Below the pieces are notes generated by a model that saw only the letters and a list, made by a program, of their open reading frames with translations, was not told where the DNA came from and ran no database searches. 64,000 nucleotides of DNA from Cognatitamlana onchidii (GTDB lineage: Bacteria; Bacteroidota; Bacteroidia; Flavobacteriales; Flavobacteriaceae): contig NZ_SRWZ01000007.1 of the NCBI RefSeq assembly GCF_004804355.1, forward strand, positions 1 to 64,000. Direction: 5' to 3'. Made by a program: the position numbers and the translations under genes. Positions 1-64,000 of the stretch are shown here, piece by piece. Numbering within the stretch: position 1 is the first letter of the stretch; each line of letters begins with the position of its first letter.

Positions 1-105
1 AATAAATCCCCTGTAGAATTTATGCCCAGATTTGAAGATGAAATAAATTTAATCTCCAAATCTGACCTTAATAACAATTTTTTGTCGAATTTAGAGGTGT
101 CCTAA
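1..105 (+). CDS. C-terminal end of an unidentified protein (cut by window start)
   Basis: Frame 1 is open from the first base to a TAA at 103-105 and gives 34 residues ending in NLEVS. It lies 80 bp upstream of the efflux operon on the same strand. The fragment is too short to assign a family; it could also be a chance open frame, but it has no internal stop and ordinary composition. Confidence 0.5.
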   Translation, partial: NKSPVEFMPRFEDEINLISKSDLNNNFLSNLEVS

Positions 106-146
106 AAAGGGATAGGCTACATAGTGTTAACAAAAGATTAAAACTT

Positions 147-176
147 AGGAAACTTTTTTGGTTTTTAAAGTTTCCT
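147..176. promoter_or_regulatory. Putative operator of the TetR regulator
   Basis: A perfect 10-bp inverted repeat, AGGAAACTTT at 147-156 and AAAGTTTCCT at 167-176, is separated by 10 bp. It ends 4 bp before the -7 element of the TetR gene, so bound repressor would cover the -33 region. This fits autoregulation by the TetR protein encoded just downstream. That binding is an inference from position and symmetry. Confidence 0.6.
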
Positions 177-180
177 TGTG

Positions 181-188
181 TAGATTTG
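181..188 (+). promoter_or_regulatory. -7 element of the efflux operon promoter
   Basis: TAGATTTG matches the Bacteroidota -7 consensus TAnnTTTG. It ends 9 bp before the ATG at 198, so the mRNA leader would be only a few bases long. This favours ATG 198 over the in-frame TTG at 186, which overlaps the element. Confidence 0.65.
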
Positions 189-197
189 CCCTCGATT

Positions 198-803
198 ATG
201 AGAGAGAAAATTTTAATTGGCGCCTCCGAACTGTTCTTAAACTTTGGTTTCAAGAGCGTAACTATGGACGATATTGCCAATAACTTAGGTATTTCAAAAA
301 AGACCATTTATTTACATTTTGCTAACAAAACCAAGTTGGTGGAAGCCACAACTATGTACCTCTTTGAATCTATTTCGGAAGGTATTAATCAAATTTGTGC
401 TTTACAAAAGGATCCCATTGAAGAAATTTACAGTATTAAGCAATTCATTATGGAACATTTAAAGGACGAAAAGTCCTCGCCTCAATATCAACTGCAAAAA
501 TACTATCCTAAAATATGCAACTCCTTAAAAGAAAAACAATTTAAGGTTATGCAAACTTGCGTTATAGATAATCTTAAAAGAGGTATCCAACTGCAGTTAT
601 TCAGGGAATCCATAAATGTAGAGTTTGTAGCAAGAATATACTTTAGTATTATGCTGGCTATAAAAGATAAAGACCTGTTTCCCGATAAACTTTTCTCAAT
701 GAATATGCTTATGAGCAACTATTTAGAATATCATTTAAGAGGTATTTGTACGGCTAAAGGCTTAGAAACGCTAAATAAATTTATAACATCAAATCAATCA
801 TAA
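198..803 (+). CDS. TetR/AcrR family transcriptional regulator
   Basis: A 201-residue repressor with a typical N-terminal TetR helix-turn-helix at about residues 18-45 (key pattern VTMDDIANNLGISKKTIYLHF), followed by an all-helical ligand-binding region with no recognisable specificity. I start it at ATG 198, giving MREKIL; the TTG at 186 lies inside the -7 element. It is the first gene of a four-gene operon: one base separates it from the TolC gene. TetR proteins in this position normally repress the adjacent pump until an inducer binds. A 10-bp inverted repeat at 147-176 is a good candidate operator. The inducer cannot be read from sequence. Confidence 0.9.
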   Translation: MREKILIGASELFLNFGFKSVTMDDIANNLGISKKTIYLHFANKTKLVEATTMYLFESISEGINQICALQKDPIEEIYSIKQFIMEHLKDEKSSPQYQLQKYYPKICNSLKEKQFKVMQTCVIDNLKRGIQLQLFRESINVEFVARIYFSIMLAIKDKDLFPDKLFSMNMLMSNYLEYHLRGICTAKGLETLNKFITSNQS

Positions 804-804
804 A

Positions 805-2151
805 ATGAAAATCAAACTAATACTATTTAGTTTACTATGCACGTCTGTTATATTCTCGCAAGAACAAGAACAAACTAAGCTAAGCTATACATTGCAGGAA
901 GCTATCGACTATGCCATAGAAAACAATAGAAACGCTAAAAATGCCTCCAGAGATGTGGAAGCCGCCTATAAAGAAAAATGGGAGACCATCGCCTTAGGGC
1001 TACCTCAACTAAATGGGCAAATAGATTACCAGAATTTCCTAAAACAACAGGTGAATGTAATTCCTAGTGATTTTGAAGACCCTGATTCTCCCCTTGTTCC
1101 AGTAATTTTTGGAGCAAAACAAAATCTTACTGCTGCTGCAACTTTAAGCCAGCTCATATTTGATGGTTCTTATATTGTAGGGCTTCAATCGGCTAAAGTT
1201 TTTCTAGAAATTTCTAAAAACGCCAAAGAAAAAACCGATTTAGAGGTTAGAAAAGGAACCATTAATGCTTATGGCAATGTCCTTCTTGCCGAAGAAACCG
1301 TTGCTATTTTGGAAGAAAATAAAGCTACACTTCAAAAAAATCTTGATGAAATTACTAAGATATTCGAAAACGGTTTAGATGAAGAAGAAAGTGTTGAGCA
1401 AATAAAAATCACATTGTCTGATATTGAAAGTGCTCTAAACAGAAGCAAACGTATTAAAGACGTTTCGCTTCAAATGCTTAATATGACTATGGGGTTAGAC
1501 ATAACCCACCCAACCCAATTACTTGACAATTTAGAGACCTTAACCGCCAGAAATGTAGATTTGGGTTTAATATCGGATCCCTACTCCATCGAAGATAATA
1601 TAGATTACCAAATCGCAGAAAATGATAAAATATCAAAAGAACTTTTAATAAAACTTGCCAAAAGTAAATCCATGCCATCGCTAAACGCCTTTTTGAATGG
1701 GGGATATAATTCTTTTAGTGATGATTTTACCTTTCTTAACAAAGACCAAGACTATTTTGGATTTGCTGTTTTTGGTGTTGGCATGAGCATTCCCATTCTA
1801 AGTTCAGGTGGTCGTAGTGCAGCCACACAGCGCGCCAAAATAAATTATGAGAAAGCACAGGACGATTTAATAGAAACAGAGCAACGCATTAGATTAGATA
1901 TTGCCACTGCGCAAAGTGACTATCAATATTCTATTGAAGATTACTCCAATAAAAAAGAAAGCCTTGACTTGGCAGAACGTATTGAAGCTAAAAACCAAAC
2001 AAAATTCTTTGAAGGTATTGCTTCTAGTTTTGACCTCCGGCAAGCACAAATTCAATTATATACGGCACAGCAAGAATTTCTTCAGGCCATGCTAGATGTA
2101 ATCACCAAAAAAGCAACATTAGAAACCTTATTAAACCGCATCAATCAATAG
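805..2151 (+). CDS. TolC family outer-membrane efflux protein
   Basis: A 448-residue protein with a Sec signal peptide (cleavage near residue 18, VIFSQ) followed by two OEP repeats rich in long helices, the usual length and organisation of TolC-type trimeric exit ducts. The N-terminal pattern LSYTLQEAIDYAIENN is characteristic of OEP domains. It should form the outer-membrane channel for the RND pump encoded downstream. The gene starts one base after the TetR stop and is followed at 27 bp by the membrane-fusion lipoprotein, so the four genes are almost certainly co-transcribed. Confidence 0.93.
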   Translation: MKIKLILFSLLCTSVIFSQEQEQTKLSYTLQEAIDYAIENNRNAKNASRDVEAAYKEKWETIALGLPQLNGQIDYQNFLKQQVNVIPSDFEDPDSPLVPVIFGAKQNLTAAATLSQLIFDGSYIVGLQSAKVFLEISKNAKEKTDLEVRKGTINAYGNVLLAEETVAILEENKATLQKNLDEITKIFENGLDEEESVEQIKITLSDIESALNRSKRIKDVSLQMLNMTMGLDITHPTQLLDNLETLTARNVDLGLISDPYSIEDNIDYQIAENDKISKELLIKLAKSKSMPSLNAFLNGGYNSFSDDFTFLNKDQDYFGFAVFGVGMSIPILSSGGRSAATQRAKINYEKAQDDLIETEQRIRLDIATAQSDYQYSIEDYSNKKESLDLAERIEAKNQTKFFEGIASSFDLRQAQIQLYTAQQEFLQAMLDVITKKATLETLLNRINQ

Positions 2152-2178
2152 ATAACTTATCATCAAACAATCAAAACA

Positions 2179-3357
2179 ATGAAAACGATATACACCTTAT
2201 TATTTGCTACTGTTCTTTTAAGTTCTTGTGGTTCTGAAAGTAAAAAATCCGTAGAAGACATTCTAGCTTCAGATGATTTGGAACTCATGAGAAAAAAGAA
2301 AAGTGAATTAGATATAACCGCTCAAGAGATTTCAGCAGAATTAAAGTTATTAGAAAAGAAAATCAAAGAACTCAACCCTCAGGCTAAAGTTCCTCTTATT
2401 ACTACTTTTAAAGCTGAAGAGACTAATTTCAACCACTTTACAGAACTTCAAGGAAGTGTTAGTACCAAACAGAACCTAGTTATTCACCCAGAATATTCTG
2501 GTATTTTAACCAACGTTTATGTAAAAGAGGGCCAAAACGTTAGAAAAGGGCAATTGCTGGCCAAAATTGATGATGGTGGTTTAAGCCAACAACTATCTCA
2601 ATTAAAAATTCAAACAGAACTGGCTAAAACTACCTTTGAACGCCAAGACCGCCTTTGGAAACAAAAAATTGGTAGCGAAATTCAGTACCTGCAAGCAAAA
2701 GCTACCTATGAAGCGCAATTACAAGCTACTAACCAGTTAGAGCAGCAAGTGGCTAAAACGCAAGTTAAAGCACCGTTTTCTGGAACTATCGACGATGTTA
2801 TTACGGAACAGGGAAGTGTTGTATCTCCTGGGCAATCTCAACTTTTTAGAATTGTTAACCTGGACAACATGTACATTGAAACAGACGTTCCAGAGCGTTA
2901 CGTAACAGACATTACAAAAGGTAAAGAAGTAAAAGTTTATTTCCCCGTTTTAGGTAAAGAAATAGACACCAAGGTAAGACAAGCTGGAAACTTTATAAAC
3001 CCTGCAAACAGAACATTTAAAGTAGAAATTGGCATTCCAAATACAGATAAATCAATAAAACCTAACCTAACAGCTAGGTTAAAGATTAACGATTATTCAA
3101 ACCCCAAAGCCATTCTAATACCTCAGAGTATTATTTCTGAAAACGCCTACAGCCAACAGTATGTTTATACAATCACTGATAAAGTAGAGAACAAAGCTAA
3201 AGTAAAGCGTGTTATTATTGAAACTGGCAAAACGCAAGGCGATTACATTGAAGTACTATCGGGTATTGAAAATGGAGAAGAGATTATTAACGAAGGTGCA
3301 AGAAGTGTAAAGGAAGGACAAGATGTGAAAATTCTTGTAATCGATAATGCCAAATAA
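2179..3357 (+). CDS. Efflux RND periplasmic adaptor (HlyD/AcrA type lipoprotein)
   Basis: A 392-residue membrane-fusion protein. The N-terminus has a lipobox (LLSSC, Cys17), a coiled-coil stretch follows, and the two lipoyl-like halves are visible: NVYVKEGQNVRKGQLLAKID at about 112-131 and KAPFSGTIDDV near 196. Beta-barrel and membrane-proximal domains make up the rest. It bridges the RND pump and the TolC channel in the periplasm. The spacing to both neighbours is under 30 bp. The unusually charged segment between Cys17 and residue 65 is predicted to be helical and is common in Bacteroidota homologues. Confidence 0.93.
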   Translation: MKTIYTLLFATVLLSSCGSESKKSVEDILASDDLELMRKKKSELDITAQEISAELKLLEKKIKELNPQAKVPLITTFKAEETNFNHFTELQGSVSTKQNLVIHPEYSGILTNVYVKEGQNVRKGQLLAKIDDGGLSQQLSQLKIQTELAKTTFERQDRLWKQKIGSEIQYLQAKATYEAQLQATNQLEQQVAKTQVKAPFSGTIDDVITEQGSVVSPGQSQLFRIVNLDNMYIETDVPERYVTDITKGKEVKVYFPVLGKEIDTKVRQAGNFINPANRTFKVEIGIPNTDKSIKPNLTARLKINDYSNPKAILIPQSIISENAYSQQYVYTITDKVENKAKVKRVIIETGKTQGDYIEVLSGIENGEEIINEGARSVKEGQDVKILVIDNAK

Positions 3358-3377
3358 CTTTAAAGACTACCCAAGCA

Positions 3378-6300
3378 ATGACTAAAGATAAAAAGAAGAA
3401 AAAAGTAAATAAAGAGTTTGCATTATCCTCTTGGGCAATTAACAACAAAACAACCATGTATGTGTTGATTGCTTTGATACTCTTTCTTGGAGCTGGAGCG
3501 TATTTTAGCATGCCAAGAGAGAACTTCCCAGAAATAAAAGAAACCAAAATCTATATTAGTTCTGTTTACCCAGGAAACACAGCCGAAGATATTGAGAAAT
3601 TAATTACCGACCCCATTGAAGACAAGTTAAAAACGGTTAGTAATGTTGTTGAAATTACATCTACATCTCAGGAAGATTATTGCATTGTTATTGTTGAATT
3701 TGACGAAAACATCACGGTTGAAGCTGCAAAGCAAAAGGTAAAAGATGAAGTAGATTCTGAAACGGCTGGCGAGGACTGGCCTACTTTTAATGGCGCTAAA
3801 GTTGAGCCTAATGTGTTCGATTTGAGCATGTCTGAAGAAATCCCGATCCTCAATATTAACATTTCTGGTGACTACCCAGTTGACAAACTTAAAGAGTATG
3901 GCGAATATCTTGAAGACGAGATTGAAAGCCTTCAAGAAATTAAGCAAGTAGATATAAGAGGAGCTCAGGAAAAAGAAGTAGAGGTCGCTGTAGATATTTA
4001 CAGAATGATGGCTGCCCAAGTGAGTTTTGATGATGTTATTAACACCATAAGCAGAGAAAACATGACCATGTCTGCTGGTAATTTAATTACAAGCGGGCAG
4101 CGCAGAACCATTCGTATTCTAGGAGAAATAGAAGATCCCAAAGAACTTGAAAATTTTGTCGTGAAATCTGAACTTAATAACCCTATCTATTTAAGAGATA
4201 TTGCTACGGTTACATTTAAAGATGAAGACAAAACTACGTTTGCCAGAGAGTTTGGACATCCCGTAGTAATGCTTGATGTAAAAAAGCGCGCTGGTAAAAA
4301 CATGGTGGCAGCAGCAGAACAAATTCAGGTTATTGTAGACAAAGCTGTTGAAAATGTTTTTCCTCCAGATTTGGAAGTAACGATTGCCAACGACCAATCC
4401 TCGAAAACCATAGGTCAGGTAGACGATTTAGTAAACAATATCATCTTTGGTATTATACTAGTGGTTACCGTACTTATGTTCTTTTTAGGGTTTAAAAATG
4501 CCTTGTTTGTAGGGTTTGCCATCCCAATGTCTATGTTCATGTCTTTAATGATTTTAGACTATTTGGGATACACCATGAATACCATGATACTATTTGGTTT
4601 AATTATGGGATTAGGTATGTTGGTCGACAATGGTATTGTGGTTGTTGAGAATGTTTACCGCCTAATGAGCGAAGAAGGCATGAGTCGAATTGAGGCCGCC
4701 AAAAAAGGTATTGGTGAGATTGCATTTCCTATAATCATTTCTACTGCAACTACGGTGGCAGCCTTTATCCCATTAGGATTATGGCCTGGAGTAATGGGGC
4801 AATTCATGATTTATTTCCCAATTACACTTTCAGTTGTATTAGGATCTTCTTTGTTTGTTGCTATTTTCTTCAACTCTGTAATGGTGTCACAGTTTATGAC
4901 CATCGAAGACAAAAACATGCCGCTCAAACAAATCATAAGAATTTCAGCTATTGTTGGTGGTATTGGTTTACTAATTTTAGTGGCGGGAGGAAGTTATAGA
5001 GGTCTAGGAACTTTAATGATTGTAACCGTAGGTCTACTATGGCTATATAGATTATTCTTGAGAAAATGGGCTAATGGTTTTCAAAATCATGTTTTACCCC
5101 GATGGGAACGTGTTTACGAAAAGTCATTGCGCTTTGCACTAAGTGGAAAGAAACCCATTCTCATATCTGTAGGAACCTTTATATTACTCATAGTAGCCTT
5201 TATGGGCTTTGGAGCTTCCGTAGGAAGTCAGCGAACTAAAGTCGAGTTCTTCCCAGACAATACCCCTAACCAAATCATTGTTTATATTGAATACCCCGAA
5301 GGTACCGATATTCAAAAAACGAATGCCATTACCAAAGACATTGAGGAGCGTGTCTATAAGATTATAAATGATGAAGCTTATATGCATGGCGATTTTAACT
5401 TTTTAACAGAGAGTGCCGTATCGCAAGTAGGAGAAGGTGCTGGAAACCCTCAAACAGATGGAGGCTCTGCGGCAGAAATGCCGCATCGTGGAAAAATTAC
5501 GGCTACCATGCGAGAATATAAATATCGTGATGGTGCAGACAGTAATGTATTGCTCAAAAGAGTTCAGGAGGACCTCAAGGGTATTTACCCTGGTGTTGCT
5601 ATTTCGGTCGAAAAAGACGCCGTTGGCCCCCCTGCTGGTTACCCCATTAATATTGAAATTGAAGGGAGCGATTATGGGGAACTCATCACTACGGCAGAAA
5701 AAATGCGTGACTTTATCAATACTAAAAATATTCAAGGTATCGATGAGTTAAAAATTGATGTCAATAAGGCTAAACCTTCTATGCAGGTTTTGGTAGACAG
5801 GAAAAAAGCAGGAGAATTAGGTATCACCTCCGGTCAAGTTGGACAACAGCTACGTAATGCCATTTTCGGAGCTAAAGCCGGCATATATAAAGAGGATGGG
5901 GAAGATTATGATATTTATGTTAGGTTTAATAAAGAAAATAGATATAATACGAGTGCTATATTTAATCAGAAGATTACATTTAGAGATATGGCTACTGGTA
6001 AAATTAAAGAAATACCGGTATCGGCGGTGGCTAGGCAAAACAACTCCTCTGGTTTTAGCGCCATTAAACACAAAGATGTTAAGCGAGTGGTAACCTTGTA
6101 TTCGGCACTTGCACCTGGATTTACAGATGCTGGAGCCATTGTTTCCAAAATTCAAAACGAGATGCAAGGTTTTACAGAACAGCCTGACGGTGTAAAAATA
6201 GATTTCACAGGTCAAATAGAAGAGCAAAACAAGCAAATGGCATTCCTTATGGGAGCTTTCTTTACAGGTCTGGGTTTAATATTCTTCATTTTAATATTTC

Positions 6301-6887
6301 AGTTTAACTCGGTTTCAAAACCTGGTATCATCATGTTAGCTATTTTCTTGAGTTTAATTGGAGTATTTGGTGGTATTGTAGCAACAGGAAGTGCCTTTGT
6401 TATTATGATGACCATGATGGGTATTATTTCTTTAGCTGGTATTGTAGTAAACAATGGTGTGGTACTTCTCGATTATACACAACTTCTTATCGACAGAAAA
6501 AAAGTAGAACAAGATTTAGAAGATGATCAATATCTGCAACAAACAGATTTAATTGAAGCCATTGTTAGAGGCGGTAAAGCTCGTTTGCGTCCAGTATTAT
6601 TAACAGCCATTACGACTATTTTAGGATTAATACCGTTGGCTACAGGGTTAAACATTAATTTCTTCACTTTATTTAGTGAGTTCAACCCTCATATTTATAT
6701 GGGTGGTGATAACGTAATTTTCTGGGGTCCTCTGGCATGGACCGTTATTTACGGTCTTTTCATCGCAACATTCTTAACATTAATTGTGGTTCCAATTCTG
6801 TTTTATTTGGTTACAAAGTTTAAAATGAGTCTCTTTAAAAATAGAGTCTCTAAAACTGAACAAATTGATGCCATTGGTGTGAACTAG
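3378..6887 (+). CDS. RND family inner-membrane efflux transporter (HAE-1/AcrB type)
   Basis: A 1169-residue RND permease, longer than AcrB (1049) because of a charged N-terminal extension (MTKDKKKKKVNKEF) and a larger middle segment. It shows two rounds of a large periplasmic loop flanked by transmembrane bundles. The proton-relay region of TM4 reads GMLVDNGIVVVENVYR, with Asp-Asn where AcrB has Asp-Asp, a common variant. The family exports drugs, detergents or bile-like compounds using the proton gradient. It is the last gene of the TetR-TolC-adaptor-pump operon and is followed by a strong terminator. The substrate is unknown. Confidence 0.93.
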   Translation: MTKDKKKKKVNKEFALSSWAINNKTTMYVLIALILFLGAGAYFSMPRENFPEIKETKIYISSVYPGNTAEDIEKLITDPIEDKLKTVSNVVEITSTSQEDYCIVIVEFDENITVEAAKQKVKDEVDSETAGEDWPTFNGAKVEPNVFDLSMSEEIPILNINISGDYPVDKLKEYGEYLEDEIESLQEIKQVDIRGAQEKEVEVAVDIYRMMAAQVSFDDVINTISRENMTMSAGNLITSGQRRTIRILGEIEDPKELENFVVKSELNNPIYLRDIATVTFKDEDKTTFAREFGHPVVMLDVKKRAGKNMVAAAEQIQVIVDKAVENVFPPDLEVTIANDQSSKTIGQVDDLVNNIIFGIILVVTVLMFFLGFKNALFVGFAIPMSMFMSLMILDYLGYTMNTMILFGLIMGLGMLVDNGIVVVENVYRLMSEEGMSRIEAAKKGIGEIAFPIIISTATTVAAFIPLGLWPGVMGQFMIYFPITLSVVLGSSLFVAIFFNSVMVSQFMTIEDKNMPLKQIIRISAIVGGIGLLILVAGGSYRGLGTLMIVTVGLLWLYRLFLRKWANGFQNHVLPRWERVYEKSLRFALSGKKPILISVGTFILLIVAFMGFGASVGSQRTKVEFFPDNTPNQIIVYIEYPEGTDIQKTNAITKDIEERVYKIINDEAYMHGDFNFLTESAVSQVGEGAGNPQTDGGSAAEMPHRGKITATMREYKYRDGADSNVLLKRVQEDLKGIYPGVAISVEKDAVGPPAGYPINIEIEGSDYGELITTAEKMRDFINTKNIQGIDELKIDVNKAKPSMQVLVDRKKAGELGITSGQVGQQLRNAIFGAKAGIYKEDGEDYDIYVRFNKENRYNTSAIFNQKITFRDMATGKIKEIPVSAVARQNNSSGFSAIKHKDVKRVVTLYSALAPGFTDAGAIVSKIQNEMQGFTEQPDGVKIDFTGQIEEQNKQMAFLMGAFFTGLGLIFFILIFQFNSVSKPGIIMLAIFLSLIGVFGGIVATGSAFVIMMTMMGIISLAGIVVNNGVVLLDYTQLLIDRKKVEQDLEDDQYLQQTDLIEAIVRGGKARLRPVLLTAITTILGLIPLATGLNINFFTLFSEFNPHIYMGGDNVIFWGPLAWTVIYGLFIATFLTLIVVPILFYLVTKFKMSLFKNRVSKTEQIDAIGVN

Positions 6888-6926
6888 TATTTTTATTAAT
6901 TGTTTCTGACTAACTCGATTAATAGT

Positions 6927-6966
6927 GAAAAAGCTTCGATATAATTATTGAAGCTTTTTCTTTTTT
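6927..6966 (+). terminator. Rho-independent terminator of the efflux operon
   Basis: GAAAAAGCTTC (6927-6937) and GAAGCTTTTTC (6950-6960) form a perfect 11-bp stem, followed by a run of six T. It sits 40 bp after the RND stop codon. Confidence 0.85.
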
Positions 6967-7053
6967 AAGACCTTCACTTAGACTTGTGTTTCTATCGTAT
7001 TAATTAAAGCTTAAAATCAATATTCAAATACGCATTTAATCATCTAACTTATG

Positions 7054-7061
7054 TAAATTTG
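7054..7061 (+). promoter_or_regulatory. -7 element of the aspS promoter
   Basis: TAAATTTG matches the Bacteroidota -7 consensus TAnnTTTG exactly, 18 bp before the aspS ATG at 7080. It overlaps the upstream in-frame alternative start at 7059 and so argues against that start. Confidence 0.6.
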
Positions 7062-7079
7062 CACCTCAATTTTACGATA

Positions 7080-8834
7080 ATGTTTAGAAGCCATAATTGC
7101 GGCGAATTAAGAGCTGCACATATCAACACAGAAGTTACCCTTGCCGGTTGGGTTCAGAAATCAAGAGACAAAGGATTTATTGTTTGGGTAGATTTACGCG
7201 ACCGATACGGCATTACGCAACTAGTGTTTGACGAAGAACGTACCTCCAAAGATTTGATAGCACAAGCGCAAAACTTAGGACGTGAGTTTGTTATACAGAT
7301 TAAAGGAACCGTTATAGAACGAGCTTCGAAAAACCCTAATATACCAACTGGTGATATTGAAATTCTTGTATCTAAATTAACCATTCTAAACGAAGCCAAG
7401 CTACCTCCTTTTACTATTGAGGACCAAACAGATGGCGGTGAAGACTTAAGAATGAAATATCGTTATTTAGATATTCGTCGTAATCCTGTAAAAGACAGTT
7501 TAATCTTTAGGCATAGAGTAACTCAAGAAGTACGAAACTATTTGTCTAACGATGGTTTTATTGAAGTTGAGACCCCATACTTAATCAAGTCTACTCCAGA
7601 AGGGGCACGCGATTTTGTGGTACCTTCAAGAATGAACGAAGGACAGTTTTATGCCTTACCACAATCACCTCAAACCTTCAAACAATTATTGATGGTAGGT
7701 GGTATGGATAAGTACTTCCAAATTGTAAAATGTTTTAGAGATGAAGACTTGCGTGCCGATAGGCAGCCAGAATTCACACAAATAGACTGTGAAATGGCAT
7801 TTATTGAGCAAGAAGATATACTAAATGCTTTTGAGGGACTAACACGCCACTTATTAAAAGAAGTTAATGGGGTTGAAGTCGACAAATTCCCAAGAATACA
7901 GTATGATGACGCCATGCGCCTGTACGGAAATGACAAACCAGACATTCGTTTTGGAATGGAGTTTGGAGAATTAAACAAGGTTGCCCAGCACAAGGATTTT
8001 GGTGTTTTTAATAATGCTGAATTAGTGGTTGGAATTGCGGTTCCTGGTGCTAATAGCTTTACCAGAAAAGAAATTGACAAACTAATTTCTTGGGTTAAAC
8101 GTCCTCAGGTAGGAGCTTTAGGTATGGTATATTGTCGTTGTAATGATGATGGTTCGTTTAAGTCGTCTGTAGACAAATTTTACAATCAAGACGATTTAGC
8201 CAAATGGGCAGAAGTTACAGGAGCCAAGGCTGGTGATTTAATTTGTGTGCTTTCTGGCGATAAAAATAAAGTACGTGGTCAATTAAGTGCTCTTCGTATG
8301 GAATTAGCGGAACGTCTAGGATTGCGTAAACCCAATGAATTTGCGCCATTATGGGTTATGGACTTCCCGTTATTAGAATGGGATGAAGAAACAGAACGTT
8401 ACCACGCTATGCATCACCCATTTACCTCTCCAAAACCTGGACAATTAGAATTATTAAAAACCAACCCGGGCGCTGTAAAAGCCAATGCCTACGATTTAGT
8501 TTTAAATGGTAATGAAATTGGAGGCGGTTCTATAAGGATTCATGATAAGGAAACACAAGCATTAATGTTTGATTATCTTGGGTTTACTGAAGAAGAAGCC
8601 AAAATACAATTTGGATTCCTAATGGATGCTTTTCAATATGGAGCCCCACCGCATGGTGGGCTGGCTTTCGGATTAGATAGACTCGTTGCAATACTTGGCG
8701 GCCAAGAAACTATTAGAGATTTTATTGCATTCCCAAAAAACAATTCTGGACGCGATGTCATGATTGATGCTCCATCCCCAATAGACGACGAGCAACTCTC
8801 AGAATTAAGTTTAAAACTTAATTTAAAATCATAA
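7080..8834 (+). CDS. aspS: Aspartyl-tRNA synthetase
   Basis: Class II synthetase of 584 residues that charges tRNA-Asp (or tRNA-Asp and tRNA-Asn if non-discriminating) in the cytoplasm. An N-terminal OB-fold anticodon-binding domain (about 1-135) precedes the catalytic core. Motif 2 is seen as [18 protein letters not shown] and motif 3 as [11 protein letters not shown], with the bacterial GAD insertion in between. The length matches the family. The start is set at ATG 7080, giving MFRSHNC; an in-frame start 21 bp upstream overlaps the -7 element. It is monocistronic, between two terminators. Confidence 0.97.
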
Positions 8835-8840
8835 AAATTA

Positions 8841-8863
8841 ATCCCGCCATGGCGGGATTTTTT
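8841..8863 (+). terminator. Rho-independent terminator of aspS
   Basis: ATCCCGCCATGGCGGGAT is a near-perfect self-complementary GC-rich hairpin followed by TTTTT, 6 bp after the aspS stop. Confidence 0.85.
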
Positions 8864-8876
8864 AGTAATTTTAAGC

Positions 8877-10664
8877 ATGCCTTTTAGTACCAAAAGCCTA
8901 TTACGCAAATTTTTAATCTGGAAGTACAAGCATATTTCAGAAAGCCAGTTTATTTATATACTCAGTATTCTTGTTGGTTTTCTTGCAGGTATGGGAACTG
9001 TTGTACTTAAGAACTTAACGTACTACATCAGACATTTTTTTAGTCTTTATATTTTTCATGATTATCAAAGTACCCTTTACTTTATTCTTCCCATAATAGG
9101 CTTATTACTGGTTTATATTATAAAACAAACCTGGCTAAAAAAGCATATTGGTCATGGTATATCAACAACTTTATATGCCATATCAAAACTAAACGGAATT
9201 ATTCCAAGATATAATATTTATGCAGCATTAATTACCGCTCCGTTAACTGCTGGTTTTGGTGGATCGGTAGGATTGCAAGGACCAGCAGTAAGCGTTGGTT
9301 CGGCTTTAGGTTCTAATGCGGCACGTTTATTTCATATGAATGTAAAAACTAGAATGCTCTTAATAGGCTGTGCCGCAGCAGGGGCTATGGCATCCATGTT
9401 TAAAGCACCCATTGCGGCCATTATTTTTGCCATAGAAATATTTAGTTTGGATATTGCCTTTACCTCTTTAGTACCATTACTATTAGCATCGGTTTCTGCA
9501 GTAGTTACCTCTTACTTGTTTTCTGGAACAGACGTATTATTACGTTTTGAACTAACTGATAAATTTGAAGTTAATGATATTGCTTTTTATGCCCTACTAG
9601 GTTTGGTCACAGCATTTGCTTCAGTCTATTTTTCAAAGGTGTTTTTTGCCATCACTAATTTCTTCAAACAGTTTGAAAGCAGAGCATTAAGACTACTAAT
9701 AGGTGGCTTGGCTATTGGCACCATGCTCTATGTTATTCCGCCTCTTTATGGTGAGGGGTATGGTATTATGAATAACCTTTTAAAAGATGATCATTTGGCT
9801 GCAATTGGCACCACCCCTTTTGATATTGATTTATCAAACATCTGGATTGTTATTGCACTTTTGCTAGGAATTGCCATATTTAAGGCCATCGCTATGACCA
9901 CCACATTTGGAGCGGGTGGAGTTGGTGGGGTATTTATTCCAACGCTTGTTATGGGAAGTGCTATAGGTAACGCCTTTGCAAAAATAATTAATAATTTAGG
10001 ATTGGATTTTCATGTTTCAGAATCAAATTTCACTCTTATTGGAATGACTGGCTTAATGGCGGGTGTGCTACATGCCCCCCTTACCGCCATTTTCTTAATT
10101 GCCGAAATTACTGGTGGCTATGAGCTTTTTGTTCCGCTCATGATTGTTTCGGCCATATCCTTCGCAGTAACTAAATACTATATATCACATTCTATTTATA
10201 CTTTAAAACTAGCTGAGCGCGGTGAACTGATGACTCATGATAAAGATCAAAATGTATTGATGGTTTTGGATATTGATAAAGTCATTGAAAATAATTTTGT
10301 CATCTTAACACCAGAAATGAAACTTGGTGACATCCTTACTAAAGCGGTAGCAAAATCATCGAGAAATCATTTTCCGGTGGTTAACGACGACCACGAGTTT
10401 CTGGGTGTAATTCGTTTAGATGATATGAGACACATGATGTTTGATACAGATTTGTATGACAAGGTTAAAGCTTCTAGCCTCATGCACGCCGATCATGGTA
10501 TTATAAACTATGATGAAGATTCGATGAATGATATTATGAATAAATTTAAAACCAGTGGCGCATGGAATTTACCCGTTGTAAAGGGCGGCAAGTATTTTGG
10601 TTATATTTCAAAATCAAAATTACTTACAGCCTACAGGCAGCAACTCATTAATTTTACTAAATAG
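8877..10664 (+). CDS. CLC-family chloride channel with C-terminal CBS domains
   Basis: A 595-residue membrane protein with the CLC fold (about residues 20-430; GxFxP-type motif GGVFIP near 357-362) and a cytoplasmic CBS pair at about 470-590. The anion-binding signatures are altered. The site equivalent to GSGIP reads GHGIS (92-96), so His stands where the central Ser should be. The GxEGP site reads GLQGP (132-136), so Gln134 replaces the gating Glu. The internal proton Glu region reads AIEIF, with Ile at the second position. In E. coli ClC numbering these are Ser107, Glu148 and Glu203. Loss of both glutamates predicts a passive anion channel rather than an H+/Cl- antiporter. Four bases separate it from the small membrane gene that follows. 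Confidence 0.92.
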   Translation: MPFSTKSLLRKFLIWKYKHISESQFIYILSILVGFLAGMGTVVLKNLTYYIRHFFSLYIFHDYQSTLYFILPIIGLLLVYIIKQTWLKKHIGHGISTTLYAISKLNGIIPRYNIYAALITAPLTAGFGGSVGLQGPAVSVGSALGSNAARLFHMNVKTRMLLIGCAAAGAMASMFKAPIAAIIFAIEIFSLDIAFTSLVPLLLASVSAVVTSYLFSGTDVLLRFELTDKFEVNDIAFYALLGLVTAFASVYFSKVFFAITNFFKQFESRALRLLIGGLAIGTMLYVIPPLYGEGYGIMNNLLKDDHLAAIGTTPFDIDLSNIWIVIALLLGIAIFKAIAMTTTFGAGGVGGVFIPTLVMGSAIGNAFAKIINNLGLDFHVSESNFTLIGMTGLMAGVLHAPLTAIFLIAEITGGYELFVPLMIVSAISFAVTKYYISHSIYTLKLAERGELMTHDKDQNVLMVLDIDKVIENNFVILTPEMKLGDILTKAVAKSSRNHFPVVNDDHEFLGVIRLDDMRHMMFDTDLYDKVKASSLMHADHGIINYDEDSMNDIMNKFKTSGAWNLPVVKGGKYFGYISKSKLLTAYRQQLINFTK

Positions 10665-10668
10665 TACC

Positions 10669-10905
10669 ATGAAATATATCATTCTTACACTTACCATAGC
10701 CGCCTTAACAAGTATTATACTGGGCTTTGTATTAAACGTAGATTATCAAGAAAAGCTTATCGGGTTTGGTGTTGCAGGTTTATTTTTAGTGGTATTTCCT
10801 TTATTTTCTTACTACCGTTGGAAAGACAGGAATGTTAAAGAGTATATGCTCACAAAGGAGAATTTAGATAAAATGCGTGAAAGTCAAAAAGACAGAAAGT
10901 TTTAG
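10669..10905 (+). CDS. Small two-helix membrane protein of unknown function
   Basis: A 78-residue protein with two predicted transmembrane helices (about residues 2-24 and 32-49) and a basic cytoplasmic tail ending ESQKDRKF. I start at ATG 10669, four bases after the CLC stop; the longer frame from 10597 merely overlaps the CLC gene. The tight spacing suggests co-transcription and perhaps a shared membrane role. I do not recognise a named family. Confidence 0.75.
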   Translation: MKYIILTLTIAALTSIILGFVLNVDYQEKLIGFGVAGLFLVVFPLFSYYRWKDRNVKEYMLTKENLDKMRESQKDRKF

Positions 10906-10912
10906 GCTACAA

Positions 10913-11506
10913 CTAATCTTTAATGCATCTGCAACTTTGCATAATTCCAGAACTCACTGTTCCAGATGTAGAAACCAAAACGTTAGGTTCAATACGTACT
11001 TGTTTCCATGAATTTGGCAGACCACCATCAGTAGACGTATAGTAATATCCTTTAAGAGTAATGTCTTTATAACCTGCAAAATACCAACCACCTGCTAATA
11101 AATTAAAGCCTACAGGCTCTCCTTGTTGCATGGCAAAAGGTTTTAAAAACACATGGGCAGCATTAATACCTCCTAAATAATCAATAAGAAGGTCCCATTC
11201 TTCCTTAGATGGTAAATGCCAACCTTCTGGACATGCGGTTTGAGCAGCATCTCCTGTATAGAGTCTACCATATATAAAACAATTATCGGTCTCACCGTCA
11301 TAACATGAACTGGTATCGTCTCCAAAATCGTAATTAAGGTTTTCTGCAAACCATGTTTGGTCACCAATAGTTATAATTTCATAAACTTGGTTGTCTCGTG
11401 TATCAATAAACTCAGTATCTGGAACTATTGGAACATTGTTATCATCGTCGTTTGAACAAGACATCAAACCACATAAACAAACTATTATTATCATATTGAA
11501 CCTCAT
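10913..11506 (-). CDS. FISUMP-domain surface lipoprotein
   Basis: A 197-residue lipoprotein: signal peptide with lipobox (GLMSC, about Cys17) followed immediately by SNDDDN, an acidic tail of the type that directs lipoproteins to the cell surface in Flavobacteriia. The body matches the Fibrobacter succinogenes major paralogous (FISUMP) domain: DNQVYEIITIGDQTWFAENL, then GRLYTGDAAQTACPEGWHLPS. Four or more Cys residues are likely to form disulphides. The molecular function of FISUMP proteins is not established. Its stop faces the preceding plus-strand gene 8 bp away. Confidence 0.88.
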   Translation of the reverse strand: MRFNMIIIVCLCGLMSCSNDDDNNVPIVPDTEFIDTRDNQVYEIITIGDQTWFAENLNYDFGDDTSSCYDGETDNCFIYGRLYTGDAAQTACPEGWHLPSKEEWDLLIDYLGGINAAHVFLKPFAMQQGEPVGFNLLAGGWYFAGYKDITLKGYYYTSTDGGLPNSWKQVRIEPNVLVSTSGTVSSGIMQSCRCIKD

Positions 11507-11573
11507 AAACGATGGCTTTGGATATGAATTACTATCTATAAATATAAAAAAAGTTTTTGAAAGCTTTTTACTT

Positions 11574-12023
11574 CTAGTTTAGGTTACGTTTCAAAATAAA
11601 AAAACGCTTCATTAAACTGGACGCTTCTTCTGCCATAATTCCGCCCTCTATAGTTGTTTTTGGATGTAATTTTGTATTTAACGTTGTAAATCCGCGCTCC
11701 ATATCTCTAGCACCATAAACAATCCTTGAAATTTGACTCCAATATAAAGCTCCAGCACACATTTGGCAAGGTTCTAGGGTTACATAAAGGGTACAATTCT
11801 TTAAATATTTTCCTCCTAAAAAATTCGCTGCTGCTGTAATAGCTTGCATTTCGGCATGTGCTGTAACATCGTTAAGCGTCTCGGTAAGATTATGCCCTCT
11901 GGCAATCACTTTATTATCAACGACTACCACTGCACCTACAGGTACTTCGCCTTGCTCAAAAGCCACCTCTGCCTCTTGAAGGGCCTTTTTCATAAAATAT
12001 GCATCATCAAAAGGTTCTATCAT
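11574..12023 (-). CDS. tadA: tRNA-specific adenosine deaminase
   Basis: A 149-residue cytidine/deoxycytidylate deaminase-fold enzyme that converts adenosine-34 of tRNA-Arg(ACG) to inosine. The zinc site is intact: HAE at 56-58 supplies His56 and catalytic Glu58, and PCQMC at 85-89 supplies Cys86 and Cys89. The length is typical of TadA. The start MIEPFDDAYFM aligns well with the E. coli N-terminal helix. It is divergent from dxs with only 39 bp between start codons, and its -7 element is placed so that the mRNA would be essentially leaderless. Confidence 0.93.
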   Translation of the reverse strand: MIEPFDDAYFMKKALQEAEVAFEQGEVPVGAVVVVDNKVIARGHNLTETLNDVTAHAEMQAITAAANFLGGKYLKNCTLYVTLEPCQMCAGALYWSQISRIVYGARDMERGFTTLNTKLHPKTTIEGGIMAEEASSLMKRFFILKRNLN

Positions 12024-12028
12024 GGTAA

Positions 12029-12036
12029 CAAAAATA
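12029..12036 (-). promoter_or_regulatory. tadA: -7 element of the tadA promoter
   Basis: On the minus strand this reads TATTTTTG, an exact TAnnTTTG match. Only 5 bp separate it from the tadA ATG. I see no TTG at the expected -33 spacing, which lowers confidence. Confidence 0.5.
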
Positions 12037-12050
12037 CGATTTCATTCTTG

Positions 12051-12058
12051 TATTTTTG
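12051..12058 (+). promoter_or_regulatory. dxs: -7 element of the dxs promoter
   Basis: TATTTTTG, an exact TAnnTTTG match, ends 4 bp before the GTG start of dxs. No clear -33 TTG is visible. Confidence 0.5.
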
Positions 12059-12062
12059 TCTC

Positions 12063-13820
12063 GTGCAAAAAAGTCTACTATCAAATATCAATTCTCCTAA
12101 AGAACTCCGTCTTTTAAACAAAAAAGATCTTCCCCAACTTGCCCAAGAGTTACGCAAGTTTATTATTGACATTGTTGCCACCAAAGAAGGCCATTTAGGA
12201 GCTAGTTTGGGAGTTGTAGAACTCACCATTGCCCTACATTATGTTTTTAACACCCCAGAAGATTTATTGTTATGGGATGTTGGACATCAAGCCTATGGTC
12301 ATAAAATTTTAACAGAACGACGAGATAATTTTCACACTAATAGACAATTAGGTGGTATTAGCGGATTTCCAAAACGAGACGAAAGCATCTATGACACCTT
12401 TGGTGTTGGACATTCTTCCACTTCCATTTCTGCAGCATTAGGCATGTCGATTGCCTCAAAACTAAAAGGCGAAAACAGGCAGCATATTGCCGTAATTGGT
12501 GATGCCTCCATTGCCAGTGGCATGGCCTTTGAAGGGTTAAATCACGCTGGTGTAACCAATGCCAACCTATTGGTTATCTTGAACGACAATGCCATTGGCA
12601 TAGATCCTAGTGTTGGTGCATTAAAACAATATTTAACTAACGTTAAAAAAGGTGTTCAAAAACGAAATAACATCATTGAAGCCTTAAATTTTAATTATTC
12701 AGGGCCTATTAACGGCCATGATTTAAGTAAAGTGATTTCTGAATTAGAGCGTCTAAAAACTGTTGAAGGCCCTAAATTATTACACATCATTACCACCAAA
12801 GGCAAAGGCTTAAAACAAGCCGAAACCCATCAAGTAAAATATCATGCCCCAGGAAAGTTTGATGCCAAAACAGGTAATTTAGCTGTAAAACCCAATAAAG
12901 AGCAACCACCTAAATATCAAGATGTATTTGGGCATACACTTGTAGAACTGGCAAAGAACAACAAAAACATTATAGGGATTACTCCCGCCATGCCTACTGG
13001 AAGTTCTTTAAAATACATGATGGATGAAATTCCTGATCGTGCTTTCGATGTTGGCATTGCCGAACAACATGCGGTTACGTTTGCTGCAGGTATGGCAACA
13101 CAAGGTTTGATTCCGTTTTGCAGCATCTACTCTACGTTTTTACAGCGCGCTTACGATCAAGTTATTCATGATGTTGCTCTTCAAAACCTACCAGTTGTAT
13201 TCTGTCTAGATCGTGCAGGGTTGGTGGGACAAGACGGAGCTACACACCATGGAGTTTTTGATATATCCTTTTTACGTTGCATCCCTAATCTGATTATTTT
13301 TGCGCCACGAAACGAAGTAGAATTGCGCAACATTATGTATACTGCGCAATTAGGTTTAGAACACCCCATAGCCATAAGATATCCACGTGGAAGAGGCGTG
13401 ACTTTAAATTGGAAACAACCTTTTATCAAACTAGACATTGGCAAAGGAGTTCAACTAAAGCAGGGTAAAAAGCTTGCGGTTTTAAGCATTGGTCCTATCG
13501 CAAAAAATGTTTCTGAAGCTATTGAAGGGTTAGAAATTTCGCACTATGACATGCGTTTTGTAAAACCTTTGGATGAGGTTACATTGCACGCCGTTTTCAA
13601 AAGACATCAATTTATTGTAACCATTGAAGACAATTCTGTAAAAGGCGGTTTTGGTTCGGAAATTTTAGAATTTGCTGCAACACATGACTACAAAAATTCG
13701 GTTAAAGTTTTAGGGGTTCCTGATGGGTTTGTACAACACGGAAGGGTTGACGAATTACAAACCATAGTAGGGCTAGATGTTGAAAGTTTAAAACAGCTTT
13801 TTAGCAAATATTCAAGCTAG
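12063..13820 (+). CDS. dxs: 1-deoxy-D-xylulose-5-phosphate synthase
   Basis: A 585-residue thiamine-diphosphate enzyme that condenses pyruvate and glyceraldehyde-3-phosphate in the first step of the MEP isoprenoid pathway. The ThDP-binding segment runs from GDASIASGMAFEGLNHAG to ILNDNAIGI, and the transketolase-like second half contains DVGIAEQHAVTFAAGMA. GDA instead of GDG at the ThDP motif is a variant I associate with Bacteroidota homologues. The start is GTG 12063 (VQKSLLSNINSPKELRLL), which aligns with the conserved ELRLL region. The open frame extends further upstream only as an antisense shadow of tadA. Confidence 0.95.
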   Translation: MQKSLLSNINSPKELRLLNKKDLPQLAQELRKFIIDIVATKEGHLGASLGVVELTIALHYVFNTPEDLLLWDVGHQAYGHKILTERRDNFHTNRQLGGISGFPKRDESIYDTFGVGHSSTSISAALGMSIASKLKGENRQHIAVIGDASIASGMAFEGLNHAGVTNANLLVILNDNAIGIDPSVGALKQYLTNVKKGVQKRNNIIEALNFNYSGPINGHDLSKVISELERLKTVEGPKLLHIITTKGKGLKQAETHQVKYHAPGKFDAKTGNLAVKPNKEQPPKYQDVFGHTLVELAKNNKNIIGITPAMPTGSSLKYMMDEIPDRAFDVGIAEQHAVTFAAGMATQGLIPFCSIYSTFLQRAYDQVIHDVALQNLPVVFCLDRAGLVGQDGATHHGVFDISFLRCIPNLIIFAPRNEVELRNIMYTAQLGLEHPIAIRYPRGRGVTLNWKQPFIKLDIGKGVQLKQGKKLAVLSIGPIAKNVSEAIEGLEISHYDMRFVKPLDEVTLHAVFKRHQFIVTIEDNSVKGGFGSEILEFAATHDYKNSVKVLGVPDGFVQHGRVDELQTIVGLDVESLKQLFSKYSS

Positions 13821-13826
13821 TCCAGT

Positions 13827-14690
13827 TTAATTCGTAACATATCTATTCCAAAATTCAGCATGATTATCAGCTACTTCTCCAATATTAAAAATCCACCAAT
13901 TCTCGACACAATCTGAATAGTCTACTCCATCATAACGAATATAAGACCATTCATGAGGGAATTTGTTTGGGAATTTTCTAGCAATAACATTGTCGGCTTC
14001 AGTCCATAATTTTCTTGCTTTTTTATTAGGTGATGTTTTAGCTAAAGCTATCCATTTACTGTCTTTAGCTCTGTACTCTGGTGTTTGATGAGGCCCTCGA
14101 CTTCCCTTTTCAACTCCATAGGCTTTATTACCATCGTCTATTGAAAAATAGTTAGTTTTTTGTTTTACATAGTCTAAATCTGACGCCGTGGTATGATCTT
14201 CATTCCATTTACTATGTTGTACTACAATAACGTTAGATTTTACAAGTACTTCTGGAATTACTTTTAGTACTTCTGCAATCCAATCTGCAGTAATGTTCGA
14301 TTGTCCTGCTTCTTGCACCCAAACTTTTCCACCTTTTTTTAATGTATAAACTACTTTCTTTGTAATGCGAGCAACGGCTCCGTTCCAATCTTTATGAGCA
14401 TTGGTCCACTTATTACCAAATGCTAATTTTAGTAATTTACTGGAATCTATAAATGCACCTTCTTGAATGCCAGTGGCTCCTGCTACCACAAAATAATTTA
14501 CCCCTCTTAAATCCTTGTGCAATAACATAGATCCTAAAGCTGCTTGAGCGTGAATATCATCTGGATCTGGTTTACTATCAAACTGAGCAATCAACAAATC
14601 ATTTTCTGCATTAAAAAAAGGTCGTTCACTAGACCGTACAAAATTACATGATACCAAAACTAATGCCAAGAGTAAAACTTTCGATGTCAT
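13827..14690 (-). CDS. Putative nucleoside-hydrolase-like lipoprotein
   Basis: A 287-residue predicted lipoprotein (lipobox LVSC, Cys15). After the anchor the sequence reads IAQFDSKPDPDDIHAQAALG; the Asp cluster (Asp38, 42, 44, 45) resembles the calcium-binding DxDxxxDD loop that opens inosine/uridine nucleoside hydrolases. The remaining catalytic residues of that family are not evident to me. An extracytoplasmic glycosidase-like role is only a suggestion; the fold assignment is tentative. The gene converges on dxs with 6 bp between stops and has no obvious operon partner. Confidence 0.6.
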   Translation of the reverse strand: MTSKVLLLALVLVSCNFVRSSERPFFNAENDLLIAQFDSKPDPDDIHAQAALGSMLLHKDLRGVNYFVVAGATGIQEGAFIDSSKLLKLAFGNKWTNAHKDWNGAVARITKKVVYTLKKGGKVWVQEAGQSNITADWIAEVLKVIPEVLVKSNVIVVQHSKWNEDHTTASDLDYVKQKTNYFSIDDGNKAYGVEKGSRGPHQTPEYRAKDSKWIALAKTSPNKKARKLWTEADNVIARKFPNKFPHEWSYIRYDGVDYSDCVENWWIFNIGEVADNHAEFWNRYVTN

Positions 14691-14775
14691 AATGCTGAAT
14701 TTCTTATTGCTTAAAAATAGTCAAAAAGTAATACTCTGCGCCAAAGACTAATACCTTTGCTAAAGCTTCCTGACA

Positions 14776-14812
14776 GAAAAAGGAATGCCTCTAAAATAAC
14801 AGGAGCATTCTT
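14776..14812 (-). terminator. Terminator downstream of dgt
   Basis: On the minus strand an imperfect hairpin (arms around GAATGCTCC and GAGGCATTC) is followed by TTTTT, about 35 bp after the dgt stop codon. Confidence 0.55.
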
Positions 14813-14846
14813 GTATTAGGAAATACTATTTGAGGTTACGCATTTT

Positions 14847-16187
14847 TTAGAATGTAACGCCTTCAATCTTTTTAAAATTCTGGATGGCTTTGCTGTCACT
14901 TAACAAAGACACATAATGGCAAACAGATAACAAGCGTTGGTATAAACTAGAAGCACTAAAATTTATGGTTTCTGGGAGGCGTTTTAAGATAAGCTTGTCG
15001 TAGTTTGATGCAGTACCATTAAAACTGTTATTTACCGCAACAGTATATACCATGAGCAATTTGTTGATTATTTGATAGCCAGCAATTTCTTTATCGACCA
15101 CCTCGTCGGATTGGTAAATTTTTTCGACACTTATTTTAATGATATCCTTTATTTGTGCGTCATACTTGCTTTTATCCAGCAATGCACAATCGAAAGTACT
15201 ATTTAAAATAGCATCTTCATTTTTCATAAAAATATCGACAGCGTCATTTATTAGGGCTCCAATGGCCAAAGCTCGAAGATACCCAATACGATCTTCCTTA
15301 TTCCCAAGTGCGTAATAATTTTCTGGGATGATATTATCACGAATTACCTTGGAAAGATACTCTAGCGCATATTCCTCTTGAATAAGCCCAAGGTTAATAC
15401 CGTCTTCAAAATCAATAATAGTATAACAAATATCGTCTGCCGCCTCGACCAAATAAGCTAATGGGTGCCGGGCATAACTCAGATCTTTATCGCTTCGCTT
15501 TATAAGCCCTAGTTCGTTCGCTACATCTTTAAATGCCGCTTTGTCTGATTGAAAGAATCCGTATTTTTTGTCGGCAATGTGTTTTGTTGGTTTCTTGGGT
15601 AAGGATTCTTTAGGGTATTTAGTAAATGCCCCTAGAGTAGCATAGCTTAGACGAAGCCCGCCCTCTCGACCTGCTCTACTTTGGGTTAGAATCTTGAATC
15701 CGTTGGCGTTCCCTTCGAAATCACATAAGTCTTGATATTCTTTATCGGTTAATTGATTTTTGTACTGCTTCCCGAGTCCTGATTTAAAGAACTCTCCTAT
15801 AGATTTTTCGCCAGAATGCCCAAATGGCGGATTTCCAATATCGTGAGCCAAAGCCGCGGTTGCAACAATAGCCCCAAAATCGTTTGCTTGATAACCATGA
15901 ACCTTTTGTAAACTTGGATGTTTTTCTAATACTTTTTGCCCTACTTTTCGCCCTAAAGAACGCCCAACAACACTAACCTCTAAACTATGGGTTAAACGGG
16001 TGTGCACAAAATCGGTTTGTGATAAAGGGATTACTTGCGTTTTATCCTGTAGGCTTCTAAATTCTTGAGAAAAGATAATACGGTCGTAATCCACTTCGAA
16101 ACCCAGCCGAGTTTCATCCTGTTCTTTTCTTAGTCGTTTATTGGTATCGCCATAGCGTTTTAAGGAGAGAAGTTGTTCCCAGTTCAT
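14847..16187 (-). CDS. dgt: Deoxyguanosinetriphosphate triphosphohydrolase (HD domain)
   Basis: A 446-residue HD-superfamily dNTP triphosphohydrolase that removes tripolyphosphate from dGTP/dNTPs. Metal-binding residues are visible: HTRLTHSLE near 62-70 (His67) and ALAHDIGNPPFGHSGE with His115-Asp116, plus the later DICYTIIDFEDG segment. The length fits the Dgt/SAMHD1-like bacterial enzymes. It is a single gene reading away from the phosphorus island. The 275 bp upstream are shared with the divergent gene at 16463. Confidence 0.93.
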   Translation of the reverse strand: MNWEQLLSLKRYGDTNKRLRKEQDETRLGFEVDYDRIIFSQEFRSLQDKTQVIPLSQTDFVHTRLTHSLEVSVVGRSLGRKVGQKVLEKHPSLQKVHGYQANDFGAIVATAALAHDIGNPPFGHSGEKSIGEFFKSGLGKQYKNQLTDKEYQDLCDFEGNANGFKILTQSRAGREGGLRLSYATLGAFTKYPKESLPKKPTKHIADKKYGFFQSDKAAFKDVANELGLIKRSDKDLSYARHPLAYLVEAADDICYTIIDFEDGINLGLIQEEYALEYLSKVIRDNIIPENYYALGNKEDRIGYLRALAIGALINDAVDIFMKNEDAILNSTFDCALLDKSKYDAQIKDIIKISVEKIYQSDEVVDKEIAGYQIINKLLMVYTVAVNNSFNGTASNYDKLILKRLPETINFSASSLYQRLLSVCHYVSLLSDSKAIQNFKKIEGVTF

Positions 16188-16362
16188 TGTTTTGATTTAA
16201 GCTGAGGCAAGATACTAAAGAATTTGGTTTATTATTGAACTAATCGGCGCTTTACTTTACAAAACAAAAGTAATCACTATAATGTCTGTTTTACAGATAA
16301 ACCGCATCAAAATACGATGAAAAGACAGGGTTTAGCAAAATCCGTAAAACTTCATGATTCTG

Positions 16363-16440
16363 GTAACATTAGGGTAACATTTTGATTAAACAGGTTTAAA
16401 GTTTAGGTAACATCTTAATCATGTTTATATCTTTAATTTG
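16363..16440 (+). promoter_or_regulatory. Phased 11-bp Pho-box-like array and -7 element (promoter 1)
   Basis: Six 7-mers start at 16363, 16374, 16385, 16396, 16407 and 16418: GTAACAT, GTAACAT, ATTAAAC, TTAAAGT, GTAACAT, ATCATGT. All have T at position 2 and A at position 4. The last ends 8 bp before TTAATTTG (16433-16440), a near-consensus -7 element 22 bp ahead of the next ATG. The 7+4 direct-repeat format is that of PhoB boxes; the regulator identity is inferred. Confidence 0.65.
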
Positions 16441-16462
16441 CATTTCATTTAAGAAATAGCAA

Positions 16463-16849
16463 ATGAAAAATATTGTTTTTACATTATTATTAGTTATTGC
16501 GGCATCAAGTTTAAGCTTCAGTCAAAATTCAGGATCTATTAGCGGAACCTTATTAGATCTTGAATCTAACAATGCGCCTTTAACTTTCGCAAGAGTTAAA
16601 ATTAAGGAAACAGGTGCAGAAGTGCTTTCTGATGAAAATGGCGTGTTTAGGCTTAACAACTTAGAGGCAGGCGCTTACACTTTAATTTACAGTTTTGTTG
16701 GTTATGAAACTAAAGAAACTGAGGTGAAAATTACTTCAAACAAATCCACAAACATAACTTTACATTTAGCGGCTAGCACTATTTCACTAGACGACTTGGT
16801 TATGGCTATTGCAAGTACAGACGAAAAAAGTACAACGAGCACCAATTAA
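16463..16849 (+). CDS. Secreted free-standing CarboxypepD_reg-like domain protein
   Basis: A 128-residue protein with a Sec signal peptide (SSLSFSQ, cleavage near residue 20) and one CarboxypepD_reg-like (transthyretin-like) domain, then a short Ser/Thr-rich tail. It closely resembles the N-terminus of the TonB-dependent receptor encoded next: both contain YTL(I/V)(Y/F)SFVGYET and end in a SLDDLV/SLDEVV segment. It stops exactly where the receptor would continue into its plug. It could be a receptor remnant or an autonomous periplasmic partner. It has its own phased promoter and terminator, which favours a real gene. Confidence 0.8.
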   Translation: MKNIVFTLLLVIAASSLSFSQNSGSISGTLLDLESNNAPLTFARVKIKETGAEVLSDENGVFRLNNLEAGAYTLIYSFVGYETKETEVKITSNKSTNITLHLAASTISLDDLVMAIASTDEKSTTSTN

Positions 16850-16884
16850 GCAGCACATAAAAAGTTCTTTTTTTAAAATATTTT

Positions 16885-16921
16885 AGAAGCGGTTTTTAAG
16901 TAATTAAAAACCGCTTCTTTT
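16885..16921 (+). terminator. Rho-independent terminator
   Basis: AGAAGCGGTTTTTAA (16885-16899) pairs perfectly with TTAAAAACCGCTTCT (16904-16918), a 15-bp stem with a 4-nt loop followed by T-rich sequence. It ends the 16463 transcript. Confidence 0.85.
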
Positions 16922-17032
16922 ATTATAGACATTATCAAGCAATTAACATATCATTAAAATATTCTTGCAAAACCAGCTTTGCAATAATGTAAAACCCCTA
17001 TCTCTACTAAATCAAGGGTTTAACGTTTTAAT

Positions 17033-17050
17033 GTTAAATTAATGTAACTA
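17033..17050 (+). promoter_or_regulatory. Extra Pho-box-like pair upstream of the receptor
   Basis: GTTAAAT (17033-17039) and GTAACTA (17044-17050) are 11 bp apart. They lie 25 bp upstream of the main array and out of its register. A weaker set (TTATCAA, TTAACAT, TTAAAAT at 16932, 16943, 16954) lies further upstream. Confidence 0.4.
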
Positions 17051-17074
17051 AATATAATGCTTAATCGCTTCTTG

Positions 17075-17152
17075 ATAACATTATCCTAACGCTTTTGTTA
17101 CTGTTCTTTAACTAATAGGTAACGCTTTGTTTACAATATGTCAGTTCCTTTG
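17075..17152 (+). promoter_or_regulatory. Phased 11-bp Pho-box-like array and -7 element (promoter 2)
   Basis: Six 7-mers every 11 bp from 17075: ATAACAT, CTAACGC, GTTACTG, TTAACTA, GTAACGC, TTTACAA. Each fits nT(A/T)AC. The last ends 8 bp before TTCCTTTG (17145-17152), the putative -7 element, which is 23 bp before the receptor ATG. There is no TTG at the -33 position, as expected for an activator-dependent promoter. Confidence 0.7.
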
Positions 17153-17175
17153 CGGCAAGAAATCATAGATAAAAA

Positions 17176-19932
17176 ATGAAGAAAATCACATTTCTGTTTA
17201 TACTTTTAGCAACAGTATTTACGTACGCTCAAACTACAGGATCTGTAGTTGGGAAACTAACAGACAAAGAATACAATAACGAGCCGTTAGCCTTTGCAAA
17301 TGTTTTAATAAAAGGAACAACAACAGGAACCACTTCAGATTTTGATGGACTTTACGCCTTTAATGACTTAGAAGTTGGAGACTACACCTTAGTATTTAGT
17401 TTTGTTGGATATGAGACTCAAGAAATTTCTGTTACTATTGCTGCAGGAAAAGTAACTGAAGTTAACGTGCCTATGGGAGCCAGTGCGGCATCTCTTGATG
17501 AGGTGGTTATTACTACAACCACAAAAAGAGAAAGCGAAACCGCTTTATTATTGGAGCAGAAAAAGGCAGTAATTATGAAACAAGCCATTGGAGCTCAAGA
17601 ACTGGAAAAAAAGGCCGTCTCTGATGCTGGTGCCGCGACTTTAAAAGTTACCGGCGTTAACAAAAAAGAAGGTTCCAGTAAAATATATGTAAGAGGTCTT
17701 GGGGATCGATATAATAGTACGACCTTAAATGGACTGCCACTCCCATCTAATGATCCACGAAATAAAAACATTGATTTAGCTATGTTCTCGTCTGGAATTA
17801 TACAAAACGTAGGAATATCGAAATCATTTTCTTCAACATTTTCATCTGATGTTGCTGGAGCCAACGTCGATATTGTAAGTAAAGAGATGTCTGGAAAAGA
17901 GTTTTTTAAAGTTTCTCTATCGGCTGGGGCAAATACCCAAACCACCTTTAAAGATTTTAAACAAATGGATGGTGCTAACTGGATTGGTGTTAATACAAAT
18001 ACCAAACATAAAGTTAGAGACTTAACTATTTACAGTTTTGACAATAGCTTTACTCCTAAATCCATTAAAGCCAGTCCTAATTTTGGTTTAAGTTTAAACT
18101 ATGGTAACAAATACCAAATAAACGATGAGAGTAATATTAGCATATTTTTAGTGGGATCCTTTAGTAATTCTTACCGTTACCAAGAAGGACGTAATGAAAA
18201 CATCATAGACGCTGGTAATGTGGGCTCACAATGGGATACTCAAACCTTTGGTTATGGCGCCTCAAAAATGCTCATGGGGAATGTGGCTTATAAAATTAAT
18301 AACAATCACCAAATAAGCTTCAACCATGTTTTTATTCACTCCAATACTCAAAAAATAGAAGATTTTGTTGGTACGACGCCAGACATTGGTAGAGATGAAG
18401 ACGACAACAGACTTGTAAATTTAGTTTTGCAAACAGAAATTCAAAACAAGTTGTTCACTAACCAGCTTTTGTCTACAAACAAATTTGGTGAATCCATTGA
18501 TGTTAATGCTGGGCTAAGTTATAATGCCATTTATAATGACGAACCTGATAGACGTAAGAACACTTTTATTATTGATAATGATCTTGAGAAAACTCGAATT
18601 TCTCAAAATGCCGTGAGAGATAATAGTAGATTTTACGGAAATCTTTTTGAAGATGATATTGCAGGTAACCTTAATTTTATAAAGTATTTTGGAGAGCGTT
18701 TTGAAAATAACGGAAAATTAACCTTAGGCTATAATGGAAGATATACCCAAAGAAAGTTTGATGGTATGTATTTTGACCACAATTTCACTAGTCCAAGGAC
18801 TACTTTTGTAGACGTTAACAACCTTGATGCTACATTTAATCAAACAAATTTAGACGATGGCGTTTTTGGGCTTGAAACATCTAGAGGACGAAATAACCAA
18901 GATGCCGAGACTTTTTTGCCACAACTCTATGATGCCGATAAAACTACACATGCTGCTTTTGGAGATGTTGTTTATAAATTTAACGACAAATTTACCGCTA
19001 ACGCAGGATTACGTGCTGAAAACGTAAAAATGAATGTAGCTTGGAACACGAATATTAGTTTTCCTGGATTTACGGACAATAGCCAAATAGCATTGGATAA
19101 ACAATATGTTCTGCCTGCTTTAAATTTAAAATACCAACTTAACGATAAAATTAACTTAAGAGCGTCTGGTAGTTTAACATACACATATCCGCAGTTTAAG
19201 GAAATTGCGCCTTTTACTTATGAAGGCATAAACTATCAAGAGTCTGGTAATCCTGCATTGCAACCCTCAGATAACTATAACGCAGAATTAAAATTTGAAT
19301 TATTCCCGAAAAAAAGTGAATTATTTGCGATAGGCGTTTTTGGAAAACTTATTGAAAATTCAATCAATAGATTAGAAAGAAACTCGGCTATTGAACGTGA
19401 TTTTACTTTTGACAATTCGGGCGATGCAACAATTTATGGAGCTGAACTTGAAGCGAGATTAGATTTATATTCAAAAGAAATTGATGATGAAAAATCGCAA
19501 TATTTTACTTTTGGTACGAATGCAACATTTATGCACACAGATTTAAAATTTGATACTAGCAACACTGCCTTTAACTACACAGGCGAGAATTCACAGTTAG
19601 AGGGCGCATCTCCTTTTACTATAAATGCCGATGTTTCTTATAGATTTATTAATGGAGACAAAGAAACCGTTTCAACATTAGTATTTAATTATCAAAGTGA
19701 TAAAGTATACAGTATTGGTACTAACTTCAAGGAAAATATTATTGAAAAAGCCGTGCCAATTTTGGATTTTGTTTTTAAACATGATTTTAATGATCAAATT
19801 GGAGTTAAATTTAACGCAAAGAATTTGCTTAATCCAAGCTTTGAAAGGTACAGAGATATTCCAGAAAAGCTCACGATGAACACCTATAAGAATGGCGTCA
19901 CTATTACTGCTGGTGTCTCCTTTAATTTCTAA
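17176..19932 (+). CDS. TonB-dependent outer-membrane receptor, probable phosphate-starvation member
   Basis: A 918-residue receptor: signal peptide (TVFTYAQ), CarboxypepD_reg-like domain at about 22-105, a TonB-box-like SLDEVVITT near 111-119, a plug with RGLGDRYNSTTLNGLPLPS near 174-192, and a C-terminal beta-barrel ending in Phe (SFNF). It imports a substrate across the outer membrane using TonB energy. No SusD partner is present; instead a beta-helix surface lipoprotein follows. The phased Pho-box-like promoter and a nearby PiT phosphate permease suggest phosphate or a phosphorylated compound as substrate. That substrate call is inference. Confidence 0.93.
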   Translation: MKKITFLFILLATVFTYAQTTGSVVGKLTDKEYNNEPLAFANVLIKGTTTGTTSDFDGLYAFNDLEVGDYTLVFSFVGYETQEISVTIAAGKVTEVNVPMGASAASLDEVVITTTTKRESETALLLEQKKAVIMKQAIGAQELEKKAVSDAGAATLKVTGVNKKEGSSKIYVRGLGDRYNSTTLNGLPLPSNDPRNKNIDLAMFSSGIIQNVGISKSFSSTFSSDVAGANVDIVSKEMSGKEFFKVSLSAGANTQTTFKDFKQMDGANWIGVNTNTKHKVRDLTIYSFDNSFTPKSIKASPNFGLSLNYGNKYQINDESNISIFLVGSFSNSYRYQEGRNENIIDAGNVGSQWDTQTFGYGASKMLMGNVAYKINNNHQISFNHVFIHSNTQKIEDFVGTTPDIGRDEDDNRLVNLVLQTEIQNKLFTNQLLSTNKFGESIDVNAGLSYNAIYNDEPDRRKNTFIIDNDLEKTRISQNAVRDNSRFYGNLFEDDIAGNLNFIKYFGERFENNGKLTLGYNGRYTQRKFDGMYFDHNFTSPRTTFVDVNNLDATFNQTNLDDGVFGLETSRGRNNQDAETFLPQLYDADKTTHAAFGDVVYKFNDKFTANAGLRAENVKMNVAWNTNISFPGFTDNSQIALDKQYVLPALNLKYQLNDKINLRASGSLTYTYPQFKEIAPFTYEGINYQESGNPALQPSDNYNAELKFELFPKKSELFAIGVFGKLIENSINRLERNSAIERDFTFDNSGDATIYGAELEARLDLYSKEIDDEKSQYFTFGTNATFMHTDLKFDTSNTAFNYTGENSQLEGASPFTINADVSYRFINGDKETVSTLVFNYQSDKVYSIGTNFKENIIEKAVPILDFVFKHDFNDQIGVKFNAKNLLNPSFERYRDIPEKLTMNTYKNGVTITAGVSFNF

Positions 19933-19940
19933 TAAATATA

Positions 19941-19967
19941 AAGCCTCCTAACTTAGGAGGCTTTTTT
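19941..19967 (+). terminator. Rho-independent terminator of the receptor gene
   Basis: AAGCCTCCTAA and TTAGGAGGCTT form a perfect hairpin with a short loop, followed by a T run, 9 bp after the stop codon. It makes the receptor and the following lipoprotein separate transcripts. Confidence 0.88.
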
Positions 19968-20050
19968 ACATAGTACTGTTACTAAAAAGTAAATCTTGAA
20001 AAAGAAAAAAATCAAAGCAGTAAACAAACACTTAACATTAGGATAAATTC

Positions 20051-20106
20051 TTAACATAATACTAATACAAGCGTAAGATTATGTTTAAGGAAAATTTCGT
20101 GCTTTG
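20051..20106 (+). promoter_or_regulatory. Phased 11-bp Pho-box-like array and -7 element (promoter 3)
   Basis: Four 7-mers every 11 bp from 20051: TTAACAT, CTAATAC, GTAAGAT, TTTAAGG. The last ends 8 bp before GTGCTTTG (20099-20106), a degenerate -7 element 25 bp ahead of the ATG at 20132. The geometry equals that of promoters 1, 2 and 4. A separate TTAACAT at 20032 is out of register. Confidence 0.58.
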
Positions 20107-20131
20107 CAGCACAATAAAATAAAAACGAAAA

Positions 20132-21328
20132 ATGAAAACTTTAAAAAATTTATTCTTAGTTGCTATAACAGCTTCAATTATTTCATGTTCATCTGATGAT
20201 GATAATAGAACTATTGTTCCTCCGGGAGATGGTGGAGATATCATTGGTAGCGAATTAAAAGGAGATATTACGGCCGATAGTAAGTTAATTGCAAGTGTTG
20301 ACTATATTATGACAGGTTCAGTAACTGTAAAAGAAGGTGTAACACTAACCATTGAGCCAGGAACAACTATTAAAGCTAAAAGCGGAAGAACAGATGTGTT
20401 TTTAGCGGTTGAAAGAGGCGCTAAATTAATTGCAAAAGGAACTGCTTCTAATCCTATTGTATTTACATCTGATGCTAGTTCTCCTAAGGCTGGAGATTGG
20501 GGAGGTCTTGTATTAGCAGGAAAGGCTCCTTCAAATAAAGGGCTTGATGTACAGTCTGAAGTAGCAGGATTATTATATGGAGGAACGGAAGTAGACGACA
20601 ATTCTGGTGAACTCAGCTATGTTATTGCTGAATATACTGGAGCAAAAATTAACGGTGAGCAAGAATTTAACGGAATTTCTTTCTTTGGTGTTGGAAACAA
20701 TACTACTGTAAACAATATTGTTGTAAGCAATGGTAACGACGATGGAATTGAATTCTTTGGAGGAAGCGTAAATGTAACCAATGTTTACTGCGCGAACATA
20801 GCAGATGACATGTTTGATTGGACTGGTGGATATACGGGAACCGTCACAAATGCGTTCGGTGTTCGTAACGAAGATTTTGATGCTGCTACTGATGACCCAA
20901 GAGGTATTGAAGGCGACAGCAACAGTTCTGATGCAACAGCAACTCCAATTTCAACTCCTACATTAAACAATGTAACTATCCTTAACTTAAATCCAAATGT
21001 GCAATTAAAAGCAGGTGCCGAAATTAGAAGAGGAACCGTTGCTACTATCAATAATATTTTCTTTGCTGCTTATGGTGATGCTTCCTTTGGAAATAGAATA
21101 GACACAAAAGATGACAAAGGAAATGGTACTTTAACTATTGTAAATGCAAATGCTCAAGGTTCTGTGGGAGATGATAAAGAAGGTGGTGCTATAAACGGAT
21201 CTGTAACTGAAATAACTGATGGTTTTTCTGTACCAGCAGATAATACTGTTGAGTTCAAGTCTGGAGTTGGAGCTAACCTAGCTGCTTTTGATTGGGCTGA
21301 CCAAAACTTTGTGGTTACCAAAAAATAA
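20132..21328 (+). CDS. Beta-helix surface lipoprotein paired with the receptor
   Basis: A 398-residue lipoprotein: lipobox SIISC with Cys19 followed by SSDDD, an acidic surface-export tail. The mature part has parallel beta-helix-like repeats (for example VKEGVTLTIEPGTTIKAK and ILNLNPNVQLKAG) with many Gly, Asn and Asp turns. Homologues in Flavobacteriia are often mislabelled as multidrug transporters, but nothing here looks like a transporter. Its position behind a TonB receptor and a Pho-like promoter suggests it captures or processes the receptor's substrate at the cell surface, replacing a SusD. That role is inference. Confidence 0.8.
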   Translation: MKTLKNLFLVAITASIISCSSDDDNRTIVPPGDGGDIIGSELKGDITADSKLIASVDYIMTGSVTVKEGVTLTIEPGTTIKAKSGRTDVFLAVERGAKLIAKGTASNPIVFTSDASSPKAGDWGGLVLAGKAPSNKGLDVQSEVAGLLYGGTEVDDNSGELSYVIAEYTGAKINGEQEFNGISFFGVGNNTTVNNIVVSNGNDDGIEFFGGSVNVTNVYCANIADDMFDWTGGYTGTVTNAFGVRNEDFDAATDDPRGIEGDSNSSDATATPISTPTLNNVTILNLNPNVQLKAGAEIRRGTVATINNIFFAAYGDASFGNRIDTKDDKGNGTLTIVNANAQGSVGDDKEGGAINGSVTEITDGFSVPADNTVEFKSGVGANLAAFDWADQNFVVTKK

Positions 21329-21361
21329 TTCTCGGGTTACAATTAAAAACACTTGATAACA

Positions 21362-21387
21362 AAAAGCATCCCAATTGGGATGCTTTT
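21362..21387. terminator. Bidirectional terminator
   Basis: AAAAGCATCCC and GGGATGCTTTT form a perfect stem around AATT between two convergent genes (lipoprotein and MORN-like). It is A-rich on one side and T-rich on the other, so it can serve both. Confidence 0.82.
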
Positions 21388-21414
21388 GTATTTAATTTAG
21401 TTTAGTTGCTATTT

Positions 21415-21729
21415 TTAAAGTGAAGCTACATTTTTACTATAATCAACTTCCTTCAACTCACCTTCAATAACATAAATCCATTTACCAACTTTCTTTCCAT
21501 CCTTATAATAAGCAGTAACAAGTTTTTCTCCTTTTTCATTAAAACTTAACCACTCTCCCTCTAACTTACCATCTACGGTGTAAGTTCCTGTTTGGCTTAC
21601 TTCTCCATTATCATGATAGTAAACAACTTCAATTAGGTTTGTTTCTTTATTATGCGTTAAGGTTCTTTCTTTTTGAGCAAAAGTAACCGTAGTAAAAAGC
21701 GCTATTGTGAATAAGATTATATTTTTCAT
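21415..21729 (-). CDS. Secreted MORN-repeat-like protein
   Basis: A 104-residue protein with a signal peptide (TVTFAQ) and tandem short beta-strand repeats of the MORN/YwqK type: YYHDNGEVSQTGTYTVDGKLEG, then FNEKGEKLVTAYYKDGKKVGKW. Such repeats bind lipid or protein in other systems, but the function here is unknown. It reads away from the PiT gene across a 289-bp intergenic region holding several Pho-box-like half-sites. Its own -7 element is a perfect consensus, so it may be expressed constitutively. Confidence 0.78.
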   Translation of the reverse strand: MKNIILFTIALFTTVTFAQKERTLTHNKETNLIEVVYYHDNGEVSQTGTYTVDGKLEGEWLSFNEKGEKLVTAYYKDGKKVGKWIYVIEGELKEVDYSKNVASL

Positions 21730-21760
21730 ATCGATGGGGTTTTAATTAATAATTACTTTA

Positions 21761-21768
21761 CAAATATA
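21761..21768 (-). promoter_or_regulatory. -7 element of the MORN-like gene
   Basis: The minus strand reads TATATTTG, an exact TAnnTTTG match, 31 bp upstream of the ATG. Confidence 0.55.
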
Positions 21769-21787
21769 CATTTGTTTTTACATTTAA

Positions 21788-21881
21788 GCAACATTCACGT
21801 AACATTAATTTAACATTAAACCTATAAATAATTGATATTCAGTAATTTATTTTATTTAAATTTAGTAACATTCGTTAACAT
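21788..21881 (+). promoter_or_regulatory. Distal Pho-box-like half-sites between MORN-like and PiT genes
   Basis: GCAACAT, GTAACAT and TTAACAT lie at 21788, 21799 and 21810, exactly 11 bp apart and in plus orientation. A second pair, GTAACAT (21865) and TTAACAT (21875), is spaced 10 bp. No -7 element follows at the 8-bp distance, so these would be auxiliary sites. Confidence 0.5.
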
Positions 21882-21946
21882 AACACCCAAGCGCCTCGTA
21901 AATACCGACTCTAACTCCTTATTAGTTTCTTTAAAATGAAAAGAAC

Positions 21947-21991
21947 ATAACATTCGCGTAACATTGGGTTCACTTAAAAATAAGACATTTG
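21947..21991 (+). promoter_or_regulatory. Phased 11-bp Pho-box-like array and -7 element (promoter 4)
   Basis: ATAACAT (21947), GTAACAT (21958) and TTCACTT (21969) are spaced 11 bp. The last ends 8 bp before GACATTTG (21984-21991), a partial -7 match, and the PiT ATG follows 27 bp later. The register is the same as at promoters 1 to 3. Confidence 0.65.
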
Positions 21992-22018
21992 TTCCTGTAA
22001 TTTTTTGACCTTATTTAA

Positions 22019-24316
22019 ATGGGAGACATTTATATCTATATGCTAGTTGCACTTGCGTTTCTAGCCATAGCCGATTTAGTTGTTGGCGTTAGTAATGATG
22101 CAGTAAACTTCCTTAACTCTGCCATAGGTTCTAAAGCCGTTTCGTTTAAAACCATTATGATTGTTGCCAGTTTAGGTGTTGCAGTGGGAGCTTTAACTTC
22201 AAGTGGCATGATGGAGGTAGCTAGAAAAGGTATCTTTAATCCTAGCGAATTTATGTTTGATGAAATCATGATTATTTTCATGGCTGTCATGATTACAGAT
22301 ATACTTTTGCTAGACTTTTTCAATACGCTAGGTCTACCAACTTCTACTACCGTTTCTATTGTTTTTGAACTTTTAGGAGCTTCTGTCTGTGTTGCAATTA
22401 TCAAAATAACTACCGATAACAACCAATCCCTTTTAGATTTAGGAAACTATATTAACAATGAAAAAGCCATCGAAATCATTTTAGGCATACTCCTTTCTGT
22501 GGTGGTAGCCTTTTCTGTTGGTGCGATCATACAGTTTTTTTCACGCTTACTACTATCTTTTGATTTTAATGATAAACCTAAAATATTTGGCGCCATTTTT
22601 AGCGGTATCGCGGTTACTTCAATCATGTATTTTATTCTTATTAAAGGAATAAAGAATGCTACATTTATGAGTGCAGAACTTAAGTCTTTTATTGCGGGAA
22701 ACCCTTCTGCCATAATTGGTATTGGTTTTTTAGTTTTCGCCTTAGCTTCCCTTATTTTAATGACGTTTTTCAAAACTAATATCTACAGAATTATTATCGT
22801 AGTTGGGACCTTTGCTTTAGCTGTTGCGTTCGCCGGAAACGATTTAGTAAACTTTATTGGTGTACCCATTGCTGCACTTGATTCTTTTACCAATTGGTCT
22901 GTAAGCGGTGTTTTGCCATCCGAATTTAGAATGACTAGTTTATCTGAAGCTATTGCCACCAAGCCATATTTATTATTAATAGCAGGTTTAGTAATGGTTC
23001 TTACATTATGGTTTTCAAGTAAAGCTAAGGCCGTGGTAAAAACATCGGTAGACCTATCTCGCCAAGATGCTGTAAAAGAACGTTTTGAGCCTAACTTCTT
23101 ATCGCGTGGTATTGTTAGAATGACTATTGCTGCATCCGATAATTTTAATAGTTTATTACCCGAAAGCGTCAAAAAGCAAATTGAAAAACAATTCCAAAAA
23201 CCCAAAAATACTATAACTCTAAAAACCGAAGACAAACCAGCATTCGATTTAGTTAGAGCTGCAGTTAACCTAATGGTCGCCAGCGTGCTTATTTCTATTG
23301 CCACTTCTATGAAACTCCCGCTTTCTACTACCTACGTAACTTTTATGGTAGCCATGGGAACGTCTTTAGCAGATAGAGCATGGGGCAGTGAAAGCGCCGT
23401 ATACCGTGTTGCAGGTGTATTAAATGTAATTGGTGGTTGGTTTTTTACAGCCTTAAGTGCTTTTGTTGCAGCATCCTTAATGGCTTTTATCTTGTTTTAT
23501 GGTAAAGGTTATGCCTTAACAGCCTTGTTATTCTTTGCTATGGTACTATTATTTAGAAACTACCTAAAACACAGGAAAAAAACTATAGAACAAAAAGTTG
23601 AAGACAGTTTACACAAAGCCGAAAGCAGCTCTATACAGGGTGTTATTATTGAAAGTGCAGATAATATTGCTAACGTGGTAAGACGTGGTAAGAAGATCTA
23701 TTCAGGTGCTATAAATGGCTTAGCAACCCACAACCTAAAACTTCTAAAGAAGAACAATAAAAATATTGAAAAACTCTCAGATGAAATAGAAGATCTTAGA
23801 GATAATATCTTCTATTTCATTAAAAAACTTGAGGAACCAAGTGTTACGGCCAGTAACTTCTATATAACGGTTCTAAGTCATCTTCAAGACATGACCCAAT
23901 CTTTAGAATACATTTCAAATGTTAGCTTAAAACATGTAAACAATAATCATAAAAAATTAAAGTTTACACAAATCAAAGAATTAAAGGAAGTTGATAGTGC
24001 CTTAGAGGAACTATTTAATAACACTAAAAAGGCTTTTAACTCTGGTTCGTTTGAAGAAATTGGTTATGTTTTAGGTAGAAAACAAGATGTTACGAATCTA
24101 CTTACCGAAAAAATTCAAAAACAAGTAGAGCGCACGCGTACTGAAGAATCTAGCCCAAAAAACACCACACTTTATTTTGGCATATTACTAGAAACTAAAG
24201 ACTTGCTTAACGCTACTATGACACTGTTAGAAGAATACTATAACGCTCATGATGACTCTGTAGAGCCTGCTACAATAAATGTCGCGGATTCTGATTCCTC
24301 AAAAGAAGAGGAATAA
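22019..24316 (+). CDS. PiT-family inorganic phosphate transporter with PhoU-like C-terminal domain
   Basis: A 765-residue inner-membrane protein. The N-terminal half carries the two PiT repeats, with signatures VVGVSNDAVNFLNSA near 22-36 and GNDLVNFIGVPIAALDS near 270-286. TM helices continue to about residue 515. The C-terminal 230 residues are charged and helical and resemble a PhoU domain (for example LLKKNNKNIEKLSDEIEDLRD). The family takes up phosphate with H+ or Na+. The fusion with a PhoU-like domain, common in Bacteroidota, probably regulates flux or signalling. The phased array upstream suggests phosphate-starvation control. No pst operon or phoBR pair is in the window. Confidence 0.93.
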   Translation: MGDIYIYMLVALAFLAIADLVVGVSNDAVNFLNSAIGSKAVSFKTIMIVASLGVAVGALTSSGMMEVARKGIFNPSEFMFDEIMIIFMAVMITDILLLDFFNTLGLPTSTTVSIVFELLGASVCVAIIKITTDNNQSLLDLGNYINNEKAIEIILGILLSVVVAFSVGAIIQFFSRLLLSFDFNDKPKIFGAIFSGIAVTSIMYFILIKGIKNATFMSAELKSFIAGNPSAIIGIGFLVFALASLILMTFFKTNIYRIIIVVGTFALAVAFAGNDLVNFIGVPIAALDSFTNWSVSGVLPSEFRMTSLSEAIATKPYLLLIAGLVMVLTLWFSSKAKAVVKTSVDLSRQDAVKERFEPNFLSRGIVRMTIAASDNFNSLLPESVKKQIEKQFQKPKNTITLKTEDKPAFDLVRAAVNLMVASVLISIATSMKLPLSTTYVTFMVAMGTSLADRAWGSESAVYRVAGVLNVIGGWFFTALSAFVAASLMAFILFYGKGYALTALLFFAMVLLFRNYLKHRKKTIEQKVEDSLHKAESSSIQGVIIESADNIANVVRRGKKIYSGAINGLATHNLKLLKKNNKNIEKLSDEIEDLRDNIFYFIKKLEEPSVTASNFYITVLSHLQDMTQSLEYISNVSLKHVNNNHKKLKFTQIKELKEVDSALEELFNNTKKAFNSGSFEEIGYVLGRKQDVTNLLTEKIQKQVERTRTEESSPKNTTLYFGILLETKDLLNATMTLLEEYYNAHDDSVEPATINVADSDSSKEEE

Positions 24317-24435
24317 GGGCACAACCATGATTATTAGCTCTTATTTTCTTTAAAGTATAACTATGAGCTTTTTAAGAACTAAACTCGTATTTCTCTATAC
24401 CTTATACCTATTTTGAAACTTTAAAAACAAAATTT

Positions 24436-24717
24436 ATGATTGCAACTAACGAATATTTTGAAGGTCAAGTAAAATCTTTAGGCTACAATAGGACTTCTGG
24501 AAAATCTACTATAGGAGTCATGGAGCCAGGTACGTATGAATTTGGCACATCTACCCACGAAACTATGCAAGTTATTGAAGGAGAGATGATTGTAAAATTA
24601 CCAAATAATGATGACTGGATCACATACAAGGCTGGTGAATCTTATGAAATTGAAGCCAACCAATCGTTTCAGGTAAAAGTTTTGGAGCAAACAGCCTACC
24701 TGTGTAAATACCAGTAG
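24436..24717 (+). CDS. ppnP: Pyrimidine/purine nucleoside phosphorylase
   Basis: A 93-residue cupin-fold protein of the PpnP (YaiE, formerly DUF1255) family. Members cleave nucleosides with phosphate to bases and ribose-1-phosphate. Family hallmarks are visible: VMEPGTYEFGTSTHETMQVIEGE in the first half and the ending TAYLCKYQ. The length matches. It lies 119 bp after the PiT gene on the same strand without an evident Pho-like array. Use of inorganic phosphate by this enzyme may be why the two genes adjoin, but this is speculative. Confidence 0.93.
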   Translation: MIATNEYFEGQVKSLGYNRTSGKSTIGVMEPGTYEFGTSTHETMQVIEGEMIVKLPNNDDWITYKAGESYEIEANQSFQVKVLEQTAYLCKYQ

Positions 24718-24800
24718 TAATATTTTTTAAAAAATCAATGTAATTCGTAATCTGGATGAGGGTTTATTACGTAAATCTTCTAAACCAAAAGTTATTAATT

Positions 24801-25628
24801 ATGAAAAGAATTTCAATCTTACTACTTGCTGTTATTACGTTCTCTTGTGTTTCAAAAAAGAAATACTTAGCATTAGAGCAAGAAAACGGACAAATTAAAA
24901 GTGAATTACAAAAAACTCAAGTTGAAAAAGAAGAATTAGAGGAAAAATTTGCAAAAATTGAGGCGCGAGTTGATGCATACAATGAAAAAATCAACACTCT
25001 TAAAGCCGAAACAGACGGAAAACTAGAGGTTAAAGATGGTGCTGTGATTTCCAATAATACTAAGGCTAAAATGCGTGAAACATTGAAAAATGTGGATCCA
25101 GAAAAACTAAGCCAAGCTAAAACTTTAAAAGATTCTATGAATTTAGCTGTTGCTTATAACCTTGAAAAAACAATCAACTCGAGTAATATTGATGAAGATG
25201 AAGACTTTGCAGTAAACATCAATGAAACGGTTGTAATGATTTCTATTGCCGACAACATGTTATTTAATACAGGTAGTTACAGATTAAGCTCAAAAGCTGA
25301 TCCAATCTTGAAAAAATTGGCAGACGTTATTAATTCTGAACCAAGCTTAGATGTTATGGTTGAAGGGCATACCGATTCTAGAACAATTAATACAGAGTTT
25401 ATTGCAGATAACTGGGACTTAAGTGTTTTAAGAGCTACATCGGTGGTTCGTAAACTACAAGACAAATATAATGTTGCTCCGGAAAAATTGATAGCCTCAG
25501 GTAGAAGCAGCTACCAACCTATTGCAGAAAACAACTCGACAGAAAATAGAGCCAAAAATAGAAGAACTAGAATTATAATTCTTCCAAATATTGACAAATT
25601 TTTTGCCCTTATGGCTTCAGAAAACTAG
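24801..25628 (+). CDS. OmpA-family lipoprotein
   Basis: A 275-residue lipoprotein with lipobox TFSC (Cys16), a coiled-coil linker (about 22-70) and a C-terminal OmpA-like peptidoglycan-binding domain with VEGHTDSRTIN and the ending NRAKNRRTRIIILPN. It should tether the outer membrane to peptidoglycan. Start: ATG 24801 gives a clean lipoprotein signal; the upstream in-frame ATG at 24756 would add 15 residues and destroy it. A strong terminator follows. Confidence 0.92.
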   Translation: MKRISILLLAVITFSCVSKKKYLALEQENGQIKSELQKTQVEKEELEEKFAKIEARVDAYNEKINTLKAETDGKLEVKDGAVISNNTKAKMRETLKNVDPEKLSQAKTLKDSMNLAVAYNLEKTINSSNIDEDEDFAVNINETVVMISIADNMLFNTGSYRLSSKADPILKKLADVINSEPSLDVMVEGHTDSRTINTEFIADNWDLSVLRATSVVRKLQDKYNVAPEKLIASGRSSYQPIAENNSTENRAKNRRTRIIILPNIDKFFALMASEN

Positions 25629-25650
25629 AGTAAAGATCACATAAACTTAG

Positions 25651-25687
25651 AAAAAAATGCTTCTCAAATTGAGAAGCATTTTTTTTC
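25651..25687. terminator. Bidirectional terminator between OmpA and gdhA
   Basis: AAAAAATGCTTCTCAA and TTGAGAAGCATTTTTT form a perfect stem with a very short loop between convergent genes. Confidence 0.85.
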
Positions 25688-25705
25688 ATTTAACAACAGA
25701 TGCTA

Positions 25706-27049
25706 CTAAACGATTCCTTGGGCCAACATGGCGTCGGCTACTTTAACAAAACCTGCAATATTAGCACCACGAACATAATCAATATAGCCATCATCGTCTT
25801 TACCATATTCCAAACAAGACGCATGAATATCTGCCATAATATCTTTAAGTTTATTATCCACCTCTTCTCTAGACCATTTAAATCTTAAGGAGTTCTGTGT
25901 CATCTCTAGACCAGAAGTAGCAACACCTCCCGCGTTTGATGCCTTACCGGGAGCAAACAATATTTTAGCTTTTTGAAACGCATTTATAGCCCCAATTGTA
26001 GATGGCATATTTGCACCCTCACTTACACAGATACATCCATTGTTTAGCAATGCATTGGCATCTTCTTCTTGAAGTTCATTTTGCGTAGCACAGGGCAATG
26101 CAATATCGCATTTAACATGCCAAGGGGTCTTCCCTTTTACAAACTCTGCGCTTGGATATGCTTTTAAGTACTCACTAATCCTACCTCTTTTATCATTCTT
26201 TAATTCCATTACAAAGGCTAACTTTTCTTCGTTGATACCATCCTTATCATAAATATAACCTGAGGAATCAGAAAGTGTAAGCACTTTACCCCCTAGCTGA
26301 AGTACTTTTTCGGCTGCATATTGCGCTACATTTCCTGACCCTGAAACAACCACGTTCTTACCTTCAATAGTATGACCCTGTGTTTCCAACATTTTTTGCG
26401 CAAAATAAACGGTTCCATACCCTGTAGCTTCAGGCCGTATTAAGGAACCTCCCCAAGACATACCTTTACCTGTTAAAACACCAGTAAACTCGTTACTAAT
26501 TTTCTTGTACATACCAAATAAAAAACCAATCTCACGAGCCCCAACACCAATATCACCTGCAGGCACATCAGTATTATGGCCAATATGCCTAAACAGTTCG
26601 CTCATAAAAGCATGACAAAATCGCATTATTTCGTTGTCACTTTTTCCCTTAGGATCAAAATCGCTACCTCCTTTACCACCACCCATTGGTAAAGTAGTTA
26701 AACTGTTTTTAAAAACTTGTTCAAACGCTAAAAACTTCAGAATACTTAAATTAACAGATGGATGAAATCTTAATCCGCCTTTGTAAGGTCCAATAGCAGA
26801 ATTCATCTGTACTCGGTATCCTCTGTTTACCTGAATTTCCCCTTCATCATCAACCCAACAAACCCTGAATGAAATAACCCGTTCTGGCTCCACCATTCTT
26901 AGCAAAATGTTCTTTCCATAGTAAATATCATGTTTTACAATATAAGGGATTACCGTCTCTGCAACTTCCTCTACTGCTTGCAAGAACTCTGGTTCATGAC
27001 CATTTCTTTGCTTGACGAGATCTAAAAATGCTTCAATTTTTCTTTTCAT
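25706..27049 (-). CDS. gdhA: NADP-type glutamate dehydrogenase
   Basis: A 447-residue hexameric glutamate dehydrogenase that interconverts 2-oxoglutarate plus ammonium and glutamate. The catalytic region PMGGGKGGSDFDPKGKSD (about 121-138) holds the substrate Lys residues. The Rossmann segment VVVSGSGNVAQYAAEK (about 234-249) binds the nucleotide; length and sequence fit the 450-residue bacterial class usually using NADP. It is monocistronic with its own consensus -7 element. Confidence 0.95.
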   Translation of the reverse strand: MKRKIEAFLDLVKQRNGHEPEFLQAVEEVAETVIPYIVKHDIYYGKNILLRMVEPERVISFRVCWVDDEGEIQVNRGYRVQMNSAIGPYKGGLRFHPSVNLSILKFLAFEQVFKNSLTTLPMGGGKGGSDFDPKGKSDNEIMRFCHAFMSELFRHIGHNTDVPAGDIGVGAREIGFLFGMYKKISNEFTGVLTGKGMSWGGSLIRPEATGYGTVYFAQKMLETQGHTIEGKNVVVSGSGNVAQYAAEKVLQLGGKVLTLSDSSGYIYDKDGINEEKLAFVMELKNDKRGRISEYLKAYPSAEFVKGKTPWHVKCDIALPCATQNELQEEDANALLNNGCICVSEGANMPSTIGAINAFQKAKILFAPGKASNAGGVATSGLEMTQNSLRFKWSREEVDNKLKDIMADIHASCLEYGKDDDGYIDYVRGANIAGFVKVADAMLAQGIV

Positions 27050-27097
27050 AAATACAATTATTAAAGAATTATTTATTAAATATGTAGTTTATTGGGA

Positions 27098-27105
27098 CAA
27101 ATATA
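27098..27105 (-). promoter_or_regulatory. gdhA: -7 element of the gdhA promoter
   Basis: The minus strand reads TATATTTG, an exact TAnnTTTG match, 48 bp upstream of the gdhA ATG. Confidence 0.6.
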
Positions 27106-27208
27106 CATTATATTCAAAAATACACATGTTTTTTTCTTAATTTCATAATAAAATACCGTTTAAAAATTCCACTAGTATTTTAATATTTGTTTCTAGTGTC
27201 AGTTTTTA

Positions 27209-27216
27209 TATATTTG
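27209..27216 (+). promoter_or_regulatory. -7 element for the gene at 27251
   Basis: TATATTTG, an exact TAnnTTTG match, 34 bp before the ATG. With the minus-strand element at 27098 it forms a divergent promoter region. Confidence 0.6.
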
Positions 27217-27250
27217 TTCGTAATTATGCCTCGAAAAAACGCACCTTTTT

Positions 27251-28054
27251 ATGCTTAAACGAAAACACTTTGGACTTAGTTTTTGCTTGTTACTTTTCAT
27301 GCAGTTTGCTAATGCTCAGTTTGGGTTATATCACGAAATAGGTGTTATTGCTGGCCCAGTGCAATTAAGATCTGATTTTGGTCAAAGGCAAAATTCTGAA
27401 ACTAATTTTGGGAATATGGGATTTGGAGTTGGAATTGTACATTATTTAAACTTCACATATGCAGATGCTCACATATCCTCTTTCACAAATACCTACTTTA
27501 ACGACCATTTTAAGGTAAGAACTGAATTATCATACAACACATCAAAACTTGAACATTTTGGTGAGTGGGTTGACCCATCGAAAACTAGTGAAAACGCCAA
27601 AAGACTAAGAGCCCACAAAGGAGAAGCTAATAACTTTGATATTGGAGCCCAATTAGAATTTTCACCTTTAAGTTTAAATGAATTTCAAGGATATGGTCAT
27701 CGATTCTCACCATTTGTGTCCTTGGGGGCCCATTATACATTTTCTAATGCTAAGGTTAGCACAACTTACGACAACCCCAATCCAGATGCAATAGGAGACG
27801 TTACAGATCCGAGTAATTTTTATTCCTTTTGGGAACCAGGATCGGTAGATGTTTCTAGTCCTAATTCATGGTCTATAGTTACAAGTGCAGGTGTTAACTA
27901 CAAACTAACAAGAGTTTCGGATTTAATGTTAGACTTTAGGTTCCAATACTATCTCAATGATTGGGTAGATGGTCTTAACCACCAATTACCTAGTAACAAA
28001 GGTAATGACTGGTTGGTTTGGATTAATGTAGGCTACATTCACTATTTGGACTAA
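27251..28054 (+). CDS. Predicted outer-membrane beta-barrel protein (THC0290_0291-like)
   Basis: A 267-residue protein with a signal peptide (QFANAQ, cleavage near 22) and alternating aromatic beta-strands typical of small outer-membrane barrels (GLYHEIGVIAGPVQLRSDFG near the N-terminus, YLNDWVDGLNHQLPSNKGNDW near the C-terminus). It resembles a conserved flavobacterial family that I recall being annotated as THC0290_0291. Its function is unknown. It is transcribed alone from a consensus promoter. Confidence 0.75.
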   Translation: MLKRKHFGLSFCLLLFMQFANAQFGLYHEIGVIAGPVQLRSDFGQRQNSETNFGNMGFGVGIVHYLNFTYADAHISSFTNTYFNDHFKVRTELSYNTSKLEHFGEWVDPSKTSENAKRLRAHKGEANNFDIGAQLEFSPLSLNEFQGYGHRFSPFVSLGAHYTFSNAKVSTTYDNPNPDAIGDVTDPSNFYSFWEPGSVDVSSPNSWSIVTSAGVNYKLTRVSDLMLDFRFQYYLNDWVDGLNHQLPSNKGNDWLVWINVGYIHYLD

Positions 28055-28396
28055 TTTTCCGGTCTTAGATAATATTACCTTGACCTAAGAGAAACGCACG
28101 CCACTCCACGCTTACTTTCTAGTGGATTGACACCAGTAGTCTTTCAAGTAAAAAATCAGGGCCGAAAGATTAGGTTTTAACACAAAATCATTACCAACCA
28201 AAAACAACAATATTGAGATTAGCTTTGAAAAAAGTGTTTGCCAGTTATAGCCCCAAAAAGAATCTAAAGACTATTTAGCCTCAACAATACCTCCAACAAA
28301 AGCCCTCTAATAAAGAAGGCCCGTTTATTTAATACACTAGAATGGCTCCTATAAACTAGGCCCGATTTCACCCGTTTAGAAAAAAAGAGAAGTTAT
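28055..28396. other. Gene-free stretch
   Basis: 342 bp without a credible ORF or RNA gene. The only structure seen is a loose inverted similarity between 28051-28064 (CTAATTTTCCGGTC) and 28161-28174 (minus strand CTAATCTTTCGGCC), which may be an old repeat element. No clear terminator is visible. Confidence 0.5.
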
Positions 28397-28861
28397 TTAA
28401 CCTTTAACAGCTCTTAATAAAGCTAAAATATATCCGTAATGAATGCCTTCATGGGTCACAATAAACTGCAAAGCTTCGTTAATATTATGAAGTGTATTAC
28501 CTGTTGTAGATACAGTGTACGTGTTATACGTTTTAAAAACACCCGCATCATAGTCCTTTTCCGTTTTCTCAATAGTAGAAAACAACAAGGCCTTTATCTC
28601 TTCCATTTCTTCTATAGAAAGATCGCCATGAGGGCTTGAGCCTTTCATAAACCTACTAATCATATCGTCTGATAGTCCTACCTCTAAACCAGATAACTTA
28701 TAAGCGAGTAATTGTTCCGTTACCGCAATATGACCAATATTCCAAATAATGTTATTATTAAAACCTTCTGGTATTTTATTTAAATCTTCTAAAGAATTAT
28801 TATCGATAATGTCTTTGAAAATGCCTCTCATGTTCTTTAATATCTGAAATGTAAAATCCAT
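28397..28861 (-). CDS. DinB-family protein
   Basis: A 154-residue four-helix-bundle protein of the DinB/YfiT superfamily. The three metal-binding histidines are visible: His44 (NIGHIAVTEQ) and the HEGIHYG motif near the C-terminus (His137, His141). Such proteins are metal-dependent enzymes, often thiol transferases, but the substrate here is unknown. It is divergent from the ArsC-like gene with 54 bp between starts. Confidence 0.88.
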   Translation of the reverse strand: MDFTFQILKNMRGIFKDIIDNNSLEDLNKIPEGFNNNIIWNIGHIAVTEQLLAYKLSGLEVGLSDDMISRFMKGSSPHGDLSIEEMEEIKALLFSTIEKTEKDYDAGVFKTYNTYTVSTTGNTLHNINEALQFIVTHEGIHYGYILALLRAVKG

Positions 28862-28915
28862 TTAATTCTTTTTTTGATAAATATAATCTTAATTTGCCTT
28901 TTAAATGATTCATCC

Positions 28916-29278
28916 ATGAAAAAAGTATACTATTTAAAGACTTGTAACACTTGTACTAGAATAATCAAGGCCTTGAACTTAGACCAAGGTTTTATCCTTC
29001 AAGACATAAAAAGCGACCCCATTTCGGTAGAGCAGCTAGACGAGATGAAAAGTCTTGCGGGTTCCTATGAAGCACTTTTTAGTAAACGCGCAAAACTTTA
29101 TAAGGAAATGGACCTAAAAAATCAAAACCTAACAGAACGCGATTACAAAGCTTATATATTAGAGCATTACACGTTTTTAAGCAGACCTGTCATTATTTTT
29201 GATGAGCAGATTTTTATTGGAAGCTCAAAAAAAACATTAGATACGTTAAAAAAGGCTCTTGAAAAGAATAAACCATAA
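28916..29278 (+). CDS. ArsC/Spx-family thioredoxin-fold protein
   Basis: A 120-residue protein with thioredoxin-like fold and a CxxC motif at residues 10-13 (TCNTCTR), as in Spx/ArsC-type proteins. Later segments (FLSRPVIIFDEQIFIGS) match the family's cis-Pro region (RPV). Arsenate reduction or redox regulation are possible, but no ars genes are nearby. Start: ATG 28916; the longer frame from 28874 lacks homology and begins in the divergent promoter region. Confidence 0.85.
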   Translation: MKKVYYLKTCNTCTRIIKALNLDQGFILQDIKSDPISVEQLDEMKSLAGSYEALFSKRAKLYKEMDLKNQNLTERDYKAYILEHYTFLSRPVIIFDEQIFIGSSKKTLDTLKKALEKNKP

Positions 29279-29362
29279 GTATATAAGTCGCAGCATTGGA
29301 GCTTTCAAACAAGTGTAAATTTTTTTAGTTAATTTTAAACAGTCTTATTTTAAAATTTTAAT

Positions 29363-29719
29363 ATGGGCAATAATGGAAATGGGTTTTTAGGGTTCTTAGC
29401 AGGTGGAGCCATTGGTGTAATGTTAGGAGTATTGTTTGCGCCTGACAAAGGTAGTTCTACAAGAAAAAAAGTACTTGATGAGGCCTTACTGGTAAAAAAT
29501 GAGCTTTCTGAAAAAGCCAGTGATATTATTGAGAATCTGGAATCTTCATTGAATAACAAAGAATTTTTGGAAGAGCAACTTGATTCGATGCTAACAAATG
29601 TGAGCTATAAGGCAGATGACCTCATTGAATATTTAGAAAACAAACTAACATTACTAAAAGAAAAAAATAAAAGTTACCAGCGCAAATCGAATATTGACCC
29701 TAATACAAGCATTGATTAA
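29363..29719 (+). CDS. YtxH-domain protein
   Basis: A 118-residue protein starting with a glycine-rich membrane segment (FLGFLAGGAIGVMLGVLFAP) followed by KGSSTRKK, the YtxH signature, then a charged helical tail. YtxH-like proteins are small general-stress envelope proteins; the molecular role is unknown. It overlaps the next gene by one base (TAATG), forming a three-gene operon. Confidence 0.88.
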   Translation: MGNNGNGFLGFLAGGAIGVMLGVLFAPDKGSSTRKKVLDEALLVKNELSEKASDIIENLESSLNNKEFLEEQLDSMLTNVSYKADDLIEYLENKLTLLKEKNKSYQRKSNIDPNTSID

Positions 29720-30081
29720 TGGGAGTTATTGATTCCATAAAAGATACAAATAAAAAAGCTTCAGAAGTTGGTGAGCAATTTCTGAACAAATCATATGACT
29801 ACTACAAGCTTAAAGCCTTTAAACAGTTGGTAATTTCTATTAGTATGCTTCTTAAAATTATTGTTATAGGGGGCTTAGTAGCTATAGGTTTTACATTTCT
29901 AACAATTGCTCTAGGAATAAAAGTGAGCTTGTACCTTAAAAGCTATGTTTTAGGGTTTACATCAATAGGTATTATTTATCTTGTCTTAGGCTTGATTGCT
30001 TATTTTTTAAGAAAGTACATTACTAATATAATAGTAAAATCATTATCAAAACATTTTTTTAACAAAGATGAAAGTCTATAA
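29719..30081 (+). CDS. Holin-X/phage_holin_3_6-like membrane protein
   Basis: A 120-residue protein with an N-terminal amphipathic helix and two transmembrane helices (about 42-70 and 75-98). It resembles the putative actinobacterial Holin-X family often found with YtxH genes. Despite the family name there are no phage genes around it, so a lysis role is unlikely. It overlaps neighbours on both sides (1 bp and 14 bp), indicating translational coupling. Confidence 0.75.
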   Translation: MGVIDSIKDTNKKASEVGEQFLNKSYDYYKLKAFKQLVISISMLLKIIVIGGLVAIGFTFLTIALGIKVSLYLKSYVLGFTSIGIIYLVLGLIAYFLRKYITNIIVKSLSKHFFNKDESL

Positions 30082-30271
30082 AAATATAGAAAGTATTGAG
30101 CGTGACTTAAAAATCCTTGACCTAGAACGCAAAATAGCTTTAGAAGAATTAAAACTTTTAAAAAATGATTATGAAAACAGCTTTAGGTTACCCAATTGGT
30201 TTCAAAGCGGATTGAGCATTTTAAATAAAGCAAGCACAATTCTTATGCTGAAAAGAGTGTTTAAAAAATAA
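30068..30271 (+). CDS. Small basic helical protein, third gene of the YtxH operon
   Basis: A 67-residue protein with a heptad-like helical N-terminus (IESIERDLKILDLERKIALE) and a basic C-terminal segment ending LKRVFKK. It overlaps the preceding gene by 14 bp, which supports translation from ATG 30068. I do not recognise a family beyond its recurrence in YtxH/holin-X operons; a membrane-associated accessory role is inferred. Confidence 0.72.
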   Translation: MKVYKNIESIERDLKILDLERKIALEELKLLKNDYENSFRLPNWFQSGLSILNKASTILMLKRVFKK

Positions 30272-30458
30272 ATAATACTTCATACAAATCTTTTCAAACT
30301 CAATTCGACAAACAAACTATATTCTTCGACAAACTAAGTAAAGTTATAATTGACTTGGTTCTTTAATATGGTGATTTCGACCATATATCGAAAAAAAAAG
30401 TTGCAATTAAATTATAGGGTAATTTAGCAATGCTATTAATCCATTTTTTAAAGAAATT

Positions 30459-30770
30459 ATGAAATCAAAATTGTTGACCCTTAGCAAATACTTTGCTATG
30501 GTACTTTTTATTGCAGCCTTAATCGTCCCTTCTGAAGTGGGAGCAACAACAGTAGACAGAAAAGAAAAAAAAGAAAAACCTCAAAAACCTCAAAGACCTC
30601 AAAGACCTCAAAGACCAAAAAAACCTAAGAATAAAAAATGCAAAAACGGCTGTAGAAAAGGCTGCCCTCACACTAACAAATCAGGTAAATCAATCCCATT
30701 AGATGGAGGTCTGAGTATATTAGTTTTAGGCGCAGCAGCATTTGGTGTTAGAAAATTAAAAAGAAAATAA
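30459..30770 (+). CDS. Exosortase substrate 1: small Pro/Lys/Cys-rich protein with PLDGG sorting tag
   Basis: A 103-residue protein: signal peptide (to about residue 30, EVGATT), a low-complexity KPQRPQRPQ region (about 40-53), a Cys-rich patch KCKNGCRKGCPH (about 60-71), and a C-terminal sorting tag: IPLDGG, a hydrophobic helix (LSILVLGAAAFG) and a basic RKLKRK end. This tripartite tail is the layout of exosortase substrates and resembles the PID-CTERM type. The exosortase is encoded 700 bp downstream. The mature chain is only about 50 residues. Its function is unknown. Confidence 0.82.
   Translation: MKSKLLTLSKYFAMVLFIAALIVPSEVGATTVDRKEKKEKPQKPQRPQRPQRPKKPKNKKCKNGCRKGCPHTNKSGKSIPLDGGLSILVLGAAAFGVRKLKRK
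30579..30614 (+). repeat. In-frame 9-bp tandem repeat
   Basis: Four copies of CCTCAAAGA (first copy CCTCAAAAA) encode repeated Pro-Gln-Arg/Lys. The unit is a multiple of three, so gain or loss of copies would change length without a frameshift. Confidence 0.85.
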
Positions 30771-30812
30771 ATAGGTATTGGTCACCTTGCAAGAATCAAT
30801 CTTATCAAAAAA

Positions 30813-30843
30813 AGGGCTCTAAATTTATTAGAGGCCTTTTTTG
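30813..30843 (+). terminator. Terminator after exosortase substrate 1
   Basis: GGGCTCTAA and TTAGAGGCC form a stem with one mismatch, followed by TTTTTT, about 45 bp after the stop codon. Confidence 0.65.
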
Positions 30844-31025
30844 CTTAGAACTGAAATTTTAAAATTTAGCCTTATCATTAGTTGTAAAAAAGTCCGATAA
30901 ACTGAACCATTTATTACCAAACACCAAAAAAAAAAGAATTTTATCGAAAAATACTCTGGACTTTCCTTAAAAAGTAAAAATGTTATTAATTTCATATAGC
31001 TATTATTAACCAATTTAAAGATTTC

Positions 31026-31430
31026 ATGGAAATGAATAAGATTTTTAGAATTCTAAAGCCCCTCTTGATTATTCTTGTTTTTACATTCTATACCAATGCT
31101 AATGCCTCTACCTCATCAAGCAGCATGATTCATATTGAGCAAGGTTCAATGAAAAACATATCTACAACCACAATTGGTATTTCACTAAACATGTACTCTT
31201 TGACTTGGGGTCATTCTAAATGGAAAAAATTCTTGGAATGGCTGAAAAATGCTATTTGTAGCAAGTGTGGAACTAAATGTGGAGGATCTTGCGGACCCAA
31301 TGGAGGAGGTACTCCCCCTGGAGGAGGAACTTCAATTCCTTTAGATGGTGGCTTGAGCATTCTAGCACTAGGAGCTGCAGCATTTGGAATAAGAAAATTA
31401 CGAAACACAAAGAACGGTAAACAGCATTAG
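31026..31430 (+). CDS. Exosortase substrate 2: small Gly/Cys-rich protein with PLDGG sorting tag
   Basis: A 134-residue protein: signal peptide (cleavage near residue 27, NANAS), a short mature region with a Cys/Gly-rich patch (CSKCGTKCGGSCG near 78-90), a Gly/Pro spacer, then the sorting tag: IPLDGG, hydrophobic LSILALGAAAFG and basic RKLRNTKNGK end. The tag is almost identical to that of substrate 1. The ATG at 31032 is an equally good start. The exosortase frame overlaps or directly follows its stop codon, so the two are probably co-transcribed. Confidence 0.82.
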   Translation: MEMNKIFRILKPLLIILVFTFYTNANASTSSSSMIHIEQGSMKNISTTTIGISLNMYSLTWGHSKWKKFLEWLKNAICSKCGTKCGGSCGPNGGGTPPGGGTSIPLDGGLSILALGAAAFGIRKLRNTKNGKQH

Positions 31431-32004
31431 TGTATTAAAAGACAAAATTCCTTCACCAATAAGGCTTTTCTTAGGAAAAGCCTTATTGATTTTTATCATT
31501 TGGGAAATTGTTTATGGCTTATTCTTGTATGATTCACAAATTATCGATCGGTTATTGACTACGCATGTTGGAGAATCCTCTGTGATGATTTTGAATAACT
31601 TGGGAGATTTTTCAGGATTCACCTCTAGAACAGAAAGTTGGAGCTCAGTTTATTCAGGAGAAACGTTGGAAAATCAGGTTTCTGCAATTTATCATAATAA
31701 CAAAAGAGTTCTTTATATTGCCAACGCTTGTAATGGACTTTCCCTTTTGGTTCTATACATTGGTTTTATTGTGTGTATGCCTTCTAGTTTTTGGCGAAAA
31801 CTAAAATATATAGTTTTAGGACTTTTGGTGTTAGATTCCATTAATATTATGAGATGTGTTGGTTTAATCTTGTTACAAGAGTATTATGAAACCTATTTTG
31901 ACTTTGCGCATCATTATTTGTTTAAAGCAACTGTATATGCATCTACCTTTTTTATATGGATGATATACTCACGAAAAATCAATTTAAAAAATGAAGTTAT
32001 ATAA
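31426..32004 (+). CDS. Exosortase family transpeptidase (XrtX/XrtF-like)
   Basis: A multi-pass membrane Cys transpeptidase. The exosortase triad is present: Cys in NACNGLSLLVLY, Arg in NIMRCVGLI and His in FAHHYLF. Such enzymes cleave PEP-CTERM-like tails and pass the protein on for surface attachment. No ATG, GTG or TTG exists in frame between a stop at 31390 and TTG 31486, yet family-like sequence (KIPSPIRLFLGKALL, then IFIIWEIVYG) continues upstream of 31486. I therefore place the start at the non-standard ATT 31426, which overlaps the preceding TAG; ATT 31447 or ATA 31459 are alternatives. It overlaps the next gene by 14 bp. Confidence 0.82.
   Translation: MSVLKDKIPSPIRLFLGKALLIFIIWEIVYGLFLYDSQIIDRLLTTHVGESSVMILNNLGDFSGFTSRTESWSSVYSGETLENQVSAIYHNNKRVLYIANACNGLSLLVLYIGFIVCMPSSFWRKLKYIVLGLLVLDSINIMRCVGLILLQEYYETYFDFAHHYLFKATVYASTFFIWMIYSRKINLKNEVI
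31458..31494 (+). terminator. Perfect hairpin inside the 5' end of the exosortase frame (attenuator-like)
   Basis: AATAAGGCTTTTC (31458-31470) and GAAAAGCCTTATT (31475-31487) form a perfect 13-bp stem with a 4-nt loop, followed by GATTTTTATC. It looks like an intrinsic terminator for the substrate gene, but it lies within the exosortase reading frame. It would lower exosortase expression relative to its substrate. Confidence 0.7.
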
Positions 32005-32404
32005 ATCCGATAAAATTCGCTTCATTTCTGGACTAATCATTATAATTCTAATATATTCGTTCTATTATATATACTTTGTAGAAAATAAAAACACCTTACC
32101 TATTTCAAGAAAACTCAAGCATGCTATTATGCTTTTGGCTACAGTAGCTGTTTACTTTGTAGGAACATTACATTTGGGAAAATTAAAAGACTCATGGATG
32201 TCGTCAATATGGCACTTAGTTCACATTTCTGGTTTAAGCATAATTACTTTATTGGGGTTTGCAGACTGGGTCCTAACCAATGGAATCTCTTTAAGTTTAA
32301 GAAGTTTTACCCTTTCTGTTCAAGAAATACTGATTTCACCAGTGCTATATGTTGCTATGGGTTTACTCAATAAAAGTTTAAATAGAGATGAAAAACCTAA
32401 TTAA
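31991..32404 (+). CDS. Exosortase-associated small membrane protein
   Basis: A 137-residue protein with four predicted transmembrane helices (about 10-30, 43-62, 73-93, 108-128). It overlaps the exosortase stop by 14 bp and is surely co-translated. Bacteroidota exosortases of the XrtF and XrtX types typically carry such a partner gene immediately downstream. Its biochemical role is unknown. The operon seems to end here. Confidence 0.75.
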   Translation: MKLYKSDKIRFISGLIIIILIYSFYYIYFVENKNTLPISRKLKHAIMLLATVAVYFVGTLHLGKLKDSWMSSIWHLVHISGLSIITLLGFADWVLTNGISLSLRSFTLSVQEILISPVLYVAMGLLNKSLNRDEKPN

Positions 32405-32873
32405 TTATTTAAACTGGTGCTAAATAAAATTAGTCAAACTTATACTTTGCGAATAATTCTGCATCGAAAATTAGCATTCATTCTCTGAATAACACAAACA
32501 GTTTTTGCTATAAAGCTTTCCAATTTAAAAATTGGAGAAACAATTCTATAAAAACACTTACAAATAAGCCCAAAAAAACTATCAAACAGAAACACATCTC
32601 TGTAAAGTCTTTAACTTGCTTAGCTAACCCAAATATTGTTTTGACAAACCTATTCAAAAAGAATTATTCAGGCTTGCTTTATTATACGACAGTAAATATA
32701 ATAGTCTCATCCACTGGCGGAATAGCTCAAATATAAAAAACCGGGGAAGTAAACAATCAATTTATTATACAATCTATAGAATGTAGCTCCATATGTTTAA
32801 TAACTGTCTAAAGCCACAACCTTTTGGCGCAAAAAAAAGACTTAAGTTTACTAGTCCAATAATAACCTTAATA
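32405..32873. other. Gene-free stretch between exosortase locus and outer-membrane protein gene
   Basis: 469 bp with no credible ORF. It contains a 33-bp copy of the tRNA-Asn trailer (32593-32625) and a short AT-rich palindrome at 32520-32535. It reads as decayed DNA beside a tRNA-linked locus. Confidence 0.5.
32593..32625. repeat. Copy of the tRNA-Asn trailer sequence
   Basis: 31 of 33 bases are identical to 34392-34424, which is the sequence from the tRNA-Asn terminator hairpin up to the tRNA 3' end. No tRNA body follows here. Confidence 0.8.
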
Positions 32874-33464
32874 TTAATTATCCCAGAAAACGCCTAAAGC
32901 AAGACCAAAATGAGATAAACCATCCAGCCCACCAGACTTTGCCGCGTAATTATACCGAAAAGCACCTCTTAATCCAAATCCATATCTCAATTCGTATTCT
33001 ATTCCAAGCTCTGGTCGTAAACTAAATTGCCATGCATCACTAGACAGAATATACAAACCTAAATCCTGTTCCTGTTTGTTATACATAACACCAACGCCTA
33101 AAGATATAAAAGGTGTCAATTCTTTTTTTGATGAATTAAAAAAGTAACTTCCTGTAACATGAATAGGCAAACTATTTATATAATTATAGCGTCTAGCAGA
33201 AACAGTTTCTGTACCGTTTTCAGTAGTTTGATACCCTATATCTTCGTAAAATGTTTGCCAACTAATACTTCCGCCTATACCCCAATTTCTGTTAAGCTCG
33301 TGGGTATAATCAAAACCTACACCCCTCCAGCTAGTAGTACCAATAAATTCCGAGGTTTCCCCAGTCGGGAATCCAATAATATAATTAAGACTATACTTAT
33401 CTTGTGCAACTGTTATTGTTGAAATAGCTAATAAACCAACGAATAATATAAATTTAAATTTCAT
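32874..33464 (-). CDS. Small outer-membrane beta-barrel protein
   Basis: A 196-residue protein with a signal peptide (STITVAQ) and about eight amphipathic strands, ending in a membrane-type strand (FGLALGVFWDN). It matches the broad OmpW/OMP_b-brl porin-like class used by Bacteroidota for many functions. The gene lies 9 bp downstream of the DUF4136 lipoprotein gene on the same strand and is probably co-transcribed with it. Its role is unknown. Confidence 0.83.
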   Translation of the reverse strand: MKFKFILFVGLLAISTITVAQDKYSLNYIIGFPTGETSEFIGTTSWRGVGFDYTHELNRNWGIGGSISWQTFYEDIGYQTTENGTETVSARRYNYINSLPIHVTGSYFFNSSKKELTPFISLGVGVMYNKQEQDLGLYILSSDAWQFSLRPELGIEYELRYGFGLRGAFRYNYAAKSGGLDGLSHFGLALGVFWDN

Positions 33465-33473
33465 AAGTCATCT

Positions 33474-34085
33474 TTAATTATTGAATGGCGCTTGATTAAA
33501 AGCTTGATCTAAGTTTCTATCTATTCTATCTATAATATAATTGGTACTCCCTTGTAGTAAACCATTTATACCGCAAATCCAAATAACTGGAATCTCATTA
33601 TTGATGGCGCCATTAGGCACGGTCATTTGAATCAAAATTGAGCCTGTCTTGTACCCCCCAACGTAACCAGGGAAATAACCTGGATACCACCAACCCCAAC
33701 CTGGATATCCTGGCGGCGGGAAATAATAATAAAAACTTTTATCAAATGCAGAGGCTACGATAACAATTTCAGGGCTTTCAGACTCATCTATCTGAGTCCA
33801 ATTCATCGCATCTAAATTGGTCTTTAAATTACTTAAAATAGCATCGCTATAAACTTTATCTATATATTCTGGATCATCATCATCGTTTCCATCAATCTTA
33901 ATAACCCTATCCGGCAATGAATAACTGTAGGTCTTATTAAAATCATAATCCGGTGAATAGTTCGTGTATACCAAATCATAATCACTTACATATTGCCCGC
34001 CCTCTGGGGTACAACCAGCAACAAATAAAATGAAAGAAAATAAAAATAGAAAATCAAATCGTTTTACATTTAGAATATACTTCAT
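33474..34085 (-). CDS. DUF4136-domain lipoprotein
   Basis: A 203-residue lipoprotein (lipobox FVAGC) with the DUF4136 layout: a start resembling YDFNKTYSY, a segment IEIVVASAF-like (EIVIVASAFDKS), a Gly/Pro/Tyr/Trp-rich loop (YYFPPPGYPGWGWWYPGYFPG split by short spacers) and a C-terminal strand region. The domain is predicted to act in the envelope, but its function is unknown. ATG 34085 gives the best lipoprotein signal; ATG 34097 adds four residues. Confidence 0.85.
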   Translation of the reverse strand: MKYILNVKRFDFLFLFSFILFVAGCTPEGGQYVSDYDLVYTNYSPDYDFNKTYSYSLPDRVIKIDGNDDDDPEYIDKVYSDAILSNLKTNLDAMNWTQIDESESPEIVIVASAFDKSFYYYFPPPGYPGWGWWYPGYFPGYVGGYKTGSILIQMTVPNGAINNEIPVIWICGINGLLQGSTNYIIDRIDRNLDQAFNQAPFNN

Positions 34086-34097
34086 AGCGTATGCCAT

Positions 34098-34379
34098 TAA
34101 AATTTTTAAAGCCCAGTAGGAGTTTTAAGGTCGGTAAAATTACAATATTTTTTTGTAGATAAACTAGTTAAAATCGAATCAGAAAAAAATCTTAAACTAA
34201 GATATAACAGTTTTTAAAGTGGATATAAAACCTAATGGTCTTTAAAAGCCCCTGAGGCATATAACCTTATATTATTTGTTTAAAATCATTTAATCTTCAA
34301 CTATAAAGTAGCTTAAATGTAATTAAATTTATAGATCACCAATAAAGCAAACATAAATTATTTACAGAAAAATTAAGCA
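34098..34379. other. Gene-free AT-rich spacer upstream of the DUF4136 gene
   Basis: About 280 bp that presumably hold the promoter of the DUF4136/barrel operon. No exact TAnnTTTG element or other RNA gene could be identified. Confidence 0.4.
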
Positions 34380-34411
34380 AAAAAAAGACCTCACATCTCT
34401 GTGAAGTCTTT
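34380..34411 (-). terminator. Terminator of tRNA-Asn
   Basis: On the minus strand AAGACTTCACA, loop GAGA and TGTGAGGTCTT form an 11-bp stem with one G-T pair, followed by a T run. It starts 12 nt after the tRNA 3' end. Confidence 0.8.
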
Positions 34412-34424
34412 AACTTGCTAAGCT
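34392..34424. repeat. tRNA-Asn trailer, source copy of the 33-bp repeat
   Basis: 31/33 identical to 32593-32625. The repeat ends at the tRNA 3' boundary (34423), so the duplicated unit is the trailer with its terminator and not the tRNA body. Confidence 0.8.
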
Positions 34425-34496
34425 CCTCTTCTTGGGCTCGAACCAAGGACCCTCTGATTAACAGTCAGATGCTCTAACCAACTGAGCTAAAGAGGA
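34423..34496 (-). tRNA. tRNA-Asn (anticodon GTT)
   Basis: A 74-nt cloverleaf on the minus strand. The acceptor stem pairs TCCTCTT with AAGAGGA, the D-arm reads GCTCAGTTGGTTAGAGC, the anticodon loop is in CTGACTGTTAATCAG with GTT, and the T-arm contains GGTTCGAGCC. The discriminator is G and CCA is not encoded. It has its own promoter and terminator. Confidence 0.95.
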
Positions 34497-34521
34497 AGAT
34501 TGATTTTTGCTTTAGCGAGTG

Positions 34522-34529
34522 CAAATATA
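34522..34529 (-). promoter_or_regulatory. -7 element of the tRNA-Asn promoter
   Basis: The minus strand reads TATATTTG, an exact TAnnTTTG match, 25 bp upstream of the tRNA 5' end. Confidence 0.6.
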
Positions 34530-34570
34530 TATTGTTTTTTAAATACTACAAATTTTTTTTGATGAATTTT

Positions 34571-35917
34571 TTAACCAAACATCGCTTTATAGATATCATT
34601 ACCATTAGCAAATAAAACCAGCGCTATCAAAATAAAGAATCCTACCATTTGGGCATACTCCATAAACTTGTCCCCGGGCTTTCTTCCAGATACCATTTCA
34701 TATAACAAAAACATGACGTGCCCTCCATCCAATGCTGGTATGGGCAACAAGTTTAGAACGCCTAACATAATTGATAAAAAGGCGGTGATGCTCCAAAACA
34801 CTTGCCAACTCCAAGTACTCGGAAAAATATCGTATATTGCCTTAAAACCACCAACACCCTTGTAGGCTCCTGTGCTAGGTGTAAAAATAGCTGCTAGCTG
34901 ATCCCAGTAAGAAACGATTCTATCTTTTGCTTTTTTCATTCCCACAGGAAATGATTCTAAAAAACCATAATCTTTAACATCAAAATCGTAATAACCTAAA
35001 GCATTCAATGTTTCAGGCGTTGAACTTCCCGCAATAACTAAACCTAACTTAGCTTCTTCACTTACCTTTAAGGGTAGGCTTATTTTATTATCCTCTCTTT
35101 TTACTAAGGTAGTCACATCCTGCCCTTTATATACCTCCAACAAATTCTTCACCTCATCGGCATACCTAGTAGGCTTTCCATTAATTTCTACGATAATATC
35201 GCCTTCTTTTAGTCCGCTACCCTTATTAAATGAGGTATCAGGAACTTGAACTACTACAAATGGCTGTCGTAAACTAATAAACCCTTTCTCTTTAGCGTCC
35301 ATTAACTGCGATAAAAAGTCCTCCGGCATATTTATGGTAGACTTTGATCCGTTTCTATCAATCACAATATCTTTCCCGAATAAAACTTTTTCAGAAATCT
35401 CAGAAAACGTTTCAATTTTATCACCATCAACTTCTATAATTTTATCTCCGGTGTACAGCCCTGCTTTATTAGCCACGGTACTCTCAATTAATAGACCATC
35501 TTTAATATTATCGTTAGGCAAAAACGTGTCGCCATAAAAATAGCTCATCCCAATATAAATTAAAATCGCCAGTATAAAGTTTACAGTTACGCCTCCTAAC
35601 ATTATGATAAGCCGCTGCCAAGCCGGTTTAGAACGAAACTCCCACGGCTGTGGTTCCTGTGCCATTTGCTCTGTATCCATACTTTCATCAATCATACCAG
35701 CAATTTTCACGTACCCTCCTAAAGGCAACCAACCAATTCCATAAACTGTTTCACCAATTTTCTTTTTAAACAATGAGAACTTCACATCAAAAAACAGGTA
35801 AAACTTTTCCACACGGGTTTTAAAAGCTTTTGCAGGAATAAAATGTCCTAATTCATGTAAAATGATTAGTAGAGAAAGACTGAGTAGAAACTGCGATATT
35901 TTTATAACAAACTCCAT
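34571..35917 (-). CDS. rseP: RIP metalloprotease RseP (site-2 protease)
   Basis: A 448-residue inner-membrane zinc protease of the S2P/M50 family that cleaves anti-sigma factors and remnant signal peptides. The zinc motif HELGH (about 21-25, LIILHELGHFIPAK) lies in TM1, two PDZ-like domains occupy the periplasmic part (about 130-310), and the second motif NLLPIPALDGGH lies near residue 398. It is transcribed alone from a consensus promoter. Confidence 0.95.
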   Translation of the reverse strand: MEFVIKISQFLLSLSLLIILHELGHFIPAKAFKTRVEKFYLFFDVKFSLFKKKIGETVYGIGWLPLGGYVKIAGMIDESMDTEQMAQEPQPWEFRSKPAWQRLIIMLGGVTVNFILAILIYIGMSYFYGDTFLPNDNIKDGLLIESTVANKAGLYTGDKIIEVDGDKIETFSEISEKVLFGKDIVIDRNGSKSTINMPEDFLSQLMDAKEKGFISLRQPFVVVQVPDTSFNKGSGLKEGDIIVEINGKPTRYADEVKNLLEVYKGQDVTTLVKREDNKISLPLKVSEEAKLGLVIAGSSTPETLNALGYYDFDVKDYGFLESFPVGMKKAKDRIVSYWDQLAAIFTPSTGAYKGVGGFKAIYDIFPSTWSWQVFWSITAFLSIMLGVLNLLPIPALDGGHVMFLLYEMVSGRKPGDKFMEYAQMVGFFILIALVLFANGNDIYKAMFG

Positions 35918-35948
35918 ATAGTAGGCTTAGCATTTTTTTATAACCGCA

Positions 35949-35956
35949 CAAAAGTA
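35949..35956 (-). promoter_or_regulatory. rseP: -7 element of the rseP promoter
   Basis: The minus strand reads TACTTTTG, an exact TAnnTTTG match, 31 bp upstream of the rseP ATG. Confidence 0.6.
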
Positions 35957-36053
35957 AGGTTTTAAACCAACTTTGAAAAAACAATTGCTCTTCTGACTGA
36001 TATTTAACAGCAATTTAAGCTTCTATTTAAATCTTAAAATCTAAATTTCATTG

Positions 36054-36061
36054 TATTTTTG
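36054..36061 (+). promoter_or_regulatory. -7 element for the SCO gene
   Basis: TATTTTTG, an exact TAnnTTTG match, 26 bp before ATG 36088. Confidence 0.6.
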
Positions 36062-36087
36062 CTCTACCGAATTGTCATTGACTTCCT

Positions 36088-36762
36088 ATGCTGGCCTTCT
36101 TTAAAGATTATAAACTGTTTGCTATTGTTTTTGGAATAATCTCACTTATCATTATTTCCTTAATTTACAACACCTTAAATGTATATCAACCGCTTCCCAT
36201 CTATCAACCTGCTATGGTTAGTACGGAATTAGTGGATAGCACCATTCAGTATCAAAAAAAATATCATAAAATAGCCGACTTTGAACTTCTTAACCAAAAC
36301 GGGAACGTTGTTACTCAAGAGACTTACAGAGATAAAATATATGTGGCCGATTTCTTTTTTACAACTTGCCAAACCATATGCCCAATCATGACCGATCATA
36401 TGGTAAAAATTCAAGAAAGTATTAAAAATGATAACGATATCATGTTGTTATCGCATTCCGTAACACCAGAAATAGATAGTGTTGCACGACTTAAGCACTA
36501 TGCTTTAAAAAAAGGTGTTATAGATAAAAAATGGAACCTTGTTACTGGTGATAAAAAGGTTATTTACAAATTGGCAAGAAAGAGCTATTTAGCTGTTAAA
36601 GATAATGGCGACGGCGGTCCTTTTGATATGATTCATACTGAAAACTTCATGCTAATTGATAAGAAAAAACAAATTAGGGGCTTTTATGACGGCACCAATG
36701 CTGAGGACATAAACCGCCTATTAAAAGACATAAGCATACTTAGGGAAGAATACAAACAATAG
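36088..36762 (+). CDS. SCO1/SenC-family copper chaperone/redox protein
   Basis: A 224-residue membrane-anchored thioredoxin-fold protein. One N-terminal TM helix (about 10-28) precedes the copper/redox motif TCQTICP (Cys94, Cys98) and the third ligand His183 (MIHTENF). SCO proteins deliver copper to cytochrome oxidase CuA or act as thiol reductants. No oxidase genes are nearby. It has its own promoter, and feoA follows after 72 bp with another promoter. Confidence 0.92.
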   Translation: MLAFFKDYKLFAIVFGIISLIIISLIYNTLNVYQPLPIYQPAMVSTELVDSTIQYQKKYHKIADFELLNQNGNVVTQETYRDKIYVADFFFTTCQTICPIMTDHMVKIQESIKNDNDIMLLSHSVTPEIDSVARLKHYALKKGVIDKKWNLVTGDKKVIYKLARKSYLAVKDNGDGGPFDMIHTENFMLIDKKKQIRGFYDGTNAEDINRLLKDISILREEYKQ

Positions 36763-36800
36763 TTTTTTTACATCTATTTTTTTAGCGATATTTTTTACAC

Positions 36801-36808
36801 TATTTTTG
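36801..36808 (+). promoter_or_regulatory. -7 element of the feo operon
   Basis: TATTTTTG, an exact TAnnTTTG match, 26 bp before the TTG start of feoA. No Fur box is evident to me by eye. Confidence 0.55.
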
Positions 36809-36834
36809 CTTCTTTAAAATCAATCTAAATAAGC

Positions 36835-37071
36835 TTGCAAGACACTTTAGCGCAATTAAAACGAGGAGAAAACGCTGTTATTACAGACGTTTCATCAAAT
36901 CAAATTCCATTAAAACTTCTTGAAATGGGCTGCCTCCCAGGTAACCCTGTACAATTGGTTCAACTAGCTCCTTTTCAAGACCCCATGTACTTAAACATAA
37001 ATGGTTCGCATCTTGCTATAAGACGAGAGACCGCTGCTCATATCCTAATTGAAAAAGTAACGCATGAGTAA
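36835..37071 (+). CDS. feoA: Ferrous iron transport protein FeoA
   Basis: A 78-residue SH3-like cytoplasmic protein of the Feo ferrous iron system. Family pattern: LKRGENAVITDV, then LKLLEMGCLPGNPV and IRRETAAHILIE. The start is TTG 36835; there is no in-frame ATG before the conserved core. It overlaps feoB by 8 bp, so the two are translationally coupled. Confidence 0.92.
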   Translation: MQDTLAQLKRGENAVITDVSSNQIPLKLLEMGCLPGNPVQLVQLAPFQDPMYLNINGSHLAIRRETAAHILIEKVTHE

Positions 37072-39163
37072 GCAAATAAATGTAGCTTTAATTGGGAATC
37101 CCAATACAGGAAAAACCTCTGTATTTAATGCACTAACAGGGTTAAATCAAAAAGTAGGTAACTATCCTGGCATAACTGTTGAGAAAAAAGAAGGTGTTTG
37201 CAAGCTATCGCGAGGTGTTAAAGCTCATATTATTGATTTACCCGGTACCTACAGCCTCAATGCCTCTTCATTAGACGAAAATGTAGTTATTGAACTGTTG
37301 CTTAATCAAAACGACAAAGATTTTCCTGATATTGCTGTAGTCGTTACAGACGTTGAAAACCTGAAACGCAACCTGTTGCTTTTTACGCAAATAAAAGATT
37401 TACAAATTCCAACGCTTCTGGTTATTAACATGGCTGACAGAATGAAATACAAAGGGATTTCATTGGATATTGATTATTTAGAAGAGCAACTTGAAACCAA
37501 AATTGCACTAATTAGTACACGGAAAAATGAAGGCATCGATCATCTTAAAAGCCTTATTACTAGTTACAAAGATATCTCGATAAAACCTTGTATAGATATT
37601 AAATCTATTGAACCAAAGTATTTTGAAAATTTACAAAAAGTCTTTCCAAATCAACTACTCTATAAGCTTTGGTTAGTAATAACTCAAGATGTAAATTTCG
37701 GAAAAACCAATAGAAAAGATTTTGATGCCGTAGAAGATTTCAAAACAAAAAGTGCGAGTGACTTAAAACGATTACAGCAAAAGGAAACAATTAAACGCTA
37801 TCAGTTTATAAATAACGCTCTTAAATTAGGACAACAGATAGATACTTCGCAAGCAAAAGATTTAAGAAGCAAGCTAGATAGAGTCTTAATGCATAAAGTA
37901 TGGGGCTATGTGATATTCTTTTTAATATTGCTTCTTATTTTTCAGGCTATTTATGATTGGGCAAGCATCCCTATGGACTTAATAGATTCGGCGTTTGCAA
38001 CCTTAAGTGAGTGGACTGAAAACGTCTTACCGCCAGGAGCCTTTACCGACTTATTATCTGAAGGTATTATTCCTGGATTAGGTGGTATCGTTATTTTTAT
38101 TCCTCAAATAGCATTTCTATTCTTATTTATTGCCGTTTTAGAAGAAAGTGGTTATATGAGTCGTGTGGTCTTTTTAATGGATCGTGTAATGAGACGATTT
38201 GGATTAAGTGGCAAAAGTGTCGTGCCCCTCATTTCTGGTACTGCTTGCGCGATTCCTGCTATCATGGCCACTAGAAACATTGAAAACTGGAAGGAAAGAT
38301 TAATCACTATTCTTGTAACACCGTTTACTACCTGTTCCGCAAGATTGCCTGTTTACTTAATAATCATTTCTTTAGTTATTCCTGAAGGTAGATTTTTTGT
38401 TTTAAGTTACCAAGCACTCACCTTAATGCTTTTGTATTTAATTGGGTTTGGAACAGCAGTTTTATCGGCATACGTGTTAAATAAACTTTTAAAAATAAAA
38501 AGTAAATCGTTTTTTGTTGTTGAAATGCCAAATTACAAGCTGCCGCTTTTTAAAAACGTGGCATTTACTGTTATTGAAAAAACAAAAGCCTTTGTATTTG
38601 GAGCAGGGAAAATCATTTTAGCGATTTCAATAATCTTATGGTTTTTAGCATCTTATGGTATAGGTGAAAACTTTAATAATGCTGAACAAATTATTAAAAC
38701 AGAATATGCCTCTGAAAATTTGAATGAAAATGAGCTTCAAAACAAAATAGCCTCACATAAACTAGAATACTCATTTATTGGTGTGGTTGGTAGAAGTATC
38801 GAACCCATTATAAGACCTCTTGGTTACGACTGGAAAATTGGTATTGCCATTGTAAGTTCTTTTGCAGCAAGAGAGGTTTTTGTTGGGACTTTGGCAACTA
38901 TATATAGCGTTGGAAGCGATGACGAGGAAACCATAAAAAATAGAATGGCTGGAGAGGTAAATCCTTTTTTTGGGGGGGCTCTATTTAATTTTGCTTCCGG
39001 TATTTCTCTACTTTTATTTTATGCCTTTGCTATGCAATGCATGAGTACATTGGCCATTGTTAAAAAAGAAACTAACAGCTGGAAATGGCCTGTTTTACAA
39101 TTAGTTATTATGACCATTTTTGCTTATCTTATTGCGTTATTAGCCTTTCAACTTTTGAAGTAA
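37064..39163 (+). CDS. feoB: Ferrous iron transporter FeoB
   Basis: A 699-residue Fe(II) permease with an N-terminal G-protein domain: G1 GNPNTGKTS at 11-19, G3 DLPGTYSL near 59, and VINMADRM as the G4-like motif (NxAD). The C-terminal Gate and FeoB_C membrane regions contain the conserved Cys motif SGTACAIPA and the FTTCSARLPV segment. A T7-G7 homopolymer block at 38965-38978 (residues about 634-638, PFFGG) is a possible slippage site. The gene overlaps feoA and abuts the small Cys-rich gene. Confidence 0.96.
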   Translation: MSKQINVALIGNPNTGKTSVFNALTGLNQKVGNYPGITVEKKEGVCKLSRGVKAHIIDLPGTYSLNASSLDENVVIELLLNQNDKDFPDIAVVVTDVENLKRNLLLFTQIKDLQIPTLLVINMADRMKYKGISLDIDYLEEQLETKIALISTRKNEGIDHLKSLITSYKDISIKPCIDIKSIEPKYFENLQKVFPNQLLYKLWLVITQDVNFGKTNRKDFDAVEDFKTKSASDLKRLQQKETIKRYQFINNALKLGQQIDTSQAKDLRSKLDRVLMHKVWGYVIFFLILLLIFQAIYDWASIPMDLIDSAFATLSEWTENVLPPGAFTDLLSEGIIPGLGGIVIFIPQIAFLFLFIAVLEESGYMSRVVFLMDRVMRRFGLSGKSVVPLISGTACAIPAIMATRNIENWKERLITILVTPFTTCSARLPVYLIIISLVIPEGRFFVLSYQALTLMLLYLIGFGTAVLSAYVLNKLLKIKSKSFFVVEMPNYKLPLFKNVAFTVIEKTKAFVFGAGKIILAISIILWFLASYGIGENFNNAEQIIKTEYASENLNENELQNKIASHKLEYSFIGVVGRSIEPIIRPLGYDWKIGIAIVSSFAAREVFVGTLATIYSVGSDDEETIKNRMAGEVNPFFGGALFNFASGISLLLFYAFAMQCMSTLAIVKKETNSWKWPVLQLVIMTIFAYLIALLAFQLLK

Positions 39164-39303
39164 TGAATAATTTTATACAGAATATACTTGCCTTTACAGC
39201 TATCGCTCTTGCTTTAGCCTTTCTTATTCGAAAGTTTATATGGTCTAAACCAAAGGCTAAAGCTAAAAAGACCTGTGGTGCAAATAACTGTGGTTGTCAA
39301 TAA
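39163..39303 (+). CDS. FeoB-associated Cys-rich membrane protein
   Basis: A 46-residue protein with one N-terminal TM helix (about 8-26), a basic stretch KPKAKAKK and a Cys tail TCGANNCGCQ. It matches the small FeoB-associated Cys-rich family. Start: the ATG overlaps the feoB stop (TAATG), giving MNNFIQN; upstream in-frame starts lie inside feoB. It may handle iron or act as an FeoC-like accessory, which is inference. Confidence 0.85.
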   Translation: MNNFIQNILAFTAIALALAFLIRKFIWSKPKAKAKKTCGANNCGCQ

Positions 39304-39324
39304 GCATGTATTATAGAAGATAAA

Positions 39325-39858
39325 CTATTTGGAAGAAATCCTTCCGTAGTAGGTCATAACACTTTTTCTATTACTTGTTATGGTAACCGTACAGCCCCCC
39401 TCAGACGAGACACTTAAATTAAGCCTATAGCTATCACTATCATCTTTAACCTCCATGGTAATCCTAGTCGTTTTCTTTTCATTAACCGAATAGTTCTCAG
39501 GTTTTCCTTTAAAATATAAACCGGCATCATTCGACCCATAGTGTCCTGCCCCTGTTGCCTGACCAAAAAAAGGCATTTCACTTTCAACCATTTCTGGACT
39601 AAACTTAATAAAATTCTCATTACTAGTTAAATCTACTGTCCTTCCTCCAGCCGCAATAGCTGTCCTGCCAACAAAAGTAAAAGTTTTAGTTGCTAACAAA
39701 GCTTTAGTTGCCTCTTGTTTTTGCAACTTTTCTTTTTCTTTTAACTCTTTTTTACTCTGCCCTTGAGCAAGTCCTGAATTAAAAAAAAGGCCTATGCAAA
39801 ACACCAGCATTAACACCTTTAAATAAGACGCACTCTCAATATTATTCGATAACCGCAT
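39325..39858 (-). CDS. DUF4251-domain secreted protein
   Basis: A 177-residue protein with a signal peptide (NSGLAQG), a Lys/Glu-rich helical segment (KKELKEKEKLQKQEATKALL) and a beta-rich DUF4251 domain (FTFVGRTAIAAGGRTVDLTSNENF onward, in pieces). The function is unknown. ATG 39858 is preferred over 39870, which adds MIQK. It converges on the feo operon with 21 bp between stops. Confidence 0.85.
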   Translation of the reverse strand: MRLSNNIESASYLKVLMLVFCIGLFFNSGLAQGQSKKELKEKEKLQKQEATKALLATKTFTFVGRTAIAAGGRTVDLTSNENFIKFSPEMVESEMPFFGQATGAGHYGSNDAGLYFKGKPENYSVNEKKTTRITMEVKDDSDSYRLNLSVSSEGGCTVTITSNRKSVMTYYGRISSK

Positions 39859-39931
39859 TTTTTGAATCATTTAAGTTTAAACCTAAAATTACAACTTTTT
39901 TATAAATAAAAATATTTTCTATTTTTTTAGT

Positions 39932-39962
39932 TACATTTGCAAAATATTTAAGCTTACTTAAA
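39932..39962 (+). promoter_or_regulatory. Promoter and putative operator of the Mn/Zn uptake operon
   Basis: TACATTTG (39932-39939) is an exact -7 element. Eight bp downstream, TTTAAG (39947-39952) and CTTAAA (39957-39962) form a perfect 6-bp inverted repeat around CTTA, covering the predicted start of transcription. This position suits repression by the DtxR/MntR-type regulator encoded next. Binding is inferred. Confidence 0.6.
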
Positions 39963-39984
39963 AATTAATTAAAGCACACAATTA

Positions 39985-40644
39985 ATGTCGACCGCAATAG
40001 AGAATTTCGTAAAGGCCATTTACAAAAATGGCAAGCGAGACAATAATGATACCAAACCCGGGAATATTGCTAAGGAATTAGGCATATCCAATGCAGCAGC
40101 TACAGATATGGCTAAGAAGTTAGCAGCAAAAGACTTGTTACTCTATGAAAAATATCAAGAATTAAAGCTAACAGAAAAAGGCACTAAAATGGCACTCAAT
40201 GTGGTGAGAAAACATCGTCTGTGGGAAGCCTTACTTTTTAAACTATTTGACTTATCACTACACGATATTCATCGCGAAGCTGAATTATTAGAACATCAAA
40301 CTTCAGACCTATTAGCAAATAAGATTAGTGAATACCTTGGAAACCCAAAATTTGATCCCCATGGAGACCCCATTCCTAATGCTCAAGGAGAAATAACCAC
40401 AATAGATACTTCTATAGCTCTTTCAAATGCGGAAGAAGGTAAAACATATGTTATTTCAAGATTAATGAGCGATGACAAAGAATTTTTTGAATTCTGCGCT
40501 CAAAACGGTTTAAAATACAGCAACACCGTTTTTGTTTCAAAGCAATTTAGCAATAACAAAATGACCCAAATACAAGTAAACAATAATAACATCCTATTAA
40601 ATCAGGATTTTAGTTCTATTATCTACGTTAATGAAAACAATTAA
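39985..40644 (+). CDS. DtxR/MntR-family metal-dependent transcriptional repressor
   Basis: A 219-residue regulator with an N-terminal winged helix (KPGNIAKELGISNAAATDMAKKL, in part, residues about 26-48), a dimerisation/metal-binding domain with the typical HRLWE and HDIHREAELLEHQTSD segments, and a C-terminal FeoA/SH3-like domain. It should repress the following uptake genes when Mn or a related metal is replete. It overlaps the receptor gene by 14 bp, putting regulator and transporter in one operon. Confidence 0.92.
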   Translation: MSTAIENFVKAIYKNGKRDNNDTKPGNIAKELGISNAAATDMAKKLAAKDLLLYEKYQELKLTEKGTKMALNVVRKHRLWEALLFKLFDLSLHDIHREAELLEHQTSDLLANKISEYLGNPKFDPHGDPIPNAQGEITTIDTSIALSNAEEGKTYVISRLMSDDKEFFEFCAQNGLKYSNTVFVSKQFSNNKMTQIQVNNNNILLNQDFSSIIYVNENN

Positions 40645-42940
40645 ATTTACCTGTTTCTTTCTATTCTTAGCCAGCCATATCAAGGCTCAAAATATTTCGG
40701 GGCGAACAACCTCCGAAGGTATGCCACTTCCTTATGTAAATATCTTCTTAAAAAACACAACCAAAGGAAGTTCCAGTAATGATAATGGACAATACACCAT
40801 AAAAAATGTTTCACCAGGCACCTACACTATTGTAGCGTCGTTTACTGGATTTAAAAATATTGAGAAAAAGATTACTGTTACAAAGCATAAAAACACGATT
40901 GTTAATTTTGAACTTCAGGAATCCGAAAGCTTGAATGAAGTAATCGTTACCGGAACACTTAAAGCAGTTTCGCGCTTAGAAAGTCCAGTTCCAGTGGAAG
41001 TTTACACCCCCACATTTTTCAAAAAAAATCCAACAACAAATATCTTTGAAGCTCTTCAAAATGTTAATGGTGTAAGGCCCCAATTAAACTGTAACGTATG
41101 TAACACAGGCGATATTCACATAAATGGTTTAGAAGGCCCTTATACCTTAGTGCTTATTGATGGTATGCCCATAGTTAGTGGACTATCCACTGTTTATGGT
41201 TTATCAGGAATTCCTAATTCTTTGCTAGACCAAGTTGAAATTGTTAAAGGACCAGCATCGTCACTTTATGGTAGTGAGGCTGTGGGCGGACTAATCAATA
41301 TTATAACCAAACTTCCAGAACATGCGCCCATGTTTTTTGGAGATACCTTTGTATCGAGTTGGGGAGAGGTTAATACCGATTTAGGTTTTAAATCAAGAGT
41401 TGGTAAAAGTGCCGATGTTTTGGTAGGCGTTAATTACTTCAATTACACCAACCCAATTGATAACAATAACGATAACTTTACAGATGTTACGATTCAAAAT
41501 AGAATATCCGTTTTTCAAAAATGGAATTTTAAAAGAAAAAGTAACAAAGCATTTTCTCTAGCTGGAAGGTACTACTACGAAGATAGATGGGGTGGTGAAA
41601 TGCAATGGAATTCAAGTTTTAGAGGAGGCACAGACGTATACGGTGAAAGTATATATACGTCACGCTACGAGCTCCTAGGGAATTATCAATTACCTGTAGA
41701 AGAAAATATGAATTTTCAGTTTTCTTATTCAGATCACGATCAGAACTCTGTTTATGGTGACACCCCATATTTGGCAAAACAGCGTATAGGATTTGGCCAA
41801 CTCGTTTGGGACAAACCCATTACAAATCACGATTTACTCTTTGGAATAGCAGGTAGATACAATTACTATAATGATAATACCCCTGCCACTGCAACTGTTG
41901 ACGAAGTTGTTATTCCGTCACTATTTGCCCAAGACGAAGTAACCCTAAGCCCAAAACAACGATTACTTTTAGGCGCTCGCTATGACTATGATAGCCGACA
42001 TGGCTCTATATTTACGCCAAGAATTGCTTATCGTTTTAAACCTACAGAAGATGATATTATCAGACTAAATGCTGGAACTGGATTTAGAGTAGTTAACTTG
42101 TTTACAGAAGATCATGCGGCTTTAACTGGAGCAAGAGATGTTATTATTGAAGAAGAGTTAAAACCTGAGCAATCTTACAACATCACACTTAATTACCTAA
42201 AGCGATTGTACACTAAAAACGGGATGTTGTTTACTTTTGATGCTTCAGCTTTTTACACCTATTTCACCAATGCCATTATCCCTGACTATGATACAGATCC
42301 AAACAAGATTTTTTATAGAAACCTTGACGGTTACTCCACCTCAAAGGGAGTGAGTTTAAATATTGATGCCGTGTTTGGAAGCGGCATAAGTGGTTCTATT
42401 GGAGCCACACTTCAAGATGTATCTAAACGTGAAGATGGTGTAACCACGAAACAAATTTTAACCGAAAGCTTCTCGGGAGTTTGGTCTTTATCCTACCGTC
42501 ATTACCCAACAAATATAACAGTAGATTATACTGGAAATCTTTACGGCCCCATGCGTTTACCGCTTTTAGGAGAACTAGACCCTCGTAAAGAATATTCGCC
42601 AACATGGAGCATACAGAACATTCAATTTACTTATAACGGGTTAAATAATTTCGAAATATACGGAGGTATAAAAAACCTTTTAGACTGGACTCCTAACGAA
42701 GGAAATCCTTTTATAATTGCACGTTCAGAGGATCCTTTCGACAAAAACGTTGACTTCAACGAAACCGATCAACCTGTTTCTGCCACGAGTCCAGCTACGG
42801 GGCAAACCATTATTGTGCAACCAGGAGGCGTATTACCAACAGACAATAACCCATATGCCTTAACTTTTGATCCCACATATGTATATGCGCCCAACCAAGG
42901 ACGTAGATTATTCATTGGATTAAGATATACTTTAAACTAA
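40631..42940 (+). CDS. TonB-dependent receptor of the Mn/Zn uptake operon
   Basis: A 769-residue outer-membrane receptor: signal peptide (SHIKAQ), CarboxypepD_reg-like domain (about 20-100), TonB-box-like LNEVIVTG, and a plug with a CxxC pair (LNCNVCNTGDIHINGLEG near 154-171) typical of a metal/cofactor receptor subgroup, then a barrel ending GLRYTLN. It should bring Mn, Zn or a metal chelate into the periplasm for the binding protein encoded next. The substrate is inferred from the operon. It overlaps the regulator by 14 bp and precedes the binding protein by 4 bp. Confidence 0.92.
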   Translation: MKTIKFTCFFLFLASHIKAQNISGRTTSEGMPLPYVNIFLKNTTKGSSSNDNGQYTIKNVSPGTYTIVASFTGFKNIEKKITVTKHKNTIVNFELQESESLNEVIVTGTLKAVSRLESPVPVEVYTPTFFKKNPTTNIFEALQNVNGVRPQLNCNVCNTGDIHINGLEGPYTLVLIDGMPIVSGLSTVYGLSGIPNSLLDQVEIVKGPASSLYGSEAVGGLINIITKLPEHAPMFFGDTFVSSWGEVNTDLGFKSRVGKSADVLVGVNYFNYTNPIDNNNDNFTDVTIQNRISVFQKWNFKRKSNKAFSLAGRYYYEDRWGGEMQWNSSFRGGTDVYGESIYTSRYELLGNYQLPVEENMNFQFSYSDHDQNSVYGDTPYLAKQRIGFGQLVWDKPITNHDLLFGIAGRYNYYNDNTPATATVDEVVIPSLFAQDEVTLSPKQRLLLGARYDYDSRHGSIFTPRIAYRFKPTEDDIIRLNAGTGFRVVNLFTEDHAALTGARDVIIEEELKPEQSYNITLNYLKRLYTKNGMLFTFDASAFYTYFTNAIIPDYDTDPNKIFYRNLDGYSTSKGVSLNIDAVFGSGISGSIGATLQDVSKREDGVTTKQILTESFSGVWSLSYRHYPTNITVDYTGNLYGPMRLPLLGELDPRKEYSPTWSIQNIQFTYNGLNNFEIYGGIKNLLDWTPNEGNPFIIARSEDPFDKNVDFNETDQPVSATSPATGQTIIVQPGGVLPTDNNPYALTFDPTYVYAPNQGRRLFIGLRYTLN

Positions 42941-42944
42941 AAAT

Positions 42945-43850
42945 ATGAAAAAGCTTGTTATCATACTCTCATTATCCCTTGTTTTAATTAGCTGTAAAAC
43001 CGAAACAAAATCTAACGGCAAAATAAACGTTGTAACCACAACTACCATGATTACCGATTTAGTGCAGCAAATTGGAGGGAACCACATAAACCTTAATGGG
43101 CTTATGGGTAGTGGCGTAGACCCCCACTTATACAAAGCTAGCGAAGGCGATGTTACTAAACTAGCCAACGCTGATATTATTTTTTATAACGGGCTTCATC
43201 TAGAAGGTAAACTAGTAGAGGTGTTCGAAAAAATGAAAAACAAGAAAACCATTGCTATATCAAATGCCATCGATAAAAACACCCTTATAGGTTCAGAATA
43301 TTTTGCATCTAATTACGACCCGCATATTTGGTTTGATATAGATTATTGGATTCAGGTTACTCAATTTGTGGTCGATCAACTTTCAGAAGCAGTGCCCCAA
43401 CAAAAATTAATTTTTCAAAATAATGGCAATAGCTATATAAAAGCCTTACAAGAATTAAAATCTGAAATAGAAACCGCTATTTCTAAACTTCCTCAAGAAA
43501 ACCGTATTTTAGTAACAGCCCATGATGCGTTTAATTATTTTGGAAAAGCCTTTGACTTCAAGGTAGTTGGTTTACAAGGGCTATCAACGGCAACCGAAGC
43601 AGGCGTTCAAGATGTTCAAAAACTTTCAAATTTCATCATTGAGCATCATGTAAAAGCTATTTTTGTTGAAAGTTCCGTACCAAAACGCACCATCGAAGCA
43701 TTACAAGCCGCGGTAAATTCGAAAGGCCATCATGTGAAAATTGGCGGTTCCTTATATTCGGATGCACTAGGAAATGCTGGTACTACAGAAGGTACCTACA
43801 TAGGTATGTTTAAATATAATGTAAATACTATTGTCAATGCTTTAAAGTAA
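42945..43850 (+). CDS. Zn/Mn ABC transporter substrate-binding lipoprotein (ZnuA/TroA-like)
   Basis: A 301-residue cluster A-I binding protein. The lipobox is LVLISC (Cys16). Metal-ligand motifs are present: GVDPHLYKAS (first His), DPHIWFD (second His), TAHDAFNYFGKAF and FVESSVPKRT (third ligand, Glu). It lacks the long His-rich loop of many ZnuA proteins, which favours Mn or general divalent specificity. It is the periplasmic part of the ABC importer encoded downstream. Confidence 0.93.
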   Translation: MKKLVIILSLSLVLISCKTETKSNGKINVVTTTTMITDLVQQIGGNHINLNGLMGSGVDPHLYKASEGDVTKLANADIIFYNGLHLEGKLVEVFEKMKNKKTIAISNAIDKNTLIGSEYFASNYDPHIWFDIDYWIQVTQFVVDQLSEAVPQQKLIFQNNGNSYIKALQELKSEIETAISKLPQENRILVTAHDAFNYFGKAFDFKVVGLQGLSTATEAGVQDVQKLSNFIIEHHVKAIFVESSVPKRTIEALQAAVNSKGHHVKIGGSLYSDALGNAGTTEGTYIGMFKYNVNTIVNALK

Positions 43851-43857
43851 TTTTTAG

Positions 43858-43974
43858 TAGCTAATCCTGCTATCCACAGTATCTTTTTTTGAAGCTACGC
43901 TTCGGTATCTGCGAACAACATATTATTTTGTTCTTGATAATCTCAAAAAAAGGATGCCGTTTCTATCAGGGCTA
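43858..43974. repeat. Imperfect palindromic intergenic repeat element
   Basis: A 117-bp element between the binding-protein and ATPase genes. It starts TAGCTAATCCTGCTATCC and ends GGATGCCG...ATCAGGGCTA, so the two ends are inverted versions of one another; inner arms CTTTTTTTG and CAAAAAAAG also pair, and a small GAAGC-GCTTC hairpin lies inside. It resembles dispersed repeats I recall from Flavobacteriaceae intergenic DNA. It contains a spurious in-frame ATG (43954). Confidence 0.55.
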
Positions 43975-43986
43975 AAACAAAACATT

Positions 43987-44724
43987 ATGAGTAATAATAT
44001 TGCTGTTCAAATTGACGATTTAACCGTCGCATACAATTATAAACCTGTACTTTGGGATATCGACTTAGAAATCCCAGAAGGTGTACTCATGGCAATTGTA
44101 GGGCCAAATGGCGCAGGTAAATCAACACTAATAAAATCAATTTTAGGCATTTTAAAACCTATTGCTGGTAGCGTTAGTATTTATGGAAAACCCTATGACA
44201 AGCAAAGATCGCAAGTGGCCTACGTGCCACAAAAAGGTAGTGTAGACTGGGATTTCCCTACCACAGCCCTCGATGTGGTTATGATGGGGACCTATGGTAG
44301 TTTAGGATGGATTAAAAGGCCGGGGCAAAAAGAAAAAAAAGCAGCCCTAGAAGCCTTAGAAAAAGTAGGTATGCTACCGTTTAAAAACCGGCAAATAAGC
44401 CAGCTTTCTGGTGGGCAGCAACAACGTATATTTCTGGCCCGAGCCCTTGTTCAAAACGCCTCTATTTATTTTATGGATGAACCTTTTCAAGGGGTGGATG
44501 CTACGACCGAAATTGCCATAATCAATATTTTAAAAGAACTGCGTAAAGCAGGTAAAACGGTTATTGTAGTGCATCATGATTTACAAACAGTTCCTGAATA
44601 TTTTGATTGGGTAACCTTCTTAAATGTTAAAAAAATAGCAACGGGTCCCGTAAAAGACATTTTTAATGATGACAATTTAACTAAAACCTACGGTATTAAT
44701 TACAAAGTAAGTATTCAAGAATAA
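43987..44724 (+). CDS. Metal ABC transporter ATP-binding protein
   Basis: A 245-residue cytoplasmic ATPase. Walker A is GPNGAGKST (39-47), the signature is LSGGQQQR, Walker B is IYFMDEP, and the switch His is in VVHHD. It powers the Mn/Zn importer with the two permeases encoded next. The start is ATG 43987 (MSNNIAV); the upstream ATG 43954 lies in a palindromic repeat and adds 11 unrelated residues. Confidence 0.94.
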
Positions 44725-44726
44725 CT

Positions 44727-45854
44727 ATGGATTTACAAGAATACATACAACTGGTTTTTACAGACTACACCCTAAGGACTATAACACTCGGCACAGCAAT
44801 TTTAGGAGCCGTAACGGGCATGCTTGGTAGTTTTGCAGTTCTAAGAAAGCAAAGTCTTTTAGGCGATGCTATTTCACATGCTGCCCTTCCAGGTATAGCC
44901 GTAGCGTTTTTAATAACAGGCACCAAAGACAGTAATATATTACTTTTAGGTGCGCTCATTAGTGGCCTTATAGGAACCTTTTGGATACGCGGTATCATTA
45001 AAAAAACACACTTAAAATCCGATACAGCCTTAGGACTCATTTTATCACTTTTCTTTGGTTTTGGAATGTTACTGCTTACATTGATTCAAAAGCAACCTAA
45101 CGCCAATCAAGCGGGCTTAGATAAATATTTATTCGGTCAGGCAGCCACCCTTGTAGAAAGCGATGTTTGGATGATGACTTTGGTAACAGGTTTGTGCTTA
45201 ATAGTTCTACTTTTGTTTTGGAAAGAGTTTAAAATTCTTCTTTTCGATGCCGATTATACAAAAACCTTGGGTTTTAATACAAAACTCATAGATATTCTTA
45301 TTACCTCTTTCATCGTATTGGCCATTGTTTTAGGCTTACAAACTGTAGGCGTGGTATTGATGAGTGCGATGCTCCTTGCTCCTGCCGCTGCAGCAAGACA
45401 ATGGACCAACAGTCTTGGTGTAATGGTATTACTCGCAGCTTTGTTTGGAGCATTTTCGGGTGTATTAGGCACCGCCATAAGTGCCTCTCAAAATAACCTA
45501 TCTACAGGCCCTGTTATTGTAATAATTGCAGGTGTTTTTGTACTATTCTCATTTATATTTTCTCCTAGTAGAGGGCTCCTGTTTAAGCAAATACGATTTA
45601 TTAAAAACAGGCGTGATCTTAAACTTCATAAAACATTGGCCTTCATGTTTCGAATTGCCGAAACACATGAAAATATTGCGCATCCCCATTCTATAAAAAT
45701 TTTAAATAACTTTCAAGGGTTTACAAAAGGTACGTTGCAGCAGTTGGTTAGAAAAAACTACGTAAAATTAGAGGGTAGTATGTGGAGCTTAACAGATACC
45801 GGGTTTAAAACAGCAACTAACTTGTATAACCAACAAAATAAAGACGATGACTAG
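44727..45854 (+). CDS. Metal ABC transporter permease 1 with C-terminal winged-helix-like extension
   Basis: A 375-residue ZnuB/MntB-type permease. Eight or nine TM helices fill about residues 1-290. Segments LRKQSLLGDAISHAALPG and VGVVLMSAMLLAPAAAARQ are family signatures. The 80-residue C-terminal extension (about 295-375), with HPHSIKILNNF and LVRKNYVKLEGSMWSLTDTG, looks like a DtxR-type winged helix. Typical permeases stop near 290. The extension may sense metal or regulate transport; this is inference. It overlaps permease 2 by 8 bp. Confidence 0.9.
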   Translation: MDLQEYIQLVFTDYTLRTITLGTAILGAVTGMLGSFAVLRKQSLLGDAISHAALPGIAVAFLITGTKDSNILLLGALISGLIGTFWIRGIIKKTHLKSDTALGLILSLFFGFGMLLLTLIQKQPNANQAGLDKYLFGQAATLVESDVWMMTLVTGLCLIVLLLFWKEFKILLFDADYTKTLGFNTKLIDILITSFIVLAIVLGLQTVGVVLMSAMLLAPAAAARQWTNSLGVMVLLAALFGAFSGVLGTAISASQNNLSTGPVIVIIAGVFVLFSFIFSPSRGLLFKQIRFIKNRRDLKLHKTLAFMFRIAETHENIAHPHSIKILNNFQGFTKGTLQQLVRKNYVKLEGSMWSLTDTGFKTATNLYNQQNKDDD

Positions 45855-47007
45855 TGCTCAATTTGAAATACAGCTTATTGCAAGTTTAGTGGCCATAGCA
45901 TGTGCTATTCCAGGTACGTTTTTAGTACTCAGAAAAATGGCTATGATAAGCGATGCGATTAGCCATTCCATCTTACCAGGCATTGTCATTGGTTTTTTTA
46001 TCACCCAAGATTTAAACTCACCACTATTAATCCTTTTGGCTGCAATAACAGGTATTATTACGGTCGTGTTGGTGGAGTACATACAAAAAACAGGACTCGT
46101 AAAAGAAGATACCGCCATCGGTCTTGTGTTCCCTATTTTGTTCAGTATTGGTGTTATTCTAATTGCTAAAAATGCTAATGATGTCCATCTAGATGTGGAT
46201 GCCGTACTATTAGGAGAACTGGCTTTCGCTCCATTTGACAGGGTTTTAGCCTTTGGTGTAGATCTAGGACCAAAATCTTTATGGGTTATTGGCAGTATTT
46301 TAATAATAACTATCGGTTTACTGATTGCATTTTTTAAGGAATTGAAAATAAGCACTTTCGATGCAGGTTTAGCGGCATCACTGGGGTTTTCTCCAATAGG
46401 CATTCATTACGGATTAATGACCATGTCATCAATTACCACGGTTGGTGCCTTCGATGCCGTAGGTGCCATATTAGTAGTAGCACTCATGATAGCACCTGCA
46501 GCGACAGCATATTTACTTACCAATGATTTAAAGCGCATGCTCTTGTACTCTATTGGTTTTGGAGTTTTCTGCGCTCTATCTGGTTATTGGTTAGCTCATG
46601 GTTTAGATGCCTCAATTGCAGGTTCTATTACTACTATGCTTGGTCTAGTGTTTTTACTAGTCTATTTATTTGCACCTAATAAAGGCGTCTTGGCTGTAAT
46701 TTATAGAGAAAAACAGCAACGTACAGAAGTATCCTTGCTTACCTTTCTACTTCATCTAAAAAACCACTCTGAAGAAAGTGAACGTCATGTTAATCATCTT
46801 AATGAGCATATAAACTGGCAAAAAGTTAGAGCAAAAACCGTACTCGATTTAGCCTTAAAAAACAATATGATTCAATTTGATAAAAATATTGTGTCTTTAA
46901 CCACAAAAGGAGAAGCCTTCACCTCTCAAGCCATTGATTATATTATAACCAACGAAGATGGTAAAATAGAGCATATGAAGGAGGACTTCTTTTTATTTAG
47001 AGGATAA
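45847..47007 (+). CDS. Metal ABC transporter permease 2 with C-terminal winged-helix-like extension
   Basis: A 386-residue paralogue of permease 1 with the same signatures (LRKMAMISDAISHSILPG, VGAILVVALMIAPAATA). TM helices end near residue 285. The C-terminal 95 residues (SLLTFLLHLKNHSEES..., LDLALKNNMIQFDKNIVSLTTKG) again resemble a winged-helix domain. The two permeases probably form a heterodimer. Three bases separate its stop from the yraN start. Confidence 0.9.
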   Translation: MTSAQFEIQLIASLVAIACAIPGTFLVLRKMAMISDAISHSILPGIVIGFFITQDLNSPLLILLAAITGIITVVLVEYIQKTGLVKEDTAIGLVFPILFSIGVILIAKNANDVHLDVDAVLLGELAFAPFDRVLAFGVDLGPKSLWVIGSILIITIGLLIAFFKELKISTFDAGLAASLGFSPIGIHYGLMTMSSITTVGAFDAVGAILVVALMIAPAATAYLLTNDLKRMLLYSIGFGVFCALSGYWLAHGLDASIAGSITTMLGLVFLLVYLFAPNKGVLAVIYREKQQRTEVSLLTFLLHLKNHSEESERHVNHLNEHINWQKVRAKTVLDLALKNNMIQFDKNIVSLTTKGEAFTSQAIDYIITNEDGKIEHMKEDFFLFRG

Positions 47008-47009
47008 CT

Positions 47010-47369
47010 ATGGCACATCATAATGAACTAGGAAAAAAAGGAGAACAACTCGCGGTAGACTTCCTTTCTGAAAAAGGCTATCATATTGTAAAGCGTAATT
47101 ACCGCTTTGAGAAAGCCGAAGTGGATATTATAGCGCAAAAAGATGACATTCTGGCGATCATAGAAGTTAAAACGCGTTCAACCTTAGATTATGGTAACCC
47201 ACAAGACTTTGTTAAACCAAAACAAATAAAAAACCTAGTCAAGGCAGTTGATGCCTATATTACTTCAAATAATTTAGATTTAGAAGTACGCTTTGATATT
47301 ATAGCTATTATAAAATCGGAGACGCGATATGATATTGAACATCTAGAAAACGCCTTCTATCATTTTTAA
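47010..47369 (+). CDS. YraN family (UPF0102) nuclease-like protein
   Basis: A 119-residue restriction-endonuclease-fold protein with the conserved core AEVDIIAQKDDILAIIEVKTR, which contains the D...ExK motif. Its cellular role is unclear; members are proposed to act in DNA processing. It is the last gene of the metal uptake operon by spacing (2 bp), though functionally unrelated. Confidence 0.9.
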   Translation: MAHHNELGKKGEQLAVDFLSEKGYHIVKRNYRFEKAEVDIIAQKDDILAIIEVKTRSTLDYGNPQDFVKPKQIKNLVKAVDAYITSNNLDLEVRFDIIAIIKSETRYDIEHLENAFYHF

Positions 47370-47382
47370 AGCAACTTGAGCA

Positions 47383-48708
47383 CTATCTGCTGAAAAACGC
47401 CTTTACTGCATCAAAATTCTCGGGTTTATCAACAATCTCCTTATTTCTATTTAAAATAAAATAGGTAGGTGTGGATTTAACTCCATAAGACTGCGCTACC
47501 TCATTTTTCCATTTTTCTTTTCCATAAACGTGAATAAAATTTGGAAAGTGCCCAATCAATTCCTTCCATCGTGTTGGTTCGTCTTCTAGACCGACGGCCA
47601 CAACTTGGATATTTCCTTTGGGTTTAGCTTCAACATAAGATTTAAGTTGAGGTACCTCGTCTAAACAATGTGAACAACCACTACTCCAAAACACAAGCAC
47701 GTAATAATCCGCTATTTCCAATTCGCTTAATCTTTTGGCAGGACCTGTATTACCCTGTTCTGTTTCTAATAAAAAATCAGGAGCTTGCGTGCCATTTGAA
47801 AGGTCTTTATACAATATTAATGCCCGTAAAAGTTCTTGATCGTTTAAAGCTACTGCCACATCCATTAAATACGTTTCAGAAATATAATTAGCAATAGGCT
47901 CAAGTTTTAAATCGGCCATTTGCTGCCATAAATCAAATAATAAGGCCCTTTGAACTTCTTTTGGCGCCACCTTCATTTTTTCGCCAACAACATCAATATT
48001 CTTTTTAAAAACAGCCAACTTATCTTTACTAGAAGATGACATTCCAAATACATAGTTCAGCGTTTTTTCCGTCAAAAAACTAGAACTTTGTAAAGCCGGA
48101 TTACTGTAATCTACATAATCAAAATAATGTGCTTTCAAGGCCTTTATGTAAGCATCTATTTTTAAGTATTTATTAGGAGTATAAGGTTTATTGGCTTTAA
48201 TAAAATCTAAAGCAATGGTTCCTTCGGCTGCTTTCTCATAGCCTTCCTGTGTTTCTTTTTGTGTCTTAAAAATGCTCTTTAAAGCGAGGGTGTCATTACT
48301 TTTTTGTCTAAAATAATTCCCGATACTCTGAGTTACCATAGACATGCTACTTGTATAAGATGAAAGTAATTTATTCTCGAAAGAATTAATATAACTTACA
48401 CCTGTTTCTGCATTAAAACTTAACTCAATATCTTCTTTAGCATTATAAATAACATCAAAATTATAATCTTCCTGTGGTACCGCATACACCAATCTATACA
48501 CGCCTTTTGAAAGCGAAGCATCTAACTTAATTTCGAAATGACCATGCTCATCTAGTTTAGAACTGGCCACATACTCCGATATAGTAGGCGTTACTTTGTA
48601 CAGCAGTAAAACGTTATAACTTTCCGCTGGGGTAAAGGTCCCTTTTATGACATGCTGGGAAAAAAGAAAACATGGTAAAATGAATAAAATAAAAACTAAT
48701 CGCTTCAT
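47383..48708 (-). CDS. TlpA-like thioredoxin-fold protein
   Basis: A 441-residue secreted protein: signal peptide (CFLFSQ), an N-terminal beta-rich domain as in Bacteroidota AhpC/TSA proteins with DUF4369-like regions, a helical middle, and a C-terminal TlpA/thioredoxin domain with active site SSGCSHCLDEVPQL (CSHC) and cis-Pro STPTYF. It probably reduces periplasmic disulphides. It lies 19 bp upstream of no partner; the gene before it in transcription is separate (mfd is downstream in coordinates but transcribed earlier, 19 bp away), so co-transcription with mfd is possible. Confidence 0.87.
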   Translation of the reverse strand: MKRLVFILFILPCFLFSQHVIKGTFTPAESYNVLLLYKVTPTISEYVASSKLDEHGHFEIKLDASLSKGVYRLVYAVPQEDYNFDVIYNAKEDIELSFNAETGVSYINSFENKLLSSYTSSMSMVTQSIGNYFRQKSNDTLALKSIFKTQKETQEGYEKAAEGTIALDFIKANKPYTPNKYLKIDAYIKALKAHYFDYVDYSNPALQSSSFLTEKTLNYVFGMSSSSKDKLAVFKKNIDVVGEKMKVAPKEVQRALLFDLWQQMADLKLEPIANYISETYLMDVAVALNDQELLRALILYKDLSNGTQAPDFLLETEQGNTGPAKRLSELEIADYYVLVFWSSGCSHCLDEVPQLKSYVEAKPKGNIQVVAVGLEDEPTRWKELIGHFPNFIHVYGKEKWKNEVAQSYGVKSTPTYFILNRNKEIVDKPENFDAVKAFFSR

Positions 48709-48727
48709 ATATAGTTAAAAACAAATT

Positions 48728-51700
48728 TTAAGCCACAATTGGCTGTAATGCTTCCAAAGCCTGTTTAATGGATTTAATATTTTCAAAAGTAAGCATTAAT
48801 CGCAGCCCATTTCGGGTTTGCTTTTCTTTCATTTTACATGCCATCGGATTGGTTTGCACAAACTTAAGCACATTAGTAAAACTGGAACTTTGATAAAAAC
48901 TACTTTGTTGATCGTTTATAAAATAACCTATGAGTTTACCTTGCTTCATCACCACTTTTTCTAGACCTATTTTGGTTGCCAACCACTTAATTTGGACACT
49001 GTTTAATAAATCGGTCACTTGCTTTGGAAGTTCACCAAAACGATCCATTAATTCTTTTTCAAAGATATGTAATTCCTCGGCTGTTTTAAGGTTATTAAGC
49101 TGTGTATAAAGATTTAACCTTTCAGCTATATTATTTATATAGCTATCAGGAAATAGAAGTTCAAAATCTGTATCGATTGTAACATCTTTAACATATATTT
49201 TGTCATCTTCAGTTTCATTATACAAATCCTTAAACTCGTTTTCTTTAAGTTCTTCAATAGCTTCATTCAAGATTTTCTGATACGTATCAAAACCTATTTC
49301 ATTAATAAACCCACTTTGTTCACCCCCTAACAAATCGCCAGCTCCCCTAATCTCTAGGTCTTTCATAGCAATATTAAAACCACTACCTAATTCGGTAAAC
49401 TGTTCCAGCGCTGTAATACGTTTTCTGGCATCATCGGTCATGGCTGAATACTCAGGGGTGATAAAATAACAGAATGCTTTTTTATTGCTACGCCCAACTC
49501 TACCGCGCATTTGGTGTAAATCACTTAAACCAAAATTATTAGCGTTATTTATAAAAATAGTATTGGCATTGGGAACATCCAAACCACTTTCAACAATAGT
49601 CGTGCTTACCAAAACATCGAAACCACCATCCATAAAAGACAACATAAGTTGTTCTAATTTTTTTCCATCCATTTGGCCATGCCCAACACCTACTTTGGCA
49701 TCTGGTACTAAGCGTTGAATCATACCTGCCACTTCCTTAATGTTTTCAATTCTATTATGAATAAAAAACACCTGTCCGCCCCGTTCAATTTCATAACTCA
49801 CAGCATCTCTAATGGTCTCTTCAGTAAATCTGATAACATGACTTTCAATGGGGTATCTATTTGGTGGTGGCGTCGTGATTACCGATAAATCTCTGGCAGC
49901 CATTAAGCTGAATTGAAGAGTTCTAGGGATTGGTGTTGCTGTTAAGGTTAAAACATCAACATTTTCTTTTAATGATTTTAATTTTTCTTTAACCGCAACC
50001 CCAAACTTTTGTTCCTCATCAACAATAAGAAGCCCTAAATCCTTGAATTTAACATTTTTATTAACCAACTGATGCGTCCCTATAATGATGTCAATCTTAC
50101 CGTTATTAAGGTTTTCAAGAACGTCTCTTTTCTCTTTGGCTGTTCTAAAACGGTTCAAATAATCAACCGTTACAGGAAAATCTTTTAAGCGTCTTTTAAA
50201 GGTTCTAGCATGTTGATATGCTAATATCGTGGTTGGAACTAACACAGCCACTTGCTTACTGTTATCTACAGCTTTAAACGCTGCTCTTATAGCAACCTCT
50301 GTTTTACCAAACCCCACATCACCGCAAACCAATCTATCCATGGGGCGCTCGCTCTCCATATCGGCCTTAATATCTGCAGTAGCACTACTCTGATCAGGAG
50401 TGTCTTCGTAAATAAAAGAGGCCTCCAGCTCGTGTTGCAAGTAACTATCGGCGTCATATTGATAACCCTTTTCTGTTTTTCGTTTTGCGTATAATTTAAT
50501 AAGGTTAAAAGCAACGTGCTTAACTCTAGCTTTTGTTTTTTGCTTAAGTGTTTTCCAAGCGCTGCTTCCTAATTTATAAATTTTTGGAGGTTTCCCGTCC
50601 TTCCCATTAAACTTAGTAATTTTATGCAAGGAATGTATACTCAAATAAAGGACGTCCCGTTCACCATATACCAATTTAATTGCTTCCTGTTTTTTGCCTT
50701 CTACCTCAATTTTTTGAAGACCACCAAAACGCCCAATTCCATGATCTATATGAGTTACATAATCGCCAATATCTAAATTTGTAAGTTCTTTTAGAGTAAT
50801 AGCTTGCTTTTTTGCATAACCATTTTTTAACTGAAACTTATGATAACGTTCAAAGATTTGATGATCGGTATAACAAACCAGTCTTGAATCATGATCTATA
50901 AAACCTTGGTGCAATGATAGCACCACTGTGTGATAAGACACCTCTTCTTCAACATCATCAAAAATATCATGAAACCGTTTTGCTTGCTGCTCGCTCACAC
51001 ATACTATGTAATTGGAATAGCCTTTACTGTGGTTGCTTTTTAAATCATCTATTAAGAGATTAAACTGCTTATTAAATGATGGTTGTGGGGTGGTATGGAA
51101 TTCGATGCTATTGCTTGGGGCATTATTTGAAAGTACGGCCTGCGTTCCAAACTCTACTAATGTAAAATCTAATAACTGTTTCCTTAAGAGATTAGAATTA
51201 CAAAACAACGCATTGGGTTCGGCATGCTTAATATCGGACGATAATGATTTAAAGGCATCTTCAGCCTTCTTATAAAAATCATCAATCCTAGAAAAGAGCA
51301 AATCCGTATTCTTTACAAACACTACTGTTTTTTGAGCTATATATTTTAAAAAGCCTTGACGTTTTTCTTGAACTAACTTATTAGCAACATTAGGGATAAT
51401 GTTAATCTTTTTTATCTGCTCAATAGACAGTTGTGTTTCGACATCGAAAGTTCGAATACTATCTACCTCGTCACCAAAAAACTCTATTCTGTAGGGTTTA
51501 TCATGAGAGAACGAAAAAACATCCACAATACCTCCTCTAACAGAAAACTCGCCAGGTTCTGTAACAAAATCAACCCGTTTAAATTGATATTCAAAAAGGA
51601 TCTCATTAACAAAATCGATAGACAAGTTATCATTAATGGCAACCTTAAGTGTATTACGTTCTAACTCTTTTCTAGTAACAACTTGCTCAAATAATGCATC

Positions 51701-52075
51701 TGGATAGGTTACAATAATAGCGGGTTTTTTTTGCGAATTAATCCTGTTTAAAACCTCTGCTCTTAAAAGCACATTGGCATTATCGGTTTCTTCAATATCG
51801 TAAGGCCTTCTATAGCTTCCAGGATAAAATAACACATCTTTGTCGGTTAATAACTGCTCTAAGTCATTTAAATAATGTGCCGCTTCCTCCTTATCATTAA
51901 AAACCAATAAAAATGGTTTTTTCGAGTCTTTAAAAACACTGGAAACAACAAAGGAAAAAGCCGATCCTACTAAACCTTTTAGATGGGTAATACTTTGGGG
52001 ATTAGCAATAAATTTCTGCAGATTTTGCGTTTGCAAAGCCTGTAAATAGGTTTGAGAGAGGGCCTTTTTGCTCAC
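48728..52075 (-). CDS. mfd: Transcription-repair coupling factor
   Basis: An 1115-residue translocase that removes stalled RNA polymerase and recruits UvrA. N-terminal UvrB-like domains (about 1-420), the CarD-like RNA-polymerase interaction domain (GDYVTHIDHGIGRFGG near 447-462), the helicase core with Walker A GDVGFGKTE and DEEQ box (IVDEEQKFG), the TRG motif region and the C-terminal TRCF domain are all present. The length is normal. It has a consensus promoter 20 bp upstream. Confidence 0.96.
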   Translation of the reverse strand: MSKKALSQTYLQALQTQNLQKFIANPQSITHLKGLVGSAFSFVVSSVFKDSKKPFLLVFNDKEEAAHYLNDLEQLLTDKDVLFYPGSYRRPYDIEETDNANVLLRAEVLNRINSQKKPAIIVTYPDALFEQVVTRKELERNTLKVAINDNLSIDFVNEILFEYQFKRVDFVTEPGEFSVRGGIVDVFSFSHDKPYRIEFFGDEVDSIRTFDVETQLSIEQIKKINIIPNVANKLVQEKRQGFLKYIAQKTVVFVKNTDLLFSRIDDFYKKAEDAFKSLSSDIKHAEPNALFCNSNLLRKQLLDFTLVEFGTQAVLSNNAPSNSIEFHTTPQPSFNKQFNLLIDDLKSNHSKGYSNYIVCVSEQQAKRFHDIFDDVEEEVSYHTVVLSLHQGFIDHDSRLVCYTDHQIFERYHKFQLKNGYAKKQAITLKELTNLDIGDYVTHIDHGIGRFGGLQKIEVEGKKQEAIKLVYGERDVLYLSIHSLHKITKFNGKDGKPPKIYKLGSSAWKTLKQKTKARVKHVAFNLIKLYAKRKTEKGYQYDADSYLQHELEASFIYEDTPDQSSATADIKADMESERPMDRLVCGDVGFGKTEVAIRAAFKAVDNSKQVAVLVPTTILAYQHARTFKRRLKDFPVTVDYLNRFRTAKEKRDVLENLNNGKIDIIIGTHQLVNKNVKFKDLGLLIVDEEQKFGVAVKEKLKSLKENVDVLTLTATPIPRTLQFSLMAARDLSVITTPPPNRYPIESHVIRFTEETIRDAVSYEIERGGQVFFIHNRIENIKEVAGMIQRLVPDAKVGVGHGQMDGKKLEQLMLSFMDGGFDVLVSTTIVESGLDVPNANTIFINNANNFGLSDLHQMRGRVGRSNKKAFCYFITPEYSAMTDDARKRITALEQFTELGSGFNIAMKDLEIRGAGDLLGGEQSGFINEIGFDTYQKILNEAIEELKENEFKDLYNETEDDKIYVKDVTIDTDFELLFPDSYINNIAERLNLYTQLNNLKTAEELHIFEKELMDRFGELPKQVTDLLNSVQIKWLATKIGLEKVVMKQGKLIGYFINDQQSSFYQSSSFTNVLKFVQTNPMACKMKEKQTRNGLRLMLTFENIKSIKQALEALQPIVA

Positions 52076-52094
52076 CTAATTCTGTTTTGAACTG

Positions 52095-52102
52095 CAAATA
52101 TA
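52095..52102 (-). promoter_or_regulatory. mfd: -7 element of the mfd promoter
   Basis: The minus strand reads TATATTTG, an exact TAnnTTTG match, 19 bp upstream of the mfd ATG. Confidence 0.6.
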
Positions 52103-52271
52103 AGACTTGCCTATATTAATAGAGTTATTTTTTAGAACATATTAAACTTGATTTTAAACTGTTACTTATCATAACTAAAAATGATATTTTGAATAAAAAT
52201 TATCGGCAGGTAAACTATTAAAAAATCAAAAAAATATGTAGGTTTGTTATTATACATAAAAGATAAGATAT

Positions 52272-52703
52272 ATGTCGTTTTCAAATTTATTTGATGGAGG
52301 ATTCAAGAAGCGTAATGAAAGTCATTTTGCTGCTATTGTGCGTGTTGCAATGGATGATGGTATAATAACCCCTGAGGAACAAGCTTTTTTAGACAGATTG
52401 GCTCACAATTTGAATATTGGAGAAGAGAAATACAAGCAAATTTTAAAAGATTACAAGTCGCATCCCATTAACCCTCCAGTGTCTTATGAAAAGCGTTTAG
52501 AGCGCCTTTATGATTTGGTGCGTATGGTTCATGTGGATCAAATTAAAGGAAACTCTGAAAATAAATTATTACATAAAATTGGAGTGGGTCTTGGATTTCA
52601 TGCCGTTAATGTAAAATACATAGTAGACAAAGCTTTAACCCTTGTAAACAATGGTGTAGATTTAGATACTTTCGTAGATCAAATAAAAAATATGAATAGA
52701 TAA
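52272..52703 (+). CDS. TerB-family protein
   Basis: A 143-residue all-helical protein of the TerB/tellurite-resistance-like superfamily, with the acidic MDDGIITPEEQAFLDRL segment (about 29-46) that resembles the metal-binding loop of TerB. No ter cluster is nearby, so tellurite resistance should not be assumed. Monocistronic, with a clear terminator. Confidence 0.85.
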   Translation: MSFSNLFDGGFKKRNESHFAAIVRVAMDDGIITPEEQAFLDRLAHNLNIGEEKYKQILKDYKSHPINPPVSYEKRLERLYDLVRMVHVDQIKGNSENKLLHKIGVGLGFHAVNVKYIVDKALTLVNNGVDLDTFVDQIKNMNR

Positions 52704-52722
52704 TTTATAAGATTATCGCTGT

Positions 52723-52753
52723 AAAAAGCATCCAATAATAGGATGCTTTTTTT
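52723..52753. terminator. Bidirectional terminator after the TerB-like gene
   Basis: AAAAAGCATCC and GGATGCTTTTTTT form a perfect stem with a 7-nt loop between convergent genes. Confidence 0.87.
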
Positions 52754-52769
52754 ATACCAGAATTACAAA

Positions 52770-53585
52770 TTAATTGCTTAAAAATGCGACAATACGCAAA
52801 GGGGCACCGCTGCCACCCTTAATTTTCATAGGTAATGCTACAATATCAAAACCTTGACTAGGCAACCTATTCAAATTCGTTAAATTTTCGAAAGCTGGAA
52901 TGTTTTCAGATAACAAAACCACGTGGGTTTTAAAATACGTGGATTGCCCATAATCGATACTAGGTGTATCGATACCAACAGCATGTACGCTTCTATTAGC
53001 AACTAACCACGAGGCCGCCTCGGGTGATAACCCAGGAAAATGCAATAGCTTAACAGCTTCTTCCCCTCTTTGACTGGTCCCTAAATAAGTTTCTTTATCT
53101 GGATAATACTTTGAAAAGCCCGTTTCAAGTAAAACGATACTGCCATTGGGAATTTGTTGATTCTCTTGTGTTTCCCAATTTGTTAAATCATCAATAGTAA
53201 TAAGGTAATCTGGATTATTTAAGGCCTTTTTACTCACGTCAATTTTTATTGCATGTCCAATAAGCCTTTCGAGAGGAATTTCGTCTACATGTTGTTTCCC
53301 TTTTGCAAAGTGAATGGGCGCATCAATATGGGTACCTCCATGTTCTGCCGTAGCAAAATTATTCGCGGCATAGTAAAACCCTTTATCGGTTTCACCAGCA
53401 GCAACAGTATCCATTTCAAACTCCTTGGCTGTTACCCAATATACCGTTTCTTCAGAAAACTCATGAGTTAAATCAATAACTCGTTTATTGGAAATTGAAT
53501 CTTGTTTGGCACTAAGCGGAGCTTCTGCTGCGTTATTACATGCCAATAAAAAACCAATAACACTTAAGGATAATATTTGTTTCAT
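52770..53585 (-). CDS. Cyclase/kynurenine formamidase-like lipoprotein
   Basis: A 271-residue metal-dependent hydrolase of the cyclase family (PF04199). The metal motif HGGTHIDAPIHF is intact, and GIDTPSIDYG is the second conserved region. Unlike cytosolic KynB it has a lipobox (FLLAC, Cys16), so it acts in the envelope. Its substrate is unknown; related enzymes open amide or lactone rings. No tryptophan catabolic genes are nearby. Confidence 0.88.
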   Translation of the reverse strand: MKQILSLSVIGFLLACNNAAEAPLSAKQDSISNKRVIDLTHEFSEETVYWVTAKEFEMDTVAAGETDKGFYYAANNFATAEHGGTHIDAPIHFAKGKQHVDEIPLERLIGHAIKIDVSKKALNNPDYLITIDDLTNWETQENQQIPNGSIVLLETGFSKYYPDKETYLGTSQRGEEAVKLLHFPGLSPEAASWLVANRSVHAVGIDTPSIDYGQSTYFKTHVVLLSENIPAFENLTNLNRLPSQGFDIVALPMKIKGGSGAPLRIVAFLSN

Positions 53586-53632
53586 ATCTTAAAGTTTAAA
53601 CCATTCCTTTAAAGATAAGAATTTAGCAAAAT

Positions 53633-55750
53633 TTATTTATGTAGCTTTAGCTGAATACGCTTTCTTGAAATATCGACATCCAATACTTTAACGATAATTT
53701 GTTGATGCAAGTGCACGTGTTCACTAACATCTTTTACAAATCCATCTGATAGATTCGAAACATGGACAAGACCACTTTCCTTTATACCAATGTCAACAAA
53801 ACAGCCAAAATTTGTAATATTATTGACAATACCAGGCAATAACTGCCCCGATTGCAAATCGTTGATAGTCTTTATGTTTTGATTAAAGGAAAACACCTTA
53901 GCTTGTTCCCTAATATCTAACCCTGGTTTTTCAAGTTCTATTATAATATCTTCCAATGTTAAAACCCCTATTGTTTCGTTACAATATGCTTTTAAATCTA
54001 ATCTTTGGAGCTTTTCGGAATTCCCGATTAAGTTTGCCACCGTTGTTTTTAAATCCGACGCCATTTTATTTATAAGCTTATAGCGTTCTGGGTGTACGGC
54101 AGAATCATCAAGAGGGTTTTGGGCGCCTTTAATTCTTAAAAAACCGGCACTCTGTTCATAGGCTTTCCCTCCCAATCTTGGTACTTTTTTTATGTCATTT
54201 CTTGACAGAAAAGCACCATTTTTATTTCTGTAGTCTAAAATATTCTCAGCTAATTTGGGGCCTATTCCAGACACATAACTCAATAAGGGCTTACTGGCAG
54301 TATTGATGTTTACGCCAACGGCATTAACACAATTTTCAACTACAGTATCTAATTCCTTTTTAAGCTTCCCTTGATCGACATCATGTTGATACTGACCTAC
54401 GCCTATAGATTTGGCATCAATTTTAACCAGCTCTGCCAATGGATCTTGTAGTCTTCTCCCAATAGACACTGCGCCTCTAACTGTTACATCATAATTAGGA
54501 AACTCCTCTCTTGCTATTTTTGAGGCAGAATAAATACTAGCTCCAGCCTCACTAACAACAAACACTTGAATCTCATTTTTAAAATATATTTTCCTAACAA
54601 GGTGTTCTGTTTCTCTTGAAGCCGTACCATTTCCAATAGCAATAGCGTGGATTTTATAAGCATCTGCCAGCGAACTAATCTTTTTCATAGCACCCTTGCT
54701 ATCATTTTTTGGCGGGTGTGGATAGATGGTTTCGTTATATTTTAGCTGTCCTTGAGCATCCAAACAGACCAGCTTGCAACCGGTTCTAAAACCTGGATCA
54801 ATAGCCATGACCCGTTTTTCTCCAAGTGGAGAACCCAATAATAGCTGTTTTAGGTTTTTTGCAAAAACTCCAATAGCAGCATCATCGGCCTTTTCTTTAG
54901 CTACTTGCAAAGCTTCATTGCTTAGAGATGGCAGCAATAATCGCTTGTAGGCATCTTGAATTGCTATTTCAATGTGTTCTGCAAAGGCGTTATCACTTTT
55001 TATAATGCGTCTTTGAATATTATCTAAGGCTCGATCATCATCAATACCAATTTTAATACGGATAAAACCTTCTTTTTCAGCTCTTAAAATAGCCAGCAAC
55101 CTGTGTGATGGAATTCTGTTTAAAGACTCTTCCCATTCAAAATAATCCTGAAATTTCTGAGCACCTTCTTCCTTGGACTTGGTTTTTACAACTTTGGTAG
55201 AAATAACAGCAAATCGCTCTAACTGATATCTAATTCCTTTTCTTATATCGGAACGTTCGTTTATCCATTCTGAGATAATATGTCTAGCGCCCTCCAAAGC
55301 ATCTTCAGCAGAACCAACAGCTCCTTTTACATATCTATGAGCTATTGACTCAACATTATTTGCATTTTGAGACATGATAATTTTAGCCAATGGTTCTAAA
55401 CCGTTTTGTCTGGCTTTTTCTGCTTTGGTTTTTCGGCTCTTTTTAAATGGTAGATATAGGTCTTCAAGGGCTGTAACATCTTGCGTCTTTTCAATTTTTT
55501 GCTTCAATTCAGCAGTAAGCCCCCCCTGCTCTTCTAAAGCCTTGAGAATAGATTTTTTACGTTTTTGTAAAGCCTCAAATTGTTCTTTATATTTTACTAT
55601 ATCTCCTATTTGAACTTCATCCAAATTGCCTGTTTGTTCTTTTCTATACCGAGAAATAAAAGGAATCGTGCAATCTTCGTTTAACAATTTAATAGTACTC
55701 TTCACGCCCTGCTTTGGGAGTTCTGTCGCTCGCGTAATAAAATCTATCAT
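53633..55750 (-). CDS. tex: Tex family RNA-binding transcription accessory protein
   Basis: A 705-residue Spt6-like protein. N-terminal Tex domain, YqgF-type RNase H-like fold (VMAIDPGFRTGCKLVCLD near 325), helix-hairpin-helix region (YVSGIGPKLAENILDYR) and a C-terminal S1 domain (PGIVNNITNFGCFVDIGI onward) appear in the expected order. The protein associates with RNA and transcription complexes. It is a little shorter than E. coli YhgF but complete. Confidence 0.95.
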   Translation of the reverse strand: MIDFITRATELPKQGVKSTIKLLNEDCTIPFISRYRKEQTGNLDEVQIGDIVKYKEQFEALQKRKKSILKALEEQGGLTAELKQKIEKTQDVTALEDLYLPFKKSRKTKAEKARQNGLEPLAKIIMSQNANNVESIAHRYVKGAVGSAEDALEGARHIISEWINERSDIRKGIRYQLERFAVISTKVVKTKSKEEGAQKFQDYFEWEESLNRIPSHRLLAILRAEKEGFIRIKIGIDDDRALDNIQRRIIKSDNAFAEHIEIAIQDAYKRLLLPSLSNEALQVAKEKADDAAIGVFAKNLKQLLLGSPLGEKRVMAIDPGFRTGCKLVCLDAQGQLKYNETIYPHPPKNDSKGAMKKISSLADAYKIHAIAIGNGTASRETEHLVRKIYFKNEIQVFVVSEAGASIYSASKIAREEFPNYDVTVRGAVSIGRRLQDPLAELVKIDAKSIGVGQYQHDVDQGKLKKELDTVVENCVNAVGVNINTASKPLLSYVSGIGPKLAENILDYRNKNGAFLSRNDIKKVPRLGGKAYEQSAGFLRIKGAQNPLDDSAVHPERYKLINKMASDLKTTVANLIGNSEKLQRLDLKAYCNETIGVLTLEDIIIELEKPGLDIREQAKVFSFNQNIKTINDLQSGQLLPGIVNNITNFGCFVDIGIKESGLVHVSNLSDGFVKDVSEHVHLHQQIIVKVLDVDISRKRIQLKLHK

Positions 55751-55762
55751 GGCACTAATTTA

Positions 55763-55802
55763 AAAAGACCTATCAAGTTTAAAAACTTGATAGGTCTTTT
55801 TT
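55763..55802. terminator. Terminator between the small Cys/Lys-rich gene and tex
   Basis: AAAAAGACCTATCAAGTTT and AAACTTGATAGGTCTTTTT form a long perfect stem with a tiny loop. On the minus strand it follows the small gene by 18 bp and precedes the tex start by 12 bp, so it ends the small transcript and may attenuate tex. Confidence 0.8.
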
Positions 55803-55820
55803 ATCTATTTATTAAAAAGC

Positions 55821-55982
55821 TTAAGCTACTTTCTTGATTAAATCGAAACAAGGGCATTTTTTACAGCGCTTAGCCTCTCCTTTCTTAAATTTTTTGCAGC
55901 AGCTAGATTTTACCTTATTTGGAACTTCTATACCTAGCTTTTTTAGTTTTTTTACTGCCTTTTTTTGCTTTTTCTTACCCAC
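55821..55982 (-). CDS. Small Lys-rich protein with CC...CKKCPC motif
   Basis: A 53-residue ORF found by reading the 300-bp gap upstream of tex. It starts at GTG 55982 (VGKKKQKKAV) and ends at TAA 55821-55823. The N-terminal half is strongly basic; the C-terminal half carries SSCCKKF and RCKKCPCF, five Cys that could bind a metal such as zinc or iron. A strong hairpin terminator follows at the right distance. I recall similar uncharacterised proteins in Flavobacteriaceae but cannot name a family. The opposite-strand frame here is a shadow. Confidence 0.72.
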   Translation of the reverse strand: MGKKKQKKAVKKLKKLGIEVPNKVKSSCCKKFKKGEAKRCKKCPCFDLIKKVA

Positions 55983-56058
55983 AGAAATTTATCATATAAG
56001 AATCTGCGAGCAAAAATAAGCTATTTTTATTAAATCTAAATAAGCCTAAATGTTAAAA

Positions 56059-56577
56059 TTATTCAGGTGCATTCATAGCAGCTGTTGTAACCGTAAGATT
56101 TTCTATGTCTCTATCAAATAAATAAAGGCCTCCCTTATCATCCCCAATCATATTAATTTTATCTAAAATAGTTCTTGCAACGGCCTCTTCTTCTATTTGT
56201 TCGGCAACATACCATTGTAAGAAATTATGAGTAGCATAATCTTTTTCTTGAAGGCTAATATGTACCAATTCATTAATACTTTGAGATACAAATACTTCAT
56301 GCTCAAACAACTTTTCAAACATTTCTTTAAATGATTTGAACGTTACGTTAGGCGCGTTTAATTGAGAAATTTTCGCATGACCACCTCGTTCATTAACAAA
56401 CTTTACTAGTTTCAGCATGTGCTCCCGTTCTTCATCCGATTGTGCAAACATAAAATTAGCAACACCTTCAAGGCCTTTCACTTCAGCCCAGCAAGCCATC
56501 GCTAAATAAATTTGCGAAGATTCAGCCTCTACACGTATCTGTTTATTTAATGCTTCTTCTATAGTTTTTGACAACAT
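56059..56577 (-). CDS. Ferritin (FtnA-like)
   Basis: A 172-residue non-haem ferritin that forms a 24-subunit iron store. Ferroxidase ligands are in place: Glu17, Glu50, His53 (EEREHMLKL) and Glu94. The C-terminus ends TTAAMNAPE. It is transcribed alone, near other metal genes in the window but not linked to them. Confidence 0.94.
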   Translation of the reverse strand: MLSKTIEEALNKQIRVEAESSQIYLAMACWAEVKGLEGVANFMFAQSDEEREHMLKLVKFVNERGGHAKISQLNAPNVTFKSFKEMFEKLFEHEVFVSQSINELVHISLQEKDYATHNFLQWYVAEQIEEEAVARTILDKINMIGDDKGGLYLFDRDIENLTVTTAAMNAPE

Positions 56578-56635
56578 AATATTTCGTTTTTTGTAAAGTT
56601 ACAGATTTCATCGACTTCTTTCAATGCTCTGGTAT

Positions 56636-56667
56636 AAAAAAAGGCTATCCCGCATTAGGATAACCTT
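56636..56667 (-). terminator. Terminator after the cupredoxin-like gene
   Basis: On the minus strand AAGGTTATCC, loop TAATGC and GGATAGCCTT form a stem with one G-T pair, followed by TTTTTTT, 26 bp after the stop codon. Confidence 0.8.
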
Positions 56668-56692
56668 ATTCAACATTTAACCAAACTACCCC

Positions 56693-57076
56693 CTACTTTA
56701 CTGTAAGCGTATACTGTGGTGTTGGATTTAACGGACAGAAATATACATACTCGCCTTGGGTTAAAGTTGTTGCATTTGTTTTTTGTGTTTCACCATCTTT
56801 CACAACTGTGGTTACATAAGCCGTCTTAATATGATTTTCTGGGTTGCTAGCGTCTTTTCCTTTTGGCACCAAAACTAAACCAACCTCTTTGGCAGCATGG
56901 TTATTTGACACTTCAAAAATGTAGGTTCCTGCATCTACAGTTAATCCTTTTTGAGTAAACTCTCCTTTTGTCTGTTCTAAAGCAATGGTTTTTGTTGCTT
57001 TATTCATTTGATCTTGTGCATTTGATTGAAATGTAAATGCTAACACTACTACTAATACTGATACTATCTTTTTCAT
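56693..57076 (-). CDS. Cupredoxin-like secreted protein with incomplete copper site
   Basis: A 127-residue protein with a signal peptide (TFQSNAQ) and a cupredoxin-like beta-sandwich: GTYIFEVSNNHAAKEVGLVL, then GEYVYFCPLNPTPQYTLTVK (both in pieces). The C-terminal loop has Cys but the expected following His and Met of a blue-copper site are missing (CPLNPTPQ), so it may not bind copper in the usual way. Start: ATG 57076; the ATG at 57097 adds seven residues. It follows the AhpD-like gene by 62 bp from this start and is likely co-transcribed with it under AraC control. Confidence 0.78.
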   Translation of the reverse strand: MKKIVSVLVVVLAFTFQSNAQDQMNKATKTIALEQTKGEFTQKGLTVDAGTYIFEVSNNHAAKEVGLVLVPKGKDASNPENHIKTAYVTTVVKDGETQKTNATTLTQGEYVYFCPLNPTPQYTLTVK

Positions 57077-57138
57077 AATTTTAAGTTTTGCGAGCATATC
57101 GCTCTGATTATATGTTAATTATTAAGTTTTTTAATTTG

Positions 57139-57687
57139 TTAAGCCAATTCTGCTTCAAGTGGCTGAGCCAAAGGGAAATCAACTGGTACCTGCGTTGTAC
57201 TATGGATATAATTTGAAATGGTTTTATCTCCTACCAAAGAAATAGCATCTATTAAATTGGCTTTTGTATAACCTGCGTTAAAGAAATTCTCTAATACATC
57301 AGAATCTGTACGTCCTCTATTTTCAGTTAAGTTTTTGGCAAATTTTGCTAAGGCATCAAATTTTGAATTAAATGATGCGCTTCCTGCTCGAAGCTCTAAA
57401 ATCTCACGCTCAGAGAAGCCATTCATTTTTCCTATTGCCGTGTGGGCAGATAAACAATAAATACAGTTATTTACTTGGCTTACGGCTAAGTTAATTACCT
57501 CTTTTTCTTTTGCAGACAACGACGTTTTCGCGTTAGCAAAGGTTAAATAGTTTTCTAAAGCTGTATCACTATTTGCATAGGTTGCATATAAATTTGGAAC
57601 AAAGCCTAAGGCCCTTGTTAAGTTGTCGAAAATAGCTTGGTTATTTTCGCTTACTTCTTCTCTTGTTGGTACATTAAATGTGTCCAT
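57139..57687 (-). CDS. Carboxymuconolactone decarboxylase/AhpD-like protein
   Basis: A 182-residue alkylhydroperoxidase-D-like protein with the redox/proton-relay motif NCIYCLSAHTAIG (Cys75, Cys78, His82). Members reduce peroxides or act on aromatic lactones; this version lacks clues to a catabolic pathway, so a peroxidase/redox role is more likely. Its promoter (57741-57810) shares a 15-bp box and core with the promoter of the small ORF upstream, pointing to regulation by the adjacent AraC protein. Confidence 0.9.
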   Translation of the reverse strand: MDTFNVPTREEVSENNQAIFDNLTRALGFVPNLYATYANSDTALENYLTFANAKTSLSAKEKEVINLAVSQVNNCIYCLSAHTAIGKMNGFSEREILELRAGSASFNSKFDALAKFAKNLTENRGRTDSDVLENFFNAGYTKANLIDAISLVGDKTISNYIHSTTQVPVDFPLAQPLEAELA

Positions 57688-57740
57688 TACTTCTAATTTT
57701 TAATTGTTAATATTTTAAATTTTATTGTTTTAATTTCTTG

Positions 57741-57810
57741 GTACAAAGATGCTTTGGTTCTGGATTTTGCACCATGTAGCAATTTCCTTTTAAGATGTCA
57801 ATTTTTCCCT
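57741..57810 (-). promoter_or_regulatory. AraC-linked promoter A (AhpD-like/cupredoxin-like operon)
   Basis: Minus strand: box AGGGAAAAATTGACA (57796-57810), then exactly 43 bp, then GCATCTTTGTAC (57741-57752), whose CATCTTTG is a near-consensus -7 element. The spacer sequence differs from promoter B, so the shared box and core look selected. Start codon 53 bp downstream. Confidence 0.72.
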
Positions 57811-57828
57811 TTATGAAAAATCACCAAT

Positions 57829-57984
57829 CTAAGAAACAACATGAGGCCTTTCTGTATCACAGTAAAAATCTGAGATATAGTTTTGCTCACAATGCGTTTT
57901 TGGCGAAATCGTATTTACTACCGACCTTCTTTTTCCTTTAAATATTTCAATAAGATTGAAAATGGATGTGTGTTTTAAATTCAT
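57829..57984 (-). CDS. Small ORF of 51 residues behind AraC-linked promoter B
   Basis: Found by reading the gap between AraC and AhpD-like genes. ATG 57984 opens a frame MNLKHTSIFNLIEIFKGKRR, with a C-terminal part containing HCEQNY and FYCDTERPH, stop TAG at 57829. No signal peptide or known domain. It starts 23 bp after the core of promoter B, the spacing of a real gene. No homologue is known to me; a peptide function or a leader/regulatory RNA are alternatives. Confidence 0.5.
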   Translation of the reverse strand: MNLKHTSIFNLIEIFKGKRRSVVNTISPKTHCEQNYISDFYCDTERPHVVS

Positions 57985-58007
57985 GATTTTGCTGTTTTAA
58001 TTATACA

Positions 58008-58077
58008 GTACAAAGATGCATGAAAAGGAAAGGTGATAAAATGACAAGAATACCCATAAGGTTGTCAATTTTTCCCT
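58008..58077 (-). promoter_or_regulatory. AraC-linked promoter B
   Basis: Minus strand: box AGGGAAAAATTGACA (58063-58077, overlapping the AraC stop codon by 2 bp), then exactly 43 bp, then GCATCTTTGTAC (58008-58019). Identical architecture to promoter A. A shared GTTTTAATT follows the core in both (reading on the plus strand). Confidence 0.72.
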
Positions 58078-58918
58078 AATAGACTTTTTTTATCTGCTTT
58101 TTGAAATCTGATGGAGATAGAGTCGTGTGTTTTTTGAATAATCGGCTTAAGTGAGAGGCATCTTCGAAACCTACCTTATAAGCAATTTCTTTGGCTGTCA
58201 TATCTGTATACATCAATAACCGTTTCGCTTCTAAGATTATACGTTCATGAATAATTTGTAATGGACTGGTATTTAACTTAGCAAAGTTATTGGACAGTGT
58301 TTTAGGCGATTTAAAGAGTCTGTCTGCATAGTAGGAAACACTATGCTCTGCTTTAAAATGAGCTTCAACCAGCATATTAAACTCCCGAAGCAAATCTATT
58401 TTAGTGTTTTTAGCAGTCTCTACAAAGCCTTCTTTAGCCTTTAGTAAGCGTGTGCTAATAATTATAAAACGCGCCATTAGCATGCGTAACATTTCAGCTT
58501 GAATCGTATCTTTTGTTTCTAGCTCATCTAAAAACACTTCATGAAGAATATTTAGTTTGCGTTGCTCTTTTATATCGAGTGCGATTATAGGAATATGCAT
58601 ATTCCCAAAGAATAATAAGCCTGCACAGCTCACTTCTTGGTCATGGTCTTTAATACAATAAAACTCTCGATTAAACTGATATACAATTAAATCTCTACCC
58701 GAAATAAACTGAAAATATTGAACTACTGTAAGCGCTAGTATACTATTTGGCTCAATGCTATAAGGGATACTATCTACTACAACCTCTGCTGGATAATCAT
58801 TGGTTCTAATAAAGGTGTATAAATCTGGTTGCCTTGGTGTACTGTAAGATTCTAAAAGCCCTTCATTACCTATTTTAAGAATGGCATTGGTAGAGAATTC
58901 TGTAAATGTATTTTGCAT
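58076..58918 (-). CDS. AraC-family transcriptional regulator
   Basis: A 280-residue regulator. The N-terminal half (about 1-170) is a sensor domain of cupin-like type with no recognised ligand. The C-terminal HTH_18 domain (about 185-278) has both helix-turn-helix units: VSYYADRLFKSPKTLSNNF and TAKEIAYKVGFEDASHLSRLF, ending SPSDFKK. It is upstream of, and co-directional with, the small ORF and the AhpD-like operon, both of which carry an identical promoter box; it is the obvious candidate activator. Confidence 0.93.
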   Translation of the reverse strand: MQNTFTEFSTNAILKIGNEGLLESYSTPRQPDLYTFIRTNDYPAEVVVDSIPYSIEPNSILALTVVQYFQFISGRDLIVYQFNREFYCIKDHDQEVSCAGLLFFGNMHIPIIALDIKEQRKLNILHEVFLDELETKDTIQAEMLRMLMARFIIISTRLLKAKEGFVETAKNTKIDLLREFNMLVEAHFKAEHSVSYYADRLFKSPKTLSNNFAKLNTSPLQIIHERIILEAKRLLMYTDMTAKEIAYKVGFEDASHLSRLFKKHTTLSPSDFKKQIKKVY

Positions 58919-58968
58919 GACCGCTTAGTCTATATAATCTTAGAATAATTACAGAACACTAAAAACAA

Positions 58969-58999
58969 AAAATCCTGCTTAGAATCTAAACAGGATTTT
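58969..58999. terminator. Terminator downstream of the OmpA gene at 59019
   Basis: AAAATCCTG (58969-58977) and CAGGATTTT (58991-58999) form a perfect 9-bp stem; the run of T on the minus strand ends the OmpA/lipocalin transcript. Confidence 0.75.
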
Positions 59000-59018
59000 A
59001 ATCTAAAACAAACTGGTA

Positions 59019-59720
59019 CTAATTACCCGCTTGCTGTTTTGCTTCTTCAATCATATCGTCATTAGGTAAAATAACAATATTTACACGCCTGTTTTTAGAA
59101 CGTCCAGCCTCAGTGGAATTATCTGCAATGGGCTGTTCTTCTCCGTACCATTTGGTAATTAACCTTGAAGACTTTACTCCATTTTGTTTTAAAAAATTGG
59201 TTACAGAATTGGCTCTGTTTTTTGAAAGCGTCATATTATATCCAGCATCTCCCGTACTGTCTGTATGCCCTACAACCAATATTTTAGTGTCTGGATTTTC
59301 AATAAAAATAGAAACTAATTTCTTTAGGGTATTTTGTGAAGGCTCGTTAATATTATACTTATTTGTTGCAAAATACACGCCGCTACCGTCCTCAAAAGTA
59401 ACTACAATTCCTTGATCTATGCGCTCTACTTGAGCCCCAGGAACTTCCTCTTCTATTTGTTGCGCTTGTTTATCCATTTTATCGCCAATAAGAACACCAG
59501 CACCACCGCCAACAACGCCACCTATAACAGCACCTAATGCCGCATTTCCGCCACCTACATTATTCCCGATAATGGCTCCTAAAATAGCACCGCCAGTTGC
59601 TCCAATAGCAGCTCCTTTTTGTTTATTATTAGCGTTTTGAATGGATTTACAATTAACAAGGCTAAGCGCCAGCACCAATGCAAATAAAAATACTGATGTT
59701 TTTTTAATATATGTTCTCAT
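59019..59720 (-). CDS. OmpA-family lipoprotein with glycine zipper
   Basis: A 233-residue lipoprotein (lipobox SLVNC, Cys24) with a glycine-zipper region (KGAAIGATGGAILGAIIG, then VIGGVVGGGAGVLIGDKMDK, residues about 35-82) and a C-terminal OmpA peptidoglycan-binding domain (VGHTDSTGDAGYN, ending GRSKNRRVNIVILPND). This YiaD-like type anchors the outer membrane to the cell wall. It lies 27 bp downstream of the lipocalin-like gene, probably in one operon. Confidence 0.92.
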   Translation of the reverse strand: MRTYIKKTSVFLFALVLALSLVNCKSIQNANNKQKGAAIGATGGAILGAIIGNNVGGGNAALGAVIGGVVGGGAGVLIGDKMDKQAQQIEEEVPGAQVERIDQGIVVTFEDGSGVYFATNKYNINEPSQNTLKKLVSIFIENPDTKILVVGHTDSTGDAGYNMTLSKNRANSVTNFLKQNGVKSSRLITKWYGEEQPIADNSTEAGRSKNRRVNIVILPNDDMIEEAKQQAGN

Positions 59721-59747
59721 AATAATAACTTGATTTAAACTAAACTT

Positions 59748-60233
59748 TTAATTTGTGCTATTTATAGTTTTCGAAAAATTCATGGTAATCACAAAAGGTT
59801 TCCCGTCAACCGTAGTCGTTTGCTCCCATTGCATGTTAGTTTCAGATAAGGCCGCAAGCTTTAAACGAAAGCCTTGGTTAGTTTCGGATTTCCCCTTGGC
59901 ATCGGTTGGTTTTAATAAAAAGTCATATAGGCCTGTAGCTTCATCAACCTCATCAATAGTAAAAATAAAAAAACGGTCCCCACTACTACAGCCTACACCA
60001 CTAATAGCATAGGTGCCTGTGTTATTATTAGGAATAAACTTCCATGTACTTCCCTCAAAGCACTCCTTATTTTCGTCATTTAGAAGCGTTAGCTTATACG
60101 GTCCTTGTTCACTAAAGGCAATATTGGTAAGGGTCCAATCCCCTTTCATTACTTTTTTAGAGATTCTTACTGTTTTCGACCCTCCACAGGCTATCAAACT
60201 AAAAGCTAATAGCAGCATTACAATGTTTCTCAT
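59748..60233 (-). CDS. Lipocalin-like lipoprotein
   Basis: A 161-residue lipoprotein (lipobox SLIAC, Cys16) with a lipocalin-like beta-barrel: MKGDWTLTNIAFSEQG opens the domain, and strands continue to MQWEQTTTVDGKPFVITMNF. The ligand is unknown. It is the first gene of a pair with the OmpA-type lipoprotein that follows. Confidence 0.86.
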   Translation of the reverse strand: MRNIVMLLLAFSLIACGGSKTVRISKKVMKGDWTLTNIAFSEQGPYKLTLLNDENKECFEGSTWKFIPNNNTGTYAISGVGCSSGDRFFIFTIDEVDEATGLYDFLLKPTDAKGKSETNQGFRLKLAALSETNMQWEQTTTVDGKPFVITMNFSKTINSTN

Positions 60234-60422
60234 GAAATAATTTGATTTTTAGGTTAGATAAAGGTATTACAACTATGACCCTTTTTAAATAAAACGTCAC
60301 TTTTAAAAAATAAAATACTTTAACTAATTTACGCTCAATGAACCTATTTAGATGATTCCTTAATCCAGTTTTTTTTATTAATTCTGCCCAGCTTTGACGT
60401 TCTAATTTTCAATTATATTGAA

Positions 60423-62489
60423 CTAACTTATCTGCAGCCCATTAGCCACATTACTATCATCCGGGCTTACAAAAACTAATTTGCCCTCGGCCGTTTCAGT
60501 CATTAAAATCATACCTTGACTTTCCACACCTCTTAAGGCTCTTGGCGCTAAATTTACTAAAACAGTTACCCGCTTACCAATAACGTCTTCAGCCGTAAAG
60601 CTCTCTGCTATACCCGAAACTATGGTTCTGGTATCTATCCCAGTATCAACTTTCAGCTTTAAAAGTTTTTTAGTTTTAGGCATTTTCTCTGCCTCTATAA
60701 TGGTTCCTACGCGAATATCTAACTTGGTAAAATCATCAAAAGTAATAGTATCCTTTTGAGGTTCTACAACCTTATTTGCTGCTTCATTGGCTTTTTTACT
60801 GGCTTCAAGCTTATCTAACTGTGCTTGAATCGTAGCGTCTTCAATTTTAGAAAACAGCAATTCTGCTTTTCCTATTTGATGACCAGCAGGAAGCAATTCT
60901 TTTTTATTTTTCACATGGTTCCAGTCGGTTTTTGCTTCACCCGAAACCACATTAAGAATGTGTTTTAATTTGTCTGAAGTAAAAGGTAAAAAGGGTTCAC
61001 TTAACGTTGCCAGAGCCGAAGCTATCTGAAGCGCCACATACATGATTGTTTTAGTACGTACCTCATCTTGTTTAATAACCTTCCAAGGCTCGGCATCTGC
61101 TAAATATTTATTTCCTAATCTCGCTAAGTTCATTAACTCTTGGCCCGCCTCTCTAAACCTGTATCGCTCAATAGAACTAGCAATAACATCTGGATAAGCT
61201 CTTACAGCGGCAAGCGTATCTTGATCTTCTTGTAAAAACTCGCCGGGTTCTGGTACTACGCCATTGTAGTACTTATTGGTTAGTACCACTACACGGTTTA
61301 TAAAGTTTCCAAAAATAGCCACAAGCTCGTTATTATTTCTGGCTTGAAAGTCTTTCCAGGTAAAATCGTTATCCTTAGTTTCAGGAGCGTTGGCAGTAAG
61401 CACATACCTTAGCACATCTTGTTGCCCTGGAAAATCTTTCAAATATTCAGGTAGCCAAACCGCCCAATTTTTTGATGTTGATAGCTTCTGTCCTTCTAGG
61501 TTTAAAAATTCGTTAGCTGGCACATTCTCTGGTAAAATATAAGACCCCTCGGCTTTTAACATAGATGGAAAAATAATACAATGAAATACAATATTATCTT
61601 TACCTATAAAGTGTACCAGCTTGGTGTCTTTATCCTTCCAGTATGGCTCCCAATCTTTTCCTTCTTTTTCAGCCCATTCTTTGGTAGAAGAAATATAACC
61701 AATAGGCGCATCGAACCAAACATACAATACTTTTCCTTCACCCCCTTCAACGGGCACCGGAATCCCCCAATCTAAATCTCTGGTTACGGCTCTTGGTCGT
61801 AATCCATCATCAATCCAAGATTTTACCTGCCCATATACATTGGGTTTCCAGTCTTTTTTATGACCCTTTAAAATCCAGTCTTTTAAAAACGCTTCATGTT
61901 TATCCAAAGGTAAAAACCAGTGTTTTGTTTGTTTGAGCGTTGGCACATTTCCTGTTAAAGCCGATTTTGGATTTATAAGATCTGTAGCATTATGGCTAGT
62001 GCCACAATTTTCGCATTGATCTCCATAACTCTCTTCATTACCACATTTAGGGCAGGTACCCACTACAAACCTATCGGCTAAAAATTGATTGGCTTCCTTG
62101 TCGTAGAGCTGTTCCGTAGTCTCCTCAATAAACTCTCCTTTATCATATAAGATCTTAAAAAACTCTGAAGCCGTTTCATGATGAATAGGGGCAGACGTTC
62201 TTGAATAATTATCATAAGTAATTCCAAAATCTTCGAACGACTTTTTAATAATGGCATGATATTTATCTACAATATCTTGTGGAGACACACCCTCATTCTT
62301 TGCTTTTATCGTAATAGGCACACCATGTTCGTCGCTGCCACCAATAAAAGCGACATCGTTCCCTGTTAACCTTAAGAAACGTACATAAATATCTGCTGGT
62401 ACATAAACACCTGCTAAATGCCCAATATGAATAGGGCCGTTAGTATAAGGTAAAGCAGTGGTAATGGTATATCTTTTAGGATGGCTCAT
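60423..62489 (-). CDS. metG: Methionyl-tRNA synthetase
   Basis: A 688-residue class I synthetase. The HIGH motif is at 21-24 ([11 protein letters not shown]), zinc-binding Cys residues lie in [18 protein letters not shown] (about 144-161), and the KMSKS loop is read as KLSTS ([11 protein letters not shown]). A C-terminal tRNA-binding (EMAP/Trbp111-like) domain begins near 580 ([21 protein letters not shown]). The length is normal for Bacteroidota. Confidence 0.97.
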
Positions 62490-62596
62490 TGAATCTATAT
62501 TAATCTATCGTTATAAAAGCTTGAAAAAATAAGGTTTTATTATGAGGAACTCGTGGTTGCTCACATTTTCTGATATTCTTATTTTTTACTGCGCCA

Positions 62597-62604
62597 CAAA
62601 AGTA
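62597..62604 (-). promoter_or_regulatory. metG: -7 element of the metG promoter
   Basis: The minus strand reads TACTTTTG, an exact TAnnTTTG match, 107 bp upstream of the metG ATG. The implied leader of about 100 nt is longer than at other promoters in this window. Confidence 0.5.
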
Positions 62605-62632
62605 ATCAAATAAGCAGGCATTTAGAAAAAAA

Positions 62633-63664
62633 ATGTACATTTACCGTATGTGGAAAAACCTCCTAAAATTCAGTATATTTTGGATGCTTTTGTGCTTCAT
62701 ATCCAACAAGATTGAAGCCCAAAATAATGCGCCAGTAACAACACAACAAATTTTGAAACAACCAGTATATTTAAAAGCAGGAGATACCGTTGCTATTATA
62801 GCTCCTTCAGGAATTTTAAGACATAGAACAAGGGAAATAGAGCAAGCTAAAACCTTGCTAAAAAGTTGGGGGCTACATCCAATTTTGGGGAAGCATGTGT
62901 TTAGTCAAAACAATCATTTTGCAGGAACAGACGACGATAGATGTGAAGATTTCCAAAAGGCCCTAGACAATCCTAAGGTTAAAGCCATTTGGTGTGCTAG
63001 AGGCGGCTATGGTTCTGTTAGAATTTTAGACCATATCGATTGGACAACATTTAAAGAAAACCCAAAGTGGGTTATTGGTTATTCAGATATTACAGCCATT
63101 CATAATCAAATACATAACGAAGGTATTGAAAGCTTGCATGCCCTTATGTGTGTAAGTTTAACTCAAGATTTATCTGAAATCGAGTCCAGTCTTTCTAGTT
63201 TTAAGAACACTATTTTTGGCAAACCTCTTAGCTATACACTTTCAGGATCTACATATAATAGAACAGGAATAGCCTCTGGACAACTAGTTGGTGGTAATTT
63301 AACGATGCTTCACACCATGCTAGGGTCCGATTCCAGCATAAACACGAATGGAAAAATTCTATTTATTGAAGAAATAGGCGAATATAAATACCATATAGAC
63401 CGTATGTTACAAAGTCTAAAACGGGCAGGATATTTTAAAGACTGCCAAGGCGTAATTGTTGGAGACATGTCTAAACTCAGAAAAAACACAACGCTTTGGG
63501 GGAGTTCTATAGAACAGCTTATCTTGGACGCCCTTTCAGAATATAATTTCCCTATTGCCTTTAATATGCCTGCAGGTCATGAAAAAGAAAACAACGCTTT
63601 AATCCTTGGAAGAACCATAGACTTAGAAGTGGGTAAAAAGGAAACTATTATTAAATTTAGATAA
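62633..63664 (+). CDS. LD-carboxypeptidase (peptidase S66)
   Basis: A 343-residue murein LD-carboxypeptidase that removes the terminal D-Ala from tetrapeptides during wall recycling. The nucleophile Ser is in GYSDIT (about 149-154), GGNLTMLHTMLGS is the next conserved block, and the His is in MPAGHEKEN. A signal peptide is present (NKIEAQ), so it is periplasmic, unlike cytosolic LdcA. ATG 62633 follows an A-rich leader; ATG 62648 is also possible. Confidence 0.9.
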   Translation: MYIYRMWKNLLKFSIFWMLLCFISNKIEAQNNAPVTTQQILKQPVYLKAGDTVAIIAPSGILRHRTREIEQAKTLLKSWGLHPILGKHVFSQNNHFAGTDDDRCEDFQKALDNPKVKAIWCARGGYGSVRILDHIDWTTFKENPKWVIGYSDITAIHNQIHNEGIESLHALMCVSLTQDLSEIESSLSSFKNTIFGKPLSYTLSGSTYNRTGIASGQLVGGNLTMLHTMLGSDSSINTNGKILFIEEIGEYKYHIDRMLQSLKRAGYFKDCQGVIVGDMSKLRKNTTLWGSSIEQLILDALSEYNFPIAFNMPAGHEKENNALILGRTIDLEVGKKETIIKFR

Positions 63665-63667
63665 GAA

Positions 63668-64000
63668 TTAAACACCAAACTGAGTTAAATGATGATCAAG
63701 ATGTTTGTAAAACATATTATTCCATTCATCCTTGGATAGATTCCCAAAGGAGTGCGACTCTTTGCCATCAAAATAACTAGCTCCTAAATCTTGTGTTTTC
63801 TTAAGATAATCTGTTAAACGCGCTTTTTCCTCCACAAAATTCTTAGCATCAGACACTAAAAATTGAGGGGCTGTTCTGCTGTTTTTCTTATATGGTTTCG
63901 GGCCAACTACCGCATTTTTAACAAATAACTTCAACATAAATTTGGTAAACCCGTTTGGCTTCTTGTGTTTATCCTCAAAAGCCATCTCGTAAGTAACATT
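63668..64000 (-). CDS. DUF1569 protein, N-terminus beyond the window
   Basis: 110 codons of a DUF1569 protein; the frame stays open through the last base (NVTYEMAFEDKH), so the true start lies outside. The conserved end includes WNNMFYKHLDHHLTQFGV, with His residues that recall the DinB-like metal site. Internal ATG 63985 is not the likely start. Its stop is 3 bp from that of the LD-carboxypeptidase. Function unknown. Confidence 0.82.
   Translation of the reverse strand, partial: NVTYEMAFEDKHKKPNGFTKFMLKLFVKNAVVGPKPYKKNSRTAPQFLVSDAKNFVEEKARLTDYLKKTQDLGASYFDGKESHSFGNLSKDEWNNMFYKHLDHHLTQFGV

Follow-up and report, generated by a model that had tools for sequence, protein, structure and literature searches.

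Four genes on the forward strand of the 64,000-nucleotide stretch of Cognatitamlana onchidii DNA analysed here (the window) are each preceded by a series of short repeats in helical register, which raises the question of what regulator reads them and to which signal it answers. The sequence-only reading that drew attention to these repeats described 19 7-mers at 11-bp steps, all with T at position 2 and A at position 4 and the last of each series ending 8 bp before a putative -7 octamer, and took them for a flavobacterial Pho box. The phased arrays at the four promoters were confirmed: the steps and both bases hold in 19 of 19 7-mers, and the 8-bp distance in all four promoters (Table 1). Two details had to be amended. 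Among the unit counts originally given (6, 6, 4 and 3) the first three stand, but the PitA promoter has four conforming 7-mers, the extra one being ATGAAAA at 21936; and the statement that no -33 TTG is present is not strictly right, as the same promoter has a TTG at 21964–21966, 17 bp before the -7 octamer. Like a Pho box, the window arrays consist of direct repeats of about 7 nt with spacers of about 4 nt (an 11-nt period), and they occupy a fixed position relative to the predicted core promoter, in place of the -35/-33 box; phase and distance are kept in relatives, and one of the four window promoters has a TTG.

Table 1. Arrays, putative -7 elements and genes of the locus, in window coordinates
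Feature	Position	Strand	Evidence
Array 1, six 7-mers at 11-bp steps (16363, 16374, 16385, 16396, 16407, 16418)	16363..16424	+	Run of 6 in rule scan; zero-mismatch composite match at 16397
Putative -7 element TTAATTTG, promoter 1	16433..16440	+	
CarboxypepD_reg-like protein, 128 aa, first gene of the set	16463..16849	+	PF13715, 76.3 bits
Array 2, six 7-mers at 11-bp steps	17075..17136	+	Run of 6; zero-mismatch composite match at 17109
Putative -7 element TTCCTTTG, promoter 2	17145..17152	+	
TonB-dependent receptor (TBDT), 918 aa	17176..19932	+	PF00593, PF07715
Array 3, four 7-mers at 11-bp steps	20051..20090	+	Run of 4; one-mismatch composite match at 20063
Putative -7 element GTGCTTTG, promoter 3	20099..20106	+	
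Lipoprotein-like protein, 398 aa, without Pfam match	20132..21328	+	Relatives (including paralogues) in 271/299 family genomes
104-aa protein (provisional label 'morn'), without Pfam match	21415..21729	-	Same place in many syntenic regions
Distal array TTTACAT/GCAACAT/GTAACAT/TTAACAT, 11-bp steps	21777..21816	+	
Array 4, 7-mers at 21936, 21947, 21958, 21969	21936..21975	+	Run of 4; one-mismatch composite match at 21948
Putative -7 element GACATTTG, promoter 4	21984..21991	+	
PitA-type phosphate transporter, 765 aa	22019..24316	+	PF01384, 100.3 bits

The pattern was examined by a rule scan in which each TTTG on either strand of the window served as an anchor and NTNANNN 7-mers were sought starting 19+11k bp upstream. 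Among 1,105 anchors, the four longest runs (6, 6, 4 and 4) were precisely the four promoters already named, the next run being 3. In 100 first-order Markov simulations runs of at least 4 occurred at a mean of 0.13 and a maximum of 2 per simulation; the longest run was 5 and none reached 6. At each of the other ten phases the real window contained no more than one run of at least 4, the longest again being 5. Matrix scores for the window arrays were built from the window's own sites, so that only the rule scan and the tests at the level of the genome and of relatives are independent of them.

Over 42 promoters of the locus, from the window and its relatives, the units are unequal. Counted upstream from TTTG, units two and three hold most of the information (T-29 A A C; T-40 A A), whereas unit one, adjoining the -7 element, is less well conserved (T 81%, A 81%); the -7 element departs from TAnnTTTG by a G at -4. 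A two-unit pattern, DTAACATNNNNDTAACAT, had given 46 matches with one mismatch in the own genome vs 33 for its reversed control; this was too weak to define a regulon, and the pattern was replaced by an anchored composite motif, TAA-N8-TAAC-N7-TNA-N15-TTTGC, likewise controlled by the reversed motif. In the 3.4-Mb genome the composite motif has two zero-mismatch matches, both at this locus (control 0), and 18 matches with one mismatch, promoters 3 and 4 among them, vs 6 in the control. In 120 family genomes there were 151 matches vs 25 for the control, and 89 vs 22 genomes had a match. Twenty of these matches were chosen by eye, away from the listed lipoprotein places: nine stand before the same families (PitA 2, lipoprotein 1, TBDT 3, CarboxypepD-reg 3), six before moxR-like genes and five before neither, the 15 downstream genes having been named by Pfam (7), BLASTP (one) or likeness of the N-terminus (the rest). 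The moxR genes are not obviously phosphate genes, and their matches were at first taken for a chance conserved promoter. That reading was dropped, and moxR is kept as a possible true target, since PhoP of Riemerella anatipestifer binds moxR in EMSA (PMC9603813).

Absence of the arrays from orthologous promoters had been named as grounds against a Pho box; they proved to be present there and in phase, so that this objection falls. With a matrix made from the 19 units of the window alone, the best phase was d=0 in 38 of 46 promoters from 16 syntenic regions, four more upstream regions being without a TTTG in range. In the named genomes 68/80 TBDT promoters were in phase and 12/80 out of phase; the corresponding values were 44/53 for the lipoprotein (25/78 without TTTG in range) and 30/37 for PitA (1/38 without). 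The promoters of an OprP-type porin of relatives were in phase in 39/43 cases. These counts are not independent, because orthologous promoters share descent and the syntenic and named sets overlap in species; the two sets also contain identical small RNA loci. The recurrence of one layout before the same genes in many relatives points to what may be a shared phosphate-starvation switch.

The connection to phosphate comes from the genes and their neighbours. In the window the arrays stand before PitA and before the TBDT-lipoprotein pair; in relatives they stand also before the PF07396 porin, and the receptor gene diverges from phoB, within 600 bp of it, in 24/80 named loci. All 24 phoB-adjacent loci have phoR, 21 have a glycosyltransferase, and in 23 the TBDT promoter is in phase. 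This gene order is that of the Fjoh_0541-0546 region of Flavobacterium johnsoniae, where Fjoh_0545, Fjoh_0546 and phoB are raised at low phosphate (PMC8115612); its TBDT and lipoprotein have FC values of 8.0 and 9.9 on phosphate depletion, which the text implies to be log2 (PMC8115612, Table 1). Orthology of the window genes to Fjoh_0545/0546 is suggested by gene order in related Flavobacterium other than F. johnsoniae. In low phosphate, a phoB mutant of Bacteroides fragilis has lower expression of pst genes and a phosphate permease (PMC3547664). The genome of the window encodes two OmpR-type regulators. For one, PhoB models are the best NCBIfam matches, below their cut-offs (219.5 vs 296.2; 208.6 vs 270); its gene lies on another contig, next to a histidine kinase, best matched by PnpS and PhoR and also below their cut-offs, and a PF04101 glycosyltransferase, as in Fjoh_0541-0544. 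Upstream of this gene is a four-unit array (ATAACAT, GTAACAA, CTTACAT, TTAAACT), which has no TTTG in the locked phase and is oriented away from phoB. The best match of the second regulator is RprY (281.5 bits vs a cut-off of 370). Taken with the phase kept in relatives, the genes downstream and the receptor beside phoB lend good support to the proposed flavobacterial Pho box, on which a PhoB-like protein would act in response to phosphate.

The arrays do not appear to extend to all classical Pho genes. Searches of the own genome gave no match to PhoU, PhoX or phytase. In relatives, 30 PhoX and 30 phytase loci were scored over four units at a threshold of 8 bits, which was our own choice. Near the start, the locked phase passed in 1/28 PhoX loci (L152) and 0/29 phytase loci, other phases giving 0–1; two PhoX loci and one phytase locus were left out for want of an in-frame ATG, and more distant operon leaders lie outside this view. 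Over the whole 1.5-kb flank the counts were 1/30 and 0/30, with 0 or 1 in other phases. The same score is passed by 70/80 TBDT, 38/78 lipoprotein and 12/38 PitA promoters, the last value indicating that it misses some true cases. F. johnsoniae induces homologues of both proteins when phosphate is low (PMC8115612), and absence of the array at these genes counts against a reading in which it serves all Pho genes.

On the arrays, their phase and conservation, the gene content and the phoB neighbourhood of relatives a model can be built whose molecular steps are conditional. Under phosphate limitation a PhoB-like regulator would bind head-to-tail to the 7-bp half-sites (best form GTAACAT/TTAACAT), one per helix turn at the 11-bp spacing. 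Since the second and third half-sites lie at the place of the -33 box, the bound regulator may stand in for that box and recruit RNA polymerase, and the fixed distance to the -7 element could be a consequence of this replacement. The weak -7 element, GTnnTTTGCA-like rather than TAnnTTTG, would then be used with the regulator's help, and the more distal half-sites would add cooperative binding. The TBDT, the lipoprotein and the CarboxypepD-reg protein, joined in relatives by the OprP-type porin, would presumably serve outer-membrane transport of phosphate or organophosphate, and PitA its transport across the inner membrane.

One more strong array, at 21777–21816 and also on the forward strand, had escaped the sequence-only reading. 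A three-unit pattern found a match in 49 of 60 genomes, and this distal array was often the site matched. In relatives a similar array is followed by a small RNA element and then by the OprP-type porin (PF07396), neither of which the window has. The element, which was detected in 134 of 299 genomes with the eight sources of the model included (18 have a best E above 1e-4 and may be chance; the filters were strict, so some RNAs were missed), possesses a putative promoter of its own, an intrinsic terminator and a conserved fold. Its promoter is in phase in 43 of 45 distinct loci, 5/50 being without a TTTG; the terminator stem has both-sided changes, and the rest of the fold hardly varies. A search of one relative's region (L064 3100-5300) in Rfam gave nothing above threshold, with one match at 17.9 bits vs a gathering score of 55. 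The porin (E 1e-40) occurs in 120/134 genomes with the RNA vs 45/165 without it, phylogeny being uncontrolled in this comparison.

Pairing between the RNA and the porin mRNA was analysed in 54 loci, 50 of them distinct and 44 with a porin and its start downstream. In these 44 the longest exact complement between loop and porin leader averages 12.9 nt (7–17), against a background mean of 6.6, and in 41/44 it falls at the same ACAAAA site; 1,032 of 42,592 background comparisons reach the observed complement, leaders with ACAAAAAC/T having been removed from the background, which favours the result. With porin leaders kept in the background, the observed value was reached in 1,312 of 32,416 comparisons for 32 of the 54 loci, duplicates included. 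Duplex energy in 32/54 loci gave a weak result, the observed values being reached by 312/3,200 shuffled leaders, a shuffle that mixes short leaders poorly, and by 156/4,800 random ones. The element is a candidate phosphate-controlled small RNA of relatives. A wider proposal, to which we give an even chance, is that the phosphate-starvation regulon of Flavobacteriaceae uses a distinct promoter code, in which PhoB arrays of 11-bp period are locked to a -7 element of the form GTnnTTTGCA, and that it includes this undescribed RNA of about 100 nt. PhoB would switch on both the RNA and the porin just downstream, the exposed loop UUAGUUUUUGUCG would pair with the porin mRNA at its 5' end and start region in an incoherent feed-forward loop capping the porin, and the genome of the window would have lost RNA and porin together while keeping the distal array. 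If expressed, the element would give Flavobacteriaceae a conserved RNA that regulates a porin and is itself under phosphate control.

OmpR-family regulators in general bind direct repeats of 10–11 bp, a habit that would suit an RprY-like reader. The second OmpR-type protein of the genome, with RprY as its best match, might therefore read the arrays, alone or together with PhoB, in which case the signal would be envelope or redox stress and not phosphate. The recurrent moxR matches lend this some colour, as moxR belongs to the PhoP-bound set of R. anatipestifer that its authors tied to oxidative stress, and the TTTAACA motif of that set has also been called ArcA-like (PMC9603813). The genes nevertheless include PitA, the OprP-type porin of relatives and a receptor that lies beside phoB in 24/80 named loci, and the protein binding TTTAACA is itself reported to be the PhoP of a PhoPR pair of the phosphate type, with upregulation under phosphate starvation (PMC9603813), so that this alternative is considered unlikely.

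A role of the arrays as part of the core promoter, through an alternative sigma factor or an AT-rich UP-like element, would account for their tight tie to a -7 element that itself departs from TAnnTTTG, and several sigma motifs are reported in F. psychrophilum (PMC9723704). It is nonetheless very improbable: the runs extend up to six helix turns and the strong columns, 29–51 bp upstream of TTTG, recur at 11-bp steps, which fits a tandem activator, and unanchored arrays exist in the distal array and the phoB flank. Least probable of all is a likeness merely due to recent duplication of one upstream region, without regulatory meaning. Although the CarboxypepD-reg protein and the TBDT have a domain in common, the four promoters are unlike one another in the sequence that separates and surrounds the 7-mers, the gene for PitA is unrelated to that for the lipoprotein, and the phase is kept across divergent genera as well as at the promoter of the small RNA element. 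As a whole, the arrays are very probably Pho boxes of Flavobacteriaceae.

The PhoP box of Bacillus subtilis has a TTAACA-type consensus. PHO boxes are direct repeats of 7+4 nt whose consensus differs between species (PMC4415409), and in half-site and period the window arrays are very similar to that of B. subtilis, differing in phylum, core promoter and targets. With the Pho box of E. coli PhoB they share head-to-tail units of 7 nt plus 4 nt, an 11-nt period and a place before phosphate-uptake genes (PMC4415409). In contrast, the unit reads GTAACAT/TTAACAT where that of E. coli reads CTGTCAT, as many as six units stand in a row, the arrays are paired with a Bacteroidetes GTnnTTTGCA-type -7 element at 8 bp from the last 7-mer, the putative targets comprise TBDT, lipoprotein, porin and PitA, and the genome gave no match to PhoU. 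The DAP-seq motif of R. anatipestifer PhoP is TTTAACA, the same half-site core, and EMSA showed binding at phoPR, moxR, a TBDT and an outer-membrane barrel; the accessible portion of that account likens the motif to ArcA and describes no 11-bp period, fixed -7 distance or phosphate-uptake locus (PMC9603813). Flavobacterial low-phosphate genes are known from omics, in F. johnsoniae as phoBR with an adjacent induced TBDT and lipoprotein in the gene order of the named Flavobacterium loci; the terms 'pho box' and 'promoter' have a count of 0 in the main text of that study, to which the present work adds the cis element (PMC8115612). The literature search found no cis code for these genes apart from the R. 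anatipestifer TTTAACA half-site. If the proposed code is true, the phased array and its fixed -7 distance would allow the regulon to be predicted from the sequences of many genomes, and activator action at a Bacteroidetes promoter would become a simple spacing experiment.

The four arrays of phased 7-mers (units) that the sequence-only reading had claimed in the window are real and lie at exactly the positions claimed, upstream of the four genes listed in the table. When both strands were scanned by rule (TTTG, preceded by 7-mers with T at position 2 and A at position 4 that start 19+11k bp upstream), runs of 6, 6, 4 and 4 units were found at the four promoters and of at most 3 elsewhere among the 1,105 TTTG sites of the window. 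In 100 first-order Markov sequences, runs of at least four averaged 0.13 per sequence (maximum two in one sequence, longest 5) and six was never reached; each of the ten alternative phases in the real window gave at most one run of at least four, the longest being 5. At the PitA promoter the three units described earlier were recovered, their number having been set too low, since a fourth conforming unit stands at 21936. A TTG also stands in this promoter, 17 bp upstream of the -7 octamer, contrary to the statement that no -33 TTG is present.

Features of the window and examples, among others, of the small RNA found in relatives
Feature	Position	Strand	Remark
CarboxypepD-reg-like protein	16463-16849		
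TonB-dependent receptor	17176-19932		
Lipoprotein-like protein	20132-21328		without Pfam match
Distal array	21777-21816	+	strong; resembles array upstream of small RNA/porin in relatives
PitA-type phosphate transporter	22019-24316		
Small RNA, locus L063	~7561-7670		
Small RNA, locus L064	4926-5035	-	
Small RNA, locus L271	15367-15478		

A matrix built from the 19 units of the window alone was applied to 16 syntenic regions and 80 named loci of relatives, the best of eleven phases being taken at each promoter. Arrays at orthologous promoters, proposed earlier as a check, are present and mostly locked at the same distance from the TTTG of the -7 element: this phase was best in 38/46 promoters of the syntenic regions (4 without TTTG in range left unscored) and, in the named loci, in 68/80 receptor (none unscored), 44/53 lipoprotein (25 unscored for lack of TTTG in range) and 30/37 PitA promoters (1 likewise unscored), counts that are not independent trials, given the overlap between the two sets and the common ancestry of orthologues. 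The letters between units differ among relatives and the phase is mostly constant. Among the 80 named loci the nearest relative is Algibacter mikhailovii (92% in the receptor); genera in phase include Flavobacterium, Maribacter, Cellulophaga, Flagellimonas, Polaribacter and a Sphingobacterium.

Across 42 promoters, information content is highest in the second and third units (T-29 A A C and T-40 A A relative to TTTG) and lower in the first, which lies within the spacer, as well as in the fourth and fifth. By the numbering of the -33 box, the second and third units should fall at its place. The -7 element resembles GTnnTTTGCA and lacks the TA that opens TAnnTTTG. A tandem PhoB dimer may replace the -33 box at this intrinsically weak -7 element, and the upstream units would add cooperativity.

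The composite motif TAA-N8-TAAC-N7-TNA-N15-TTTGC, derived from 42 promoters of the locus in the window and its relatives, has only two exact matches in the own genome (3.42 Mb, 12 contigs), namely the CarboxypepD-reg and receptor promoters, both among its sources. One-mismatch matches number 18, versus 6 for the reversed pattern; they include the lipoprotein and PitA promoters, and one precedes a CAP-domain protein gene (C5:643720), which probably belongs to the targets too. The 120 family genomes scanned yield 151 exact matches, spread over 89 genomes, versus 25 in 22 genomes for the reversed pattern. Among 20 of the 151 inspected, chosen by eye as outside the listed lipoprotein places, 9 precede PitA, TonB-dependent receptor, lipoprotein or CarboxypepD-reg genes, 6 precede moxR-like genes and 5 lie in open frames or without a recognisable gene. 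The moxR-like promoters bearing the motif belong to six genomes (L251, L255, L256, L259, L260 and L261). Elsewhere in the own genome, L003 1501-1550 (C5:643720) reads TTAACAT/TTAACAT/TTCAGGT, 8 bp and TAATTTTA before the CAP-domain gene, and L008 1501-1529 (C10:212139) carries an array of three units, GTAACAT/GTAACAT/ATAACTT; on the same strand, the 350 bp that follow contain no start of an ORF of at least 60 aa.

The receptor is divergent from phoB, at no more than 600 bp, in 24 of the 80 named loci (12 of the 24 named Flavobacterium), accompanied by phoR in 24/24 and a glycosyltransferase in 21/24; 23 of these 24 receptor promoters are in phase. The earlier interpretation of the arrays as predicted Pho boxes is well supported. 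Counting against a simple Pho-box reading, the phoX promoters, expected to score, had an above-threshold locked array in only 1/28 PhoX upstream regions of relatives, and phytase regions in 0/29. In the sole such PhoX locus (L152, minus strand), the array lies ~558 bp upstream of the PhoX match. The array flanking the own phoB, of four units, also counts against it, being oriented away from phoB and not locked to a TTTG. No match to PhoU, PhoX or phytase was found in the own genome, which has two OmpR-type regulators. For one, grouped with a histidine kinase and a PF04101 glycosyltransferase, PhoB models are the best matches, yet below their cut-offs; for the other, RprY is nearest, likewise below cut-off.

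The most novel lead is a candidate small RNA located outside the window. Eight relatives examined carry, between PitA and the 104-aa gene that follows the lipoprotein gene, a ~400-aa ORF, which is a PF07396 (OprP-type) porin where scanned, in one relative; upstream of this ORF stand a distal array like that of the window, a locked array and a ~100-nt sequence ending in an intrinsic terminator with base changes on both sides. The region of a single relative gave no above-threshold match in Rfam. A covariance model placed the small RNA in 134/299 family genomes, the eight source genomes counted (18/134 with E above 1e-4); it is found in 24/80 named loci and is absent from the window's genome by this model and by its core pattern. 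For 50 distinct loci, the small RNA promoter is in phase in 43/45 scored and the downstream porin promoter in 39/43. One loop carries a segment, typically UAUUAGUUUUUGUCG, whose complement stands in the porin leader directly before the start codon; exact complements span 7-17 nt (mean 12.9 in 44 pairs, 41/44 at the same site), versus 6.6 on average for background leaders, this being the more favourable background, with less favourable ones also computed. The porin is present in 120/134 genomes with the small RNA versus 45/165 without, and the window's genome has neither at the thresholds used. The small RNA would likely act as a repressor of the porin, whose start region it would mask, in a feed-forward loop under PhoB. 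The distal array of the window is probably what remains of a promoter region for small RNA and porin that has been lost. Next to an array like the distal one, TATCTTTG in L063 is readable as a -7 element for an opposite-strand gene. In L071 (between 7428 and 9162) the small RNA is followed by an ORF whose start differs from that of other relatives, and the usual porin is not found in this genome at E 1e-40.

No phosphate-linked flavobacterial small RNA of such kind is described in the literature searched, the small RNAs of F. psychrophilum (e.g. Rfp18; PMC9723704, available in part) lying outside the comparison. The arrays would be an operator of a known kind, with a fixed geometry that was not found in that literature. 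In the available parts of the following reports, sites bound by PhoP of the R. anatipestifer PhoPR pair have TTTAACA as their most conserved letters, and PhoP gel shifts cover phoPR, moxR, an outer-membrane barrel and a TonB receptor (PMC9603813); the phoB mutant of B. fragilis shows a decrease of pst genes and of a phosphate permease when phosphate is low (PMC3547664). The gene order of the 24 phoB-adjacent receptor loci is the same as that of Flavobacterium johnsoniae Fjoh_0541-0546, a region in which phosphate depletion gave FC values, log2 by the text available, of 8.0 for the receptor, 9.9 for the lipoprotein and 3.1 for phoB (PMC8115612).
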